Below are positions 1 through 64,000 of a stretch of 64,000 nt of DNA, in pieces. Below the pieces are notes generated by a model. It ran no database searches. It had not been told where the DNA came from and saw only the letters and a list, made by a program, of their open reading frames with translations. The translations under genes were made by a program, and so were the position numbers. Origin of the DNA: Parahoeflea alexandrii (GTDB lineage: Bacteria > Pseudomonadota > Alphaproteobacteria > Rhizobiales > Rhizobiaceae); contig NZ_JAAAML010000004.1 of assembly GCF_024105735.1 (NCBI RefSeq), positions 434,001-498,000 of the forward strand. The letters are read 5' to 3'. Numbering within the stretch: position 1 is the stretch's first letter; every line of letters starts with the position of its first letter.

Positions 1-71
1 TCGTGCTCGGATCGCTGGTAATCGTGCCGATCTGGTTCGTCACCTATCTGCTGCGGCCACCACGGAACTGA
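1..71 (+). CDS. C-terminal end of an unidentified membrane protein (partial)
   Basis: An open frame enters from the left edge in frame 3 and stops with TGA at 69-71. The 22 visible residues are hydrophobic (VLGSLVIVPIWFVTYLL) and end in a short basic tail, RPPRN. This fits a last transmembrane helix with a cytoplasmic C-terminus. The frame converges on potI with about 10 bp between the two stops. Too little is visible to name a family. Confidence 0.4.
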   Translation, partial: VLGSLVIVPIWFVTYLLRPPRN

Positions 72-81
72 CCTCTTACAG

Positions 82-903
82 TCAGTGATTGGCGAAGGCC
101 GCCTGTTCGTCGCGCAGGCGCCGAACTTCCCGGCTCTTGTTGAGAACCGAGGCGATGATGACGCCGATTGCCACGGCGCCGATCAGCAATGTACAGACAG
201 CATTGATCTCCGGGGTTACGCCGAGGCGCACCTGGGAATAGATCTTCATCGGCAGCGTGGTCGCACCCGGGCCGGAGGTGAAGCTCGCGATCACCAGATC
301 ATCGAGCGACAGGGTGAAGGCCAGCATCCAGCCGGCAATCACCGCCGGCAGGATCACCGGCAGCGTGATCTGCAGAAAAGTGGTGACAGGCCCCGCGCCC
401 AGATCCATCGCCGCCTCCTCGAGCGAGCGGTCAAAGCTCATCAGCCTTGATTGCACCACCACGGCGACAAAGCACATGGTGAAGGTGATATGGGCCAGCG
501 TCACGGTCCAGAAGCCGCGGCCGAAATCGACGGCCACGAACAGCAAGAGCAGTGACAGTCCGGTGATCACCTCGGGCATCACCAGCGGCGCGAAGACCAT
601 GCCGGAGAACAGGATGCGCCCGTTGAACCGCGTGTAGCGGGTCAGCGCGAGAGCTGCGAGCGTGCCCAGCACCGTGGCGAAGGTGGCCGACACCAGCCCC
701 ACCCGGACGGTGACCCAGGCAGCATCCATCAGGCCCTGATTGTTGAAAAGCTCGCGATACCATTTCGTGGAAAACCCGGCCCAGACCGTGACAAGCCGGG
801 ATTCGTTGAAGGAATAGATCACCAGGAGCAGGATCGGCAGGTACAGGAAGGCAAAGCCGAAGACGACCGAGGCGATGTTGAAGCGGGTCCAGCTAGTGTT
901 CAT
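82..903 (-). CDS. potI: Putrescine ABC transporter permease PotI
   Basis: Inner-membrane permease of the PotFGHI putrescine importer, 273 aa, the usual size for PotI. A first membrane helix lies near residues 12-32 (FGFAFLYLPILLLVIYSF), followed by further helices. The binding-protein-dependent permease EAA loop is at about 160-180 (EEAAMDLGAGP), which contacts the ATPase. It is the last gene of the minus-strand operon potF-potG-orf-potH-potI, 9 bp after potH. The assignment rests on sequence character and the clear operon; PotC would be the alternative name. Confidence 0.9.
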   Translation of the reverse strand: MNTSWTRFNIASVVFGFAFLYLPILLLVIYSFNESRLVTVWAGFSTKWYRELFNNQGLMDAAWVTVRVGLVSATFATVLGTLAALALTRYTRFNGRILFSGMVFAPLVMPEVITGLSLLLLFVAVDFGRGFWTVTLAHITFTMCFVAVVVQSRLMSFDRSLEEAAMDLGAGPVTTFLQITLPVILPAVIAGWMLAFTLSLDDLVIASFTSGPGATTLPMKIYSQVRLGVTPEINAVCTLLIGAVAIGVIIASVLNKSREVRRLRDEQAAFANH

Positions 904-912
904 GGCTTTATC

Positions 913-1821
913 TCACCGTCCGCTTTCCTGGGATTTGGCCTGCATCTGCTGGAAGAACATGATCGGAACCACCAGGATCAGCAAGAGCAGCACCGCGACC
1001 GCAGACGAGACCGGCCAGTCCCGGTTGTTGAAGAACTCGCTCCACAATGTCTTGCCGATCATCAGCGTGCGGGAACCGCCGAGCAGATCGGGAATGACGA
1101 ATTCGCCGACGGCGGGAATGAAGACCAGCAGGCAGCCCGCGACAATGCCGGGAATGGCGAGCGGAAAGGTGATCTTCCAGAACGCGCTGATCGGCGTGCA
1201 GCCGAGATCCTGCGCCGCCTCGATCAGCGCGTAGTCCATCTTCTCGAGCGCCGCGTAGAGCGGCAGCACCATGAACGGCAGGTAGGAATAGACAATGCCG
1301 ATATAGACCGCAGTGTCGGTGTTGAGGATGATCAGCGGATCGTCGATCAGGCCGATGGCCATCAGCGCCTGGTTGAGCAGGCCTTCGGGCTTCAGAATGC
1401 CGATCCAGGCATAGACGCGGATCAGGAACGAGGTCCAGAACGGCAGGATGACCAGCATCAGAAGCGTCGGCCGCAGCGATGACGGGGCGCGGGCCATGCC
1501 GTAGGCCAGCGGAAAGCCGATCAGCAGGGTGAGCATGGTGGAAATGAAGGCGATCTTGATCGAGGAGATATAGGCGTTGATGTAGAGCGAATCCTCGGTC
1601 AGCCAGAGATAGTTCGAGAAGCTGAACTGCCGGAAGGCGTCAAATATGCCTGAAATGCCGTCAGCCAGGTCGATGGTTGGCGCATAGGGCGGCATCGACA
1701 TCACCGGTTCCGAAAACGAGATCTTGAGCACGATCAGGAACGGCACCAGGAAGAAGATCAGCAGCCAGGCATAGGGAACGATGATGACCAGGCGGCGGGT
1801 GATGGCTGAGATGAGTTTCAC
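913..1821 (-). CDS. potH: Putrescine ABC transporter permease PotH
   Basis: Inner-membrane permease partner of PotI, 302 aa from the chosen GTG start. A membrane helix lies near residues 13-33 (VPYAWLLIFFLVPFLIVL), with an EAA-type coupling loop (EAAQDLGCTP) in the C-terminal half. An in-frame ATG exists at 1854 but lies inside the upstream small membrane gene. The GTG at 1821 follows that gene's stop by 10 bp and has TGAGGG at good spacing, so translation is probably coupled. The product forms the transmembrane channel with PotI, energised by PotG. Confidence 0.9.
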   Translation of the reverse strand: MKLISAITRRLVIIVPYAWLLIFFLVPFLIVLKISFSEPVMSMPPYAPTIDLADGISGIFDAFRQFSFSNYLWLTEDSLYINAYISSIKIAFISTMLTLLIGFPLAYGMARAPSSLRPTLLMLVILPFWTSFLIRVYAWIGILKPEGLLNQALMAIGLIDDPLIILNTDTAVYIGIVYSYLPFMVLPLYAALEKMDYALIEAAQDLGCTPISAFWKITFPLAIPGIVAGCLLVFIPAVGEFVIPDLLGGSRTLMIGKTLWSEFFNNRDWPVSSAVAVLLLLILVVPIMFFQQMQAKSQESGR

Positions 1822-1831
1822 CGGGAGACCC

Positions 1832-2209
1832 TCATAGCGACTTGATGATGGCACGGGCGAGAAAGATCGCCATGAGCATTGAGAGAACGGCCAGCACCAT
1901 GGTGCCGTAAAGATCGATCAAGTGCGGCGCGCCGATCAGGACCGCGAAAAAACCCAGGGTGGCAACCGAGACATAGGCCGCAAAGTTCTGCTCGCTCAGC
2001 GGAGATGACTTGACGAGAACCCCGTAGGTTTTGGCGAGAGCGAGGAAATAGACCGAAACAATGACATAGCCGAGATAGACCGAAGCGACTTCGGGACGCT
2101 GCACAAGCAGGCCCGCAGCAATGGCCAGGGTCATGACGATCGCGGCGATGCGATTGGTCCTGAAGGCCCTTTTCTGGGCAGCTTGGTCTGACGGCTCGGT
2201 GCTCTGCAT
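1832..2209 (-). CDS. Small four-helix membrane protein inside the pot operon
   Basis: A 125-aa hydrophobic protein lies between potG and potH. A charged N-terminus (about 20 residues, EPSDQAAQKRAFRTNR) precedes four likely membrane helices at roughly 20-37, 43-62, 77-95 and 99-121. ATG codons occur at 2215 and 2209. The ribosome site GAGGG overlaps the potG stop and has proper spacing only to 2209. The canonical pot operon has four genes, so this is an insertion. Its place suggests a role linked to the transporter, but I recognise no family. It could be an accessory or stability subunit. Confidence 0.75.
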   Translation of the reverse strand: MQSTEPSDQAAQKRAFRTNRIAAIVMTLAIAAGLLVQRPEVASVYLGYVIVSVYFLALAKTYGVLVKSSPLSEQNFAAYVSVATLGFFAVLIGAPHLIDLYGTMVLAVLSMLMAIFLARAIIKSL

Positions 2210-2218
2210 GAACATCCC

Positions 2219-3358
2219 TCAATTGCTCAGCACGACGCCGCTGTCCGGGGCGAAGGAGACCCAGATCTCCTCGTCGTAGCTAAACGGATCCTCGACGGTG
2301 CGGACCGCGTTGAGCAGCGATGCCTTGACCACATCTCCGCTCTTGAGCTTGATGTGAAACACGGTCATGTCGCCGAGATAGCCGATATCCCAGACTTCGC
2401 CGGAAGCGGCATTGATGCCTCCCTCGGGCCTGGTCCGGGAGACCCGCAGCTTTTCCGGCCTGATGGCGAAACTGGCCTTCTCGCCGGTTGCGTGGGCATG
2501 CGGGGTTTCGGAACGGATGACCATGCCGTCGGGCGTCTCGATGTCGACGACGCCGCCCTTGACCGCCGTGACCTCGCCGCGGAAAATGTTGATGTCCCCA
2601 ATGAAGCTGGCGACGAATTCGGATTTCGGCGCTTCATAGATTTCCGCCGGGGTGCCGATCTGGATGATCCGTCCGACATCCATCACCGCAATCCGGTCGG
2701 CCATGGTCATGGCCTCTTCCTGGTCATGGGTGACGACGACGAAGGTCAGGCCGAGATCCTGCTGCAGGTCCATGAGTTCGAACTGTGTTTCCTCGCGCAG
2801 CTTCTTGTCGAGCGCGCCGAGCGGCTCGTCGAGCAGCAGCACCTTGGGGCGCTTGGCAATCGAGCGGGCAAGGGCGACGCGCTGACGCTGACCGCCCGAA
2901 AGCTGATGCGGCTTGCGCTTGCCGAACTGGTCGAGCTTGACCAGCTTGAGCATGTTGTTGACGCGGTCGTCGATCTCGGATTTCGCCATGCCGTCCTGCT
3001 TGAGGCCGAAGGCGATGTTCTTCTCGACGCTCATGTGCGGAAACAGCGCGTAGGACTGAAACATCATGTTGACCGGGCGCTTGTAGGGCGGCACGCCGGA
3101 CATGTTCTCGCCGTCGAGCAGGATCTGGCCTTCGGTGGGGTTTTCAAAGCCTGCCAGCATGCGCAGAAGCGTTGACTTGCCGCATCCCGAACCGCCCAGC
3201 AGCGCGAAGAACTCGCGCTGGAAGATGTGTAGGGTCAGATCCTTGACGGCGACGAAATCGCCGAATTTCTTGGTGATGTTCTCGAACGCGATGTAGGGGC
3301 GCTGGTTCGGATCATTCCACGGTTCGAAGCTTCGCCGGATGCTGCCCAATGATTTCAT
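2219..3358 (-). CDS. potG: Putrescine ABC transporter ATP-binding protein PotG
   Basis: Cytoplasmic ATPase of the putrescine importer, about 379 aa. Visible motifs are Walker A (GGSGCGKSTLLRML), the Q-loop region (MMFQSYALFPHM), the signature (LSGGQRQRVALARS), Walker B (VLLLDEPLGALD) and the switch histidine (VVVTHDQEEA). The C-terminal third is the TOBE regulatory domain of the CUT1/POPT family, ending in DSGVVLSN. ATG at 3358 is preferred over a TTG at 3364. The gene lies about 175 bp downstream of potF, with a hairpin between, so potF mRNA may be more abundant than the rest. Confidence 0.93.
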   Translation of the reverse strand: MKSLGSIRRSFEPWNDPNQRPYIAFENITKKFGDFVAVKDLTLHIFQREFFALLGGSGCGKSTLLRMLAGFENPTEGQILLDGENMSGVPPYKRPVNMMFQSYALFPHMSVEKNIAFGLKQDGMAKSEIDDRVNNMLKLVKLDQFGKRKPHQLSGGQRQRVALARSIAKRPKVLLLDEPLGALDKKLREETQFELMDLQQDLGLTFVVVTHDQEEAMTMADRIAVMDVGRIIQIGTPAEIYEAPKSEFVASFIGDINIFRGEVTAVKGGVVDIETPDGMVIRSETPHAHATGEKASFAIRPEKLRVSRTRPEGGINAASGEVWDIGYLGDMTVFHIKLKSGDVVKASLLNAVRTVEDPFSYDEEIWVSFAPDSGVVLSN

Positions 3359-3492
3359 GATCAACTGTCCCCATGATCAATACCGGTGCATGTCGCGTTC
3401 AACCCTGTTCATTCCGGCGATACCGCGCATGCATTCTCACAAACGCTCCAGCTTGCCTTGCGCTCGATGTCAGGCGCGCGGTGCTGAAGTGA

Positions 3493-3525
3493 AAACCCCC
3501 GGCCCATTCACCGGACCGGGGGTTT
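3493..3525 (-). terminator. Hairpin between potF and potG (attenuating terminator candidate)
   Basis: A perfect 10-bp inverted repeat, AAACCCCCGG (3493-3502) and CCGGGGGTTT (3516-3525), follows the potF stop by 9 bp. Read on the minus strand it ends in a short T-run, as an intrinsic terminator would. Binding-protein genes often have such a partial terminator, which lowers expression of the following transporter genes. Confidence 0.65.
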
Positions 3526-3534
3526 CAGATCGGG

Positions 3535-4629
3535 TCACTGACCGGTGACGACCTTGGTCCAGGTTCTTGTCAGCACGCGCTGCGTGCGCTGATCCTTGGG
3601 CGAGGTCGAGTAAAGGCGGCCGATGGTTTCCTCGTCGGGATAGATGGCCGGATCGCCAATCACGTCCTCGTTGAGGAACTCCTTGGATGCCTGATTGCCG
3701 TTGGCGTAGTAGACGTAGTTGGACGCCTTGGCCATGACCTCGGGCTTCATGATGTAGTTGAGGAATTCATGGGCTTCCTCGACATGGTTGGCATCGCCGG
3801 GGATCGCCATGTTGTCGAACCACATCAGAGCGCCTTCCTTGGGGATGACATACTCGATGGTGACGCCCTGATCGGCTTCCGCAGCGCGGTCGCGGGCCTG
3901 AAGGATATCACCCGACCAGCCGACGGCGAGACAGATATCACCGTTGGCCAGAGCGTTGATGTATTCCGACGAGTGGAACTTCTTGACGCTCGGACGCACC
4001 GTGAGCAGCAGCTCCTCGGCCTTGGCGATGTCATCGGGGGAGTTTGAATCGGGATCGAGGCCAAGATAGTTCAGCGCTGCCGGAACAATCTCATCGGCCG
4101 TGTCGAGCATGTAGACACCGCAATCGGCAAGCTTGGAGATATTTTCCGGATCAAAGACGATCGACCAGGAATTGAGCGGCATGTCGCCCAGGCGTTCCTT
4201 GACCTTGTCGACATTGATGCCGAGGCCGGTGGTGCCCCACATGTAGTTGATGGCGTGCTGGTTGCCGGGATCGTATTTTTCCAGCCGCGACATGATCGCC
4301 GGATCCATGTTGGCGAGGTTGGGCAGCTTTGACTTGTCGAGTTCCTGGAACACGCCGGCCTGGATCTGCCGGGCGAGGAAGGTTCCGGTCGGAACCACGA
4401 TGTCGTAGCCGGTCGAGCCGGCAAGCAGCTTGGTTTCCAGCACCTCGTTGGAATCGAACACGTCGTAGACAACCTTGATGCCGGTTTCCTTGGTGAATTC
4501 CTCGAGAATGGACTCATCAATATAGTCGGACCAGTTGTAGACGTTGACCACGCGCTCCTGGGCGGTGGCGAGCACGGTCGATGCGGCGAGCATGACGGCT
4601 GCTGAGATTAGGTGGGTTTTCAGGGTCAT
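3535..4629 (-). CDS. potF: Putrescine-binding periplasmic protein PotF
   Basis: Periplasmic solute-binding protein, 364 aa. It has a Sec signal peptide (MTLKTHLISAAVMLAASTV, cleavage near ATA-QE) and the PotD/PotF family start VVNVYNWSDYIDESIL. The frame runs open a further 86 codons upstream, but those codons are not family-like. The ATG at 4629 has GAGGA at good spacing and begins the signal peptide. It delivers polyamine to PotH-PotI. Putrescine rather than spermidine is inferred from the operon type and from the gamma-glutamylputrescine genes about 10 kb away. Confidence 0.92.
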   Translation of the reverse strand: MTLKTHLISAAVMLAASTVLATAQERVVNVYNWSDYIDESILEEFTKETGIKVVYDVFDSNEVLETKLLAGSTGYDIVVPTGTFLARQIQAGVFQELDKSKLPNLANMDPAIMSRLEKYDPGNQHAINYMWGTTGLGINVDKVKERLGDMPLNSWSIVFDPENISKLADCGVYMLDTADEIVPAALNYLGLDPDSNSPDDIAKAEELLLTVRPSVKKFHSSEYINALANGDICLAVGWSGDILQARDRAAEADQGVTIEYVIPKEGALMWFDNMAIPGDANHVEEAHEFLNYIMKPEVMAKASNYVYYANGNQASKEFLNEDVIGDPAIYPDEETIGRLYSTSPKDQRTQRVLTRTWTKVVTGQ

Positions 4630-4873
4630 TCCTGTTCCTCTCGTTTTGTGATCTTGCCACTCCTCAAACGGCCAAGCCGTAGCGGAGGCTTCCACGTCCC
4701 GGCCTTTGATGGCCGGGTGCGGCGGATGACCCAACTTTAGGCGGAATCTCAGGTTGCACAAGAGGTGATCAAGGCATTTCCGGGCAGGCCGGCGACAAAT
4801 TGCTGCGACGCACTTGTTCCCTTGGGGGCGCTTCGCCCCGCGGCTGCCGGGACAGCGCGGAGCGATGCCGATG
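4630..4873. promoter_or_regulatory. potF upstream region
   Basis: A 244-bp gap between the start of potF and the stop of the ScfR gene. It must hold the pot operon promoter, since all pot genes run the same way and the next gene upstream ends here. I could not fix a convincing -35/-10 pair or operator. Confidence 0.4.
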
Positions 4874-6313
4874 TTACTGAAAATCAAAGGCGGACAGCCC
4901 GGTCACCATCTCGTCAAGCCCGAGCGGCCGGGTGATCGGCGGTTCGGCCCGGGCGAGGCAACCGGCGCGCTCGCACAGGCGGCAGGCCGGGCCGACGGCA
5001 ATAGTGACCGGTTGCGATGTCTTGCCGCCGGTCATCGCCAGCGCGCCGCCATAGACGATCTCGTCGCGGAAACCGATGTCGCAGCCCAGCAGGATGGCGG
5101 TACGCCGCGGCCGTTCGGAGAAGGCGCCCTGCGGACCTTCGAGCGTGCGCGAGATGGTGAGGAACTCGGCGCCGCCGGGCATTTCAACAGCTTCGACCAG
5201 CACTTGCGCGGGCTGCGAGAAGGCCGCGTGGATCGACAGTTTCGGACAATTGCCGCCAAAGCGCTGTTGCGGAAAGCCCTGCGCCCCGGCACGGCGGAAG
5301 CGATGGCCGGCGACATCGACCTCGAGCATGAAGAACGGAACGCCCGAAAGGCTCGGCCGGCACAGTGTGGTGACGCGGTTGGCGGCCTGCTCGAAGGACA
5401 CGCCGAAGCGGGATTTAAGCACATCGATATCGTAGCGGGCGCGCTGGGCCGCGGCATGAAAGGCCTGGTAGGGCATCATCAGCGCGTGGGCCGCATAACG
5501 GGCGAGCTCAAAACGGGCGATGCGGCGGGCCTCGTCGCTCGACAGCTTGAGATCGTTGATCCCGGCCGCGATGGCGACATTCATGCGGATCAGCGAGGCT
5601 TCCATGGCGACCTCGCGCAGCTGGTCGAACGGCGACAGCCGTTCGGACAGGAACAGGCGCTGCGAATGGCGGTCATAGCGGCGGCGCCAGTTGGGCATGG
5701 TGGCGACCGGCAGCGAACGGACGACAACGCCGTGCTCGGTCCTGAGCCAGGCCTTGAGCGCGCCCATCAGGTCATCGCCGGGCTTGAGCAGGCTGTGAAA
5801 GGCCTCCGCCTCCTCCTCCAGCGCCGGGTGATGATTGGGGCGGTTCTCGAGAACCTCGCGGACCTCGTCCATGGGCAGTTGTGCACCCGACAAGGCAGGA
5901 CTGTGGCCCTCGCGCGCCAACATGGCGGAGAGGTCCGACAGACGCTCGGCCTGCTCGCGGTAGGCGCGGTGAAGCTTCAAGATGGCGGCGCTGGCATTGG
6001 GCGCGGCCTCGGCGATCTCGATGACTTCCTGGTCGCCCGGCAGCTCCCCGGTCAGGAGCGGATCGGCGAAGACCTCCTTGAGGCTTGCGAGCGTGGTGCC
6101 GCCGCCCTCGCCCTGCAGTTCCTCGGCATCGACCTTGTAAACCGAAGAGAGCTTGAGGATCAGCTGGACGGTCAGCGGACGCTGGTTGCGCTCGATCAGG
6201 TTGAGATAGGACGGCGAAATCCCGAGCGCCTCGGCCATCGCCGTCTGGGTCAGGCCCTTGGCGTTGCGGATCCGGCGAATGCGCGGACCGGCAAATATCT
6301 TCTGTTCAGCCAT
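4874..6313 (-). CDS. XRE-family ScfR/RamB-like transcriptional regulator divergent from aceA
   Basis: A 479-aa cytoplasmic regulator. Residues about 8-60 are a helix-turn-helix (KGLTQTAMAEALGISPSYL). The middle is an ImmA/IrrE-like (DUF955) region and the C-terminal half resembles DUF2083, ending with a cysteine cluster (CRLCERAGC). This is the architecture of short-chain fatty acyl-CoA regulators such as RamB and PccR. RamB is known to control glyoxylate-cycle genes, and here the gene is divergent from isocitrate lyase. A role in sensing acetyl- or propionyl-CoA status and controlling aceA is therefore likely but inferred. Confidence 0.85.
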   Translation of the reverse strand: MAEQKIFAGPRIRRIRNAKGLTQTAMAEALGISPSYLNLIERNQRPLTVQLILKLSSVYKVDAEELQGEGGGTTLASLKEVFADPLLTGELPGDQEVIEIAEAAPNASAAILKLHRAYREQAERLSDLSAMLAREGHSPALSGAQLPMDEVREVLENRPNHHPALEEEAEAFHSLLKPGDDLMGALKAWLRTEHGVVVRSLPVATMPNWRRRYDRHSQRLFLSERLSPFDQLREVAMEASLIRMNVAIAAGINDLKLSSDEARRIARFELARYAAHALMMPYQAFHAAAQRARYDIDVLKSRFGVSFEQAANRVTTLCRPSLSGVPFFMLEVDVAGHRFRRAGAQGFPQQRFGGNCPKLSIHAAFSQPAQVLVEAVEMPGGAEFLTISRTLEGPQGAFSERPRRTAILLGCDIGFRDEIVYGGALAMTGGKTSQPVTIAVGPACRLCERAGCLARAEPPITRPLGLDEMVTGLSAFDFQ

Positions 6314-6560
6314 CGCACGATCTTTACAGGTTTTTACAGACTTTCGTCGCAGTCCGCAGAGGTTTCGCTTTTACAATTGTGACAAATTTACACGTGGATT
6401 TTGTCAAACACAAGACAGGTTGACCTCAATTGTCAGCTGGAATTGTTGAATTTTCTCGGCTTCATGTGCAGCGCAATGTAAATTCAGTCACATCGAAAGC
6501 GGGCAAAGGGCTCCCAAGCTGGTTCGCTGGACAGCAACATACCTTGACCGGAGAGACGTC
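6314..6560. promoter_or_regulatory. Divergent scfR-aceA control region with TTTACA and ACAATTGT repeats
   Basis: A 247-bp, locally AT-rich gap. It holds TTTACAG at 6323-6329, TTTACAG again at 6333-6339, the palindrome ACAATTGT at 6373-6380, and TTTACA at 6370-6375 and 6387-6392. Further AATTGT copies lie near 6429 and 6441. Direct repeats near both starts suggest a cooperative regulator site. ScfR-family proteins bind short AT-rich TTTGCAAA-like repeats, so ScfR is the obvious candidate. Confidence 0.5.
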
Positions 6561-7850
<1,290 letters not shown>

Positions 7851-7860
7851 CACAGACACT

Positions 7861-7895
7861 GCCTCACCCGCCCGGATCTGACGGGCGGGTGAGGC
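7861..7895 (+). terminator. 14-bp perfect hairpin after aceA
   Basis: GCCTCACCCGCCCG (7861-7874) pairs perfectly with CGGGCGGGTGAGGC (7882-7895) across a 7-nt loop. No U-tract follows, so it is more likely an mRNA 3'-end stabiliser or partial attenuator between aceA and the small gene downstream than a full terminator. Confidence 0.65.
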
Positions 7896-7947
7896 CCCCG
7901 ACACGACAGACGACCCGATCACAAACCCCGCTAGAGGAGAAATGCAA

Positions 7948-8184
7948 ATGGCACCCCAGACCCGCGTCAAGGAAAGAGCAGAAGAGCAATCTTCGGCAAT
8001 GGATTCCGACCAGCAGGCAGCAATCCGCATGCTCGCCAACGACCTGCACCGTCTCAACCACTCGGTCATGAAGGCCGTCGATGCCGGCGTTTCGGTGGAA
8101 CTCGTCCGCTCGGCCCGCCACCATGGCGGCGAGGGCAACTGGGGTGATTTGCTGATCCCGGTGATCGTGACCCAGGGCCGTTGA
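7948..8184 (+). CDS. Conserved-looking 78-aa protein downstream of aceA
   Basis: Small soluble protein of 78 aa. The in-frame ATG at 7942 is only 2 bp from AGGAG, while 7948 has ideal 8-bp spacing. The N-terminus is polar and acidic (MAPQTRVKERAEEQSSAMDS). The middle is helical (QQAAIRMLANDLHRLNHSVMKAV). The C-terminus holds SARHHGGEGNWGDLLIPVIV. There is no signal peptide or metal motif. Its place about 100 bp after aceA, past a hairpin, suggests co-transcription. I do not know its function. Confidence 0.75.
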   Translation: MAPQTRVKERAEEQSSAMDSDQQAAIRMLANDLHRLNHSVMKAVDAGVSVELVRSARHHGGEGNWGDLLIPVIVTQGR

Positions 8185-8196
8185 AGATAAAGTTTC

Positions 8197-8243
8197 AAGC
8201 AATTCCGGACGCGAAACCGGTTCCCAGTTTCGCTGGAATTGCT
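8197..8243. repeat. RIME-like intergenic palindrome
   Basis: AAGCAATTCC (8197-8206) and GGAATTGCT (8235-8243) are complementary ends. The middle holds GCGAAACC followed by the partly complementary AGTTTCGC, so the whole 47 bp folds into one long stem. Ends and layout match the Rhizobium-specific intergenic mosaic element type known from many rhizobial genomes. Confidence 0.7.
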
Positions 8244-8341
8244 CAACGGGGAACTCCGGGCCGCGCATTCGAGCCTGAAGACCCTGCTCCCGGTTCCGGA
8301 AGTCCCTGTTTTCCGGATTTGCCTTCACAGGCAACCAAATT

Positions 8342-8372
8342 CCCGCCGCGGTTTCACCCCGGCGGGTTTTTT
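8342..8372 (+). terminator. Intrinsic terminator of the aceA transcript
   Basis: CCCGCCG (8342-8348) pairs with CGGCGGG (8360-8366) and is followed by six T (8367-8372). It lies between the small gene after aceA and the convergent MFS gene, closing the aceA transcription unit. Confidence 0.8.
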
Positions 8373-8399
8373 GTTGGTTGATGATGATGCCTGCCGCAA

Positions 8400-9599
8400 T
8401 CAGGCGGGCGCCACCGGACGGCGCGTGCGGGCGCTCGCGGTGAAGCGCATGGCCGCGAAGGCGAGCACCGCGGCAATGGCGATGGCCACCACCATGGGCA
8501 GCGGGGTGCCGTTGAAATAGGGCCCGGCAAGCATGGTCATCACGCCGCCGGCCAGCATCTGCAGCATGCCGCCGAGCGAGGAGGCAAGGCCGGCGATATC
8601 GCCATGGTCATCAAGCGCCATCACCATGGCGGTGGGGATCACCAGGCCAAGGCAGGCATTGGCGCAGATCAAGAGGCCGACCAGCAGGGCGAACTGGTCA
8701 ATACCGAACCAGACCAGACCGACCAGCAGCAGCGTGAACCCCATGAAACCGGTCACCGCCCAGTTGACCACCCGGTCGGCTCCGAACTTCTCACCGAGCG
8801 TGGCGGCGAGCTGGGTGGCGGTGAAGAAGCCGGCGGCGTTTGCGGCGAAAGCCAGGCTGAAGCCTGTGGGCGTGAGCCCGTAATGGCCGGTATAGACGAA
8901 CGAGGCCGAGGCGAGGAAGACAAAGAAGCTGGCCATGCCGAAGCCGCCGACGAAGGTCAGCCCCATGAAAACCGGATCACGCAGCAGCGTCTTGATGCCA
9001 CCCAACAGGGCGGCGAGACGAACCGGGGTGCGGTGCTCCGGCTGAAGCGTTTCGGGCTGCAGCAGCAGGGTGACGGCAATGCTGAGCGCGGCTGCCACGG
9101 CGAGCGTGGCGAAGATCGCCCGCCAGCCCGACAGCGCGATGATGCCGGAGCCGGCGAGCGGCGCCAGCATCGGCGAAACCGAGATGATCAACATGACCAG
9201 CGCCATCAGCCGGGTGGCCTGGGGTCCGGTGTGCATGTCGCGGATGATGGCGCGCGGGATCACCATGGCCGCGGCCCCGCCGAGCGCCTGGACCACGCGG
9301 GCTGCGACCAGCGAATTCATGTCCGGCGCCAGCGCGCAGCCGATGGAGCCGGCTGCAAACAGCACGAGGCCGGCAATCAGCGGCGGCTTGCGACCGACCA
9401 TGTCGGCCACCGGGCCGTAGACCATCTGGGCCAGGCCATAGGCGATGAAATAGGCGGTGATGGTGAGTTGTGATGCGGCAATGGTGCTGTTCAGACTGCC
9501 GGCAATGGTGGGCAGTGCGGGCAGGAACATGTCGATGGCGAGCGGGCCGGTGGCGCACAACAGACCGAGCACGACCGCGGAGCGAACGAAGGGAGACAT
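8400..9599 (-). CDS. Bcr/CflA-family multidrug efflux MFS transporter
   Basis: A 399-aa inner-membrane proton antiporter of the major facilitator superfamily with about 12 hydrophobic helices. The Bcr/CflA hallmark GPLAIDMFLPALPTI is at residues ~17-31. The MFS motif A-like loop DMVGRKPPL follows helix 2. The frame is open a further 16 codons upstream, but ATG 9599 has AAGAGG at good spacing and begins like the family. Substrate cannot be told from sequence; bicyclomycin and chloramphenicol are classic ones. It stands alone. Confidence 0.9.
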   Translation of the reverse strand: MSPFVRSAVVLGLLCATGPLAIDMFLPALPTIAGSLNSTIAASQLTITAYFIAYGLAQMVYGPVADMVGRKPPLIAGLVLFAAGSIGCALAPDMNSLVAARVVQALGGAAAMVIPRAIIRDMHTGPQATRLMALVMLIISVSPMLAPLAGSGIIALSGWRAIFATLAVAAALSIAVTLLLQPETLQPEHRTPVRLAALLGGIKTLLRDPVFMGLTFVGGFGMASFFVFLASASFVYTGHYGLTPTGFSLAFAANAAGFFTATQLAATLGEKFGADRVVNWAVTGFMGFTLLLVGLVWFGIDQFALLVGLLICANACLGLVIPTAMVMALDDHGDIAGLASSLGGMLQMLAGGVMTMLAGPYFNGTPLPMVVAIAIAAVLAFAAMRFTASARTRRPVAPA

Positions 9600-10029
9600 T
9601 CGAAAAACCTCTTCAAGAAAACGGAGGACGGCGCCTGCGCAAACCATCGGGATGCGTCGCCCTGATATCGAAATGTGCTGACAGAAAACGTCATCAGCCG
9701 GTTGGGGTCCGGCGCGGCGGCTTCCATCCCATGACAGGGGTCACAGGACAGCGGCCACCATCGCCGGGTCAGTCGCTTGACCGCCCGGGGGCTGTCAGGT
9801 TTCTGGTGGAGCGAAGGCGGAATTCGGCAAATGCCCCGGGACAGAAGGGTGACACCCTCCGCCTGGCCAGAGCCTGAAAATCCGCCGGAGCTACCGGATC
9901 AATGGAAAAATGGTCACAACACGTACTCCCGCGATTGGGGCTTGAGGAAACCTAGCCGCGTTTTGATGTGCTGCAAAGCATGTCCGTGCCAACCTCGCGG
10001 TGGTTTTGACGCCGCGTGTTGCGCGAAAG
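9600..10029. other. 430-bp gap, no gene recognised
   Basis: This lies between the MFS start and the GFA gene stop, both minus strand. It must hold the MFS promoter. Open frames here lack family character and plausible ribosome sites. I see no clear repeat or operator. Confidence 0.4.
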
Positions 10030-10422
10030 CTACGCCTCGTCCCGGCTTTCCTCGTCGCAGTCGCGCTCGTAATGCCGGGCGAGCGGGAACGGCGGCAGCC
10101 AGGATTCGCGGCGCAGGGTCCAGAGCTCGTAAGTGGGGATGAACCGGTCGGGCTGATCGAGCGCGCCGAGATGGACTTCGATCTCGTCGCCCGAGCGACT
10201 GAAGACCGAGGAGCCGCATTCGGGGCAGAAATGCCGACCCTGGTAGTGGCGCGTCTCGCCTTCGACCACGACCGCCGTTTCGCGGAAGATGGCGGAGGCG
10301 TGAAACAGGGCGCCGTGGTGCTTGCGGCAATCGAGGCAATGGCAGAGGCCGACCCGGTCAGGTTCGCCCGACGCGGTGATGCGGACCTTGCCGCAAAGGC
10401 AGCCGCCGGTGACGTGTGTCAT
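10030..10422 (-). CDS. GFA-family zinc protein
   Basis: A 130-aa cytoplasmic protein with the GFA (glutathione-dependent formaldehyde-activating enzyme/CENP-V) fold. Its zinc ligands are visible as three clusters: GGCLCGKV (residues ~6-13), CHCLDCRK (~27-34) and CPECGSSVF (~66-74). The family name comes from Gfa of Paracoccus, but most members have unknown substrates, so formaldehyde detoxification should not be assumed. It is monocistronic. Confidence 0.88.
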   Translation of the reverse strand: MTHVTGGCLCGKVRITASGEPDRVGLCHCLDCRKHHGALFHASAIFRETAVVVEGETRHYQGRHFCPECGSSVFSRSGDEIEVHLGALDQPDRFIPTYELWTLRRESWLPPFPLARHYERDCDEESRDEA

Positions 10423-11220
10423 GTCAAAGCCTCCTCAACGCTGCAATTTCCGCCATAGACCGGAATGAAGTCTACAGGCGATGGCGCCGGGCTTGCAATC
10501 GACGGGGCAATCGACGGGGTGCGGTGTCCGGTCAAGAAGGATTGCGTAGGTCACAGCTTACGGAATTGCAGCCGCCGGCAATCCCGCGCGCGCGAGCGCC
10601 GGGGTCTGGCAAAAAAGATCGGGTCCGGAGGGCCGCGCGCGGGCTGACGCCTCTGAAGATGGTTGGTATGGGTGTGCATGCGAGGCGCATGCACGGGGTG
10701 GCGCAGCGCGCGCGCAGACCCGAGTCTCGCCGGACGGTGTCCACGTCCGACAGGCGGTGGCGTGCCGCTTGTTGGCTGCCCGGACACGGGCGGCCTCAAC
10801 GGCTTGTGGCATTCTCCGACACGGGCTTGGCCTTCGCGTTGACGATGCGGGAGCGCCAGGGCGCGGCGCGTGAGCGCCATGCCCTTTCCCGTATCCGCAA
10901 GACGGCCCGCCACAGGCCCGTTTCCACCCCCGCCCCGGCTGCCGGCCGGCGCGGACCGGCACAGAGGGCAAGGATTTCTCCGGTGGCTGGTCAGGCGCCC
11001 GTCCGGGAGGGACGAGAGATCTGCCAGCGGAGCAATGCCGGTGCACTGCCTCCTCCCTCCACCTGCCGCACGTTACGACAGCTTCGGAAGGCCTTCCTCC
11101 CGCCTGGACCGAGACGTTTGCGATCCATCCGGCGGCGGGAGCGGGATGAGTGTGGCATGGGGGCGAAGGGTGTGGAAGAAATGGGGGGGATTTTGGCGTG
11201 GGAATCTCGCGGCGGACACC

Positions 11221-11243
11221 TTCTCCCCCCTGGTGGGGGAGAA
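11221..11243. repeat. Short palindromic element, TTCTCCCCC type
   Basis: TTCTCCCCC (11221-11229) pairs with GGGGGAGAA (11235-11243) around a 5-nt loop. It shares the C-run/G-run core with the element at 11408-11445 and looks like a truncated copy of the same dispersed repeat. Confidence 0.5.
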
Positions 11244-11407
11244 TGCGAAATCATGAGCTTGGCTTCAGCAAAGTCATAGATTCGTCCAGCTGATAGGTCA
11301 TTTACACAGCAGACCGGATAGGTGGTTTACAGTTTTGGCTGGGAATGCCCGACAGGGCAGATGGGGGGTGAGGCCGCAGACATCGGATCCGGAGCGATAC
11401 CCCCCTC

Positions 11408-11445
11408 TGTCGGCGATGCCGACATCTCCCCCGCAAGGGGGAGAT
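11408..11445. repeat. Double-hairpin palindromic repeat
   Basis: Two adjacent hairpins: TGTCGGC (11408-11414) with GCCGACA (11418-11424), then ATCTCCCCC (11424-11432) with GGGGGAGAT (11437-11445) around GCAA. Such CCCCCTCTGTC-type elements are scattered in intergenic DNA of many Hyphomicrobiales. It lies just past the 3' end of the chemoreceptor gene and could also act in its mRNA 3' end. Confidence 0.6.
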
Positions 11446-11470
11446 CAGGTGGGCTCGGCGGCCTGCGCCG

Positions 11471-14002
11471 TTACGCAGCCCGGTTCTGTCCGGCGGTGCG
11501 CCCTTCTTCGAGATCGAGGCGGAACTTGGCTACGAGGGCGGTGAGTTCGGCGGCTTCCTGGGCGAGGGTGTGGCTCGAGGCGTTGGTCTGTTCGACCATG
11601 GCGGCGTTCTGCTGGGTCATCTGGTCCATCTGGCCCACCGCCGCATTGACCTCGGCAAGGCCGGTCGATTGTTCGCGGCTGGCGGTCGCCATGGCGCCGA
11701 CATGCTCGGAGATTTCCTCGATGCGGGCGATGATGCGGGTGATGGCCTCGCCGGTCTCGCCGACGAGCGAGACGCCGGAGCGGACCTCCTCGCCCGACGC
11801 CGCGATCAGTTCCTTGATCTCCTTGGCGGCGTTGGCCGAGCGGCCGGCCAGTTCGCGGACCTCCTGGGCGACGACGGCGAAGCCCTTGCCGGCTTCGCCC
11901 GCACGCGCCGCCTCGACACCGGCATTGAGCGCCAGCAGGTTGGTCTGGAAGGCGATCTCGTCGATGACGCCGATGATCCTGTCGATCTTGCCCGAGGCCT
12001 CCTCGATGCGGCTCATGGCGTCGACGGCACGGGCGACGATCTGGCCCGAGGCGCGGGCGTCATTGGCGGTGTCGCCGGCCAGCTTGTCGGTGTCCGACGC
12101 GCGGCTCGAGGCGGTGCGCACGGTGGCCGAGATCTCGTCGACGGCAGCAGCGGTCTCCTCAAGCGAGGCTGCCTGCTGCTCGGTGCGGCGGGCGAGATCA
12201 TCGGCAGCGGAGCGCATCTGGCCGCTGTTGGAGCTGATCGAGGCGGCATTGTCGCGGATCTGGCTGAGCGCGTCGCGCATCTGCTCGATGGAGCCATTGA
12301 AATCGAGCCGCAGGCTGTCGAGTTCACCGGCAAAGGGGGTGTCGATGGTGGAGACAAGGTTGCCCTGGGAGAGATCGCGCAGCGCGGCACCGAGCTGCTC
12401 GACGGCGAAGCGGACCTGGGCGTCGGCCTGAGCCTTCTCGGTGTCGGACTGCTGGCGCGCCCGGGCGGCCATCTCGCGTTCCTTCTCGCTTTCGCCCTCG
12501 ATGCGGATCTTGTCGATGGCGTTCATCTTGAAGACGTCGAGGGCGCGGGCCATCTCGCCGATCTCGTCGGCGCGGGCCGAGTCGGTGACGGCGACATCGA
12601 GATCGCCGGAGGCGACATCGCCCATGGCGCGGACAAGGCGGCGGATCGGGCCCTTGAGCGCGGCGATCAGCATGAAGGCGGCAACAAGGCCGAAGGCGCC
12701 GCCGACGAGTGCGGCCGAAAGGGTGATGCCCTCGGCGCGGTCCTTGACCGCTTCGGCGCCCTGCTGCTGGCTTGAGGTGAAAGCCAGAACGCTGCTCCAG
12801 GCCTCGTCGATGCGCTCGGAGGCGGCCATGAACAGGCTGGTCTCGGCCTGCTTCTTCTCGATCAGTTCTGCCATCAGCGCCGGAATCGTGACCGACTTGG
12901 CGCTCCAGACCTCGCCGATGGCTTCCATGACGGTCTCACCGCCATTGGAGAAGGCAATCAACTGGATGCTCTGATCGACACGGCTGAGCTTGGCGGCGAC
13001 ATCCTCGCCACGGGTTTCGTCGGGCTGGCCGAGGAAATGGACGATCGACAGCTCGAGCGCGGAGAGATGGGCGAGAAAATCGCGGCTGTCGCTGACGATC
13101 TGCTGGCCCATGAGGATGTCGGCATCGAGCTGGCCGAACCTGAGGGTGGCTTCGCGAGCAACCTGGGAGGCGAGGCCCTGCAGCATGATGCCCGAGGGGC
13201 GCAGCGCGTTGGCGTATTTCTGCAGCTCGATCATGCCGGCCTCGGAGACGACACCGGCCTTCTGAACGGCGAGAAGGCCATCGAGATTGTCGCTCAGCAG
13301 GCTCTTGAGCGCCGGCTTGGTCTCGGGAATGACCTTTGGAAGATCGCGGCTCATCTTGCGGATGTCGCGCTTGAGCTCGTCGGCGGCAGCAAAGGCCTCT
13401 TCCGGCGTGGCGGCAGACGAGATGGCGCTGGAGATCGCGACGATGGCCTGGGCGCCGTTGCCGAGCTGGTCGGCGGCGCGCAACAGGGTCTTGGTTTCGT
13501 CCTCGGCCTGGGCCAGTTCCTGGCCGACGGTGTCAATGGTGGCGTTGAGGCGGCCGCGGACGTTGTCGAGCTCACTGAGCGTCTCGTCAAAGGCACCGTA
13601 GATGCCGGTGACTTCGGTGTGCAGGCCCCAGAGCGCGTCGACATCGGCGCGCAGGGCTTCAGCCACGGTGCGGGATCGGGTCAGGGCCGCGGATTCGGTC
13701 TCGGTCTCGGCCAGCTCTAGGACTTTTTCGACCCGCTGCAACTGGGCGTCGAGGCTCTGCATCACGGCTGCGCGCTTCTCCTCGCTCTGGTCATGGAGGA
13801 AATTGGTCATGCCGGCATAGGCTTCCTTGAAACCGCTCAGGGTCTCGATGCTGGCATTGGTGCCGGTGAGACGGGCGCCGAGCAGATTGCCGGTGTACAG
13901 GTTGATCGCGGCAAGTCCCGCCATTCCCGCGATCAGGGGAATGATGAAGACGACCACCTTGGTCTGGATGGAGAAGCGGGCGAGCAAACGGTCGATGATC
14001 AT
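11471..14002 (-). CDS. Methyl-accepting chemotaxis protein
   Basis: A transmembrane chemoreceptor of 843 aa. TM1 lies at ~16-37 ([20 protein letters not shown]). A long helical periplasmic sensor covers ~40-424 and TM2 ~424-446. HAMP regions follow ([19 protein letters not shown], and a second near [17 protein letters not shown]). The C-terminal signalling coiled coil has the conserved hairpin tip [19 protein letters not shown]. It signals through CheW/CheA to the flagellar motor. The open frame runs 74 codons further upstream without family character; ATG 14002 begins the first membrane segment, with ATG 14035 the alternative. Ligand is unknown. Confidence 0.93.
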
Positions 14003-14308
14003 GAAAATACCTGCACGATAAAAATACACGGACATCGCCGTCCGGGCGAGGAGCTGCATCATGCAAGCCGTCGGGACGGGCACCGGCGGACGGAATGCCC
14101 TTTCGTCAGATGCTGGCAGAACAGGGTTAAAGCAACCTAAACGTACATCTGCGAAATCCGGAGGTGGATCGCAGGTTTCTCGGACCAGCGTCGCGCAATG
14201 TGAGTCCGGCTGGGGCTGCCGCACTGCAAACAGGTCGCGGGCGGGACGCTGGCGCCAGCCGGAAAAACCTCTATGATCGCGGCATTACTGACAAACCCAT
14301 GGTGATTT
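14003..14308. promoter_or_regulatory. Divergent mcp / puuA-like upstream region
   Basis: A 306-bp gap between divergent starts. It must contain both promoters. I see no strong palindrome. Confidence 0.35.
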
Positions 14309-15742
14309 ATGGCCTCCCGCAAGTCCGGCAAACCCGCTTCAGCAAAACCGGCGCAACCCGCCGCGCCCAAATTTCTCGACATCAAGCGCGGCGTCGAAAA
14401 CTGGACCCAGGCCAGCGAGTGGCTCAGGGTTCGCGGTATCGAGGACATCGAGTGCATCACGCCGGACTTCGCCGGCGTGGCGCGCGGCAAGATGATGCCG
14501 TCGTCGAAATTCACCTCCAACACCTCGCTGTCGCTGCCCTCGGCGGTGTTCCGGCACACGATCTCTGGCGAATACCCCGAGGAGACCGGCGATTTCCGCT
14601 ATGATCCGCTCGACGGCGACCTGAAGCTGATGCCGGACCTGTCGACACTATCGGTGGTGCCGTGGGAAACCGACCCGACGGCGCAGGTGATCTGCGACAT
14701 GGTGACCACAAAGGGCGACCCGGTGAGCTACACGCCGCGCAACGTGCTCAAGAAGGTGGTCGAGCTCTACACCGAGCGCGGCTGGAAGCCGGTGGTGGCG
14801 CCGGAAATCGAATTCTACCTGGTGGCGCAGTCGGACGACCCGGATTACCCGCTGAAGCCGCCGCGCGGCCGCTCGGGCCGGACGATCACCGGCGGGCAGT
14901 CCTACTCGATCGCCGGCGTCAACGAGTTCGACGAGCTGGTCGACGACATCTACGATTTCTCCGACAAGCAGGGGCTGGAGATCGACACGCTGATCCACGA
15001 GGAGGGCCCGGCGCAGCTCGAGATCAACTTGCGCCACGGCGACCCGGTGGAGCTTGCCGACCAGGTGTTCCTGTTCAAGCGCACGATCCGTGAGGCGGCG
15101 ATCAAGCACGGCATGTACGCCACCTTCATGGCCAAGCCGATGCAGCAATATGCGGGATCGGCGATGCATATCCACCAGTCGGTGGTGGATGCCAAGACCG
15201 GCAAGAACGTCTTCTCGAAAGCCGACGGCGAGCCGAGCGAAGCCTTCTTTAACTTCATCGGTGGGATGCAGCACTACGTGCCCAAGGCGCTGGTGATGAT
15301 GGCGCCCTATGTCAATTCCTACCGGCGGCTGACGCCGGACATGGCCTGCCCGGTCAACAATGCCTGGGGCTACGACAACCGGACGACCGCCTTCCGGGTG
15401 CCGCATTCCGAACCGGTGGCGCGGCGGGTAGAGAACCGGCTGCCATCGTCGGACGCCAATTCCTACCTGGCGCTGGCGGCGTCGCTGGCCTGCGGCTATC
15501 TCGGCATGGTCAACGGGCTGGTGCCGAGCGACCCGGCCTACCAGACCGTCAACGAAGGCTCGGTCGACCTGCCGCGCGGACTGCTAGAAGCGGTGTCGCT
15601 GCTTGAAAGTGAGTCCGGCTTTGCCCAAGTATTCGGGCAGGAGTTCATCAACACCTATGCCGGCGTCAAGCGCGGCGAATTCGAAACCTTCATGCAGGTG
15701 ATCAGCCCGTGGGAACGCGAGTTCCTGCTGCTCAACGTCTGA
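14309..15742 (+). CDS. puuA: Glutamine synthetase family, probable gamma-glutamylputrescine synthetase
   Basis: A 477-aa cytoplasmic ligase of the glutamine synthetase superfamily. GS motifs visible are VAPEIEFYL (glutamate/metal site), SAMHIHQSV (the H-x-H metal/ATP region) and NRTTAFRVPHSEP (substrate and ATP binding). GS-like enzymes next to an FAD amine oxidase usually ligate glutamate to putrescine (PuuA) as the first step of the Puu pathway. The puuB-like gene follows by 12 bp and a putrescine importer is nearby, so that role is favoured. Another amine substrate is possible. Confidence 0.8.
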   Translation: MASRKSGKPASAKPAQPAAPKFLDIKRGVENWTQASEWLRVRGIEDIECITPDFAGVARGKMMPSSKFTSNTSLSLPSAVFRHTISGEYPEETGDFRYDPLDGDLKLMPDLSTLSVVPWETDPTAQVICDMVTTKGDPVSYTPRNVLKKVVELYTERGWKPVVAPEIEFYLVAQSDDPDYPLKPPRGRSGRTITGGQSYSIAGVNEFDELVDDIYDFSDKQGLEIDTLIHEEGPAQLEINLRHGDPVELADQVFLFKRTIREAAIKHGMYATFMAKPMQQYAGSAMHIHQSVVDAKTGKNVFSKADGEPSEAFFNFIGGMQHYVPKALVMMAPYVNSYRRLTPDMACPVNNAWGYDNRTTAFRVPHSEPVARRVENRLPSSDANSYLALAASLACGYLGMVNGLVPSDPAYQTVNEGSVDLPRGLLEAVSLLESESGFAQVFGQEFINTYAGVKRGEFETFMQVISPWEREFLLLNV

Positions 15743-15754
15743 GAAATGCAAGCC

Positions 15755-17041
15755 ATGACCTACCAAAGCCCCATTGCACCGGGCGTCTCGTTCTATGAGG
15801 CCACGCTCGGCGAGCGTCCCCCCTACGCCTCCCTGCCCGGAGCCACAACTGCCGACGTCGTCATCGTCGGCGGCGGTTTCACCGGGCTGCAGGCGGCCTA
15901 TCACCTGGCCGCAAGCGGCAAGGACGTGGTGCTGATCGAGGGCGCGCGCTTCGGCGACGGCGCCTCGGGCCGCAATGGCGGGCAGCTTGGCACCGGACAG
16001 CGGGCCTGGGTGGAGGAGAGCGAGGCGGATTTCGGCCGCGACAACGCCAAGGCGCAGTTTGCCGTGGCCGAGCGGGCGAAGATGCATCTGCTCAGCTTTT
16101 CCGCAACCCACAACATCGACGCCGATTTCCGCCCGGGCCAGATCTCGGCGGCGCACAAGCCAGGTTACGTCAAGGATTACCGCGACCATGTGAAAATCAT
16201 GACCGAGGAGTACGGCTACGAGGGCCTGCGGTTTCTGGACCGCGAGCAGCTTGCCGCGGCACTCGGTTCGACGCGCTACCACGGCGGCACCCATGACGCG
16301 GGGACGGGCCACATCAATCCGCTGAAATACGTGGTCGGGCTGGCGCGGGCTGCCTCTCAAGCCGGGGCGCGGCTGCACGAGAATACGCGGGCACGAGGCA
16401 TTGCCAGTGCCGGCGGCAAGGTGACGGTGAAGACCGATGCCGGCGACATCGTCGCCGGACGCGCGCTGATTGCCTGCAACGCCTTCATCGACGGGCTGGA
16501 GCCGGTGACCTCGGCGCATGTGATGCCGATCCGCTCGTTCATCGGCGCCACGGTGCCGCTGGGCGATGACAGCCCGGTGATCCCCGGCGGAGAATCGGTC
16601 GACGATTCGCGCTTCGTGGTGCGTTACTTCCGCAAGAGTGCCGACGGGCGGCTGCTGTTTGGCGGTCGTGAGGCCTACACGTCGGACAATCCGACCGACA
16701 TCTCGAGCCACATAAGGCGGCAGATCGCCGAGCTCTACCCGGCGCTGAAAGATGTCGAGATCACCCATTCCTGGGGCGGCTCGGTGGGGATCACGCTGTC
16801 GCGGCGGCCGTTCGTGCGCGAAGTGATGAAGAACGTCACCTCGATCGGCGGGTTTTCCGGCCACGGGGTGATGCTGTCGAACTATTGCGGCAAGCTCTAT
16901 GCCGACCATGTGCTGGGCGGTTCGGAGGATCTCGAGGTGATGCGCAACCTCAAGGTCGGCCCCTTCCCCGGCGGCGACCGCTTCCGCAAGCCGCTGCTGT
17001 TCCTGGCGCTGACCTGGTATTCGCTGCGGGACCGGTTCTAG
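15755..17041 (+). CDS. puuB: FAD-dependent oxidoreductase, probable gamma-glutamylputrescine oxidase
   Basis: A 428-aa DAO-family flavoenzyme. The N-terminal Rossmann FAD motif is VVIVGGGFTGLQAAYHLA (residues ~33-50), followed by ASGRNGGQL, typical of PuuB/OrdL. The C-terminus carries GGFSGHGVMLSNYCGK. It would oxidise gamma-glutamylputrescine to the aldehyde with release of ammonia and hydrogen peroxide. ATG 15755 is chosen over 15746 because GAGA then sits about 9 bp upstream. Together with puuA it forms a two-gene operon; the later Puu steps (aldehyde dehydrogenase, hydrolase) are not in the window. Confidence 0.85.
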   Translation: MTYQSPIAPGVSFYEATLGERPPYASLPGATTADVVIVGGGFTGLQAAYHLAASGKDVVLIEGARFGDGASGRNGGQLGTGQRAWVEESEADFGRDNAKAQFAVAERAKMHLLSFSATHNIDADFRPGQISAAHKPGYVKDYRDHVKIMTEEYGYEGLRFLDREQLAAALGSTRYHGGTHDAGTGHINPLKYVVGLARAASQAGARLHENTRARGIASAGGKVTVKTDAGDIVAGRALIACNAFIDGLEPVTSAHVMPIRSFIGATVPLGDDSPVIPGGESVDDSRFVVRYFRKSADGRLLFGGREAYTSDNPTDISSHIRRQIAELYPALKDVEITHSWGGSVGITLSRRPFVREVMKNVTSIGGFSGHGVMLSNYCGKLYADHVLGGSEDLEVMRNLKVGPFPGGDRFRKPLLFLALTWYSLRDRF

Positions 17042-17166
17042 GGGAACAGCAGATAGCCCGTTGGCCGGTCGGTCCCGTTTTCCGGCCAGCCAGCGTGGCG
17101 ACATACCGCACGGTGAATGCGGCGTTGAATTGCTACCATCGCTCCAAATTCGGCTCAGGTCATATC

Positions 17167-17631
17167 ATGCAGGGTTTCACTTCAAAGGCGCCATACTCTT
17201 ATCGGACGGATCCCACCGTGCCGAGTTTTGATGATCATGGGCCGGCGACGGTGATGGATGGCGAATGCGTGCTGTGCTCGGTTGGCGCCCGACTGATCGC
17301 TCGCTTCGACAAAGCCGGGGAGTTTCGCATCTGCCGATCCCAGACACCGCTTGGACGGGCACTCCTGCATCATTACGGGTTGTCTGCCGATGATCCGGAG
17401 AGCTGGCTGTACATCGCCGATGGCCAGGCCTTCACCTCGCTTGACGCGATGATCCGGGCAGGCCGGCGGGTTGGCGGAGTTGGTCTGCTGCTGCAACCGC
17501 TGCGACTGATGCCCCGCAGCCTGCAAGATTGGCTTTACCGGCGGCTCGCACGCAACAGGTATCGGTTGTTTGGACGCAACAACATGTGCGAAATTCCGGA
17601 TCCGGCGCTGCGGGCAAGGCTCATGGAATGA
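17167..17631 (+). CDS. DUF393 (DCC family) thiol-disulfide oxidoreductase-like protein
   Basis: A 154-aa protein with the DCC motif DGECVLCSVGARLIARFD at ~30-47, where DGxCxLC holds the paired cysteines, plus further DUF393 features (DAMIRAGRRVGGVG). DUF393 proteins are thioredoxin-like, but their partners are mostly unknown. The ATG at 17167 has AGGT upstream; longer upstream reading overlaps puuB. The last codons overlap the next gene by ATGA, so the two are translationally coupled and probably work together. Confidence 0.85.
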   Translation: MQGFTSKAPYSYRTDPTVPSFDDHGPATVMDGECVLCSVGARLIARFDKAGEFRICRSQTPLGRALLHHYGLSADDPESWLYIADGQAFTSLDAMIRAGRRVGGVGLLLQPLRLMPRSLQDWLYRRLARNRYRLFGRNNMCEIPDPALRARLME

Positions 17632-19277
17632 AGGTCGTCGTTCTGGGTGGCTACGGCGTCTTTGGATCCCGGCTGGCCGAACTTCTGGTACGCGATGGCC
17701 ATGATGTGGTGGTGGCCGGACGAAGCCTGAGCAAGGCGCAAGCACTGTCCGGAAGGCTTGGTTGCAAAGCCTTGGCCGTGGATGTCCGCAGGGAACCGGA
17801 TGCGCTGTTTGCGGGGTCGCCGGATGTCGTTGTCGATGCCGCCGGCCCCTTCCAGACCTATGGGCACGATCCCTATGTCATCCCACGCCTCTGTATCGAG
17901 CATGGCGCAGACTACCTGGATCTCTCCGATGATGCAGCGTTTACCGCCGGCCTGGAAGTGCTTGACGATCTTGCCCGAAGGGCCAGGCGCAGATTGCTTT
18001 CGGGAGTATCTAGCGTACCTGGGCTTTCCTCTTCCATTGCCGCCGATCTTTGCAAGGGCCTTGATGAAATCCTGCTGATCGACACAGCCATACTGCCCGG
18101 CAACCGGGCACCGCGCGGCGCGTCAGTCATATCCAGCATCGTTGGTCAACTGGGAACGCGTTCACGCGTCTGGCGCGGCGGCATCTGGCGTGACCAGCAG
18201 TGCTGGAGTGACGCCCGCAAGATACGTCTTTCTGCCGACTTAGAAAGATCCGGGCACTTCATCGAGGTGCCGGACATCTTGCTGTTTCCCGCATTCTTCG
18301 GCGCAAGATCGGTGATGTTCCGCGCAGGCATGGAACTTGGCATCATGAATGTCGGCATGCGCGGAGTGGGTTGGCTAAGGCAGCGGTGGAAATTCGATAT
18401 CACCCCGGGGCGGGCCGAGCTCTTCAGACGAATTGCCAATCTTCTTCTCCCCTTCGGAACCGACCGCGGCGGCATGCGGGTCGTAGTCGTCGGTCGCAGA
18501 GGCAATGAGGTGATACGGCGAGAATGGCGGCTCGTCGCCGAAGCTGGAGACGGGCCTTACATTCCCGCAGTGGCGGCTCGTGCCCTCATCCGGCGTCTTG
18601 ACCGGATCACTCCGGGGGCTCGCGCCTGCCTGGCCGAGGCAACGCGGGCAGAAATGGAGCAAGCCATGACCGATCTGGCCGTTTCGACGGTCAGGGACGA
18701 AGCTCCGTCTCCAACCCTGTTTCAGACAGTGCTTGCCGACCGGTGGGCAGACCTGCCGCCGGAAGTCCAGTCGCTGCACCGTGTTCAGGACATCGAGAGT
18801 TTTTCGGGAAAAGCCCGGGTCACACGCGGTAGCTCGCTGACGGCCCGCTTCATTGCGTGGGTTTTCGGATTTCCGGCTGCAGCCGATGAAACGCCGGTCA
18901 CGGTGACAAAAACGCGTAGGGGATCGGGAGAAATCTGGGAACGGAACTTCGGGGGGCGCATTTTTCGCTCCTACTGCACGCCCGCCGGCAGCCAATACCG
19001 CTTCCGGGAACGCTTCTGGCCGTTCACCTTCGAGATGGACCTGCCTGTGGAGGATGGCAGTTTGCGGTTCCCGGTTTGCCGGGGGTGGTGCCTCGGCATC
19101 CCACTTCCGGGTTTTCTGCTGCCAAGAAGCGAAAGCCGCGAGTACGCCCTGAAAGGCGTATTCCACTTTGATGTCGCGCTGACTGCACCGTTTGGCGGAG
19201 GCCTGATCGTGCGTTACCGTGGTCACCTGCACCCCGATAGCCGCAACCTCGCAAGCCTTTCCCAAGCCTGCTCCTGA
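17628..19277 (+). CDS. Saccharopine dehydrogenase-like NAD(P)-binding protein with DUF4166 domain
   Basis: A 549-aa protein. The N-terminal Rossmann domain begins at once (MKVVVLGGYGVFGSRLAELL) and continues with DVVVDAAGPFQTYGHDPYV, the saccharopine dehydrogenase NADP-binding type. The C-terminal ~190 residues (SLTARFIAWVFGFP onward, with GEIWERNFGGRIFRS) match the DUF4166 type. The two halves are often found fused or adjacent. Reaction is unknown. It overlaps the DUF393 gene by 4 bp, which suggests a redox or lipid-modifying pair, but this is inference. Confidence 0.85.
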   Translation: MKVVVLGGYGVFGSRLAELLVRDGHDVVVAGRSLSKAQALSGRLGCKALAVDVRREPDALFAGSPDVVVDAAGPFQTYGHDPYVIPRLCIEHGADYLDLSDDAAFTAGLEVLDDLARRARRRLLSGVSSVPGLSSSIAADLCKGLDEILLIDTAILPGNRAPRGASVISSIVGQLGTRSRVWRGGIWRDQQCWSDARKIRLSADLERSGHFIEVPDILLFPAFFGARSVMFRAGMELGIMNVGMRGVGWLRQRWKFDITPGRAELFRRIANLLLPFGTDRGGMRVVVVGRRGNEVIRREWRLVAEAGDGPYIPAVAARALIRRLDRITPGARACLAEATRAEMEQAMTDLAVSTVRDEAPSPTLFQTVLADRWADLPPEVQSLHRVQDIESFSGKARVTRGSSLTARFIAWVFGFPAAADETPVTVTKTRRGSGEIWERNFGGRIFRSYCTPAGSQYRFRERFWPFTFEMDLPVEDGSLRFPVCRGWCLGIPLPGFLLPRSESREYALKGVFHFDVALTAPFGGGLIVRYRGHLHPDSRNLASLSQACS

Positions 19278-19336
19278 TAGCCAGGCGTCACTCGGAGGGT
19301 AAAAACCGAACCTCCAGACTTCTCAGCCCTAGCTTT

Positions 19337-19352
19337 ATCTAATCGATTAGAT
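19337..19352. promoter_or_regulatory. 16-bp perfect palindrome upstream of zwf
   Basis: ATCTAATCGATTAGAT is perfectly self-complementary and centred about 46 bp before the zwf ATG. Its position and symmetry fit an operator for a dimeric regulator of the Entner-Doudoroff operon. Gamma-proteobacterial zwf/edd genes are controlled by the RpiR-family HexR, but no regulator gene is adjacent here, so the binder is unknown. Confidence 0.65.
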
Positions 19353-19390
19353 TATGCGTATGGCACCGTTCACGGACAGGATGCCATGCA

Positions 19391-20866
19391 ATGAGCCAGA
19401 TCATCATTCCGGTCGACCCGTTTGACTATGTCGTCTTCGGCGGCACCGGGGACCTTGCCGAGCGCAAGCTGTTGCCGGCGCTGTATCACCGGCAGATGGC
19501 CGGCCAGCTGACCGATCCGACACGGATCATCGGCGCGTCGCGCTCGGAGATGAGCCATGACGAGTATCGCGGCTTCGCGCAGGCAGCGCTGAAGGAGCAC
19601 CTGAAGAAGGGCGAATACCACGACGACGAGGTCGAGACCTTCCTCAAGCGGCTGTTCTACGTTGCCGTCGACGCCAGGTCCGAGAAGGGCTGGCCGGAAC
19701 TGAAAGCGCTGCTCGACGAGGGCCAGGACCGGGTCCGGGCGTTCTATCTCGCCGTCGGACCGGCGCTGTTCGGCGACATTTCCGAAAAGATCCGCTCCAA
19801 CGGTCTGGTGACCGGCGAGACCCGGATCGTGGTGGAAAAGCCGATCGGGCGGGATCTCGAATCGGCGCGGGCGCTGAACCGGACCATCGGCGAGGTGTTC
19901 ACCGAAGAGCAGATTTACCGCATCGACCATTATCTCGGCAAGGAAACGGTGCAGAACCTGATGGCGCTGAGGTTCGCCAACGCGCTCTACGAGCCGCTGT
20001 GGAACTCGGCGCATATCGACCATGTGCAGATCACGGTGGCGGAATCGGTGGGGCTTGAAGGCCGCGCCGGCTATTACGACAAGGCGGGCGCGCTTCGCGA
20101 CATGGTGCAGAACCACCTGGTGCAGCTCTTGTGCCTGGTGGCGATGGAGCCACCGGCCTCGATGGACGCCGAGGCGGTGCGCGACGAGAAGCTCAAGGTT
20201 CTTCGCTCGCTCAAGCCGATCACCGAGGACAATGCCGACACCCTGACCGTGCGTGGCCAGTACAAGGCGGGCGCCTCGGCAGGCGGGCCTGTGAAGGGCT
20301 ATCTCGAGGAACTTGAGGGCGGGGTCTCCAACACCGAGACCTTCGTCGCCATCAAGGCCGAAATCAACAACTGGCGCTGGGCCGGCGTGCCGTTCTATCT
20401 CAGGACCGGCAAGCGCATGAGCGAGCGGATCTCGGAGATCGTGGTGGCGTTCAAGCCGATCCCGCATTCGATCTTCGGACCGAGCGCCGGGCGGATCACC
20501 GCCAACAAGCTGGTGATGCGGCTGCAGCCCGACGAGGGCGTCAAGCAGTGGATCATGATCAAGGATCCGGGACCGGGCGGCATGCGGCTCAGACACGTCT
20601 CGCTGGACATGAGCTTCGCCGACCGGTTCGAGCAGCGCAATCCGGACGCCTATGAGCGGCTGCTGCTCGACGTCATCCGCTGCAACCAGACCCTGTTCAT
20701 GCGCCGCGACGAGGTGGAAGCGGCCTGGAACTGGGTCGACCCGATCCTGACCGCCTGGGAAGAGACCGGACAGACGGTGCAGCCCTACACGGCAGGCACC
20801 TGGGGACCGAGCCAGGCGATTGCGCTGATCGAACGCGACGGCAGGACCTGGCATGAAAGCGACTGA
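19391..20866 (+). CDS. zwf: Glucose-6-phosphate 1-dehydrogenase
   Basis: Oxidises glucose-6-phosphate to 6-phosphogluconolactone with NAD(P)+. The product is 491 aa, normal length. The coenzyme motif is VFGGTGDLAERKLLPALY (residues ~15-32). The active-site signature RIDHYLGKETVQN contains the catalytic histidine region. First gene of zwf-pgl-edd, the upper Entner-Doudoroff route that most rhizobia use for sugars. The pgl start lies inside its 3' end (14-bp overlap). The palindrome upstream is the likely operator. Confidence 0.97.
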   Translation: MSQIIIPVDPFDYVVFGGTGDLAERKLLPALYHRQMAGQLTDPTRIIGASRSEMSHDEYRGFAQAALKEHLKKGEYHDDEVETFLKRLFYVAVDARSEKGWPELKALLDEGQDRVRAFYLAVGPALFGDISEKIRSNGLVTGETRIVVEKPIGRDLESARALNRTIGEVFTEEQIYRIDHYLGKETVQNLMALRFANALYEPLWNSAHIDHVQITVAESVGLEGRAGYYDKAGALRDMVQNHLVQLLCLVAMEPPASMDAEAVRDEKLKVLRSLKPITEDNADTLTVRGQYKAGASAGGPVKGYLEELEGGVSNTETFVAIKAEINNWRWAGVPFYLRTGKRMSERISEIVVAFKPIPHSIFGPSAGRITANKLVMRLQPDEGVKQWIMIKDPGPGGMRLRHVSLDMSFADRFEQRNPDAYERLLLDVIRCNQTLFMRRDEVEAAWNWVDPILTAWEETGQTVQPYTAGTWGPSQAIALIERDGRTWHESD

Positions 20867-21575
20867 CGCCGGACAGGCCGATACCAGGAATTCGGATTTC
20901 GCCGATGGGGCGGACCTGGCCGAGGCGCTGGCCGACAGGGTGGCTGGCGCACTGGCGGCGGCGATCGGCGAACGCGGCCAGGCAACACTGGCGGTGTCGG
21001 GCGGGACCACGCCGAAAGCCTTCTTCGCGGCGCTGTCGAGAAAGCCGATTGCCTGGGACAAGGTGACGGTGACGCTGGTCGACGAACGCATGGTACCGCC
21101 CTCGCACGAGCGCTCGAACCACCGGCTGGCGAGCCTATATCTGTTGCAGAACCGGGCTGCGGAAGCCGGGTTTGTGCCACTCTACACCAGCAAGGGTGAT
21201 GCGGCGGACGTGGCGCGGACCGCCTCGGCCGCAATCGATGCCATGGCCCTGCCCTTCGACGTGGTGGTGCTGGGCATGGGAACCGACGGGCACACCGCAT
21301 CGTTCTTCCCAGACGGTTCCACGCTTGAGGATGTTACCGATCCCGCCTGCGCGCAAAGCGTGATGGCGATCGAGGCGCCCGGCGCGGGAGAGCCGAGACT
21401 GACGCTGACGCTGCCGCGGATTGTGGAAGCGGGCCTTCTGGTGCTCCATATAGAAGGGGAGCAGAAGAAGGCCGTGCTGGCCAAGGCGCTCGGCGCCGGG
21501 CCGGAAGCCGAGATGCCAGTGCGCGCGGTGCTGCGGCACGCGAAGACGCCGGTCGAGATCTACTGGGCGCCCTGA
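20853..21575 (+). CDS. pgl: 6-phosphogluconolactonase
   Basis: Hydrolyses 6-phosphogluconolactone to 6-phosphogluconate. The product is 240 aa of the DevB/SOL type. Visible motifs are LAVSGGTTPKAFFAAL (sugar-phosphate loop), VTLVDERMVPPSHERSN and GMGTDGHTASFFPDG, the family signatures. It starts within the end of zwf, which implies translational coupling, and lies about 93 bp before edd. Confidence 0.96.
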   Translation: MKATDAGQADTRNSDFADGADLAEALADRVAGALAAAIGERGQATLAVSGGTTPKAFFAALSRKPIAWDKVTVTLVDERMVPPSHERSNHRLASLYLLQNRAAEAGFVPLYTSKGDAADVARTASAAIDAMALPFDVVVLGMGTDGHTASFFPDGSTLEDVTDPACAQSVMAIEAPGAGEPRLTLTLPRIVEAGLLVLHIEGEQKKAVLAKALGAGPEAEMPVRAVLRHAKTPVEIYWAP

Positions 21576-21668
21576 GCGTCCGAGTCTGCGCCCGGCACCG
21601 GCCGGGCGGCGAGAGGGCCCATGGAGTCTTGGGGGCCCTCACCCAAACCGAACAAAAGGATACCAGCC

Positions 21669-23486
21669 ATGACTGTCGATCCCCGCATTGCAGCCGTCAC
21701 CGCCCGTATCGTCGAACGCTCGAAGCCAAGCCGCGAAACCTATCTGTCGCATCTGCGCGAGATGGCGACGAAAGGCCCGTTCCGCTCGACGCTTTCCTGC
21801 GGCAACCTGGCGCACGGATTTGCCGCCTGCGGGCCGAACGACAAGGCCAATCTGGCCCAAGACGTGGTGCCCAATCTCGGCATCATCACTTCCTACAATG
21901 ACATGCTGTCGGCGCATCAGCCGTTCGAGACCTATCCGGAGCTGATCCGCAAGGCTGCACGCGAGGCAGGCGGCGTGGCGCAGGTGGCGGGCGGCGTGCC
22001 GGCGATGTGCGACGGCGTCACCCAGGGCCAACCCGGCATGGAGCTGTCGCTGTTCTCCCGCGACGTGATCGCCATGGCGGCAGCCGTCGGCCTTTCGCAT
22101 AACATGTTCGACGCGGCGGTCTATCTCGGGGTCTGCGACAAGATCGTGCCGGGGCTCACGATCGCGGCGCTGAGCTTCGGCCATCTGCCGGCGGTGTTCA
22201 TTCCCGCAGGTCCCATGACCAGCGGGCTTTCCAACGACGAGAAGGTGCGGATCCGCCAGCTCTATGCCGAAGGCAAGGTCGGGCGGGCCGAACTGCTGGA
22301 GGCCGAATCCAAATCCTACCACGGGCCGGGTACCTGCACCTTCTACGGCACCGCCAACTCCAACCAGATGCTGATGGAGATCATGGGGTTGCACATGCCC
22401 GGAGCGTCCTTCATCAATCCGGGGACGCCGCTCAGGGATGCGCTGACGGCGGAAGCCACGAAGCGGGCGCTGGCGATCACCGCGCTCGGCAACGAGTTCA
22501 CCCCGGTGGGCGAAATGATCGACGAGCGCTCGGTGGTCAACGGCGTTGTCGGGCTGCATGCCACCGGCGGGTCGACCAACCACACGATGCACCTCGTCGC
22601 CATGGCGCGGGCGGCGGGGATCCGGCTGACCTGGGAAGACATTTCAGAGCTCTCGGATGCGGTGCCGCTTCTGGCCCGGGTCTATCCGAACGGGCCGGCG
22701 GACGTGAACCATTTCAATGCGGCCGGCGGCCTCGGTTTCATGATCGACCAGCTGCTCTCGGTCGGGCTGCTGCACGAGGATGTCCGCACCGTGTGGGGCA
22801 AGGGGCTTTCTTCCTATGCTGTGGAAGCCAGGCTCGGCGAGAACGGCGCAGTGGTGCGCGAGCCGATCGCAAAAGTCAGCGGTGACGCGAAGGTGGTGAC
22901 AACGGCGGACAAGCCGTTCCAGCCCAATGGCGGCTTGAAGATGCTCACCGGCAATCTCGGCAAGGGCGTGATCAAGATCTCCGCGGTGAAACCGGAGCGC
23001 TACGTGGTGGAAGCGCCCGCGCGGGTGTTTGACACTCAGAACGGGCTTCAGGACGCCTTCAAGGCCGGCGAACTCGTCGGCGACTTCGTCGCCGTGGTGC
23101 GGTTCCAGGGCCCGAAGGCCAACGGCATGCCGGAGTTGCACAAGCTGACCCCGCCGCTGGGCGTTTTGCAGGACCGGGGCCAGGCCGTGGCGCTGGTGAC
23201 CGACGGCCGCATGTCTGGCGCCTCAGGCAAGGTGCCCGCGGCGATCCACGTCACACCGGAGGCCAAGGACGGCGGGCCGATCGCCCGGATACGGGATGGC
23301 GACATGATCCGTCTCGACGCGGTGACGGGATCGCTGGAGGTTCTGGTGCCGGCAGAAGAATTTACAGCGCGGGAACCGGCGACCGCCGACCTCAGCCACA
23401 ATGAATGGGGCCTGGGCCGGGAGCTGTTCGCGCGGCTCAGAGACAACGCCGGCACCGCCGATGAGGGCGCCAGCGTTCTCTACTAA
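21669..23486 (+). CDS. edd: Phosphogluconate dehydratase
   Basis: Dehydrates 6-phosphogluconate to KDPG. The product is 605 aa of the IlvD/Edd family with a [4Fe-4S] cluster. Conserved stretches include [19 protein letters not shown] and [12 protein letters not shown], with cluster cysteines, and [21 protein letters not shown] 21669 has AAAGGA upstream and starts like the family; the frame extends 16 codons upstream without support. The aldolase gene eda is not in the window. Confidence 0.96.
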
Positions 23487-23499
23487 AGGACGGAGTGCC

Positions 23500-23519
23500 G
23501 CGCGGCCCGACGGCCGCGC
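23500..23519. terminator. GC-rich hairpin between convergent edd and PilZ genes
   Basis: GCGCGGCC (23500-23507) and GGCCGCGC (23512-23519) form a perfect 8-bp stem with a CGAC loop, 13 bp after the edd stop. There is no U-tract. It may serve both convergent genes. Confidence 0.5.
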
Positions 23520-23540
23520 CGGCCGGATCCGCCAATCCGC

Positions 23541-23939
23541 CTACCAGGAGCGCACGTCCATGACGTGGTCGCGATGGTTGGGGTGAGCGCTGAAGACGTA
23601 GATCCGGTGCAGTTCCTTGTCGTTGAGCAACCGCAGGAAGCGCACTTCGACCGTGTTGTTGGTGTAGGTGCGGGTCAGCACGCAGCCGACGCTGGAAATC
23701 CGCGCCTCGGGAACATCGAGATTGAATTCCTGCGGCAGCTTGAACTGGGTCAGGATACCGAGAACGGCGCTGGCCGGCGAAATGCCGATCAGCTGGCAGC
23801 GGCGCGACGCCATGTGCATGACGCCCTTCTCGGTGTATTCGATCCGGGCTTCATTCATTGTTTCTTCCATCTTGTACCTGACCTCGCGGTCGTACATGAA
23901 GGATTCTTCTCTCTGCAGATAGTTTGTCCCCGCAGCCAT
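23541..23939 (-). CDS. PilZ-like domain protein
   Basis: A 132-aa cytoplasmic protein. The ATG at 23939 has AGGGGAA at good spacing; the open frame runs 23 codons further but lacks support. Residues ~45-60 (ASRRCQLIGISPASAVLGI) resemble the PilZ core, where an arginine-rich start precedes a (D/N)xSxxG element. The aspartate and glycine of that element are altered, so c-di-GMP binding is uncertain. It lies alone, divergent from the secreted-protein array. Confidence 0.6.
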   Translation of the reverse strand: MAAGTNYLQREESFMYDREVRYKMEETMNEARIEYTEKGVMHMASRRCQLIGISPASAVLGILTQFKLPQEFNLDVPEARISSVGCVLTRTYTNNTVEVRFLRLLNDKELHRIYVFSAHPNHRDHVMDVRSW

Positions 23940-24219
23940 GTAACGTTCCCCTTGTTCCTGGCCCCATCCCCGGTGGCCATGTGTTTTCAATGGAACCCAC
24001 GATAGCACTGGAAGATTAACGGATCATGATCGCGAGGCGGTCTAAGTATCTGATTTTAATCATTTAAGGCAGATCTAAAGAACGATTCCTGCTGCATTTC
24101 GCGCTTCTGCGCATCGGTCAAGACGCAGGCATAAACTGACCGCAAGGATTGCAAAGGGCGAGCGATCCGGTTGAGAACCTCGCTCAAAGGCTCTGATCCG
24201 GCCCCGCGAGAGACTTCAA
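23940..24219. promoter_or_regulatory. PilZ-gene upstream region
   Basis: Non-coding DNA before the PilZ-like gene, AT-rich around 24040-24070. It joins the array leader described next. No gene is seen. Confidence 0.35.
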
Positions 24220-24705
24220 AACCGGCTGGAAACAAGACGTATTTTAATCACATGCCGTAAAGACCGATCACGCGTTCGTGAGAAGCCGTGAGAATGGCCT
24301 TTCCCGGGATCACGGGCCAACCCAAGCCGAGAAAAATGGCGCATTTTCCTCGATGTGGGAAACCGCCGAAATCCGGGCTTTCAAGTTTCCTGACAGTGCG
24401 GAATTGTGAACGGTGCATGACAGTCCGGGTTGACGCGAAATCCGGTCATCACAGCCGGCACCCGAATCTATCCATCTGATATATAACGATAAAAATAGTT
24501 CCCTGACAAAATGCCCCATGGCTTTGTCACGCCATGATCGCATGCCGATCACATCCATGTGTTTCGCAAGTCATCTGCCGCAGGCCCATCTCTGGTTCAT
24601 CGAAACGGCGCGGCCCGCTCAGCCGATCGGACAATGATCAACGGGCCACCGTTTCAGACCAGATCAACGACCAACAGTCCTAACCGACACACAAGGATGA
24701 ACACG
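24220..24705 (+). promoter_or_regulatory. Long leader of array block 1
   Basis: About 480 bp of non-coding DNA before the first array gene, related along its length to the leader at 26600-27082. Shared landmarks in the same order are GTATTTT(A/C)ATCAC near 24239, CCGATCACGCGTT near 24262, GCCGTGAGA near 24284, GGATTGTGAACGGTG-like sequence near 24401, an AT-rich patch at 24477-24510, and AAGTCATC...ACGGCGCGGCCCG at 24568-24617. GATCAC occurs three times. The AT-rich patch may be the promoter, which would leave a ~200-nt 5' UTR. Confidence 0.6.
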
Positions 24706-24933
24706 ATGAACAAGATGATTATGGCCCTCGGCCTGACCCTCGCTGCCTCCACCGGCGCTTTCGCACAGTCGCCCAACGACTGGGTTGAACTCAACGCACC
24801 GGTGCACGGCCCGGCAGCCGAAGCCCATGCAGCGCAGAGCGCACAGGGCGGCATCGACTACACCGCAACCGCTTCGTTCGACCGCGCTCAGGAAACCAAG
24901 AAGGGTTACACCGAGCTGCAGTTCAACCGCTAA
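24706..24933 (+). CDS. Array copy 1 (type A): small secreted protein
   Basis: A 75-aa protein. It has a Sec signal peptide of 20 residues (MNKMIMALGLTLAASTGAFA, cleavage AFA-QS) and a 55-aa cysteine-free mature part starting QSPNDWVELNAPVHGPAA. Type A differs from type B in the middle (AEAHAAQSAQGGIDY) and near the end (SFDRAQETKKGYTELQFNR). The mature part is slightly acidic. AAGGA lies 9 bp before the ATG. It is the first of seven tandem paralogues; I recognise no family. Periplasmic or secreted location follows from the signal peptide; function is unknown. Confidence 0.85.
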   Translation: MNKMIMALGLTLAASTGAFAQSPNDWVELNAPVHGPAAEAHAAQSAQGGIDYTATASFDRAQETKKGYTELQFNR

Positions 24934-24942
24934 TCGCCATAC

Positions 24943-24978
24943 GGGATGAAGGCGGGCACCTCCAGCCGGCTTCATCCC
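24943..24978 (+). terminator. Hairpin after array copy 1
   Basis: GGGATGAAG (24943-24951) pairs with CTTCATCCC (24970-24978), extended by further GC pairs. There is no U-tract. Similar GATGAAGCCGG hairpins follow copies 2, 3 and 5, so this is a conserved part of the repeat unit, likely an mRNA 3' stabiliser or processing site. Confidence 0.5.
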
Positions 24979-25156
24979 CCGCCGCGGTGGCAATCGAAAG
25001 GGCACTGAAACTTTTTCTCCAGCCCCAACGTTCTGCAGACCATGGCCTTCAAAAAGATCATCGAGATGGCGCAGGCCGGACACAGCTTCAACAAGCAGTC
25101 CGCCGGTTCCCCGCTCGCGACCAAGACATCGAACTAAGACCAAAAGGACCAACACA

Positions 25157-25396
25157 ATGAACAAGATCATCATCGCACTCGGCCTGACCCTTGCAGCCTC
25201 CACCGGCGCCTTCGCACAGTCGCCCAACGACTGGGTTGAACTGAACGCACCGGTCCACGGCCCGGCCGCCATGGAACATGCCGCAAAGAGCGACATGGGC
25301 GGCGTCGATTATACCGCAACCGCTTCAACCGTCCGTACGCCTTCGACCGACAATCCGGAACAGAACGGCTACACCGCGCTGCAGTTCAACCGCTAA
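25157..25396 (+). CDS. Array copy 2 (type B): small secreted protein
   Basis: A 79-aa protein with the signal peptide MNKIIIALGLTLAASTGAFA and a 59-aa mature part. Type B signature: AMEHAAKSDMGGVDYTATAS, then TVRTPSTDNPEQNGYTALQF and a final NR. AAAGGACC precedes the ATG. The protein differs from copy 3 at one residue (Ile5 versus Leu5), which indicates very recent duplication or gene conversion. The 223-bp spacer before it resembles the spacer between copies 5 and 6. Confidence 0.85.
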   Translation: MNKIIIALGLTLAASTGAFAQSPNDWVELNAPVHGPAAMEHAAKSDMGGVDYTATASTVRTPSTDNPEQNGYTALQFNR

Positions 25397-25408
25397 CAGC
25401 GGCATCCC

Positions 25409-25447
25409 GCGGATGAAGCCGGGCTCCTCCCAACCGGCTTCATCCGC
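25409..25447 (+). terminator. Hairpin after array copy 2
   Basis: GCGGATGAAGCCGG (25409-25422) pairs perfectly with CCGGCTTCATCCGC (25434-25447), a 14-bp stem. No U-run follows. The same hairpin follows copy 3. Confidence 0.6.
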
Positions 25448-25504
25448 CGCCGGACCGCAAACCGAAGACCCCGGTCTTCACCCAATCACGAAAGGACTAC
25501 CCAA

Positions 25505-25744
25505 ATGAACAAGATTCTTATCGCCCTCGGCCTGACCCTCGCAGCCTCCACCGGTGCCTTCGCACAGTCGCCCAACGACTGGGTCGAGCTGAACGCACCG
25601 GTCCACGGCCCGGCCGCCATGGAACATGCCGCAAAGAGCGACATGGGCGGCGTCGACTACACCGCGACCGCTTCCACCGTCCGTACGCCTTCGACCGACA
25701 ACCCGGAACAGAACGGCTACACCGCGCTGCAGTTCAACCGCTAA
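25505..25744 (+). CDS. Array copy 3 (type B): small secreted protein
   Basis: A 79-aa protein, almost identical to copies 2 and 4, with the same signal peptide (MNKILIALGLTLAASTGAFA) and mature type-B sequence. AAAGGA lies 8-9 bp before the ATG. The spacer to copy 2 is 108 bp and is nearly repeated between copies 3 and 4. The shared spacer, hairpin and coding sequence define a ~349-bp repeat unit. Confidence 0.85.
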   Translation: MNKILIALGLTLAASTGAFAQSPNDWVELNAPVHGPAAMEHAAKSDMGGVDYTATASTVRTPSTDNPEQNGYTALQFNR

Positions 25745-25756
25745 CAGCGGCATCCC

Positions 25757-25795
25757 GCGGATGAAGCCGGGCTCCTCCCAACCGGCTTCGTCCGC
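25757..25795 (+). terminator. Hairpin after array copy 3
   Basis: GCGGATGAAGCCGG (25757-25770) pairs with CCGGCTTCGTCCGC (25782-25795). The one base change relative to the copy-2 hairpin still allows a G-U pair, so the stem is kept. Confidence 0.6.
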
Positions 25796-25853
25796 CTGAG
25801 GACCGCAAACCGAAGACCACTGGTCTTCACCCCAGCATGAAAGGACTACCACA

Positions 25854-26093
25854 ATGAACAAGATTCTTATCGCACTCGGCCTGACCCTCGCAGCTTCCAC
25901 CGGCGTCTTCGCACAGTCGCCCAACGACTGGGTCGAACTGAACGCACCGGTGCACGGCCCGGCCGCCATGGAACATGCCGCAAAGAGCGACATGGGCGGC
26001 GTCGACTACACCGCAACCGCTTCCACCGTCCGTACGCCGTCGACCGACAATCCGGAACAGAACGGCTACACCGCGCAGCAGTTCAACCGCTAA
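25854..26093 (+). CDS. Array copy 4 (type B): small secreted protein
   Basis: A 79-aa type-B protein. It differs from copy 3 at two positions: Ala18 to Val in the signal peptide (STGVFA) and Leu to Gln near the end (GYTAQQFNR instead of GYTALQFNR). The Leu-Gln change alters an otherwise invariant C-terminal motif. It is the last copy of block 1 and is followed by a true U-run terminator. AAAGGA precedes the ATG. Confidence 0.85.
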   Translation: MNKILIALGLTLAASTGVFAQSPNDWVELNAPVHGPAAMEHAAKSDMGGVDYTATASTVRTPSTDNPEQNGYTAQQFNR

Positions 26094-26173
26094 GGACGCA
26101 CGAAAGGCTGTTGCCGGGTTCCTCCCACCGGCATCAGCCCGTTCGGACTCCCCTTCCGAACGTTCCTTGCAAG

Positions 26174-26202
26174 ATGCCCCGGTCGACGACCGGGGCATTT
26201 TT
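26174..26202 (+). terminator. Intrinsic terminator closing array block 1
   Basis: ATGCCCCGGTC (26174-26184) and GACCGGGGCAT (26188-26198) form a perfect 11-bp stem, followed by a run of five T (26198-26202). It is the first U-run terminator after copy 1, so copies 1-4 are probably one transcription unit. Confidence 0.85.
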
Positions 26203-26599
26203 CGTTTGCGGGCTCCCCGCTTCGCCGCTGACATGATCGGCGCTGCCCAAGCCGGCTTCTGATGACCGGCCGCACAGCAAAGCGCGGCAAATGCCTGCTC
26301 ACTTGGCGCGTTGCGTGACCGCGATCCCGCAGACGCCCAGAGCGCCCCCAAATCGCACAGACCGGCGCCGGCCCTGGGCTGGCGTTCAGAACTGCCATGT
26401 CCCCCACTCTTCCTTTCTACCGACCCAAGCTTGTGTCCGGCAATGGACAGTCAACGGCCCGCACAGCCGCCGCCCCATCCCGGTCATTGTTGTGCGGCTC
26501 CGGCCATTTCGGCTGGCGCCTGGCGCTTCATCCGGGCCGAACTAGCGAGGCGGCGAAGGCGGCTTGCGACCTGAAAACGGGTGCGGTCAGGCAGGAATA
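26203..26599. other. Spacer between array blocks, no gene recognised
   Basis: About 400 bp between the block-1 terminator and the block-2 leader. Short open frames exist but none has a signal peptide, known domain or convincing ribosome site. I see no further array copy. Confidence 0.4.
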
Positions 26600-27082
26600 G
26601 ATCGTATTTTCATCACTTCCGGTCGAGGCCGATCACGCGTTGCGTGAACGGCCGTGAGAGCGCCTGGCGCGGGCCTCAAGGCGGGCGAAAAGGTGGAAAA
26701 TTTCTGCAAAATCGACGCCCGCAGGGAAGCCCGGATTTCCGGGGTTTCGAGAGCGCAGCAAGCGCCGGATTGTGAACGGTGAGGGTGTGCCACGGTTGAC
26801 GCCGGTCGCGCACCACGTATCGAAATCTCAACCTAACTCATTGTATTTATTAATTAAAACTTGCCTCTTCGATCGGATCAGTCGCGCTGGATCACGTTTT
26901 CATCCCCTGGCGATCACGGCCATGTGGTTCGTAAGTCATCCGGGCCCAGCCTATCTCTTGGTCATCGGAACGGCGCGGCCCGGACAGCAGATCGGCAGAC
27001 GATCCCCGGGTCACCGCTCCAGACCAAGTTGAACATGAACTGTCGAAACAGACACACAAACCGAAACACAAGGAAGACCACA
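26600..27082 (+). promoter_or_regulatory. Long leader of array block 2
   Basis: About 480 bp before copy 5, homologous to the leader of copy 1, with landmarks in the same order: GTATTTTCATCAC near 26603, CCGATCACGCGTT near 26630, GCCGTGAGA near 26651, GGATTGTGAACGGTG near 26767, AT-rich TTGTATTTATTAATTAAAAC near 26842, and AAGTCATC...ACGGCGCGGCCCG at 26933-26983. GATCAC occurs three times. Conservation of non-coding DNA at this length implies a function, either promoter with operators or a structured leader RNA. Confidence 0.6.
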
Positions 27083-27310
27083 ATGAACAAGATCATCATC
27101 GCCCTCGGCCTGACCCTCGCAGCCTCCACCGGCGCATTCGCACAGTCCCCCAACGACTGGGTTGAACTGAACGCACCGGTCCACGGCCCGGCTGCCGAAG
27201 CCCATGCCGCACAGAGCGCCCAGGGCGGCATCGACTACACGGCGACCGCCTCGTTCGACCGCGCTCCGGAAACCAAGAAGGGTTACACCGAGCTGCAGTT
27301 TGACCGCTGA
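27083..27310 (+). CDS. Array copy 5 (type A): small secreted protein
   Basis: A 75-aa type-A protein, closest to copy 1. The signal peptide is MNKIIIALGLTLAASTGAFA and the mature part begins QSPNDWVELNAPVHGPAAEA. It ends GYTELQFDR, with Asp in place of the Asn of all other copies. AAGGAAG lies about 7 bp before the ATG. It opens block 2 behind its own leader, mirroring copy 1 in block 1. Confidence 0.85.
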   Translation: MNKIIIALGLTLAASTGAFAQSPNDWVELNAPVHGPAAEAHAAQSAQGGIDYTATASFDRAPETKKGYTELQFDR

Positions 27311-27326
27311 GGCCGGCCACGAGGGA

Positions 27327-27356
27327 ATGAAGCCGGGCACCTCCAGCCGGCTTCAT
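27327..27356 (+). terminator. Hairpin after array copy 5
   Basis: ATGAAGCCGG (27327-27336) pairs with CCGGCTTCAT (27347-27356), extended by G-C pairs outside. It is the same hairpin type as after copies 1-3. There is no U-run. Confidence 0.55.
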
Positions 27357-27519
27357 CCCCCGCCGCAGGGGCAGACAAAAGAGACGTGAAACTTTTTTCC
27401 AAGCCCGCCCGTACTGCTCATATGACCTTCGAACACGGGTCATGAAAACGGAGCGCCCCGGACACGGATCGCACCCTTCAGACCAAACAATTGAACCAGA
27501 CACACAAAGGAACAAGACC

Positions 27520-27756
27520 ATGAACAAGATCATCATCGCCCTCGGCCTGACGCTTGCAGCCTCCACCGGCGCCTTCGCCCAGTCACCCAACGATTATGTC
27601 GAACTGAACGCTCCGGTCCACGGCCCGGCCGCAGAAGCCTATGCCGCAAAGAGCGCCATGGGCGGCGTCGACTACACCGCAACCGCCTCCACCGTCCGCA
27701 TCCCTTCGACCGACAACCCTGCCAACGGTTACACCGCACTGCAGTTCAACCGCTAA
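27520..27756 (+). CDS. Array copy 6 (type B'): small secreted protein
   Basis: A 78-aa protein with the same signal peptide. Type B' differs from B by Tyr for Trp (NDYVELN), AEAYAAKSAMGG in the middle and STVRIPSTDNPANGYTALQF near the end, one residue shorter. The AEA before YAAK recalls type A, so this copy may be a mosaic. AAAGGA precedes the ATG. The 209-bp spacer from copy 5 is related to the copy 1-2 spacer. Confidence 0.85.
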   Translation: MNKIIIALGLTLAASTGAFAQSPNDYVELNAPVHGPAAEAYAAKSAMGGVDYTATASTVRIPSTDNPANGYTALQFNR

Positions 27757-27764
27757 GCCGGCCT

Positions 27765-27806
27765 GAGGGAAAAGGGGCCCGGGCGTTGACCATCGGGCCT
27801 CTCCCT
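27765..27806 (+). terminator. Imperfect hairpin after array copy 6
   Basis: The purine-rich arm around GAGGGAAAAGGGGCCCG faces CGGGCCTCTCCCTT, giving an imperfect long stem. Its sequence differs from the other array hairpins but the position is the same, so structure rather than sequence seems kept. Confidence 0.4.
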
Positions 27807-27857
27807 TCCCGCAACCACACTCACACAGCTTAACCAGACACACAAAGGAACAAGACC

Positions 27858-28094
27858 ATGAACAAGATCCTCATCGCCCTCGGCCTGACCCTCGCAGCTT
27901 CCACCGGCGCCTTCGCCCAGTCGCCCAACGACTATGTCGAACTCAACGCACCGGTTTACGGCCCGGCCGCTATCGAACATGCCGCAAAGAGCGCCATGGG
28001 TGGCGTCGACTACACCGCGACCGCTTCGACTGTGCGCATTCCCTCGACCGACAATCCGGCGAACGGCTACACCGCACTGCAGTTCAACCGCTAA
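27858..28094 (+). CDS. Array copy 7 (type B'): small secreted protein
   Basis: A 78-aa type-B' protein. The signal peptide is MNKILIALGLTLAASTGAFA and the mature start is QSPNDYVELNAPVYGPAAIE, where Tyr replaces the His found in every other copy (PVHGP to PVYGP). It ends GYTALQFNR. The AAAGGAACAAGACC context before the ATG is identical to that of copy 6. Last gene of the array, closed by a bidirectional terminator. Confidence 0.85.
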   Translation: MNKILIALGLTLAASTGAFAQSPNDYVELNAPVYGPAAIEHAAKSAMGGVDYTATASTVRIPSTDNPANGYTALQFNR

Positions 28095-28107
28095 GCACGA
28101 AACCGAC

Positions 28108-28140
28108 GGACAGGCCGGGCTCCTCCCAACCGGATTGTCC
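28108..28140 (+). terminator. Hairpin after array copy 7
   Basis: GGACAGGCCGG (28108-28118) faces CCGGATTGTCC (28130-28140), with one G-U pair and one mismatch. The loop GCTCCTCCCAA equals the loop after copies 2 and 3. Confidence 0.45.
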
Positions 28141-28170
28141 TTCGCCAGGGCGCTCGCCCCCGCGCCCTGT

Positions 28171-28202
28171 AAAAAGCCCCGACCGAAAGGCCGGGGCTTT
28201 TT
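28171..28202. terminator. Bidirectional terminator between the array and aglK
   Basis: AAAAAGCCCCG (28171-28181) and CGGGGCTTTTT (28192-28202) form a strong stem with T-runs on both strands. It ends the array from the left and the agl operon from the right. Confidence 0.9.
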
Positions 28203-28220
28203 CGTTGAGGTCGTGTTCTT

Positions 28221-29309
<1,089 letters not shown>

Positions 29310-29342
29310 GCAAATCTCCTCCCCCTCACGCCTGAACTGGCT

Positions 29343-31019
29343 TCACCCGAGCCTGGCGAAAAAAGCATCATAAGGTGATATTTCTATCGTATCCGGTCGC
29401 AGGAATCCCGAAAAACCGTGCCCGTCGAGCGGCTCGAGCGCGCCTTCGGGACGCTCGATCACTTGCATCTCTTCGCTCAGGTTGAAGGCGCAGAAGATTG
29501 CCTCGTTGCCATCGCGCCGGACCATCGAAAGCACGGCATCGCCGGTTTCGACGAATTCGAGGCTGCCCTTGACCAGCGCCGGGTGCGCCTTGCGGAACGC
29601 AACCAGGCGCCGGTAGTGGTTGAGCATCGAAGCCTGGACATGATCCTGCGCGTCAACCGCCAGCTGCCGATGCTCGGGGGGAACCGGCAGCCAGGGTTCG
29701 CCGCTGGTGAAGCCGGCGCACTGCTCGTGCTCGGACCAGACCATCGGCGTCCGGCAACCGTCGCGCCCCTTGAAATCGGGCCAGAACTGGATGCCGTAGG
29801 GATCCTGCAGGTCCTCGAAGGCCAAGTCGGCTTCGGTCAGGCCGAGTTCCTCGCCCTGGTACAGACAGACCGAGCCCCGCAGCGACATGATCAGTCCTGC
29901 GAGCAGCCGCATGTACCGCTCCCTGTCATTGACATGGTCGCCCCAACGGGTGGCATGGCGGACGACATCATGGTTGGAGAAGGCCCAGCAGGCCCATCCT
30001 TCCGGCGCCGCCGTCATGAAATCGGTCATGACGGTTCGCACACGGTCGACGGTCAGCCGCGTATTGGAGAGGAACTCGAAGGCATAGCACATGTGCATCT
30101 TGTCATTGCCGGAGGTGTAGTCGGCAACGATCTGCAGCCCGATCTGGGCATCGCCCACCTCACCCACCGCCGTGGTGCCGGGATACTCGTCGAGCAGGGC
30201 GCGGAAGCGCTTGAGGAACTCGAGGTTTTCCGGACGGTTCTTGTCATAGACATGGAGCTGATGGTTGTAGGGGTTGACCGCCGGCGCAATGGAATCGTTG
30301 CGCAGTTCCTTTGCGAGAGGTGGATTGTCGCGCAGTTCCTTGTCGTGGAAATAGAAGTTGATGGTGTCGAGCCGGAAGCCGTCAACGCCCCGGTCGAGCC
30401 AGAAACGCACCACGTCAAGCAGAGCCTGGCGAACTTCCTCGTTGTGGAAGTTCAGGTCGGGCTGCGAGGTGAGGAAATTGTGCAGGTAATACTGCTCGCG
30501 CTTGCCGTCCCACTGCCAGGCGGAACCGCCGAAGATCGACAACCAGTTGTTGGGCGGCGTGCCATCGGGCTTGGGTTCGGCCCAGACATACCAGTCGGCC
30601 TTGGGATTGGTGCGGTCCAGGCGGCTTTCGATGAACCAGGGATGCTGGTCCGACGAGTGGGAGAGCACCAGGTCGATAATGATGCGAATGCCGTGGTCGT
30701 GCGCCACCTTGACCAGATGATCGAAATCGCCAAGCGTGCCGAACATCGGCTCGACATTGGTGTAGTCCGACACATCATAGCCGAAATCCTTCATCGGCGA
30801 GGTGAAGAAAGGGGAAACCCAGATTGCGTCGACGCCAAGCGAGGCGATGTATTCGATCCGCTCGGCGATGCCGATCAGATCGCCAACGCCGTCACCGCTG
30901 GTGTCCTGGTAGGAGCGCGGGTAGACCTGATAGATGACACCACCACGCCACCATTCGGCATCAGCTGTCATCTCGGCGCCAGTTTGCTGCCGCTTGCCGG
31001 CAAGTGTCATGGTTTTCAT
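29343..31019 (-). CDS. aglA: Alpha-glucosidase AglA
   Basis: A 558-aa cytoplasmic GH13 glycoside hydrolase without a signal peptide. GH13 regions are WWRGGVIYQVYPRSYQD at the start, IRIIIDLVLSHSSDQHPW (region I), GVDGFRLDTINFYF (region II, nucleophile Asp), AVGEVGD (region III, acid/base Glu) and FSNHDVVRH (region IV, Asp). It hydrolyses imported alpha-glucosides to glucose. ATG 31019 has AGAGG at ideal spacing; an internal ATG at 30971 is the alternative. It lies between the permease and ATPase genes. Confidence 0.95.
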   Translation of the reverse strand: MKTMTLAGKRQQTGAEMTADAEWWRGGVIYQVYPRSYQDTSGDGVGDLIGIAERIEYIASLGVDAIWVSPFFTSPMKDFGYDVSDYTNVEPMFGTLGDFDHLVKVAHDHGIRIIIDLVLSHSSDQHPWFIESRLDRTNPKADWYVWAEPKPDGTPPNNWLSIFGGSAWQWDGKREQYYLHNFLTSQPDLNFHNEEVRQALLDVVRFWLDRGVDGFRLDTINFYFHDKELRDNPPLAKELRNDSIAPAVNPYNHQLHVYDKNRPENLEFLKRFRALLDEYPGTTAVGEVGDAQIGLQIVADYTSGNDKMHMCYAFEFLSNTRLTVDRVRTVMTDFMTAAPEGWACWAFSNHDVVRHATRWGDHVNDRERYMRLLAGLIMSLRGSVCLYQGEELGLTEADLAFEDLQDPYGIQFWPDFKGRDGCRTPMVWSEHEQCAGFTSGEPWLPVPPEHRQLAVDAQDHVQASMLNHYRRLVAFRKAHPALVKGSLEFVETGDAVLSMVRRDGNEAIFCAFNLSEEMQVIERPEGALEPLDGHGFSGFLRPDTIEISPYDAFFARLG

Positions 31020-31029
31020 AAAAGCCTCT

Positions 31030-32169
31030 TTATTTCACGGACCCGGCCAGAAGACCGCGCACGAGATATTTCTGCATGGCGAAGAAGACCACCAGCGGCA
31101 CCGCGATCGAGACGAAGGCGGAGGTTGCCAGGATCTCCCAGTTGCCGCCGCGGGTGCCGAGCAGTTCGACGATCTGCTTGGTCATGACGGTGGTTTCGCC
31201 GGTCGAATCAATGAGAAAGACTAGTGCGACAAGCAGATCATTCCAGGTCCAGAGAAACTGGAAGATGGCAAAGGAGGCCAGCGCCGGAAACGACAGCGGC
31301 AGGATGATCTTGACGAAAATCTGGAAATCGGTGGCGCCGTCGACGCGGGCGTTTTCGATGATGTCACGCGGCAGGCCAACCATGTAGTTGCGCAACAGGT
31401 AGATCGCCAGCGGCAGGCCGAAACCGGTATGGGCCAGCCAGACCCCGAGATAGCCCTTGCCGATGCCGATGTCGTTGTGCAGCTTCAGGAGCGGAATCAG
31501 CGCCAGTTGCAACGGCACGACAAGCAGGCCGACGACCGCAGCGATGAGCAGAGATCTCCCGGGAAACCGCATCCAGGCCAGCGCATAGGCGGCGAAGGCG
31601 GCAATCACGATGGGAATGATTGTTGCCGGTATGGTGACCGTCAGCGTGTTGAAAAAGGCCTTGGCCATGCCCTCACGGTTGTTGGGATCAAACAGTACGA
31701 AGCGGTAGTTCTCGAGCGTGAACTCGGGCGGACGCGTGGCCGTGGTGAAGACCCGCGGCAGACGGCTGTTGCCGAAACTCTGAGGCGCGGACAGGCGGAA
31801 GGCGCCGTTCTCGGCCACGGTCAGGCGCTCGCCGTCGCCCAGATCAACCACCTGATCCGGCTCGTAGGCCTCGGGTTCGCGCGAACTGGTGCCCCAGCGG
31901 CTGATGGTGACATTGCCGGCCTCGAAGAGATTGCCCGCGATGACGAATTCGCCGTCAACCTGCTCTTCCGCGCCCTCGATCCGGATCGCCGGGGCCTGGC
32001 GTTCCTGGGTGAAAAGCGACGCCCACCAGCCCGAATTGGCGATCTGGTCGGCGGTGCGGAAGGAGGACACGAACAGACCGACGGTCGGGAACAGCCAGAG
32101 CGCGACAAGGGCCACGACCGAGATGTGAACGACCCAGACGAGAGGCGATTTTTTCGATGTTGCGTGCAT
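31030..32169 (-). CDS. aglG: Alpha-glucoside ABC transporter permease AglG
   Basis: A 379-aa inner-membrane permease of the MalG type. TM1 lies at ~9-29 (LVWVVHISVVALVALWLFP). A large periplasmic loop of ~130 residues, rich in beta-type sequence (IRIEGAEEQVDGEFVIAGN), separates it from the core domain, which carries the EAA loop (ENARVDGATDFQIFVKIILP). GGGAGAAGG sits before ATG 32169; a GTG lies 3 bp upstream. It pairs with AglF. Confidence 0.93.
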   Translation of the reverse strand: MHATSKKSPLVWVVHISVVALVALWLFPTVGLFVSSFRTADQIANSGWWASLFTQERQAPAIRIEGAEEQVDGEFVIAGNLFEAGNVTISRWGTSSREPEAYEPDQVVDLGDGERLTVAENGAFRLSAPQSFGNSRLPRVFTTATRPPEFTLENYRFVLFDPNNREGMAKAFFNTLTVTIPATIIPIVIAAFAAYALAWMRFPGRSLLIAAVVGLLVVPLQLALIPLLKLHNDIGIGKGYLGVWLAHTGFGLPLAIYLLRNYMVGLPRDIIENARVDGATDFQIFVKIILPLSFPALASFAIFQFLWTWNDLLVALVFLIDSTGETTVMTKQIVELLGTRGGNWEILATSAFVSIAVPLVVFFAMQKYLVRGLLAGSVK

Positions 32170-32180
32170 CACCTTCTCCC

Positions 32181-33422
32181 TCAGCGCGTTTCTTTGCGGG
32201 CGTTGTAGACATTCCAGACCAGGATCGGCGTGACCAGCAGCATGATCACCATGGCGCTGGCGGAGCCGACGCCCCAGTCATTGGCGCGGAACAGCTTGTC
32301 GTACATGTAGTTGGCGAGAACCTGGGTCTCCCACTGGCCGTTGGTCATGGCAAAGACGATGTCGAAGACCTTGAGCACGACGATGGTGATGGTGGTCCAG
32401 ACCACGACGATGGTGCTCATGATCTGGGGCACCTTGATCTTGAAGAAGATCTGGAACGGGTTGGCGCCGTCGATGACGGCGGCCTCGATGGTTTCCTCGG
32501 GAATGCCGCGCAGCGCGGCCGAGAGGATCACCATGGCAAAACCGGTCTGGATCCAGACCAGCACGACCATCAGGAAGATCGAGTTCCAGAACGGGATGGT
32601 CAGCCATGTCTGCGGTTCGCCATAGGGCAGCGTGGCTGAGAAAAGCGAGACGATCGCACCGAGCGACAGCCAGATCATCCACAGAGCAGCGATGGTGATG
32701 ACGCCGCGCAGGACATGAGCCCACCAGTGCGATTTGCCATGGCCCTTCTCCCGGCCGAGGACCGGACGCAGGGTCTGGTAGATGGCGAGCCCCATCAGCA
32801 CCGCAAAACCCGCGATCAACAGCAGCGGAACGATCTTGAGAAACAGCACCGAGAACGATCCGCCGTCGAAAGCCAGCCAGACGGCGTTGAGGATACCGAT
32901 CTGGTCCTGGCCGGCGGGCCTTGTGTCATAGACCAGTTTCCAGATCACCGCGGCGCCGACGAAGGAGATCGCCATCGGCATGAAGATCAGCGACTTGGCG
33001 ATGCCACCCCAGGAGATGCGGTCGGTGAGCTGGGCGGCGAGAAGCCCGAAGGCGGTGGAGAACGCCGGCACAATCACCAGCCAGAGCATGTTGTTGCTCA
33101 TGGCTTCCCAGAATTTCGGCTCGCCGGCCATCTGGATGTAGTTGGCGAGACCGACGAACGCGCCGCCGGCATCGCGGTCGGTCAAGGACAGCCAGAACGT
33201 GGCGAACACCGGATAGGCAAGGTAAAGGCCGAGCGCGAACAGCGCGGGAAACATGAACAGCCAGGGCCTTATCTGGTTGGCCCGGTTGATGTTGCGACCG
33301 GCATTCTCGCCCCTGGCCGGGAACAGAACCCGGTCGAGAAACTGGTTGGAAAAATAGAAGTAACCTACGCATCCGCCGACGCCGACGATGATGGTGATCA
33401 AGCCCTGCAGTGCCGGATGCAT
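32181..33422 (-). CDS. aglF: Alpha-glucoside ABC transporter permease AglF
   Basis: A 413-aa MalF-type permease. The N-terminal helix (LQGLITIIVGVGGCVGYFYF) is followed by a hydrophilic stretch and then the membrane core starting WLFMFPALFALGLYLAYP. The EAA loop reads EAAVIDGANPFQIFFKI. ATG 33422 has a GGAGGGAAGGG ribosome site. It is 11 bp upstream of aglG. With AglG it forms the channel for alpha-glucosides. Confidence 0.93.
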   Translation of the reverse strand: MHPALQGLITIIVGVGGCVGYFYFSNQFLDRVLFPARGENAGRNINRANQIRPWLFMFPALFALGLYLAYPVFATFWLSLTDRDAGGAFVGLANYIQMAGEPKFWEAMSNNMLWLVIVPAFSTAFGLLAAQLTDRISWGGIAKSLIFMPMAISFVGAAVIWKLVYDTRPAGQDQIGILNAVWLAFDGGSFSVLFLKIVPLLLIAGFAVLMGLAIYQTLRPVLGREKGHGKSHWWAHVLRGVITIAALWMIWLSLGAIVSLFSATLPYGEPQTWLTIPFWNSIFLMVVLVWIQTGFAMVILSAALRGIPEETIEAAVIDGANPFQIFFKIKVPQIMSTIVVVWTTITIVVLKVFDIVFAMTNGQWETQVLANYMYDKLFRANDWGVGSASAMVIMLLVTPILVWNVYNARKETR

Positions 33423-33501
33423 CCCTTCCCTCCCCAAAAGGCAGTGCGGATGGCAATCCCGGCGGCCTGCCGGGATTGCCCTGTTTGCAAAGGACGCCGG
33501 A

Positions 33502-34851
33502 TTACTTCAGCGAATCCCAGGACTTCTGGATTTCCGAGGCCACTTCCTCGGCCGGCTTGCCACCGGCGTAGTCGACCATGCCGGTCCAGAAGGAGCCGGC
33601 GCCGACACCGCCGGGCATCAGGTCGGAGGCATCGAAACGGAAGGTGGTGGCGCCAAGAAGAATGTCGTTCATCTTCTTGAGCGTCGGATCGGCGAAGACA
33701 TCGGTGTTGACCGCCTTGTAGGGGGTCAGGAAGCCCTTCTGGGCCATCCAGACCTCATGGGCGATCGGCGATTCCAGGAACTTGATCAGCGCCTGCGCAC
33801 CGGGGCTGTCCTTGGTGATCGCCCAGAGCGTGCCGGCACCGAGAACCGGCTTGCCGAGATCCTTGTCGGCATAGGCGGGCATGTAGAAGAAATCCGCGTC
33901 GACACCGACCTCGGTGCCTTCAGGGAAGAAGGCCGGGATGAAGGAGGCCTGGTGGTGCATGTAGCACTGCGGCGGCGAGGAGAAGAGACCCTTTGGGCTG
34001 TCGCGGAAATCGGTGGTGGCGACAGCGCCGGAGCCGCCGGCGACGAACTGGTCGTTGCGGGCAAACCAGCCGAATTCCTCGATGGCGCCGATGACGGCGG
34101 GATCGGTGAACTCGATCTCGTTTGCGACCCACTGGTCATAGACCGACGGCGGCTGCGTGCGCAGCATCATGTCCTCGACCCAGTCGGTTGCGGGCCAGCC
34201 GGTGGCGCCGCCCGATCCCAGGCCGATGCACCAGGGCGTGCCGCCATCGGCAACGATCTGCTCGGTCAGGGCCTTGAGCTCTTCCATGGTCTGAGGGATC
34301 TCGTAGCCGGCATCCTCGAAGTTCTCCGGGATGTACCAGACCAGCGACTTCACATCGACCTTGTAGAAGAAGCCATAGAGGTTTTCGCTGCCGTCCTTGC
34401 CGGCATAGGTGCCAAGATCAACCCAGGACTGGCCGGCGGCGTAGTTGTCCCTGACCCATTCGGCGGTGCCTTCGGGCAACGGCGAGAGGAAGCCGCGGCT
34501 GGCCATGTCCGAGGCGAGTCCTGGCTGCGGGAAAACCGCGATGTTGGGGGCCGAGCCGGCCTCGGCATCAATGACGATCTGCTGCTCGAAGCTGTCGGAG
34601 CCGACATATTTGACGTCGGCGCCGGTGGCCTCGGCGAAATAGGCGAGCACCGCCTCGACGTTCTCCTGGTCCGGCCCGAGCCAGGGACCGAACACCGTGA
34701 CCTCCTCGCCGTCGAGCTGGGTGGCCTTGAGCGCCTCGTAGCTTTCCCAGTTGAAATCCCCCTCTCCCGGGGTGAACTTCAGATCCGCGGCATGGGCCGA
34801 GCCCAATGTCAGGGCTGCCGCCGCCGCGCTCATCAAGAACAGTTTTTTCAT
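33502..34851 (-). CDS. aglE: Alpha-glucoside-binding protein AglE
   Basis: A 449-aa periplasmic binding protein of family 1. The Sec signal peptide (MKKLFLMSAAAAALTLGSAHA, cut before ADLKF) is clear. Later motifs such as DLMPGGVGAGSFWTGMVDYAGG near the C-terminus are typical of AglE. GGAGG sits 8 bp before ATG 34851. It is the first gene of the operon and carries the operator candidates upstream. Confidence 0.93.
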   Translation of the reverse strand: MKKLFLMSAAAAALTLGSAHAADLKFTPGEGDFNWESYEALKATQLDGEEVTVFGPWLGPDQENVEAVLAYFAEATGADVKYVGSDSFEQQIVIDAEAGSAPNIAVFPQPGLASDMASRGFLSPLPEGTAEWVRDNYAAGQSWVDLGTYAGKDGSENLYGFFYKVDVKSLVWYIPENFEDAGYEIPQTMEELKALTEQIVADGGTPWCIGLGSGGATGWPATDWVEDMMLRTQPPSVYDQWVANEIEFTDPAVIGAIEEFGWFARNDQFVAGGSGAVATTDFRDSPKGLFSSPPQCYMHHQASFIPAFFPEGTEVGVDADFFYMPAYADKDLGKPVLGAGTLWAITKDSPGAQALIKFLESPIAHEVWMAQKGFLTPYKAVNTDVFADPTLKKMNDILLGATTFRFDASDLMPGGVGAGSFWTGMVDYAGGKPAEEVASEIQKSWDSLK

Positions 34852-34926
34852 CAAATTTTCCTCCCGGCCGATGATTGGCCTTCTCAGTGAAGCTTAGCAG
34901 TTTCTCCGAGCCGGCGCCCTGCAATC

Positions 34927-34940
34927 CCAAAGCGCTTTGG
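34927..34940. promoter_or_regulatory. LacI-type operator candidate upstream of aglE
   Basis: CCAAAGCGCTTTGG is a perfect 14-bp palindrome with the central CG typical of LacI/GalR-family operators. It lies ~76 bp before the aglE start. The divergent LacI-family gene aglR is the likely binder. Confidence 0.75.
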
Positions 34941-35055
34941 CATGCTTTTAGAGGATTACGTGTGCCTGCCTGAGTCAAGGGCTAAAGTTGTCCCACGGCT
35001 TCAATTACGCCCTCTCCGGCAGACTGCGGTGCACCGCCTCACCTTGTGCTGCAAC

Positions 35056-35070
35056 GCAAAATCATTTTGC
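35056..35070. promoter_or_regulatory. Second palindrome near aglR
   Basis: GCAAAATCATTTTGC is a perfect hyphenated palindrome with a single central base, about 127 bp before the aglR TTG start. It differs from the AGCGCT operator and may be a site for another regulator. Confidence 0.5.
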
Positions 35071-35197
35071 AGCGCATGATCGGCTTTTTTGCTTTTTTTG
35101 CGCGCCCTGCTGGGCTTAGATGGTGGACTTGGACCGCCCGATACCACCCATTTTCAGGGTTTTCCAAACCGCTTTGAGACCACAGGACAACAGCGCC

Positions 35198-36271
35198 TTG
35201 AACCTTAAGCAGCTGTCAGAGCTATTGGACCTGTCGCAGACGACGATCTCGCGCGCGCTCAACGGATATCCGGAAGTCAGCGAACGCACCCGGTTCAAGG
35301 TGGTCGAGGCGGCGCGCAAGCATGGGTACAAGCCCAACTCCAACGCCCGCAAGCTGGCGACCGGCCGGGCGGGATCGATCGGCTATGTGCTGCCGGTGGG
35401 CCGCAATGTCGATCTCGATCCGCATTTCGTGGAATTCCTGTCCGGCATGGGCGAGCATGCGCTCAGCCGCGAGGTCGACCTGTCGCTGACGCCCGCGCCC
35501 TATGAAAAGGAAAGCGAGGCCTATCGCCGGATCGCCGCGAGCCGGTCGGTCGACGGAGTCTACCTGTCGTCGATGCGCAATGACGAGCAGCGCATCGCGC
35601 TGGTGCGGGGGCTTGGGCTGCCGTTCCTGGCGCATGGCCGGGCGCTCGCGCCAGCCGATGGCTATGCCTGTGTCGATATCGACAACGAGGGCGCGTTTCA
35701 TGCCGCGACGCGGCTGCTCCTGCAACTGGGACACAAGCGGCTCGCCTATCTCAACGGCGACACCGATTATGCCTTCGCGGTGCACCGGCTCAACGGCGTG
35801 ACCCGGGCAATGAGCGAATACGGCCTGGCGGCTGAAAGCCTGCGGCATCATTCGGCGGCGATGAACGAAGAGAACGGCTACCGGCTGGCGATGATGATGT
35901 TTCGCGACAGCGACCCGGCCACCCGCCCGACCGGCGTGCTGAGCGCCTCGATGTTCACCACGCTGGGGATCGTCCGCGCGCTTAACCATCTCGGACTGAA
36001 GATGCCCGACGACGTGTCGGTGATCACCCATGACGACGTGTTTCCGTTCCTGAAGCCCGAGAGCTTCTCTGTGCCGCTGACCACCACCCGTTCCTCGATC
36101 CGGGCGGCGGGCGCACGGATCTGCGAACGCCTTGTCGACATCATCACGGGCGTGGAGAGCGAGCCGGTGCAGGAGATCTGGCCGGTGGAACTGATCGTCC
36201 GCGCCTCGACCGGGCCTGCGCCGGCGGAGGGGAAACGGGCGCACGGGCGTGCCGCCGAGCCTGCGGAATAG
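35198..36271 (+). CDS. aglR: LacI-family transcriptional regulator AglR
   Basis: A 357-aa repressor-type regulator. The helix-turn-helix is at the very start (LNLKQLSELLDLSQTTISRA, then LNGYPEVSERTRFKV), followed by a periplasmic-binding-like sugar-sensing domain. I choose the TTG at 35198 because the HTH of LacI proteins begins within the first residues and AGGA lies ~10 bp upstream. An ATG at 35120 would add 26 residues with no family likeness. It probably represses aglEFGAK unless an alpha-glucoside is bound. Part of its 3' end recurs as a remnant at 38985. Confidence 0.9.
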   Translation: MNLKQLSELLDLSQTTISRALNGYPEVSERTRFKVVEAARKHGYKPNSNARKLATGRAGSIGYVLPVGRNVDLDPHFVEFLSGMGEHALSREVDLSLTPAPYEKESEAYRRIAASRSVDGVYLSSMRNDEQRIALVRGLGLPFLAHGRALAPADGYACVDIDNEGAFHAATRLLLQLGHKRLAYLNGDTDYAFAVHRLNGVTRAMSEYGLAAESLRHHSAAMNEENGYRLAMMMFRDSDPATRPTGVLSASMFTTLGIVRALNHLGLKMPDDVSVITHDDVFPFLKPESFSVPLTTTRSSIRAAGARICERLVDIITGVESEPVQEIWPVELIVRASTGPAPAEGKRAHGRAAEPAE

Positions 36272-36356
36272 GCCTGGACCGGTCTATCCGCCAGGTGGCT
36301 GCCGCCAGGATGCCGGGGACGCAGGCTTTCGGCTCGCCCGGGAAGAGCTCCTGACG

Positions 36357-36815
36357 TCAGGCAGAGCCTGACTGGCGGGCCATGACAACCAGATTGCCAA
36401 CTGATTCCTGGACCACTTCGCCGTCCTGATTGAAAGTCCTGCTTCGCACCTTGATCATGCCCTGCGTCGGGCGGGATCTGGAGGGCCGCACTTCCAGAAT
36501 CTCGGAGACGACGCGGAGCGTGTCGCCGGGACGGACCGGACGGGGCCAGTTCAACGACTCGAATCCCGCTCCGACAATACCGTTGGCAGGGGTCATCTCG
36601 CCATCAACAAGCAGCCGCATCGTCAGCGCCGCAGTGTGCCAGCCGCTAGCCGCGAGGCCGCCGAAGAATGTGTCCCTGGCAGCCTCCGGATCAAGGTGGA
36701 AGGGTTGCGGGTCGAATTCCGCTCCAAACCGCATGATCTCGCGATCGCTGACCATCAGGCTGCCCGAGCCGAAGGTCTGCCCCGCTGCGAAGTCTTCAAG
36801 ATACAAAGCGGTCAT
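36357..36815 (-). CDS. MaoC-family hydratase/dehydratase
   Basis: A 152-aa hot-dog-fold protein. The MaoC pattern is visible: YLEDFAAGQTFGSGSLMVSD, then FGAEFDPQPFHLDPEAA (hydratase Asp and His), and FESLNWPRPVRPGDTLRV. It likely acts on an acyl-CoA enoyl substrate, unknown which. ATG 36815 overlaps the MATE stop as ATGA, so it is coupled to the MATE gene, an odd partnership. The stop codon lies inside a small hairpin (GTCAGGC...GCCTGAC, 36356-36372). Confidence 0.88.
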   Translation of the reverse strand: MTALYLEDFAAGQTFGSGSLMVSDREIMRFGAEFDPQPFHLDPEAARDTFFGGLAASGWHTAALTMRLLVDGEMTPANGIVGAGFESLNWPRPVRPGDTLRVVSEILEVRPSRSRPTQGMIKVRSRTFNQDGEVVQESVGNLVVMARQSGSA

Positions 36816-38230
36816 GGCCGTGCCTTGCTCCAACCGCCGAATCGAACCGCAAGGGCTATGATAAAACCGTAAACCAGCATGGCTGCCCCGATCGCCGCGA
36901 AGATGCCATTTAGCCCCAGGTCCGTGTATGTCGTGAGGATCAGCGCGCCGACGAGGGCAACGGCCATGCGCCCGAGGCTGCTGATCACCGGCCACAGCAT
37001 CCGCCCTGCCCCCTGCGAGGCGAAGTAAAGTGCGAGGCCCAGCCCGAAAAAGGCATAGAAGGGCGCAACATTACGGAAGTAGCTGCGCCCCGCGTCGAGC
37101 GCGGCGGTGTTCGAGGGTTCCAGGAACAGGCCCAGCCAGAGGTCCGGAAAGACTGCCAGCAGCATGCCGACACCGCCGACGACAGCGGCGGCCGCGCAGG
37201 AGCCGGTCCAGGCCACGCGCAGCGCGCGGTCGATCCGGCCTGCGCCGATATTCGCGCCGACCATCGCCGTCATCGCGGCACCTATGCCGAAGATCACCGG
37301 GATCATCAGGAACTCCAGCCGCGCGCCCAGCCCGTAGCCGGCCAGTGCCGCTTCACCGAAGCCCGCGACAAGACCCGTCATCATGATGATCGTAACGGTC
37401 GTAAGCACGGTGTTGATCGATGCGAGCGCCCCCACAGTCAGGATATCGCGGAACATCCCGGCACTGAGGCGTTGCATCGCACCCCGAAAGGCGAGGCCGG
37501 CCCGGCCGAAAACGATGTAGCCTATCGCGGCAACGCCCCCGAAGGCGAAGGCCAAGACAGGCCCAAGCGCGAGACCGGCCATGCCGAGCGCAGGCAACGG
37601 CCCCCACCCAAGGGCAAATCCGCCCGACAGAAGGATCGACGCCACAGAGACAAGGAGCAGTACGAGAGCGGGCATCTGCATTTCGCCAGTGCCGCGGATC
37701 ACGCTGAGCGAGGCGTTGCAGAGCCAGATTGCCACGCATCCGGGAAAGAACACCAGCGCGTAGTTCGTCGCGGCCGCGACCGTCTCCTCGCCGCCGCCGA
37801 GCCACTCGAAAAAGAGCGCCCCCAACAGCCCAACCAGTACCGCCATCACAAGGGCGAGAGCTGCCGCAATAATCCAGGCGGCCACGGTCAAGGTTGCGGC
37901 TCGCGCAACGTCGGAGGCCCCGAGCGCCCGGGCGACGGAGGCCGAGATTGCCCCGCCGATCGCACCGGCCGAAAGCATCTGCGTCAGCATCACCAGTGGA
38001 AACACCAATGCCAGACCTGCGAGGGCCGTGACGCCAAGCAGGCTGGCGAAATAGGCCTCCGCGATGCCTTGCGCGGCCTGGACGAACATCGCGAGCACGT
38101 TGGGTGCCGCCAGCTTCGCCAGGGTTGGGGCGATGGGGGCCTCTATCAGAAGCCGGGTGCGGGAAGCCCGCGCATGTGCCGCGGCATCGGCAGCAGCGGG
38201 CGCGGCGGGAGCGGGGCTCGCAAGAGCCAT
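36812..38230 (-). CDS. MATE-family efflux transporter
   Basis: A 472-aa inner-membrane antiporter with about 12 hydrophobic helices in two repeats, typical of NorM-like MATE exporters. The N-terminus is alanine-rich. Landmarks are APNVLAMFVQAAQGIAEAYF in helix 1 and MVGANIGAGRIDRALRVAW in the second half. ATG 38230 gives the usual family length; the frame is open 42 codons further upstream. Divergent HxlR regulator and shared promoter suggest inducible export of a toxic compound. Substrate is unknown. Confidence 0.9.
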   Translation of the reverse strand: MALASPAPAAPAAADAAAHARASRTRLLIEAPIAPTLAKLAAPNVLAMFVQAAQGIAEAYFASLLGVTALAGLALVFPLVMLTQMLSAGAIGGAISASVARALGASDVARAATLTVAAWIIAAALALVMAVLVGLLGALFFEWLGGGEETVAAATNYALVFFPGCVAIWLCNASLSVIRGTGEMQMPALVLLLVSVASILLSGGFALGWGPLPALGMAGLALGPVLAFAFGGVAAIGYIVFGRAGLAFRGAMQRLSAGMFRDILTVGALASINTVLTTVTIIMMTGLVAGFGEAALAGYGLGARLEFLMIPVIFGIGAAMTAMVGANIGAGRIDRALRVAWTGSCAAAAVVGGVGMLLAVFPDLWLGLFLEPSNTAALDAGRSYFRNVAPFYAFFGLGLALYFASQGAGRMLWPVISSLGRMAVALVGALILTTYTDLGLNGIFAAIGAAMLVYGFIIALAVRFGGWSKARP

Positions 38231-38422
38231 CAGCTTGTTTCCCGACGGGAGTTGAGGCGTCGGCCCAGCATTCCTGTGACTACCGAAGCATTCATGGGCC
38301 CACCTCAATGCCTGACCTGTTTCGCCACCGGTCAAGATGGCTTTCAACAAGTCCATTCCTTTTTGGAACGCACAGTAGTAAGTTCCTTTTCAGAACCTGT
38401 CAATTGCTGCTATGGTGCGCCC
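38231..38422. promoter_or_regulatory. Divergent MATE-HxlR control region with GGAAC/GTTCC inverted repeat
   Basis: A 192-bp gap. GGAAC (38365-38369) and GTTCC (38382-38386) form an inverted repeat with 12-bp spacing, and a further GAAC lies at 38393. HxlR-family dimers bind such spaced palindromes between divergent genes. The adjacent HxlR protein is the likely ligand-responsive regulator. Confidence 0.5.
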
Positions 38423-38866
38423 ATGAAATGGAACGACCTTCAAACCGAAGCCTGCCCCGTCGCCCGCGGCCTCTCGGTGATTGGCGACCGCTGGACCATG
38501 CTGGTGCTGCGCGACTGTTTCCTGGGTGTTCGCAGGTTCGAACAAATGCAGGAGCGGCTCGGCATCACCCGCCACGTACTGGCGGACCGGCTGCGCAAGC
38601 TTGAGGCTAACGGCGTGTTGCGCCGCGAGCGCTACCAGGAACGACCGCCTCGCCACGAATACCGGCTCACCGAGCGCGGCAAGGCGCTCTACCCGGTCCT
38701 GGTTTCGGTGATCGAGTGGGCGAACGCGCATGTTCCGCCAACGGGAGCACCCTCCGTCACCCTGGTCTCGCGCGAAACCGGCGAGCCCATCTTGCCCGTC
38801 CTCATAGACATGAACACGGGCAAGGAGATTACTTACCGGACCGTGACTGCCCTGGGATCGGATTAG
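38423..38866 (+). CDS. HxlR-family transcriptional regulator
   Basis: A 147-aa winged-helix regulator. The family start is clear: EACPVARGLSVIGDRWTMLV, with the N-terminal cysteine often used for redox or electrophile sensing, then FEQMQERLGITRHVLADRL (recognition helix) and PPRHEYRLTERGKAL (wing). The C-terminal extension (~100-147) is common. It probably controls the divergent MATE-MaoC pair. ATG 38423 begins the family-like sequence; a much longer open frame upstream is antisense to MATE and not real. Confidence 0.92.
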   Translation: MKWNDLQTEACPVARGLSVIGDRWTMLVLRDCFLGVRRFEQMQERLGITRHVLADRLRKLEANGVLRRERYQERPPRHEYRLTERGKALYPVLVSVIEWANAHVPPTGAPSVTLVSRETGEPILPVLIDMNTGKEITYRTVTALGSD

Positions 38867-38984
38867 GCGATAAAGAGCGGGACCGAGACGCCCCTTGCGG
38901 CGCGCTCCGCCAAGGCCCTGGTTTCACAATGCGTTCGTCGCAAAAATTGTGCAGTAGCAGCGGCCAACCTAGCCATGGTGGCCG

Positions 38985-39080
38985 GAGCCGGTGCAGGAAA
39001 TCCGGCCGGTAGAGTCGATTGCGCGCGCCTCGACCAGCCCTGCCCCGGCCGACCGAACACCGGTACGCGGACGTGCGGCG
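38985..39080 (+). pseudogene. Remnant of a LacI-family regulator 3' end (aglR-like)
   Basis: Read in the proper frame it gives EPVQEIRPVESIARASTSPA then PADRTPVRGRAA. The end of AglR (nt 36161-36259) reads EPVQEIWPVELIVRASTGPA then PAEGKRAHGRAA: 22 of the first 32 residues are identical. No other part of a LacI gene precedes it; the sequence to the left ends the HxlR region. It is a broken duplicate lying as a direct repeat about 2.8 kb from the original, flanking the MaoC-MATE-HxlR block. Confidence 0.75.
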
Positions 39081-39662
39081 TCAGATCGATCCGAGGTAAT
39101 AGCCGATGGCCTCCGCCAACTCGGTTTCCTCATAGCCGAAATGAGAGCGTACGACCTCTTCGAGCTTTCGGAATGTGTTGCCGGCCTGAACGAAGTTTGC
39201 CTCCGAGGGGGACTCCGCCAATGCATCTGCCGCGCGACTGAGGCGGATGATCAATTCATGGACGACCTCGTGCTCCGCCTTTAGCTTCGCCACAACCTCG
39301 CGAAACCTGCCGCCACCCGCTGCCTCAATCCGGGGGAACATGTCGGCGCTTTCGATATCGTGGTGAAACTTGAGCACTTGGCATTCACGGCCGCAGAGCG
39401 ATCCGAACGCCCGAAAATTCTCAGCCATATCGAGTGAAAGCACAAGCTGCTTCAGGTGTTCCGGCGGAGCGTCCCGCGCTTCGATCCTGACGAGGACCGC
39501 GCCGATTTGAGCCATTTCTCTGAGATAATGACTGTGGATTGCAGCGAGTTGCCGGCCTTGGCGACGGTGTAGGTCTGTTGCCTCTGGCACCGGCGGGGCC
39601 TTGGGTCGCGCAGCCTCATCGACGCTGAGTTCATCCAGCGGTTTGGTCGAAAGATCGGTCAT
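39081..39662 (-). CDS. Hemerythrin HHE-domain protein
   Basis: A 193-aa cytoplasmic protein. A polar N-terminus (~40 residues) precedes an HHE four-helix domain with likely iron ligands at HSHYL (~43-47), KFHHDIESADMFP (~98-110), EHEVVHELI (~130-138) and HFGYEETEL (~173-181). HHE proteins bind di-iron and are linked to oxygen, NO or redox sensing and repair. Specific role is unknown. The gene stands alone between the aglR remnant and folD. Confidence 0.88.
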   Translation of the reverse strand: MTDLSTKPLDELSVDEAARPKAPPVPEATDLHRRQGRQLAAIHSHYLREMAQIGAVLVRIEARDAPPEHLKQLVLSLDMAENFRAFGSLCGRECQVLKFHHDIESADMFPRIEAAGGGRFREVVAKLKAEHEVVHELIIRLSRAADALAESPSEANFVQAGNTFRKLEEVVRSHFGYEETELAEAIGYYLGSI

Positions 39663-39770
39663 GAGGCCTCATATTGGCTTGTTATGGGCTAAGTCAACGA
39701 CCTCCGCTCGGGGGCGAAGGCGCCAATCATCCACCGCCGTTGCCGCCCATTCCGCTCCCGAGCCACCGCC

Positions 39771-40670
39771 TCAAAACGCGGGCGGCTTTATCCCGTGGGC
39801 GCGCATGGCCGCTGTCACGGTGTTGGCCATCAGCATGGCGATGGTCATCGGGCCGACGCCGCCGGGGACCGGGGTGATCACTGCGGCGACCTCTGCACAT
39901 TCGTCGAAGGCGACGTCGCCGACCAGGCGGGTCTTGCCTTCGCCCCGCTCGGGCGCGTCGATGCGGTTGATGCCGACATCGATGACGGTGGCGCCGGGCT
40001 TGACCCAGTCGGGCTTTACCATGCGGGGACGTCCGACGGCGGCGACCAGGATATCGGCGTTGCGGCAGACGCCCGGGAGATCCTTCGTGCGCGAGTGCGC
40101 CGTCGTCACGGTGGCGTTGGCGGCGAGCAGCAGCGCCGACATCGGCTTGCCGAACAGGTTGGAGCGGCCGATGACGACCGCGTTGAGACCGGAAAGATCC
40201 TCTCCGTGGGTCTGGCGCACGAACAGCATGGCGCCAGCGGGCGTGCAGGAAATCAGCCCGCCCTCAAGATCGCCGGTCATCAGCTTGCCGGCATTGACGA
40301 TGTGCAGGCCGTCGACATCCTTTTCGGGCCGGATCGACTGGATCACCGGGTCGGCAGCGAGATGATCCGGCAAGGGCAGCTGCACCAGGATGCCGTGAAT
40401 TTGGGGATCTTCGTTGAGCTGGGCAACCAGCGCCTCAAGTTCGGCTTGCGTGGTTTCGAGCGGCAGAGTGTGCTGCACCGACTTGAAGCCACACTGCTTG
40501 GCCATGCGGCTTTTCGATGAGACATAGACATGGGAAGCCGGGTCATCGCCAACGATGACCACGGCGAGGCCGGGGCGGGCTCCGGTCTGAGCCTCGAGAG
40601 CGTTGCTTGCGGCGGTTACCTGTTCGATCACCTCTGCGGCGACCGCCTTGCCGTCAATCACCTTCGCCAT
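39771..40670 (-). CDS. folD: Bifunctional methylenetetrahydrofolate dehydrogenase/cyclohydrolase FolD
   Basis: Interconverts methylene-, methenyl- and 10-formyl-tetrahydrofolate for one-carbon supply. The product is 299 aa. Signatures are [17 protein letters not shown] (with the catalytic Lys region), [24 protein letters not shown] (NADP binding) and the C-terminal [17 protein letters not shown] precedes the ATG. It is a single housekeeping gene. Confidence 0.97.
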
Positions 40671-40825
40671 ATCCCGTCCCTTTCGATCTCATGCCTTGCG
40701 GTCTCAGATGCCGCGCCAGGCCCGCAACGGGGCCCGCATCGCTGAGCGGACCCTACGAAACCGAGGGCGGCGGCCGATAGCCTCTTTGCGTCCTCCGGTG
40801 TCAAAATTCAAGCGCTGTGACCCCG

Positions 40826-43800
40826 TCAGGCGCGGCGGCGGTCCGAGCCGTAACCATCGATCCGGGAGCGGAGTTCGTCCATCTCGCGGCGAATCCGGTC
40901 GACCGAGGCATTGTCGGGTGCCGGCCGTTCGGGGTTGCGGGCAGGCGCGGCGGGTTCGGTCGGCTGGTGCGGCGCGCTGGCAACCGGGGCAGCGGGCTGC
41001 TCCCAGGCGGGGGCGTGCACTGGCACGAAGTGCGGCTGAGGCTGAGGCTGATGAAATTGCGGTGACGGCCAGGGCATGGCCGCAGGCTGCTGCTGCGGAT
41101 AAAATTGAGGCGGCTGGGCCGGCATGCCCTGCAGCGGTTGCGCCTGATAGGGATGGCCCGCCAGGGCGGCAGCGTAACCGGGCTGCGGGGCCGCATAGGC
41201 AGGCGGATAGGGCTGAGCCGGGTGGTGGTAGGGTGCAGGGTGGTGGGCGTGCGTCGGCGTCGCAGGCAGCGGGATCTGCGGCTGATGTTGCGGCGCGCCT
41301 GAGTACTGCGCATGGGCCTGATGCGGGGGTGGAGAGTAGTGTTGGGCCGGATAGGGTGCAGGCATCTGAGGCTGCATGTAGGGCTGGGGCTGTGCCGGCC
41401 GGGGTGCCCGGACCGGGTGAGTGCCCTGTGCATTGTGATGCTGCCCCTGTTCGTCCCCGTGGCCGCCAGCCTGAAAGGCTTCAGGCCTTGCCAGGTCGTG
41501 CGGCTGGCCATGGCTTGCGAAGAACGCCTGGGCGTTGCGTCCGTTCCCATGCTGCGGCACGGCGATTTCACCGTGCTCGTGATATCCGCCGCTGCTGGCG
41601 GAAACGGGGGCCTTGCCCCGGATCGGCCTGGGGCGCAGCAGACCGATGCGAAACACGTCACGGAATCCAGGCCCTGCCTCCTCCATCGTGGCCTGTCGGG
41701 CCACCGGCGTTTCGGCGTCGTGGTGGGCGCGTGCACCGGAAAAGGATGGTTCCGGGGTTCGGGCCGGGCCGGTGTCACGGCCGGCCATGTCGCTTTCAGC
41801 GCGTGGCCGGAACCGCTGGCCTGGGCCTGTTGGCGGCGTCCGTGGTCCGGGCGCAGGCGGCTGTGGATGCCCGCCGGCGGGGGGGCCGGGATAGCGGGCC
41901 TGATGCAGCGCGCTGTTGTAGGCGCGGACGCTCTCGACCGCGCCGGCAAGCAGCGCCAGGCCGAAGCCGGCCAGAAAGCCTGCCATCATGCCGCCAATGG
42001 CGATGAACTTGCGCGACGGGCCCATCGGCTGCAGCGGTGCCTCGGCGGGTGAAATGACCCGGACATTGCGGGTCGACAGGTTGGAGCGCTCGCTGGTCTC
42101 GCGCGAGCGGGTGAGGAAGGCCTCGTAGATGCCGCGGGTTGCGTTGGCCTTGCGCTCGAGCTCGCGCAGGGTGACGAGCTCGACCGACTGATCGATGGCG
42201 CGGCTCTTTGCCACCGCCATCTGGCTTGCCAGTTCCTGCTCGGTCTCGACCGCGCGCTGCAGCTCGGTCTGCGAGCTGGCGACGATGCGGCGCAGTTCGG
42301 CGCTGATCTCGTTGGTGATGGTCTCGAGTGACTGCATTGCGGAGATGTATTGCGGATGACGCGGTCCGAGCCGGGTGGCCAGCGATTCCGCGTTTGATTT
42401 GGTCTGGGCATACTGCTTGCGCAATTCGCTCAGATTGGACGACAGAAGCTCTTCGGGAAAGGCGCCGGAGAGGACGTCATCGATCTTCACCCGGGCGAGG
42501 TTGTCGGCCTTGACCCGAATGCCGACCTTCATGGCCCGGGCATTGGCGAGCTGATCGCTAAGCGCCAGGATTTCCTTGTCGTCAATGTACTGGCCGCCAA
42601 CGCCGACAAGGCCGTTCTCGGCCTTGAAGCGCTCGACCTCGCGCTCGGCGGCATCGAGGTCGGCACGCAGGGAATTGATCCGGGTGTCGATGGATTCGGA
42701 TGTCCGCTCGAGCAGATTGGATTGCGCCTGGCCTTCGGAATCGAGGTAGGTCTCGACAATCTGGTTGGCAATCAGCGCCGATTTTTCCGGATCACGCGTG
42801 TCAACACCAACGATGATGACAAAGGTCCTGGCATCACGGCCGACCGACAGTGCGTCGCGGAGATTGTTGAGCGCCTTCTGCTCGCCTTCGGTCGCGGGAT
42901 TCTTGCCTGTGAACAGTTCCCTTATCAGCGAAATGCCGCCGCTTATGCCGCCGGGCGCCATGGATCCGTTGAACTCCGGATCCCGGTCGAGCCCAAGATC
43001 CTCGATCACCTTCTCCAGAACGCTGGTCGACGAGAGGATCTGCAGCTGGCTGTCGGTGATCGCCAGCATGGCTTCGGTTGAGAGCTGCTGGTTGCGGATA
43101 TCGTCTTCGGTGACCCGGATCTCGCGCGGATCAACGAACAACCGGCTTTCGGCGTAATATCTGTGCGGTGTCGACAGCGCCATCAGCACGCCAACCATGG
43201 CTCCGGCCACAGTTGCCGCCACAATCAGCCGGCGGAAACGCCAGACTGCGGATATCAGAATCGATGCGTCGAGCAGCGGCCGGTTGCCGTCCTCGAACTG
43301 TCCGCCAGCCGAAGCCGCGTGCCAGTGATAATGATCATCGCCATTGGAATGGCCCTGTCGCGGGCGATAGGCGGGTTGCGCCGAGGCATCGGCCTCGTAT
43401 TCGGGCCAGTTTTCGGGCTGCGGGCGGCGCTGTGAGCGGGCCTCCTGCCGCCGGTGTTCTTCCGGGCGGGCCGGCTCCGGCGGTTCGGCTGTCTCGCCGG
43501 CATCGGCCAGGCGGGGTTCAGCAGGTTTGGATTCGGGCGCGATGGTGCCGATCAGCCTCGAGATCCGGTCGCCGAATCTCTCCCGGTCCGCATTGGTCTT
43601 CCGGAGGGAGGCTGGTTGCCGAGCTTCGACAGAAGCGGCGGGGGCAGACGCAACGGGTTCCGGCGGTGCGGCGCTGCTGGCCGGGGCCGAGGACAGCAGG
43701 GATTGCGCGGGCCGGGCCGGTGCCTCGGAGCGATGATCCGCATAGCGGGACGTGGACACCCGGGCCGAGCGGTTGGGCGCGGTCAGCAGGGACGGGGACG

Positions 43801-43945
43801 CGGCGGCGGAAGGCTGCCCGGGACGCGCGGTCTCATTGGCACCCTGGCGCGCAGAAGCCGGCTCGGACGACTGCGCGTCCCGAGCGTGATCGAGCAGCGA
43901 TCCTCGGCGGCCGCGATGTCTTCTGTCTTCGGGTGAATCGCTCAT
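40826..43945 (-). CDS. Polysaccharide copolymerase (Wzz/GumC, GNVR type) with long low-complexity tails
   Basis: A 1039-aa inner-membrane protein controlling polysaccharide chain length or export. Residues 1-220 are disordered and Ser/Ala/Pro/Arg-rich. TM1 is ~239-258. The periplasmic Wzz domain (~260-648) includes RLFVDPREIRVTEDDIR, coiled coils and LRELERKANATRGIYEAFL near the GNVR site. TM2 is ~650-672. The ~365-residue C-terminal tail is Pro/Gln/His-rich, ends in the helical VDRIRREMDELRSRIDGYG, and lacks Walker motifs, so no fused tyrosine kinase. It begins a surface-polysaccharide region. Confidence 0.85.
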   Translation of the reverse strand: MSDSPEDRRHRGRRGSLLDHARDAQSSEPASARQGANETARPGQPSAAASPSLLTAPNRSARVSTSRYADHRSEAPARPAQSLLSSAPASSAAPPEPVASAPAASVEARQPASLRKTNADRERFGDRISRLIGTIAPESKPAEPRLADAGETAEPPEPARPEEHRRQEARSQRRPQPENWPEYEADASAQPAYRPRQGHSNGDDHYHWHAASAGGQFEDGNRPLLDASILISAVWRFRRLIVAATVAGAMVGVLMALSTPHRYYAESRLFVDPREIRVTEDDIRNQQLSTEAMLAITDSQLQILSSTSVLEKVIEDLGLDRDPEFNGSMAPGGISGGISLIRELFTGKNPATEGEQKALNNLRDALSVGRDARTFVIIVGVDTRDPEKSALIANQIVETYLDSEGQAQSNLLERTSESIDTRINSLRADLDAAEREVERFKAENGLVGVGGQYIDDKEILALSDQLANARAMKVGIRVKADNLARVKIDDVLSGAFPEELLSSNLSELRKQYAQTKSNAESLATRLGPRHPQYISAMQSLETITNEISAELRRIVASSQTELQRAVETEQELASQMAVAKSRAIDQSVELVTLRELERKANATRGIYEAFLTRSRETSERSNLSTRNVRVISPAEAPLQPMGPSRKFIAIGGMMAGFLAGFGLALLAGAVESVRAYNSALHQARYPGPPAGGHPQPPAPGPRTPPTGPGQRFRPRAESDMAGRDTGPARTPEPSFSGARAHHDAETPVARQATMEEAGPGFRDVFRIGLLRPRPIRGKAPVSASSGGYHEHGEIAVPQHGNGRNAQAFFASHGQPHDLARPEAFQAGGHGDEQGQHHNAQGTHPVRAPRPAQPQPYMQPQMPAPYPAQHYSPPPHQAHAQYSGAPQHQPQIPLPATPTHAHHPAPYHHPAQPYPPAYAAPQPGYAAALAGHPYQAQPLQGMPAQPPQFYPQQQPAAMPWPSPQFHQPQPQPHFVPVHAPAWEQPAAPVASAPHQPTEPAAPARNPERPAPDNASVDRIRREMDELRSRIDGYGSDRRRA

Positions 43946-44213
43946 GTCCGGCTATGGCCGCCCCAAATGGCAAGTTTGTCGACTTCGTTAAGACAAGCTA
44001 TAAATTCATGGGTAACAAAAGGTTAATTTCCACCGAAACGATTGGAAAATCGTCAGTTGTTCCACAAATTGCATATATCGCGAGGTCCTGGACCGGCACC
44101 TGCAAAACCGGACAATTTCCACCGGTCCAAACCCCGAATTAACATATTCCCCATATGATTTGACGGATGAAACGACGGGGGCGGCAGCTGCAATCGTCAT
44201 CCCGAAACGGTAC
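43946..44213. promoter_or_regulatory. Divergent copolymerase/flippase upstream region
   Basis: A 268-bp AT-richer gap between divergent starts, holding both promoters. No clear palindrome is seen. Confidence 0.35.
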
Positions 44214-45482
44214 ATGATGATTGTTCGCCTGAAACATCTTGCCAGCGCCAATGGCGAACTGATCCGCGCCTACCTATCCATGGTGGGCGGTTCGGCCGGT
44301 CGTCTGGTGATTTCACTGGTCTATTTCATCGCGATCGCAAACACGTTGTCGATCAGCGAATTCGGCCTGTTCGCCACCGCGTCGGCTTGTGGCATCATGC
44401 TTTCAAGGCTGCTGGCCTTCGGTTTCGTCTCACCGCTCTACCGGATCGCCACCGTCAAGACCCGCCTGCTCGGGGTCTACACGGCCGGCTTCCTGGGCGG
44501 CGTGGTGTTGTCGGCACCGGTCATCGCCCTGGCGGCCTGGCTGACCCATGCACTTATCTTCACCGACCAGATGGCGCTTGCGACCTTTGCAAAGATCATC
44601 GTGGCGGAAGTGCTGTGCTGGCGGATCATGGAGATCGCGGTCATTGTCAGTTACGGCACCAACCGCTTCGGCTCGGGGTCGGTGCTGGTGGTGGTGGCCA
44701 CCGCGCTCAAGACCATTGCGGCGGTGCTTTTCGCATGGCTTGCAGATGGATCGCTTGCGACCTGGGGCTGGTATTACCTCGCCGCCAACGGTTTGGCAGC
44801 GCTTATCGCGATCCTGTTCTTCTATCCACGGGTGCGGCTGCGCTGGAAACCGGCGCTTTACACCAGGCGCTGGGTCGATGCCGTATCTGTGGCCGGTGCG
44901 GAAATGCTGTTTTACATCCAGTCGGAACTCGACAAGGTGCTGGTGCTTTCACTTGGCGGACCCGAAACCGCCGGGATCTACGCCATCATCATGCGGCTGG
45001 TCGACCTGACCGCGCTGCCCGTCCGCGCCTTCCTGACGGTGCTGACGCAGAAGCTGATGCGGACCTCAGCCATGCTCAACAGCCTGAGGAACCGGCTGTT
45101 GCTGGAGGGCGTGGTGGCCGCGGTCTCGACCGCGGGCCTGCTCGGCATGGCCGGTTTCCTGTGGCTGTTTCCCAATGCGCTGGGGACCAATGTCGCCGTG
45201 GCGGCGCCGCTGCTGATCCTGGTCGTCCTGGTGCCTGCGTTCCGCAACCTGATCGAGTACCACTCGGAACTGCTGTATGCGACCGGCCGGACGGTGGTGC
45301 GCATGCTGATCCTGGCCTCGCTCGGAGCGATGAAGGCCCTGCTGCTTGCCTATGTGCTGGGACTGACCACCGATGTTGTGATCTGGGTCGAACTCCTCAA
45401 CCTGGCGTTCCTTGTGCTTTACCTGCAATCGGCGCTGATGACCTACAGGGCATTGCGCTCGATCAGCAAGCGACCGATCTGA
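44214..45482 (+). CDS. Wzx-like polysaccharide flippase
   Basis: A 422-aa inner-membrane protein of the MOP/polysaccharide-synthase family with ~12 hydrophobic helices. The start AYLSMVGGSAGRLVISLVYF, followed by the phrase LSISEFGLFATASA, is typical of lipid-linked oligosaccharide flippases. An upstream TTG at 44160 and the second ATG at 44217 are alternatives; the ribosome site is weak. It would flip sugar units to the periplasm for polymerisation with the adjacent copolymerase. Confidence 0.82.
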   Translation: MMIVRLKHLASANGELIRAYLSMVGGSAGRLVISLVYFIAIANTLSISEFGLFATASACGIMLSRLLAFGFVSPLYRIATVKTRLLGVYTAGFLGGVVLSAPVIALAAWLTHALIFTDQMALATFAKIIVAEVLCWRIMEIAVIVSYGTNRFGSGSVLVVVATALKTIAAVLFAWLADGSLATWGWYYLAANGLAALIAILFFYPRVRLRWKPALYTRRWVDAVSVAGAEMLFYIQSELDKVLVLSLGGPETAGIYAIIMRLVDLTALPVRAFLTVLTQKLMRTSAMLNSLRNRLLLEGVVAAVSTAGLLGMAGFLWLFPNALGTNVAVAAPLLILVVLVPAFRNLIEYHSELLYATGRTVVRMLILASLGAMKALLLAYVLGLTTDVVIWVELLNLAFLVLYLQSALMTYRALRSISKRPI

Positions 45483-45490
45483 GGCCGTGA

Positions 45491-46366
45491 TCACGGCGTG
45501 ACCGAAAACGCCAGTTTGCGGATTTCCGCCATCGGGTGGTGGACGAAGGACTGCACGCCGACAGCGACCTGATCGTCCCCCAATTCGCGCATGAACATCT
45601 CAAGCCCTTCAAGGGTTTCCGGGTAGGTCTCGCGGAACCAGAGCATGTGGCACAGCGGCCTGTCGGAGGGGATGTGTCCCTCCCCGCCACGCACCTCATC
45701 GGCGAAACGGCCATAGATCGTGCATTCGGAAATGGCGCGCGAGGAAATGAGCGCACGAACCCAGTTTCGGCCGGTGGTCCTTTCGATGTGATCGAGCAGT
45801 GCCCGGGCGGTATCGACACGCCAGCCAATGAAGGTGTTGATGTAGTCGGGCGCCGGAGCAATCGTTTCAGGCAATCCGAGCAGAGTGCCCGCGTGGGCAA
45901 GCCAGTCATGATGTTCGGTCATTGTCTCGCTGACCCCGGCATCGACGCGGAACAGCCGCATTCGGCCGTCAGCCCACATTTCTTCGGGATCATAGGGACG
46001 GACCATGACGACATCGGAATCGACCGAGAGCAGCATGTCGGCTTCGACATGGCGAGCCAGGGCCAGGCGGCGGATCTGTTGCGCATGCCAGCCGCGCAAG
46101 GGCATGGAGAAAGGGCTCAGCCAGACGCGGCGGCGGCCAAGACTTGCAGGATCGGGGAAGGACCGGAGCCAGCCAGGGAACAGGTCGGCTTCGCTGACAA
46201 CCGTGCGGCGCGGCCCCTCGAGCGGCTTGAACGCGGCCTCGTCGCGGGGTTCGACCAGCAGGTAATGATGCCAATCGCCCGAAAGAAACCGGTCGAGGCT
46301 TTCACACATCAGGGTGCAGCGTTCCAGGTCGGCAGACCAGGACGCGGTCATTACGGCTGTCTTCAT
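45491..46366 (-). CDS. DUF6492-family glycosyltransferase-like protein
   Basis: A 291-aa cytoplasmic protein. The start MKTAVMTASWSADLERCTLM and the acidic motif LLSVDSDVVMVRP (~105-117), with a DxD, recall a GT-A nucleotide-sugar fold. DUF6492 proteins occur in rhizobial surface-polysaccharide clusters. Acceptor and donor are unknown. It converges on the flippase with 8 bp between stops. ATG 46366 is preferred to GTG 46369. Confidence 0.75.
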   Translation of the reverse strand: MKTAVMTASWSADLERCTLMCESLDRFLSGDWHHYLLVEPRDEAAFKPLEGPRRTVVSEADLFPGWLRSFPDPASLGRRRVWLSPFSMPLRGWHAQQIRRLALARHVEADMLLSVDSDVVMVRPYDPEEMWADGRMRLFRVDAGVSETMTEHHDWLAHAGTLLGLPETIAPAPDYINTFIGWRVDTARALLDHIERTTGRNWVRALISSRAISECTIYGRFADEVRGGEGHIPSDRPLCHMLWFRETYPETLEGLEMFMRELGDDQVAVGVQSFVHHPMAEIRKLAFSVTP

Positions 46367-46408
46367 CACAGTTCCGGTCGGTTGCTCAAGCCCTTTTAAC
46401 AGGCGGCG

Positions 46409-47188
46409 TCAGGCTGAAAGCCCGGCCTGCCGGCCCGCACCGGACAGCTTGTAGCGCAAGAGGTGGAAGAGGAAAACCGGATTGCCGAGAATGTAGCGGC
46501 GCCACAGACGCGAGGGTTCGAGAAACAGCCGCCAGACCCACTCGAGCCTGAGATTGCGGATCGTCTCGGGCGCACGCGGGACCGCGCCGGAAACAAAATC
46601 GAACAGCGCGCCGACACCGAAGACGACGCGGCCGTGACCCTGACCGATATTGCTGTCGATCCAGATTTCCTGGGAGGGACTTCCCATCGCCACCAGGGTG
46701 ATGTCGGGATTGATAGCCGAGAGATCTGCAAGCACCTTCGGGCTGTCAGTCTTGTCAAAATATCCGTCGGCGACCGCGATGAACTCGTGCCATGGAGTGG
46801 CCGCGGAAAAACTGACCACGGCGCGCTCGAGAATGTCCGAACGGGCGCCGATCAGGGCCACCTTGAGCGGCTTCTCCGAATGCACCAGCAACGCCGGAAT
46901 GAAATCGGTACCGTTGAGATTGGCCGGGAACGCAGACCCGTGAAGCGCGCGGGAGGCGATGTCGACGCCAACGCCATCGGGCAGCACCTCGGACTTTGTC
47001 AGACCCTGCCGGTAACGGGTATTGCGCATGGCGAGATTGGCGTTGTTGGCGTTGAGGAAATTGAAGATGCGCTGCGGGCCATTGCCGTAGATCGCGCGCT
47101 TCAGCTCGTCAAGCGCCTGCGCCCATCCAAGCGCAGCAACCCGGATGCCCATTATGTCGCGATGCTGAACCTCTTCCAATGCTGGCAT
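46409..47188 (-). CDS. WecG/TagA/CpsF-family glycosyltransferase
   Basis: A 259-aa enzyme. Family motifs are IFNFLNANNANLA, LPDGVGVDIASRAL, NGTDFIPALL (catalytic region), KVALIGARSDI and LVAMGSPSQEIWI. It likely adds a sugar (ManNAcA-like in the family) to the lipid-linked intermediate. GGAG lies 5 bp before ATG 47188; an open frame 63 codons longer lacks family character. Confidence 0.9.
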   Translation of the reverse strand: MPALEEVQHRDIMGIRVAALGWAQALDELKRAIYGNGPQRIFNFLNANNANLAMRNTRYRQGLTKSEVLPDGVGVDIASRALHGSAFPANLNGTDFIPALLVHSEKPLKVALIGARSDILERAVVSFSAATPWHEFIAVADGYFDKTDSPKVLADLSAINPDITLVAMGSPSQEIWIDSNIGQGHGRVVFGVGALFDFVSGAVPRAPETIRNLRLEWVWRLFLEPSRLWRRYILGNPVFLFHLLRYKLSGAGRQAGLSA

Positions 47189-47348
47189 TGTCACTCCGCA
47201 CACTCGGTCTGGCCACACACTCGGTCGGGGCCTGGGTCCGTTGATCAGACCCCTCAGCCAACGTGTTAGCACTTTCTTAACTTGTTGGCAGTCGCAATTG
47301 CAAAATGGGGTTAAGGCCGAAATTAACGCCTTGTTAACGCTGTTCTTG

Positions 47349-48506
47349 TCACCACCGCAGCCCCTGTTTGAGGGCATCCATCAGGCCTTCGAGCTGAAGT
47401 GCGTGAAAGGCGCGGCCATCGCGGTCGAGCTCTTGCCCGTCACGCGAACGGCCAACCATATCGACGAGCGCACGGGCGAAGTCATCAGCATCATCGGCGA
47501 GAACGCAATTGTCCGGCTGGACAGAGATCCCGCGCAGGGCGCTGCGTGTCGCCACAGACGGCAGTCCCATTTCAAAGGTCTCGATGGTCTTGAGCTGAAC
47601 ACCGGTCCCGGTCTGCGAAATCAGCGGCACCACCCGGCAGGAACGCACGAAGTCGCGGGCGTCAGGTACCCGGCCGAGGAAAGATACCGTGTCGGGGGCT
47701 GCCGGCGGTTCCCCTCCGGTATCGCCGGCAATCGCAATCCGGAAATCAGCCGGCAACCGCGGCACGATCTGTTCAAGGAACCAGTCGAGGCCGGCGCGGT
47801 TGGCAGCCCAGGTCCAGGAGCCAATCATGCCCGCATCATAGACCAGCGCACGCGCGGCCTGAGGCTCGGGCGGCAGGACCGAGGTCACCAGCGGCAGGAC
47901 GGTGGAGCGGTCGTCCCCGGCGACCCCAAGGGCCGCACGGTCGGCCTCGGCAAGCGTGAAGACATGATCCGCAATGGTGCAAAGGCTGGTTTCCAGTTCG
48001 GCGAGGAGGCGCGAATCGCGCCGGAAGAGGAAGCGGGTCACCCATCCTTCTGCATTGGCGGCATTGTCGGCGGCGCTGCGTGCCTCGACATTGTGGGCCA
48101 CGAACACCGATCGGTAGGCCTCGAAGATCTCGCGGAATGCGCCGGGCAGTTGAACAGAATTGAGGATCAGACCATCTACGGGTTCGAGTTCGGCTAACGC
48201 AGACCGGATCCCGGACGATGTGACGGCATGCATCTTGGCCACCGACACAGGTTCGCCATGGACAAAGGCATCCTTGAGCCAGAGCGCCTTTTGCAGCTTT
48301 CCGACACGGGCATTGGTGACTTCGAGAGTGCCGAGCAACCGCGTCTCGTCCGGATGCGCGGGCCGATGCCCGGGCTGCAGGAAGCCAAGCACGGACACCT
48401 TGTGGCCGAGCAGGCGAAGTGCATCGGCGATCACCCGGTTGGCAATGTCGTAGCCGGATGCGGGAGCCGCAACCGGAACCAGCGAGGAAATGAAGACAAG
48501 GTGCAT
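47349..48506 (-). CDS. GT4-type glycosyltransferase (group 1)
   Basis: A 385-aa GT-B-fold enzyme. The N-terminus is MHLVFISSLVPVAAPASGYD, and AHNVEARSAADNAAN lies in the middle. The C-terminal nucleotide-sugar domain has MIGSWTWAANRAGLDWFLEQ and TGVQLKTIETFEMGLPSVAT, where family members bind UDP or GDP sugar. The ATG at 48506 begins the usual hydrophobic strand. Specific sugar is unknown. Surface polysaccharide assembly is likely from context. Confidence 0.85.
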   Translation of the reverse strand: MHLVFISSLVPVAAPASGYDIANRVIADALRLLGHKVSVLGFLQPGHRPAHPDETRLLGTLEVTNARVGKLQKALWLKDAFVHGEPVSVAKMHAVTSSGIRSALAELEPVDGLILNSVQLPGAFREIFEAYRSVFVAHNVEARSAADNAANAEGWVTRFLFRRDSRLLAELETSLCTIADHVFTLAEADRAALGVAGDDRSTVLPLVTSVLPPEPQAARALVYDAGMIGSWTWAANRAGLDWFLEQIVPRLPADFRIAIAGDTGGEPPAAPDTVSFLGRVPDARDFVRSCRVVPLISQTGTGVQLKTIETFEMGLPSVATRSALRGISVQPDNCVLADDADDFARALVDMVGRSRDGQELDRDGRAFHALQLEGLMDALKQGLRW

Positions 48507-48651
48507 GCGGTTTCCGATCCGATAGTGCCCATGACTATAACGCAGCGATTTGAAAGGCCGGTTAAACGCCTGTTTCAAATGCCACATGCCGGCTTCAGGC
48601 ATTGTTCAGAAAGCTGTGGTTGGATGAAATCGAGCCAACCGGATTCGAGCC

Positions 48652-49641
48652 ATGACGCCAGACCCACGTACCGTTTCAGAGCATGCCCGCTCGGCCAACC
48701 TCAATCCGGACCGGATTCGGGTCGTGGTCACATTGCCAACCTTCCGCCGGCCGGACCATCTGGTGATGACGCTGGATTCGCTGGAGGCACAGGCATTCGG
48801 TGACGAGACGGCAGTGGTGGTCATGGACAATGACGCCGATGGGCTCCAGGGCGCAAACGCCGCAGCCGATTGGTTGCGGGGCTCGAGACTGAAGGGCGTC
48901 ATCATCGTCGCGCATCAGCGCGGCAATTGCCATGCCTACAATGCCGGCTGGGAAACCGCCCTGGCAGCGTTTCCACGCCTCACCCATATCGCCGTCATCG
49001 ACGATGACGAGATTGCCGGGCCCGAGTGGCTTTCGGGGCTGATGAAAACCGCGCAGAAGACCGGCGCGGACCTGGTGGGCGGGCCGCAGATTCCGGTGTT
49101 TGCCGACAAGACACTGGATGGCTGGCGACGGCATCCAGTGTTCACTCCGCACTATCATGAGACCGGACTGGTGCCGATCCTCTATTCGTCCGGCAATGTG
49201 CTGATCTCACGGCCGGTGCTGGACATGATGCCACGGCCGTTTCTCGACCCCGCCTTCAATTTCATCGGTGGCGGCGACAGCGATTTCTACCGCCGCGCCA
49301 AGGCACGCGGTTTCTCGTTCGGCTGGAGCGCGGAAGCGGCGGTGATGGAAACCCTGCCGTCGCGGCGGGCGGAATTCTCGTGGCTCAATGCACGGTCACT
49401 GAGAAACGGCGCGATTTCAGCCATCCTGGAAAAACGCCAGTGGCCGGGTGTGCCCGGACGTTTGCGGACGCTGGCCAAATCACTCGCCCTGCTGGCAGCG
49501 TCCCCGCTGCGCGGCCTGAGGCTTGGATTTCAGACAGGTTCGGCGGTGATAGGCCTTTACCACATTCAAGTCGCCGTCGGACGGCTGATGGCAGAGTTCG
49601 GGCTGGTCAACGAGCAGTACCGCAATCCCGAAAACAACTGA
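48652..49641 (+). CDS. Family 2 glycosyltransferase
   Basis: A 329-aa GT-A enzyme. VVVTLPTFRRPDHLVMTLDS starts the fold, VVVMDNDADG follows, and VIDDDEIAGPEWLSGL (~115-130) holds the DxD-type metal site. The C-terminus has a hydrophobic or amphipathic segment (LAKSLALLAASPLRGLRLGF). It is divergent from the GT4 gene. Donor and acceptor are unknown. Confidence 0.88.
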   Translation: MTPDPRTVSEHARSANLNPDRIRVVVTLPTFRRPDHLVMTLDSLEAQAFGDETAVVVMDNDADGLQGANAAADWLRGSRLKGVIIVAHQRGNCHAYNAGWETALAAFPRLTHIAVIDDDEIAGPEWLSGLMKTAQKTGADLVGGPQIPVFADKTLDGWRRHPVFTPHYHETGLVPILYSSGNVLISRPVLDMMPRPFLDPAFNFIGGGDSDFYRRAKARGFSFGWSAEAAVMETLPSRRAEFSWLNARSLRNGAISAILEKRQWPGVPGRLRTLAKSLALLAASPLRGLRLGFQTGSAVIGLYHIQVAVGRLMAEFGLVNEQYRNPENN

Positions 49642-49703
49642 CGGGCCATTGCGGCAATCTCCATGCCGGGCACTTGTGCCCCTTGCCGCGGTTCTCAGCC
49701 GGT

Positions 49704-50231
49704 TCAGTTCGACGGCGCCGCCGGAGCCGGCGTACGATCGATCGTCGGGTTGTTCTTCAGGGAGCGGCCCTGCTGCACGTTGGAGCGGATATCTTCCTTC
49801 GACAGGAAGTCGATCTGCTCGACGATGACATCATGGAACAGTTCCTCACCAACGCGCTCGTTGAGCGTGTCGCGGATATGGGTCTTGAAGGCTTCGAGAT
49901 CGAAGCGCTCCATATCGGGGAAGTCAATGAGCGGCTCGCCGACCAGCGCCGTGTACAGGGCGTCCGTGATCAGTTCGTTGACCGGGACGCTCAGCTTCTG
50001 GATCTTGGCGGGATCGACGGTGTAGGACAGGCGCGTGAGGAAGTATCCCTGCACGGCTCCGCTGCTGATCACCGGGATCGAGGTGACCTCGCCACGGACC
50101 GTTTCCAGGCCCCCGAACATGGCCGGGTCCTCCTGAACAGGCTCCTCCTTGTTGGTGAGCTGGACAGAGAAATAGACCGACGCCAGCGCCACAGCGCAGA
50201 TCCAGACGCCGGTGGCGAGCAGTTTTATCAT
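49704..50231 (-). CDS. Membrane-anchored protein at the end of the flagellar operon (FliL-like layout)
   Basis: A 175-aa protein with one N-terminal membrane helix (LLATGVWICAVALASVYFSV) and a periplasmic domain. The end VEQIDFLSKEDIRSN and the overall plan recall FliL, but I cannot assign it firmly. ATGA overlap with the FlgN-like gene shows coupling. A motility or secretion-stator role is inferred from place. Confidence 0.75.
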   Translation of the reverse strand: MIKLLATGVWICAVALASVYFSVQLTNKEEPVQEDPAMFGGLETVRGEVTSIPVISSGAVQGYFLTRLSYTVDPAKIQKLSVPVNELITDALYTALVGEPLIDFPDMERFDLEAFKTHIRDTLNERVGEELFHDVIVEQIDFLSKEDIRSNVQQGRSLKNNPTIDRTPAPAAPSN

Positions 50232-50599
50232 GACAGACGGGAAGCCCTGAACTGGTCTTCGGAATAGGTTCCGTCAGCTTCCCAGGCGGCAACGGTTTCC
50301 TTGATCATCTCGGCGATGTCGCGGACAGCCTCCATGTGAGCCTTGACCTTGATGTTGTTGATCTTCAGTTTCTCGCGCACCGTTTCGAGATGCTGCTTGT
50401 GCTCGGGCTCGAGATCATCCGGACGGATGCCGTTGAAGAGCATTGTCATTTCATACAGGCATCGGCTCTTGATCGAATTCGAACGGCTGACGTCGAAGTC
50501 CGGGTCCTGTCCGATGGCGGCGTTCTCGGCGTCGACGACTGCCTCAAGCCGAGACAATACGCCAACGATACGATGATCTTGGGTGTTCAGGTCGCTCAT
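50228..50599 (-). CDS. FlgN-like flagellar export chaperone candidate
   Basis: A 123-aa, all-helical, soluble protein (HRIVGVLSRLEAVVDAENAA through AHMEAVRDIAEMIKETVAAW). Size, helical nature and position just after the rod-binding protein gene fit FlgN-type chaperones of FlgK and FlgL. Sequence divergence in rhizobia makes this a context call. It overlaps neighbours by 4 bp on both sides. Confidence 0.65.
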   Translation of the reverse strand: MSDLNTQDHRIVGVLSRLEAVVDAENAAIGQDPDFDVSRSNSIKSRCLYEMTMLFNGIRPDDLEPEHKQHLETVREKLKINNIKVKAHMEAVRDIAEMIKETVAAWEADGTYSEDQFRASRLS

Positions 50600-51177
50600 G
50601 CTGTTGTTTGTCCCTGGCTGGTGCGCGCTGTCGCGTCTGCGGCGTCATCAGATCCGGCCACATCAGCGAGGATCTGCTTCTGAATTTCGTTGATCAGGCT
50701 GGCGGCCCGATTGGTGACGTTGGAACCGATGGCATCGGCTGATTCGGGCGCAACGGCCGCATCAAAACGATCGCCCATCATGCGGGCGGCAATGCCGATG
50801 CCACCGCCCTTGGCCAGAACCGCTCCGAGCTGTTCAGCCATCATGCCCTTCCAGATTTCGCCGGCAGTTCCCTTGCCATAGAGCTGCTCGCTGTCGGTGG
50901 GCAGCATGTCGCCGATGAAGCTCTGGAGGATCATCGCCTCGAACTTCTGGTAGACCTCGAGAGACTTGTCGGGCGCTATGTCCCTGGCAGAGGTGACGGA
51001 AAGGGCGGACGTGTCCGCGGAGGCGAGCAGTTGGTGCTGGAAGGCGGGCGTGGACGCTGCCTGCTCGGACTTGCGGGCCGACGCCGCCTCGAGCATGGCT
51101 TCCGCCCGCTGTGCGACGGCAGGATCGGCCGCGCGCACGACATCGAGAATGATATCGGTTGCTGTTTGTATCGACAA
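50596..51177 (-). CDS. Rod-binding protein (FlgJ N-terminal domain type)
   Basis: A 193-aa protein. VYQKFEAMILQSFIGDMLP followed by EIWKGMMAEQLGAVLAKGGG is the rod-binding domain of FlgJ. No muramidase domain follows, as is usual in alphaproteobacteria; the separate lytic transglycosylase gene at 61282 may supply that activity. It helps rod assembly through the peptidoglycan. Confidence 0.85.
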   Translation of the reverse strand: MSIQTATDIILDVVRAADPAVAQRAEAMLEAASARKSEQAASTPAFQHQLLASADTSALSVTSARDIAPDKSLEVYQKFEAMILQSFIGDMLPTDSEQLYGKGTAGEIWKGMMAEQLGAVLAKGGGIGIAARMMGDRFDAAVAPESADAIGSNVTNRAASLINEIQKQILADVAGSDDAADATARTSQGQTTA

Positions 51178-51272
51178 AGAGCTTCCCTCTCAGAAACTGA
51201 CCGGAAATGATCGCTGACACTTTGTCCTACGAAGCTTACGCTGGCCTTGCGCGGCCGCGCCGGCAGACTGCC

Positions 51273-51668
51273 TCAGTCGGAACCGCGGCGCTGCAGCGAA
51301 GCGTCGAGGAGATCGAGCAGGGTCTCGTCTGTAGACAAACGGTCTTCCGCCTCGACCGCCTTCTCCGCATGCTCGGACAAGCGGTCCGCCTTGGTCTTCT
51401 CTGTGAGCATGCGGCGTTCCTGAACCGCCTTGGCGCCCTGGAGCAATTGCGATCTCGCCGAAAGCCGCTGAAACCGCTGCGCGTATTGATGCGACATGGC
51501 GGCATGAATCGGGTTGAAGGATCCGACGGCTGCGACCAGCGCGTCCTGGGTGGCTTCCGTCTCGGCCTGCTGACGGAGCGTATGGGAGAGTTCGAACTCG
51601 GCCATCCGCTCGATCTGGCGTTGAACCCTGACAAGGCGGGCAAGTTTTTCAGAGCGCGATTCCGCCAT
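51273..51668 (-). CDS. FliJ-like coiled-coil protein of the flagellar operon
   Basis: A 131-aa, highly charged helical protein (ESRSEKLARLVRVQRQIERM; later AVQERRMLTEKTKADRLSEH). Size and coiled-coil character fit FliJ, the stalk protein that works with the export ATPase. Its position directly after fliR (1-bp gap) supports a flagellar role. Not certain, because coiled coils converge. Confidence 0.65.
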   Translation of the reverse strand: MAESRSEKLARLVRVQRQIERMAEFELSHTLRQQAETEATQDALVAAVGSFNPIHAAMSHQYAQRFQRLSARSQLLQGAKAVQERRMLTEKTKADRLSEHAEKAVEAEDRLSTDETLLDLLDASLQRRGSD

Positions 51669-51669
51669 G

Positions 51670-52425
51670 TCAGATCAACCCCATGAACAATGTCTCGAAA
51701 CCGTCGATGAACAGGGTGAAGAAGGTGTTCGAGCCGAAATAGAGCAGAATCAGACCGCCGGTCAGGATGAAGGGGATCGAGATGAAGTAGACCGGGATCT
51801 GCGGCGCCAGCTTGTTGACCATGCCGATCGCGAGGTTGAAAATCAGGCCATAGGCGAGAAACGGGCTCGCCAGCCGGAGCACCAGCATGAAGGCACCGGC
51901 AAGCGTGTCGGTCAGCGTCATCAGCACCAGCCGGGCATCGAAGCCCTCGTTCATCGGCATGAAACCGTATGAACTGACCAGCGAAGCGATGATCATGTGG
52001 TGGAAATCGGTCAGGAACAGGATGAACAGGGCGGTGAAAGAGAGCAAGGCGGTCAACTGGCCTTCCGGTTCCAACTCGACAATGCCGCTTCCGGGCGCGG
52101 AGTTGAAGCCGATCGCCATCGAGATGGCGGTGCCGGCAAACTGAAGTGCCACGACTATGTAGCGTGCGACGAGGCCCATGGTCACGCCGATGAGCATCTC
52201 GGCGGCAACAAGCAGAATATAGACCCTCTGGCTCTCCCGGACGTAGGGATAGATGGTATCCCAGAGGATCGGCAGCAGCGCCATCGAGACGGCCACCGCA
52301 AGGAAGAGCCGGATCTGGACCGGAACGCGAAAGCTCGAAAACCCCGGAAGCACCATGAAGCAGCCGCCAATCCGGCAGAACGCCAGGAACAGCGCCAGCA
52401 CGGTGCCCTCGGGATCCTCGATCAC
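51670..52425 (-). CDS. fliR: Flagellar export protein FliR
   Basis: A 251-aa inner-membrane component of the flagellar type III export gate. Around six helices are visible. Typical are [20 protein letters not shown] at the start and [20 protein letters not shown] near the end. It overlaps flhA by 4 bp. It forms the export gate with FliP, FliQ, FlhA and FlhB. Confidence 0.94.
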
Positions 52426-54509
52426 GAGATCGAGCCGAGAAGCTTGATCTCAATGCCTTTCGCGATCTCGACGTGCGAAAGCACAGGCAGTGTTGCAAAG
52501 ATCCGTTCGACTATCATGCGCACATATGGCCGTGAGTCGGGCGAAGTTACCAGCACAAACGGCACGCCCTTGTCCATGTGTTCACGGATAACCTTGGTCG
52601 CTTCCTCGGAAAACTCCTCAAGCATGCGCGGATCGATATCGAATTCGATGACCTCGCCCTTCGGGTCGCGCTTGAGCGCCTGGTGGAAGGCGAGATCCCA
52701 GCGATTGCCAAGCCTGAGCACGTTGAGCTGCCCGTTGCGGGCAATATCGCCACAGAGCTGCTGGGCCATGCGGATGCGCACATGCTCGACGATCTGCTCG
52801 GTCTTGCGTACATGCGGTGCGAGCTCGGCGACCGCCTCAAGGATGAGATGCAGGTTGCGGATCGAGACACGCTCGGCCAGCAGCAGCTTGAGCACGGCCT
52901 GGAAGCCGGAATAGGACATGTGCGAGGTGCAGATCTCGTCGGCCAGCTTGCGGTATTCGGGATCAAGCCGGTCGATGAGGATTTTCATGTCCTTGTAGGA
53001 AAGCAATTGCGGCAGGTTGTTGCGGATCACCTCCGAGAGATGGGTCAGCACCACCGAGACATTGTCGATCGGTTGGAAGCCTTCACGCTTGAGGTCCTCA
53101 CCGAAGCTTTCGGGTACGGAAAGCGCAGGCAGGCCGAAGGCCGGTTCGCGGATCTCGTCCCCCGGAATTGAAGGACGGTGGGTGCCGGCAAGCACAACGA
53201 GCAGTTCGCCGACCCGGAGGTCATTGGCGGCAACCGTGGTTCCGTGAATACGGATGTGATAGCTCTTGTCCTTGATCGAGATGTCATCCGTGACCTTGAT
53301 CTCGGGCACCACAAAACCGTACTGGGTGGCGAATTTCTTGCGCATCTTGGCGACGCGGAAGGCCAGTTCCTCGTGGCTTCCGAGCAGCTTGGTGGCAACC
53401 TGCTTGCCAAGCACGAGTTCGATTTCCGCAGTCTTGAGGATGGACTTGACCGAGTCCTTCTCCTTGTCCTTCGCTTCCTGCTCGGTGCGATGAACTTCCT
53501 GCGCCTCGGCGCGGGCCTTCTGGTCTCGCTGGCGAGGGATTATCCAGCTTCCGAACGCCATGCCTGACGCGAGAATCACGAAGGGGAGGAACGGCAGGCC
53601 AGGCATCAGGGCCAGGAGGAAGAGCAGGCCGGAAGCTGCGAAGAGTGCACGCGGATAGCCGCCCAGCTGGTCAATGACGGCCTCGTCGGTGGAGCCGAGC
53701 TGACCGCCGCGGGAGACCAGCAGGCCGGCCGCCAGCGACACGATCAGCGCCGGGATCTGGCTGACCAGACCGTCGCCGACCGACAGCCGCACGAACACGT
53801 CGGCAGCTTCGCCGATCTGCATGTCGTGACGGGCGTAGCCGATGATCACGCCGCCGAACATGTTGATGCCGGTGATCAGCAGGCCGGCGATAGCATCGCC
53901 GCGAACGAACTTCGAGGCACCGTCCATGGAGCCGAAGAAGGAGCTTTCCTGCTCAAGCTCGCGGCGGCGCTCATGGGCCTGCTTGTCATCGATCATGCCG
54001 GCTGACAGGTCGGCATCAATCGCCATCTGCTTGCCGGGAATGGCATCGAGGGTAAAACGGGCGCCAACTTCCGCGATACGGGTGGCGCCTTTGGTGATGA
54101 CAATGAAATTGACCGTGACCAGGATCAGAAAGACGATGAGGCCGATGACAAAATCACCGGACATGACCATCTGGGAAAAGCCGCCGATAACGTGACCGGC
54201 GGCATCCGGTCCGAGATGCCCTTCCGACAGGATGATCCGCGTGGTCGCTATGTTGAGCGACAGGCGCATCATCGTGGCGATCAGCAGAATGGTCGGGAAG
54301 GAGGAGAAATCGAGCGGCCGGCGGATCCACAGCGCCACCATCAGGATCAGCACCGAAAAGGCTATGGAGAATGCCAGTCCGATATCGATAAGGAAGGCGG
54401 GGATCGGCAGGAACAGGATGGACAGAATGACGACAATGCCGAAGGCAAAGCCCATGTCCTTGCCCTGGAAGCCTGTTTTCTGAATCGCCAGCGCTTGCGG
54501 GTTGGCCAT
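52422..54509 (-). CDS. flhA: Flagellar export protein FlhA
   Basis: A 695-aa export-gate protein. About eight N-terminal helices (~20-310) contain the conserved [40 protein letters not shown] (the FHIPEP-like region) and [10 protein letters not shown]. The cytoplasmic half (~330-695) binds chaperone-substrate complexes. ATG 54509 starts [10 protein letters not shown]; the frame extends 15 codons further. GGAG lies ~10 bp upstream. A 386-bp gap separates it from fliQ. Confidence 0.95.
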
Positions 54510-54895
54510 GTTTGAGGAGCTCCGGAACACAGCGCGGACGTCATGTCCACGCAACAGGTCATCGTGACCCTACAGGCCGAAGCTTGCGCGAAGGTGGCAA
54601 GTTGCAGGTTGCAGACGGCGGGGGATACTGACGGGCCGGACGTGGCGGGCCGAACGTGGCGGTCCGAACGTGGCGGGCATCGAGAAGATGGCAGGAGCGC
54701 TCGTCACTGCGACAGACGGACGGAATGGATCATGCTTTCAGGGCAACGGGCCGCGCGGGCAATGACAGCAATGACGCAACGGAACCCGTCGCTACAGCGC
54801 CGCGCCTCCAACCGGACGCGCAAAGGACGCTGTAAAGTTTTGAAAGAATGCATGTACGTTATCGCTCAATTGAATCCAATTGAACGCGACTTGCA
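54510..54895. promoter_or_regulatory. Gap between fliQ and flhA with three 14-bp tandem repeats
   Basis: A 386-bp gap inside the flagellar cluster. It contains CCGGACGTGGCGGG (54636), CCGAACGTGGCGGT (54650) and CCGAACGTGGCGGG (54664) in perfect tandem. The gap's size suggests that flhA has its own promoter. No gene is seen. Confidence 0.5.
54636..54677. repeat. 14-bp tandem repeat, three units
   Basis: Units at 54636-54649, 54650-54663 and 54664-54677 differ by one base each (CCG(G/A)ACGTGGCGG(G/T)). Repeat spacing is not three-frame relevant because no gene covers it. It could be a slippage product or a protein-binding array. Confidence 0.75.
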
Positions 54896-55162
54896 TTAGA
54901 ATCCGGACTGAATGCGCTGGAAGACGACGTCTGTAAAGGTGGAGATCTGGGCGCCGACAAAAGGGGCCGAAACGGCAACGGTGACCAGGATGGCCACGAT
55001 CTTGGGAACGAAGGTCAGGGTGATTTCCTGAACCTGGGTGAGCGCCTGGATGAAGGCGATGCCGACACCGACAAACATGGCGACAAAAACCGCCGGCCCC
55101 GAGCAGACCAGCACGGTCCAGATCGCGGTTTGGACAATATCGAGGGCGTCGGCTTCGTTCAT
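54896..55162 (-). CDS. fliQ: Flagellar export protein FliQ
   Basis: An 88-aa protein with two membrane helices (AIWTVLVCSGPAVFVAMFVG; IVAILVTVAVSAPFVGAQIS), as in all FliQ. The conserved FIQALTQVQEITLTFVPK is present. It lies 1 bp after flgD and is part of the export gate. Confidence 0.94.
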   Translation of the reverse strand: MNEADALDIVQTAIWTVLVCSGPAVFVAMFVGVGIAFIQALTQVQEITLTFVPKIVAILVTVAVSAPFVGAQISTFTDVVFQRIQSGF

Positions 55163-55163
55163 G

Positions 55164-55565
55164 TCAACTGATGGTCACGCCGGCGCCGACCAGAACCTTC
55201 TTGCCGTTTTCAAGCACGGCAACCAGTCCGTCGGAATAGACCTGAACTTCCTTGATGACGCCGGACACGGTTGCGTCGGCGCTGGTGATGGTGCGGCCGA
55301 TGATGGATCCGGCCTGATTGAGCGTGGAGGACTGGAGCAGGCTTTCCAGGTTCTTGTTTGTCTGGATGGTCTGCTCGACCTGGCTGAAGGTCGCAAGCTG
55401 GGCGATCTGCTCGGTCGCATCCATCGGCTCGGTCGGATCCTGGTTCTTCATCTGCTGAACCAGCAGGGTCAGGAACGTATCGTAATCGAGCGTTGCCTTC
55501 TTGGATGCGCTGTCCGCGGCCGAACCTGCGGTGGCTGATGCGCTGCTGACTGCACTTACGTCCAT
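55164..55565 (-). CDS. flgD: Flagellar hook cap/assembly protein FlgD (short form)
   Basis: A 133-aa protein. The FlgD core [20 protein letters not shown] followed by [20 protein letters not shown] is clear. It is of the short rhizobial type, ending after GAGVTIS and lacking the C-terminal tudor/FN3 parts of enteric FlgD. It overlaps flbT by 10 bp. It serves as scaffold for hook growth. Confidence 0.93.
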
Positions 55566-56005
55566 GGCGCCAACTCCTTGCGAATCTGTTCAATGGTTCC
55601 AGCCGACATGCCGGCCGTGTCGAGAATCTGCTCCTCGATCGGGTAGAGTGCGCGAATCGCCTTGAGCGCTTCGAACGCCCTGCCCTGCGTGACCATACCA
55701 TCAATATGCTTGAGCTCGGTAAGAACTTCTTCATTCTTGAAGCAGGTCAGCAGCATGACGACCGATTTGCGGAACATGCCCATCGCCTGTTCGGCGCCTT
55801 CCGGGTTGATCAGCATCATCTGGACGATGAAGTAGAGCTGGCGCAGCGGCGTCGTGGCCTGCTCGGGCTGCAACACATGGTTCTCAAGCAGAAACGTGAC
55901 GTCGTTGAGAAACTCAAGCGCAACCTTGCGATCCACCCGAAGCACAGCTCCGTTGATGAAGATCCGTTCGCCTGCCTTGAGGGAAATGCGCAATGAGCTT
56001 TTCAT
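55556..56005 (-). CDS. flbT: Flagellar biosynthesis regulator FlbT
   Basis: A 149-aa RNA-binding-type regulator. [20 protein letters not shown] and [20 protein letters not shown] are family-typical. In Caulobacter FlbT limits flagellin translation by acting on the mRNA 5' UTR; in Brucella and rhizobia it can promote flagellin. It overlaps flaF by ATGA. Confidence 0.94.
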
Positions 56006-56349
56006 TTCAACCCGTCCCTGATGATGATCGAGATATCGATGATGCCCTGGAAATTGTCCGATTCGCGCTTCCGGATCCGCTCGGATTCCTTGATGATCCA
56101 GATGCCTATGGAGATCAGGTTGGCCCGGAGCTCCTCCGCAAGCTGATTGTCGGGCGAAGCGAGGTCCTCGACAAACCGGACCCAGAGGCGGCTGACAAAA
56201 TAGACAGCTTCGATCGCGTCGCGGGATTCAAGACCGTTGGCCTTGGCTGCGTTCAGCAGCGAGATCGAATGATTGATCGCTTCCCGCTCGCGTTCGCGTG
56301 CTTCGGCGACACCATCCTCCTGAACATCCGCGTAGGAAAATTGGTACAT
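56002..56349 (-). CDS. flaF: Flagellar biosynthesis regulator FlaF
   Basis: A 115-aa soluble helical protein starting [20 protein letters not shown]. FlaF binds flagellin and acts with FlbT in coupling flagellin synthesis to assembly. It overlaps flbT by 4 bp and lies 53 bp after flgL. Confidence 0.93.
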
Positions 56350-56402
56350 TCAGACGCCCTTCATGTTTGTCCATTTACGCCCGAAAACTCCGGGCCATGC
56401 AG

Positions 56403-57455
56403 TTACAAGTAATTCATCAAGCTCATTTGCTGGATTCGGGCGGTGAGCGTGTAGGACGCCTCGACCTGGGCAAGCAAAGAATTCATTCGGGTGGACGCCT
56501 CGTAGGGGTCGACACCTTCAACATCCCCCAGATGCAGGGTGAGGATGCGGATCTGCGACTCCAACGCGGTGTTGGCCTTGGTGATGCGGTTTTCCGAAAC
56601 GCCCAGCATGCTGCGCTCGTTGTCGATGCCCGTGACGGCAGCGCCGGCATATTCGATCGCAGTTTTGTTGAGCGAGGCGCGCACCTCTGCCGAAATCGGA
56701 GAGTTGATCAGTTCGACCCCGATGACCGCCGCCAGTGCGAAATTGCGCATGCCTTCAACATTGGCGTTGGTGCTTGAATCGACGATCTCGTTCTTCAGGA
56801 TCCGGCTTGAGACATTGGTGTCTGAAGCGCTCGACCAGTCGGTGGTCCAGGCTGCTCCGGTAAAGGCAGGCTCAAGCACCGTGGTGATGAAGTTGTTCAT
56901 CTGGGCAACGGTGATGTTGGCCGCGGCGGGATCATCCTGGGTAAAGCCGAAATGGCCGAGGAAGGTCGCATCGAAGGCGACCTTGGGCGGCGATCCGGGT
57001 GCAAGAAAATCCTCAAGCGGCTGGGTGTTGGTGTTGATGCCTGCGAAGAGGTACTCGCCATTGGACGAGGTGTTGGCTGCGGTGGTGAAGGCATCGAGAG
57101 CGGTCTCGACATCACGCTGAGCGATGAGCAACCGGTTTGCATCGTCCGAGCCATTGACCGAGATGAAGGCTTCGAGCATCTGCTGGGCGGCATCCGACAT
57201 GACGTCCATCGAGGCCTGCGCAGCGGAAAGCCGCTGGGTCACGAGCGCGTTGGAATCGAGGATGCCCTTGAGCCGGGATACGTCGCTGTTGAGGGTGACG
57301 CTGTTGGACGCCTTGGCGCCGAGCGCAAGGCCGATGTCCGCGTAGCGCCCGGTAACCACCTCGGTGTTCAGCTTCTGGATCTCATTCTGTCCGCGGCCGA
57401 TGGTCAGCCGCATGGCATTCTGCATTGCCAGATTTGAAACGAAACTCGTCTTCAT
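56403..57455 (-). CDS. flgL: Flagellar hook-filament junction protein FlgL
   Basis: A 350-aa secreted structural protein. The start MKTSFVSNLAMQNAMRLTIG and the C-terminal helix LLAQVEASYTLTARIQQMSL are flagellin-like terminal coiled-coil segments. No Sec signal; export is by the type III system. It lies 4 bp after flgK. Confidence 0.93.
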   Translation of the reverse strand: MKTSFVSNLAMQNAMRLTIGRGQNEIQKLNTEVVTGRYADIGLALGAKASNSVTLNSDVSRLKGILDSNALVTQRLSAAQASMDVMSDAAQQMLEAFISVNGSDDANRLLIAQRDVETALDAFTTAANTSSNGEYLFAGINTNTQPLEDFLAPGSPPKVAFDATFLGHFGFTQDDPAAANITVAQMNNFITTVLEPAFTGAAWTTDWSSASDTNVSSRILKNEIVDSSTNANVEGMRNFALAAVIGVELINSPISAEVRASLNKTAIEYAGAAVTGIDNERSMLGVSENRITKANTALESQIRILTLHLGDVEGVDPYEASTRMNSLLAQVEASYTLTARIQQMSLMNYL

Positions 57456-57459
57456 CTAC

Positions 57460-58920
57460 CTACCTCGCCGCTGCCAGAAGAGCCTGGAGCATTTCGTCGA
57501 CCGCGGTGATCAGTCGTGCCGATGCCTTGTAGGATTGCTCGAGTTCGAGCAGCAAAGACATCTCCTCGTCCAGTGAAACGCCGGTGATGTTTGACAGGGC
57601 TTCTGCCGAGCGGAACCGGGAGGCTTCACGCGATTCGGCCGAAGTCTCCGCGTCGCTGCGGTTGAGTTCGAGCCAGCCGATCGAGTCGGCGGCAAAGCCC
57701 ATGAGGCTGGTTGTCGTCGAAAGACCTGCGGCGACATCGAATGCGACCGGCTCGTCAAGCTTCTGAACGTAGGAATCGAGCAGTGCGGAATAGCCCGATG
57801 CACCCGACGGGTTGGAATTGTAGGCAGCACCGTTGATACCGCCGTCCCGGAGCAATTGCGGATTGCCGCCGAGCGACTGGATGAGCGCCGGATTGACCGT
57901 TATCGTCGAAGACATGCCCGGTATAATGGTGGCGCCTGCCGGAATGGTACCTCCCGCCCAGGTGAACAGGCCTGGCAGGTCAGGAAGCGCCGACGCGGTC
58001 TGATCGGTCTCGGCAAACGAAACCACCAGGACGCGCGCAATCTCGTCAAGATGATCCTGCATCGACGGGGCGTATTCGTCACGGATCTGCAACAGCGACT
58101 GCAGCGACCCGCGACCGGTGGTGGTGGCGCCCTGGCCGGCAGCCAGCGGGACACCATCAATATAGATCTGATTGCCGGTCAGTGCAGCCGAGTAACCCGA
58201 CGATGTATCGAATTCGACGGGCCGCGCGACCGCCTCGAACAGTGTCACCCCGTCACTAGTGTACAGTGCCATGTCGTTGCCCGACCGGGTGACCTGGGTG
58301 ACCCCGACAATCGAGGAAATCTGCTTGATCAACGATTCGCGCTCGTCGAGTTCAGCACTGACATCCTTGCCGGTCTGGGTGCCGCTGAAGACCTTGTTGT
58401 TGTTGACCTCAAAGCGAGCAAGCAACTCGTTGAGCTGCGCCACCTGACGGCCAATTTCCTTGTCGGCTTCGAATCTCACCGTCTGCACGGCCTTGGAAGC
58501 GGTCTGCAACCCGTTTGCCACGGTGACTGCGTCGGCGATCGCGGTCTGCGCCAGCGTCGCTTCACCCGGCTTGGCAGCATAGGTGGCCAAGGTGTCACGC
58601 ATGGTTGCGATCAAGGCCGAAGGCGAGGTTTCGTAGTCGTTGCCACCCAGGATGTTCTTCAGATTGCTCAGCCCATTGAGCAGGGTATCCTGTGCACTCG
58701 AGGTCGATGTGTCCGTGACGGTCCGCACAAAAAGCGCCATATCCTGGGCACGCTGGATGCTCACTGCCTGAGCACCAATCAGGGAGTTTGTCAGAACAGC
58801 ATCGCGCCGCGCATAGTTCGGATCAGTGGCGTTGGATATGTTGCGCGAAATGGTGTTGGTCTGTGTCGCGTAGTTCGACAGAGACGTTTGCGCGGTATTG
58901 AGTGCTGATGTCAGAGACAT
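57460..58920 (-). CDS. flgK: Flagellar hook-associated protein FlgK
   Basis: A 486-aa protein. The N-terminal rod/hook motif SLTSALNTAQTSLSNYATQT, followed by NTISRNISNATDPNYARRDA, is the flg_bb_rod type. The C-terminus LLLELEQSYKASARLITAVD pairs with it. It makes the first hook-filament junction ring. It follows flgE by 29 bp. Confidence 0.94.
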   Translation of the reverse strand: MSLTSALNTAQTSLSNYATQTNTISRNISNATDPNYARRDAVLTNSLIGAQAVSIQRAQDMALFVRTVTDTSTSSAQDTLLNGLSNLKNILGGNDYETSPSALIATMRDTLATYAAKPGEATLAQTAIADAVTVANGLQTASKAVQTVRFEADKEIGRQVAQLNELLARFEVNNNKVFSGTQTGKDVSAELDERESLIKQISSIVGVTQVTRSGNDMALYTSDGVTLFEAVARPVEFDTSSGYSAALTGNQIYIDGVPLAAGQGATTTGRGSLQSLLQIRDEYAPSMQDHLDEIARVLVVSFAETDQTASALPDLPGLFTWAGGTIPAGATIIPGMSSTITVNPALIQSLGGNPQLLRDGGINGAAYNSNPSGASGYSALLDSYVQKLDEPVAFDVAAGLSTTTSLMGFAADSIGWLELNRSDAETSAESREASRFRSAEALSNITGVSLDEEMSLLLELEQSYKASARLITAVDEMLQALLAAAR

Positions 58921-58949
58921 TGACGGTTCTTTCTAGTTCCCTAACGAGA

Positions 58950-60212
58950 CTATCGCTTGAGATTCACGAGGACGTCCAACAGGTCGGAGCCTGTCTGGAA
59001 AACCTTTGAGTTGGCAGTGTAGCTGCGCTGGGAGGCGATCATGTCGGTCAGCTCGCTGGCCAGATCGACGTTCGAGCCTTCCTGGGCACCGGAGATCAGG
59101 TTTCCGAAGCCGCCGGAGCCGCCGAAACCCGTCGTGATGACGCCAGAGTCGATGCCCTGAGAATAGACATTACCCGGCAGCGGGATGAGATTGTCGGGAC
59201 TGGCGACGTTGGCAAGGGCGATCTGGTAGAGCGGCTTCAGGTCACCGTTTTCATATTTCGCATAAACGGTTCCGTCGGCGGAAATCTCGACATCGGTCAC
59301 AGCAGAGGGCGCATTGCCATTGACGTCGGCATCATCGACCGTGAACGGGTAGTTGAGCTGTGTCATCTTGGCGAGATCGACCGTCAGAGCCGCGCCGCCG
59401 GGAACGGCCAGCGTGATATCGGTCGCACTGGCCGCTGCCAGGGCGCCGTTGAGCGCAGGGTCAAAGGTCAGGGTCTGGGTGGCGAGAGGGCCCGCACCGT
59501 AAGGGAAGCCGGTGGTCGGCGTGGCCGTCGAGCGGTCAAACACCGCAACTTCCCAAGTGTCGTTGGCGGTCTTGGTGTAATAGAAGTCGAGAAGAACTTC
59601 CTTGCCGACCGTGTCATAGACCACGAGCGAGCTCTTGTGGGAGTATTCGGCAGTCGCGGCATTGGCGGACGGCAGGTTTGCGGCCGCGACAACAGCCGCA
59701 CTGTCATCAAGGTTTGCGTAGAACAGGCCGGTGGTGGATGGCGTCGCGGTCAGGCCCGCGGATTCGACATTGACCGGAACCAGGCCGTCAAATCCGTTTA
59801 CGACCGGCGCAGGCGTGCCGCCGGTGTAGTCATATCCCATCAGGGTGAAGCCGGCGGCGTTGACGAGATTGCCGTCACCGTCCTTCACGAAGGAGCCGGC
59901 CCGCGTCAGGAAGGGGCTGCCCTTGCTGTCGTTGACAATGAAGAAGCCGTCACCATCAATCGCGAGGTCGGTGTTGGACGTCGTGAACTCCAGCGGACCG
60001 GCATCGGTAATGGCATAGCGGACGCTCGTCTGAACCGCACCGGAATTGTAGGAACCGGCGCTGCTGGGCAGGATAAGCGATGAAAAGGCGGTGGTGGCAC
60101 GCTTGTAGCCAGGCGTGCTGGAGTTCGCAATGTTGTCGGCCACAGTGCTCAAGCGGTTGGCTTGCGCGTTCATCCCGGACGCACCGGTTTGCATCATTCC
60201 GTAAAGGCTCAT
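58950..60212 (-). CDS. flgE: Flagellar hook protein FlgE
   Basis: A 420-aa axial protein. The start MSLYGMMQTGASGMNAQANR and NIANSSTPGYKRATTAFSSL are the hook/rod N-terminal signature. ASQRSYTANSKVFQTGSDLL and DVLVNLKR form the C-terminal one. Between them lie beta-rich D1-D2 parts. It begins the flgE-flgK-flgL-flaF-flbT-flgD-fliQ run and sits 116 bp after ftcR. Confidence 0.95.
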   Translation of the reverse strand: MSLYGMMQTGASGMNAQANRLSTVADNIANSSTPGYKRATTAFSSLILPSSAGSYNSGAVQTSVRYAITDAGPLEFTTSNTDLAIDGDGFFIVNDSKGSPFLTRAGSFVKDGDGNLVNAAGFTLMGYDYTGGTPAPVVNGFDGLVPVNVESAGLTATPSTTGLFYANLDDSAAVVAAANLPSANAATAEYSHKSSLVVYDTVGKEVLLDFYYTKTANDTWEVAVFDRSTATPTTGFPYGAGPLATQTLTFDPALNGALAAASATDITLAVPGGAALTVDLAKMTQLNYPFTVDDADVNGNAPSAVTDVEISADGTVYAKYENGDLKPLYQIALANVASPDNLIPLPGNVYSQGIDSGVITTGFGGSGGFGNLISGAQEGSNVDLASELTDMIASQRSYTANSKVFQTGSDLLDVLVNLKR

Positions 60213-60328
60213 CGCGTAATCCCTCGTTTACTACTGAAATCCAGATTAGCTTGCGGGCCTTGCGTGAACCTGATTGCCGGTGATGCACCTGGCTTCGACC
60301 AACCGGATTTTCCGGATGGCCGGGTCAC

Positions 60329-61000
60329 TTACTTCCAGTCGATCAGATAGCCGAGGAAGCGCTTGGAATCGATCGGATCGAAGCCCAGGCGCTTGCGCAG
60401 TTTCTTGCGCAGCTTGGAGATGTGGCTTTCAACCACGTTCTCTTCGACGTCCTCGTCGAAGATGCCGTAGATCGCATTGAAGATCTGCTGCTTGGTGACG
60501 CGGCGGCCGCGGTTGGCGACAAGATATTCGAGGATGCGGCGCTCGCGCCTTGGAAGCGCAAATGTACGATCTTCGATTTCGGGATCGCGTCCGTCGGAAA
60601 ACACCCGGATCGGTCCAATCTCGATATGCGTCGACAGGGCCTTGAGCCGGCGGCGTATCGCTGCCGCACGGGCAAGGATTTCGCGCGGATGAACCGGCTT
60701 GCGCACAACATCGTCAACGCCGCTATCATAGAATGCCAGGGTGGATTCCAGAGACGGGGTATCGCTTACGGCAATAACAGGAGCCTGCGAACGGTCGCGG
60801 ATTGCCCGGGGCAGATCCATCATCAGCTTGCCCTGCCCGATCAGGAAGGCTTCGACAGCCTCCAGATCGGAATCCGCGGCAGTGCCGACCCACTCGCCGA
60901 ACTCTGTTGAATCAAAGCTCGCCGATGGTACTCCTTCCCGCCCGAAAAGAGATGTGTATCCGTCTTTTACCAATTGCCGATCATCAACCACTACGATCAT
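60329..61000 (-). CDS. ftcR: Flagellar transcriptional regulator FtcR (atypical response regulator)
   Basis: A 223-aa OmpR-type regulator. The receiver-like part keeps the acidic pocket (VVVDDRQLV, residues 3-11) and the lysine (RKPVHPRE), but the normal phospho-acceptor aspartate at ~53 is not seen ([14 protein letters not shown] region). The winged helix ([25 protein letters not shown]) is intact. FtcR is the flagellar master regulator of Brucella and relatives. It probably activates flgE and other genes without phosphorylation. Confidence 0.94.
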
Positions 61001-61281
61001 TCGTTCGCCTCCGAATCAGTGTGGTGCCTCGTTACCAAAGAAGTACGAATCCGCTGAATCTTGGTAAACTATCAATTCGATATGGTGACAATTAATAATT
61101 GATTAACCATGATTGCCGCTGATTTGCCTAGATATGGTATGCCTCACAAAGGACACACACAAAATTGTCTGGAAAAGTTAACAAATGGTTAATTTTTTTC
61201 TTGCACCGTTTAGAAATGCCTAATTCTTAACAAATTGTGTCAAATCCGGCAGAAATTTGGCAAACACTCGTACAGGTTGTA
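61001..61281. promoter_or_regulatory. AT-rich ftcR upstream region
   Basis: A 281-bp gap, strongly AT-rich at 61065-61260 compared with the GC-rich surroundings. It contains TTAACAAATGGTTAA (61177-61191), an inverted repeat, then a T-run. It must hold the ftcR promoter and is a likely target for upper-level flagellar regulators (VisNR/Rem type) or nucleoid proteins. Confidence 0.5.
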
Positions 61282-61860
61282 TCAACTGCAAAATGATCTG
61301 GCCTGTTTTGTCCACGCTCCGTGGCCGGTGGCGATGAGGTTGGCGATCACCCGGCAGACATATCTCTTCTGTGCCGGATCGTTGTTCGGGCCAGCGTGAT
61401 AACGCGCCACCGCCATTGTCCAGGTTTCATGCCTGGCATGCAGCCGCGCAAGGAACCGGGCGGCATAGACAACATTGGCATGGGGGTCGAGCATGGCGCT
61501 CACGGACTTGAACTCGGCGCCATGATAGCGGTGATTGATCTGCATGCAGCCAAGATCAATCAGGGTCTTGCCCTCGGCCCGGGCCTGTTCAAACTCACGC
61601 AAGGCCTCGCTGCGACTGTTGGCGAAAACCGTGCGGCCCTCGATATTGAGCGCGTAGGGATGAAGCGATCCCTTCCTTCCGGTCTCTGTCAAGCCGACGG
61701 AATGCAGGATGCCCGGGGGCACTCCATAGGCGCGGGCTGCAGCGAGTATCTCTGCTTCGCACACACCGGTCGCGGCCTCGGCCGAGCGCGGCGTCAGACC
61801 ATCATAGATAGACGCCGTCAGTGCGACCAGTACCAGGGCCAGTATACGAACCTTGTTCAT
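61282..61860 (-). CDS. Lytic transglycosylase-like protein of the flagellar cluster
   Basis: A 192-aa exported protein. The signal peptide (VRILALVLVALTASIYDGL, cut near AEA) is followed by an SLT-type domain: HSVGLTETGRKG (likely catalytic Glu), LGCMQINHRYHG, ANVVYAARFLARLHARHETW and AVARYHAGPNN. It would open peptidoglycan for the rod, as the FlgJ-like protein here has no muramidase domain. It overlaps the 3' end of fliK by 59 bp in another frame. Confidence 0.88.
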   Translation of the reverse strand: MNKVRILALVLVALTASIYDGLTPRSAEAATGVCEAEILAAARAYGVPPGILHSVGLTETGRKGSLHPYALNIEGRTVFANSRSEALREFEQARAEGKTLIDLGCMQINHRYHGAEFKSVSAMLDPHANVVYAARFLARLHARHETWTMAVARYHAGPNNDPAQKRYVCRVIANLIATGHGAWTKQARSFCS

Positions 61861-63256
61861 GCGCTTGCCCCCCCTGATTGCCTGTACCCTGCTGTCCGGC
61901 ATTGTTGCGTCCGCTCTCCCTGCCGGATGACTGGGCATCATTGGACCCTGTCCCCTGCTGACTGGCCTGGAAGCCCTGTTGCGGAGTCTGGCTGGATGCC
62001 CGGTCCGGACCGGGCACGTGTTGGACGGAAATCTGTTCCACACCAAAGCCCTGGGCGCGCAGCGCCTTGAGCATCGACTGGTTGTCTTCCTTGATCTGAC
62101 GATAGGCTTCGGCGGTCTGAACCTTTATCTCGACCGACAGATCATCACCGGTAAGCTTGAGCACCGCGGTGACGCTGCCCAGCGACACCGGATTGAGCTG
62201 AAGCTTAAGCGTATGCAGGGTCTGCCCCGGCTGCGAGAGGCCCGTCTGCGTGAGCTGCTGCGCCGGAGCGGCCTTCTGCGCCGCGATCGCCGTACTTCCG
62301 GCTTCGGCCAGTGTGCGGGTCAGCAACTGTCCATTGGCCGACATGTTCTGGGCAGGCATGAACTTGCGGGATTCGACCACTTCGACCTTGCCGCCCTTGG
62401 CGCCCATTGCATCGTCGAGGCGACGGTCGGCGACATCACGCTGGCGTCCGCCATTGCCACTGCGGAGATCGCGCTTTCCAGCTTCCGCATCGGTGGGCTG
62501 GGCCGAGCCTTCCATGCCAAGCGCACGCATGACTTCCCGGACCGATGTCTGATCTTTCTGGCGCTCCGGCCCTGTGTCCGCCGCGGGGGCCTTCGGCCCG
62601 GCTTGCACAGCTGCCTGGGCCGCGACTGCGGCTACACCGCCGGTGGCTGCCTGTGCGGCTGCGGCCGGCGCGCTGGCACGCTGGTCGGATTGAACGGTGT
62701 TTGCCTGGAGGCTGGCTGCCTTGGCCTTGTCGGATGATTGTGCGGCAACCTCAGCCTGTGCGGCATCACCATCGGCCTTCGGTTCAGCGACATTTGCAGG
62801 CTTTGCGACCGCCGTCACCCGGGCTTGATTGGCATCGGCAGCTGCCGTCTTCCCTGCAGCAGCGGCGATAACGGCTGCCATCTCGTCATTGCCGGCCTCG
62901 GGATCGGCCGGCATTCCGTTTGCCTGTTCAGTCGGGAGTTCTTCGCCTGGCGCAGGCTGTCCCAGTGCAGCATCATCCGAGTAGGATGCACTCGACATCA
63001 GGCCCGTGAGCAGGTTCAGGATCTCGTCTGACTGCGCAGCCTGCTCGTTCGCATCGTCTGCTTCGTCGCGCACGGCCGAGGCTTCATCAGCCTTGTTGAC
63101 CCGGTCGCGATCAGCGGTGGTGCCGCGTTTTTCCTGTGAAAGGGCGGCGGAGAATGCGTCATCGCGACCGTCCCCGGCCGCTCCGTTGCCATCGCCGGCC
63201 TTGGCTGCGGGCCGAGCAGGCACCTGCCGCTGCATCACCATGTCCAATGCGCTCAC
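61802..63256 (-). CDS. fliK: Flagellar hook-length control protein FliK
   Basis: A 484-aa protein. The N-terminal ~330 residues are low-complexity, Ala/Asp/Gln-rich, as in the FliK ruler. The C-terminal Flg_hook domain reads LHTLKLQLNPVSLGSVTAVL, then LSVEIKVQTAEAYRQIKEDN and ALRAQGFGVEQISVQHV. The tail is Gly/Gln/Ser-rich. It lies 18 bp after motC. Secreted by the flagellar export system. Confidence 0.92.
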   Translation of the reverse strand: MSALDMVMQRQVPARPAAKAGDGNGAAGDGRDDAFSAALSQEKRGTTADRDRVNKADEASAVRDEADDANEQAAQSDEILNLLTGLMSSASYSDDAALGQPAPGEELPTEQANGMPADPEAGNDEMAAVIAAAAGKTAAADANQARVTAVAKPANVAEPKADGDAAQAEVAAQSSDKAKAASLQANTVQSDQRASAPAAAAQAATGGVAAVAAQAAVQAGPKAPAADTGPERQKDQTSVREVMRALGMEGSAQPTDAEAGKRDLRSGNGGRQRDVADRRLDDAMGAKGGKVEVVESRKFMPAQNMSANGQLLTRTLAEAGSTAIAAQKAAPAQQLTQTGLSQPGQTLHTLKLQLNPVSLGSVTAVLKLTGDDLSVEIKVQTAEAYRQIKEDNQSMLKALRAQGFGVEQISVQHVPGPDRASSQTPQQGFQASQQGTGSNDAQSSGRESGRNNAGQQGTGNQGGQAHEQGSYTGPGTGRTDGVYL

Positions 63257-63274
63257 GAGGCTTTCCTCTCCACT

Positions 63275-64000
63275 TCACTCAAGCAGCTTGTCTATGCGCT
63301 CGAGTGCCTGTTTGCGGTCCGACACATAACCCTTGAAGGTTTCGTCTTCCGCGGCACGCAACTCCTCATTAGGGGTCTTGGCGCGTCTGAAAATGGGACT
63401 CCCGGCTTTCTTTTCGCCATCGGCAGCAGTCTTCAAGGGATCACCGGCCTGTGTCATGTCCGGTTGCTGTATCATGGCCGGCATTGCTTGCGTGAAGCTG
63501 TCGGGCAGTGGTTTCTTCACGACTTCACTTGCGACAATCTCTGCTGCCTTGCGCAAAGCACGGTCACGGCGCGACAAACGGGCGCCCGACAGTGCATTGA
63601 TGCTTTGAAGAACACCGTCGACGCCGTCGGTCGGGATCTTGGCCATGCCGGAGTAGAGCTCGGCCATGGCCTGTGGTGCCGTGTCATTGATTCCGAGCAA
63701 CGCCTCGGCCCTGTCCGAAGCAAAGACCGCAAGATCGCGCAGACCCGAAATGGCCGCCTTGCGGGCGATACGCAGATAGATCTCGCGTTTTCTCGGCCGG
63801 TCCATGAAGGACAGGATCTCGCTCAGGCCCTCATCACCGATGGTTTCGTAATTCAGAAGCACGAGGTCGACCACGAGATCGGCATACTGACCGGCATAGG
63901 GCGAATTGATGAAACGGCGCGCATAGAGTTGCGCGTAATGCAGTGCCTCCTCCACCATGTTCTTCTGTGCCGCGATGAACAACGAGCGGCGCAACGCGGC
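63275..64000 (-). CDS. motC: Chemotaxis/motility protein MotC (5' part outside window)
   Basis: At least 241 codons are visible; the start lies beyond the right edge. Helical repeats such as YAQLYARRFINSPYAGQYAD and RLSRRDRALRKAAEIVASEV fit MotC, the periplasmic protein of rhizobial motors that binds MotB. The C-terminus has RAKTPNEELRAAEDETFKGY. It is followed by fliK in the normal rhizobial order motB-motC-fliK. Confidence 0.88.
   Translation of the reverse strand, partial: AALRRSLFIAAQKNMVEEALHYAQLYARRFINSPYAGQYADLVVDLVLLNYETIGDEGLSEILSFMDRPRKREIYLRIARKAAISGLRDLAVFASDRAEALLGINDTAPQAMAELYSGMAKIPTDGVDGVLQSINALSGARLSRRDRALRKAAEIVASEVVKKPLPDSFTQAMPAMIQQPDMTQAGDPLKTAADGEKKAGSPIFRRAKTPNEELRAAEDETFKGYVSDRKQALERIDKLLE

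Follow-up and report, generated by a model that had tools for sequence, protein, structure and literature searches.

The seven-gene tandem array of small exported proteins in this window (the whole 64,000-nt stretch of Parahoeflea alexandrii DNA analysed) was found to carry, 9-13 nt past the stop codon of six of its genes, a hairpin of 10-15 bp with CCUCC, an anti-Shine-Dalgarno (aSD) motif, in its loop. Because nearly every gene has behind it an RNA hairpin whose exposed sequence could mask the ribosome-binding sites of other genes, the array in this marine bacterium probably yields regulatory RNA in addition to protein. The features are summarized in Table 1. The original prediction held that nothing else nearby explained the array, a view not supported given the conserved aSD hairpin accompanying six of the seven genes; copy number may therefore matter for the amount of RNA no less than for that of protein.

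Table 1. Features of the array and its surroundings (window coordinates).
Feature	Position	Strand	Basis	Detail
Conserved upstream region, operon 1	24238..24705	+		TGTGTTTCGCAAGTCATC at 24558-24575, TCATCGAAACGGCGCGGCCC at 24597-24616
Copy 1, exported microprotein, 75 aa	24706..24933	+	ORF	
aSD hairpin, copy 1	24943..24978	+	fold; model R1 E=2.7e-9, training row	loop GCACCTCCAG
Copy 2, 79 aa	25157..25396	+	ORF	
aSD hairpin, copy 2	25410..25446	+	fold; model E=1.2e-12, training row	loop GCTCCTCCCAA
Copy 3, 79 aa	25505..25744	+	ORF	
aSD hairpin, copy 3	25758..25794	+	fold; model E=7.8e-12, training row	loop GCTCCTCCCAA
Copy 4, 79 aa	25854..26093	+	ORF	last of operon 1
aSD hairpin, copy 4	26105..26140	+	fold; model E=8.6e-9, training row	loop GTTCCTCCCA
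Terminator-like hairpin and T run	26171..26201	+	fold	end of operon 1
Conserved upstream region, operon 2	26603..27082	+		TGTGTTTCGCAAGTCATC at 26923-26940, TCATCGAAACGGCGCGGCCC at 26962-26981
Copy 5, 75 aa	27083..27310	+	ORF	first of operon 2
aSD hairpin, copy 5	27324..27359	+	fold; model E=2.0e-10, training row	loop GCACCTCCAG
Copy 6, 78 aa	27520..27756	+	ORF	
Hairpin, copy 6	27773..27802	+	fold	exception: no aSD loop
Copy 7, 78 aa	27858..28094	+	ORF	last of operon 2
aSD hairpin, copy 7	28106..28142	+	fold; model E=8.5e-9, training row	loop GCTCCTCCCAA
Terminator-like hairpin and T run	28171..28202	+	fold	end of operon 2; separates the array from aglK
aglK-like ABC-transporter ATPase	28221..29309	-		convergent neighbour; SD GGGGGAGGAG; candidate target

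The seven open reading frames lay where they had been predicted. All seven proteins lacked Cys, and copies 2 and 3 differed by one residue, copies 3 and 4 by two and copies 2 and 4 by three, again as predicted. The signal peptide, described earlier as the same in every copy, was near-identical (MNKIIIALGLTLAASTGAFA) rather than strictly so, differing at residues 4-6 and, in copy 4, by A18V. The proposed invariant skeleton applied within the window; genus-wide, only the signal peptide and the (G)(I/V)DYTATAS core were kept. The array protein is fast-changing, yet these two parts are fixed. The nucleotide changes fell mostly at third codon positions (copies 2 and 3 show 12 codon differences and 1 amino-acid change), and the signal peptide gave dN 0.03 / dS 0.44 (17 genes, 136 comparisons) and DYTATAS dN 0.00 / dS 0.91 (17 genes, 120 scorable comparisons); the array genes are real and under strong purifying selection. 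The rest of the genome held no eighth copy, the next match having E=0.47.

The expectation of an exported protein of unrecognised family was borne out. A classical Sec signal peptide was evident by eye, and no convincing match was obtained from Pfam and NCBIfam with all seven copies (best NCBIfam 0.05, far under its cut-off), from PHROGs with four of the seven as queries, or from a profile search of PDB sequences, in which the best hit, OmpU (0.11, residues 1-37), was at chance level; a known protein family was thus rejected. The AlphaFold2 model (pLDDT 53, pTM 0.14) had no confident fold, and the exported microproteins are probably disordered.

The array looks like two operons, copies 1-4 and copies 5-7. 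Each unit has a long upstream region of its own, the two regions being related, and finishes with a terminator-like hairpin; neither of these two hairpins was listed by a consensus terminator scan. The site of the array, between edd and the gene that we take to be aglK, was conserved. Published excerpts describe an RpoHI/RpoHII promoter for ccaF1-CcsR, and by analogy we considered a heat-shock-type (RpoH) promoter in the upstream block; it is not claimed, and such a reading would depend on what we presume to be the RpoH consensus.

In the predicted folds, CCUCC was unpaired at 0.99-1.0 in all six window hairpins, the best loops reading GCUCCUCCC and two loops GCACCUCC; as background, 0.8 was exceeded by about 11% of 47 further CCTCC on the plus strand of the window. 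Rfam gave no match in the window at its curated gathering scores (best sub-gathering match in the array E=0.17), and a known Rfam RNA was accordingly rejected. A strict rule found a hairpin in 22 of 50 family 3' flanks. Among the controls it did so in 10 of 1998 window tiles, in 30 of 2000 shuffles and in 4 of 121 flanks of long ORFs, two of these four being family members themselves; under a loose rule the figures were 29/50 for family flanks and 48/1998 for tiles. Where CCTCC occurred within the first 65 nt, it lay inside a hairpin of at least 10 bp in 26 of 31 family flanks, compared with 15 of the 96 other CCTCC in the window. Chance hairpins of GC-rich DNA were rejected by these tile, shuffle, long-ORF-flank and other-CCTCC controls. 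The looser pattern CCGG-CCTCC-CCGG is not specific on its own: it occurred at 20 genomic places, 5 of them within the array, and its reversed control at 9.

Across the family hairpins the stems varied while the loop was kept. Both sides had changed in 8 of 14 pairs, with 38 cells against 11.6 after shuffling, a test that is partly circular since its rows were chosen for pairing. When 18 genus genomes were scanned for the model (best 150 candidates per genome), all 32 matches at E<=1e-6, and 38 of the 39 at E<=1e-4, followed a family gene on the same strand at a distance of at most 250 nt, including all 6 matches at E<=1e-5 in three genomes (G771, G773, G780); the three loci examined there had supplied no training row, and CCTCC was present in their hairpins. 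In one relative, two loops on a similar stem held two and at least three CCTCC. This linkage bears on the reading in which the hairpin would be a repeat with no function of its own, carried along as the gene duplicates and undergoes gene conversion. Within an array the DNA does show the copies to be related through duplication, and some hairpins are nearly identical; we nevertheless regard this reading as improbable, as no match at E<=1e-6 lay away from the family in the same scan, and between species the stems differ with pairing kept and the loop fixed. A dispersed repeat element was likewise unsupported by the scans of the own genome and the genus.

The suggested comparison of copy number among relatives placed the family in 17 of 18 genomes of the genus, presumably Hoeflea, with 89 matches (partial ones included) and 1-14 per genome. 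A model match accompanied 42 of these 89 and was absent from 47, and in 3 of the 17 family-bearing genomes it was found beside no family gene; some of the 47 have another conserved CCUCCC motif ahead of the start codon. In a protein search at the level of the order, matches at E<=0.01 came from 28 of 397 genomes; those outside the genus mostly spanned the signal peptide or some short segment, as judged from the match table, and were not counted as family members. In three of these loci (L107, L117 and L120) the listed ORFs include no DYTATAS gene. Clear DYTATAS proteins beyond the genus were recognized in four genomes of two genera (L028, L029, L031 and L032), among which only L032 had an aSD-loop hairpin, and a divergent DYTATAS-type protein occurred in L030. 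Four of the 12 model matches listed from outside the genus were clusters of two or three cuckoo-type aSD hairpins and five had no CCTCC at all, so weak model matches track the stem no less than the loop.

In sister arrays, UCCUCCCAAGAC stood 33-43 nt ahead of 18 family start codons. Such a placement is what would be anticipated if the intergenic CCUCC paired with the Shine-Dalgarno (SD) sequence of the next cistron, or handled ribosomes, and thereby set translation within the operon, and UCCUCCCAAGAC is missing before the genes that open the L016, L025 and L037 arrays, as expected of an intercistronic element. Control in cis is nonetheless unlikely in our estimation, as hairpins also trail copies 4 and 7, each of which ends its operon with no further cistron behind it, and the 5' motif was met in 4 of 15 NDLVSY-type genes scored as first or single (scan of 700 nt upstream). 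Moreover, the array leaders carry AAGGA, with GGAGG in 0 of 7, and their pairing with the loop was weak, at -5.2 to -9.2 kcal/mol; the median was -10.2 for 50 ORF starts that were picked mechanically for SD strength, some of which are surely not genes.

A further reading is that the array serves to yield much exported microprotein, with hairpins that protect cistron 3' ends or mark processing and a loop that is incidental. The strong selection on the protein and the 47 family matches without a model hairpin are consistent with it. In addition, all 11 aSD-negative flanks (L013, L016, L018, L021, L025 and L037 arrays) had a hairpin of at least 10 pairs with another loop, a count without a background rate, so a 3' hairpin may be more widespread than the aSD. 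A mere stabiliser, however, would not need CCUCC, and the motif was kept while the stems changed, was multiplied within two loops and, as UCCUCCCAAGAC, was retained ahead of start codons in the sister arrays. We thus consider protein dose alone a serious but rather unlikely account, somewhat ahead of control in cis.

In Rhizobiales, aSD RNAs of the cuckoo type are common and often accompanied by DUF1127 genes; CcsR RNAs have an aSD loop. Excerpts of the source papers describe hypervariable stems with unpaired aSD loops for the alpha-r14/NfeR1/SmelA075 "cuckoo" RNAs of Rhizobiales (PMC3927594, PMC10746234, PMC7143759), and present NfeR1/alpha-r14 as an aSD hairpin RNA acting in trans on SDs (PMC10746234, PMC7143759). 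The array hairpins resemble these in their unpaired aSD (six of seven genes) and in stems that vary with pairing kept, in rows selected for pairing. They differ in that the window loops reach CUCCUCCC at best, or are shorter, rather than the full CCUCCUCCC per loop, in that each gene has one hairpin, hundreds of bases from the next, instead of three or four in a compact RNA, and in that separate terminator-like hairpins close the operons.

For CcsR1-4 of Rhodobacter sphaeroides, published excerpts report RNase E processing from the 3'UTR of ccaF1 (DUF1127), and a common association of DUF1127 genes with CcsR-like RNAs in Alphaproteobacteria (PMC8625941, PMC10253847). Like CcsR, the array hairpin sits just behind a small-protein gene and ahead of a terminator-like hairpin, in what would be a transcribed 3'UTR; unlike ccaF1, the array proteins have no Pfam match, and each Sec-exported protein has its own hairpin, whereas four CcsR RNAs follow one small RNA-binding protein. 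The same genome contains a DUF1127-cuckoo locus (C1:1724842-1724931), and other genera have phasin-cuckoo loci, in which aSD hairpins lie by a protein gene. The array shares with both that its aSD hairpins adjoin or trail a protein gene. Those loci, however, place two or three hairpins next to one another and have other host genes, and the array hairpins have a third kind of host. DUF1127 with such RNAs ("CIN1" loci) is already known; the array is a different host gene and layout. In the open-access papers searched, the protein motif, such arrays and Hoeflea sRNAs were not found described, and the founding cuckoo/CIN paper (2015) may list such loci.

Taken as a whole, we put at about an even chance the reading that the array consists of bifunctional modules, each supplying an exported microprotein and a 3'UTR aSD RNA that damps strong-SD mRNAs such as those of transporters. 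Each module would join a small protein, exported by Sec and probably disordered, to a hairpin in the 3'UTR behind it that displays CCUCC(C). Related promoters would drive two polycistronic mRNAs (copies 1-4 and 5-7), and the strong hairpins may survive or be cut from the 3'UTRs, by analogy with the action of RNase E on Rhodobacter CcsR1-4. The hairpins could then pair in trans with the strong SDs (GGGAGGAG) of other mRNAs, mainly of transporters, and lower their translation while the microprotein goes to the envelope, and gene amplification would lift the dose of both protein and RNA. Counting against this dual-output reading are the 47 of 89 family matches without a model hairpin, copy 6 without the motif, the single hairpin per gene and loops short of the full CCUCCUCCC.

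As a candidate target, the SD of the presumed aglK paired best with the loop among the 50 ORF starts scored (-17.5), and the stretch before ATG 21621 scored lower (-21.5) by pairing beyond the plain SD. GGGAGG was present in all 7 Hoeflea aglK leaders read, and also in 7 of the 16 leaders that could be read for aglK relatives from other genera (8 counting L184, whose start is misread); the match is therefore not specific and aglK stays a candidate. In view of this, and of the lower-scoring ATG 21621 stretch, aglK was set aside as a specific target.

More tentatively, and with the balance of probability against it, these loci may be dual-output genes amplified across the whole genus Hoeflea, in which hairpins mimicking the 16S tail act as a brake, tuned by copy number, on strong-SD mRNA translation and the exported protein is the partner signal on the envelope side. 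Among the best 150 candidates per genome, the strong hairpins were seen beside one protein family only, dozens of times, in one genus. On the dual-output reading, this class would pair one exported microprotein with one anti-SD RNA, some loops carrying repeated CCUCC. The restriction of the strong hairpins to one protein family makes it possible to test directly, in culturable marine bacteria, what a host gene does for an aSD RNA.

All seven ORFs of the original prediction were present at their predicted positions in the array, and they are certain to be coding because the differences between copies fell mostly at third codon positions, with 1 residue change across 12 differing codons between copies 2 and 3 and 4 across 18 between copies 1 and 5. 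For 17 genes taken from the window and from three relatives (L009, L010 and L011), mean dN/dS was 0.03/0.44 in the signal peptide and 0.16/0.56 in the mature part, with 136 comparisons behind each value, and 0.00/0.91 in DYTATAS, with 120. No additional copy was found elsewhere in the Parahoeflea alexandrii genome. The earlier failure to recognise a family was borne out by the searches, since none of the seven copies gave a match above the curated cut-offs of Pfam or NCBIfam, the four submitted to PHROGs gave no match, and PDB sequences yielded no convincing one. The low scores of the AlphaFold2 model (pLDDT 53, pTM 0.14; 23 aligned sequences) are what a short disordered protein would be expected to give, and are no proof of disorder.

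Folding of the 3' flanks placed a hairpin behind every array gene, displaying the anti-Shine-Dalgarno (aSD) motif CCUCC in the loop in 6/7, and in predicted local folds these six motifs were 0.99-1.0 unpaired. Under a strict rule (at least 8 pairs, at most one mismatch, CCTCC wholly within a loop of at most 14), 22/50 family flanks were positive, compared with 10/1998 window tiles, 30/2000 dinucleotide shuffles and 4/121 long-ORF flanks, two of these four being family members themselves; a loose rule gave 29/50 versus 48/1998. Furthermore, among family flanks selected for CCTCC in the first 65 nt, irrespective of pairing, the motif lay within a hairpin of at least 10 bp in 26/31, versus 15/96 for other CCTCC in the window. 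Double-sided changes occurred at 8/14 pairs of 22 aligned hairpins, which is supporting evidence rather than proof because the rows had been chosen for pairing. In L009, two CCTCC shared one enlarged loop and at least three another, on stems resembling those of the neighbouring hairpins.

A covariance model of the hairpin recovered the six array hairpins, all of them training rows, at E<=8.6e-9 in the P. alexandrii genome, the next match (E=0.008) having no CCTCC in its printed stretch. Across 18 Hoeflea genomes, with the best 150 candidates scored per genome, matches were counted as linked when they lay downstream of a same-strand family gene by at most 250 nt. This was the case for 32/32 at E<=1e-6, 38/39 at E<=1e-4 and 42/53 at E<=0.01; two of the 11 unlinked matches were array hairpins read on the opposite strand. 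Training rows came partly from the scanned genomes, and the loci L168, L169 and L174 (genomes G771, G773 and G780) hold none; in these genomes 6/6 matches at E<=1e-5 adjoined family genes. Two results, however, count against reading the hairpin as an aSD module of the family: only 42 of the 89 family matches had a model hit beside them, and three of the 17 family-bearing genomes had none next to a family gene.

Part of the hairpin-less family genes carried another conserved motif, UCCUCCCAAGAC, found in 21 distinct contexts in the collected loci, 18 of them shortly before a recognised family start (33-43 nt). By eye, it also preceded divergent family genes in L030 and L032, and its context in L091 was unrelated. 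At least one of the two elements, the 3' hairpin by the loose rule or the 5' motif, accompanied 43/61 distinct genes with both flanks available and 13/15 genes for window-type proteins; neither was detected at the six other-genus genes in L028, L029 and L031.

Copy number among relatives, a comparison the original prediction had proposed, ranged from 1 to 14 per genome in the 17 of 18 Hoeflea genomes with the family (89 matches, partial ones included). Among loci with named records, 12 were labelled Hoeflea and one an unclassified alphaproteobacterial MAG, so the window very probably belongs with Hoeflea. Family members share the signal peptide and the (I/V)DYTATAS core, with NDLVSYDRAGNDGSP modules replacing the window's NAPVHGPAA in many other Hoeflea proteins. 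Two arrays of closely similar genes lay about 1.5 Mb apart in genome G046, with equal scores for some gene and hairpin pairs.

The array position is conserved. An edd-type gene precedes it in the window, L009, L010, L012, L014, L015 and L017, and aglK, a gene for alpha-glucoside transport, follows it in the same loci except L010, whose sequence stops inside the array; both gene names are assigned by similarity. A 155-aa ORF without a Pfam match at E<=0.1 separates edd and the array, and a similar ORF occupies the same place in L014. Other family copies lay in a second locus type (L013, L016 and L018), beside what are presumably response-regulator and kinase genes and a presumed EptA-like membrane protein, a setting that suggests an envelope link.

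Copies 1-4 and copies 5-7 are each preceded by a related region of about 480 nt, which aligned with the sequence upstream of array genes in L009, L010 and L012 and whose elements were recognisable by eye in L014, L015 and L017. The block contains TCACG/CGTGA inverted motifs, ATTGTGAACG and a promoter-like core at fixed spacing. Patterns for two of these elements, as built, matched without mismatch only at the two array places in the P. alexandrii genome, and therefore no third intact copy was found; the remaining matches (12 and 8 places; reversed controls 10 and 2) had three mismatches each. In predicted folds a strong hairpin with a T run closes each unit, and a simple terminator consensus scan did not list these hairpins.

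Positions of sequence features in the window and in collected loci
Feature	Position or locus	Remark
Conserved long upstream block	window 24238-24705 and 26603-27082	common to Hoeflea arrays
UCCUCCCAAGAC 33-43 nt before family start codons	L013, L016, L018, L021, L025, L037, L042, L044, L077, L141, L146, L159, L160, L174	sister arrays
155-aa ORF	window 23541-24008 (-)	
Hairpins with several CCTCC per loop	L009:5387-5506 and L009:5775-5894	
Two arrays of G046	C1:3584574-3586828 and 2044972-2046169	
Three-hairpin small RNA, P. alexandrii	G000:C1:1724842-1724931 (-)	L136/L137
Two further hairpins, P. alexandrii	G000:C9:123963-124018 (-)	L138

We propose that the array transcripts would be bifunctional, their 3'UTR hairpins acting in trans on strong Shine-Dalgarno sequences of other mRNAs; transcription, processing, trans action and the role of the protein are all putative parts of this proposal. 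GGAGG was present in 0/7 of the array's own leaders, with which loop pairing was weak (-5.2 to -9.2 kcal/mol). The aglK leader carries GGGGGAGGAG and gave the best loop pairing (-17.5) among 50 mechanically picked window starts, and GGGAGG was present in 7/7 readable Hoeflea aglK leaders (window, L009, L012, L014, L015, L017 and L182). Among aglK relatives from other genera it also occurred in 7/16 readable leaders, or in 8 if L184 is counted, while 12 of the 30 collected loci were unreadable; aglK is therefore a candidate target only.

An aSD loop on a variable-stem hairpin is the hallmark of alpha-r14/cuckoo RNAs (PMC3927594, PMC10746234, PMC7143759). In Rhodobacter, RNase E cuts CcsR1-4 from the transcript of the DUF1127 gene ccaF1, and DUF1127 genes with such RNAs are common in Alphaproteobacteria, where they are termed 'CIN1' loci (PMC8625941, PMC10253847). 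A comparable three-hairpin small RNA with CTCCTCCC loops lies between two DUF1127-like genes of P. alexandrii, one confirmed by Pfam (2e-14), which gives this genome an ordinary locus of the CIN1-like type in addition to the array. Two more CTCCTCCC-loop hairpins lie behind an ABC-transporter-ATPase-like ORF. In the wider bacterial family, 33/121 genomes had a model hit at E<=0.01, P. alexandrii and G046 included. Twelve inspected hits outside the genus comprised four aSD-hairpin clusters, three single CCTCC hairpins and five without CCTCC. The clusters, of three hairpins in L079, L081 and L085 and two in L083, lay some tens of bases behind a phasin-like gene (Phasin_2 by Pfam in L081 and L085), making a 3'UTR origin possible. 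The array is not a member of the classical alpha-r14/cuckoo family, since its hairpins are single, its 9-mer is incomplete and it has no Rfam match. Loci that pair a small protein with an aSD RNA are an already recognised kind ('CIN1'). By structural analogy the array may work like a cuckoo-type RNA; its host genes are of a third kind, next to DUF1127 and phasin-like genes.
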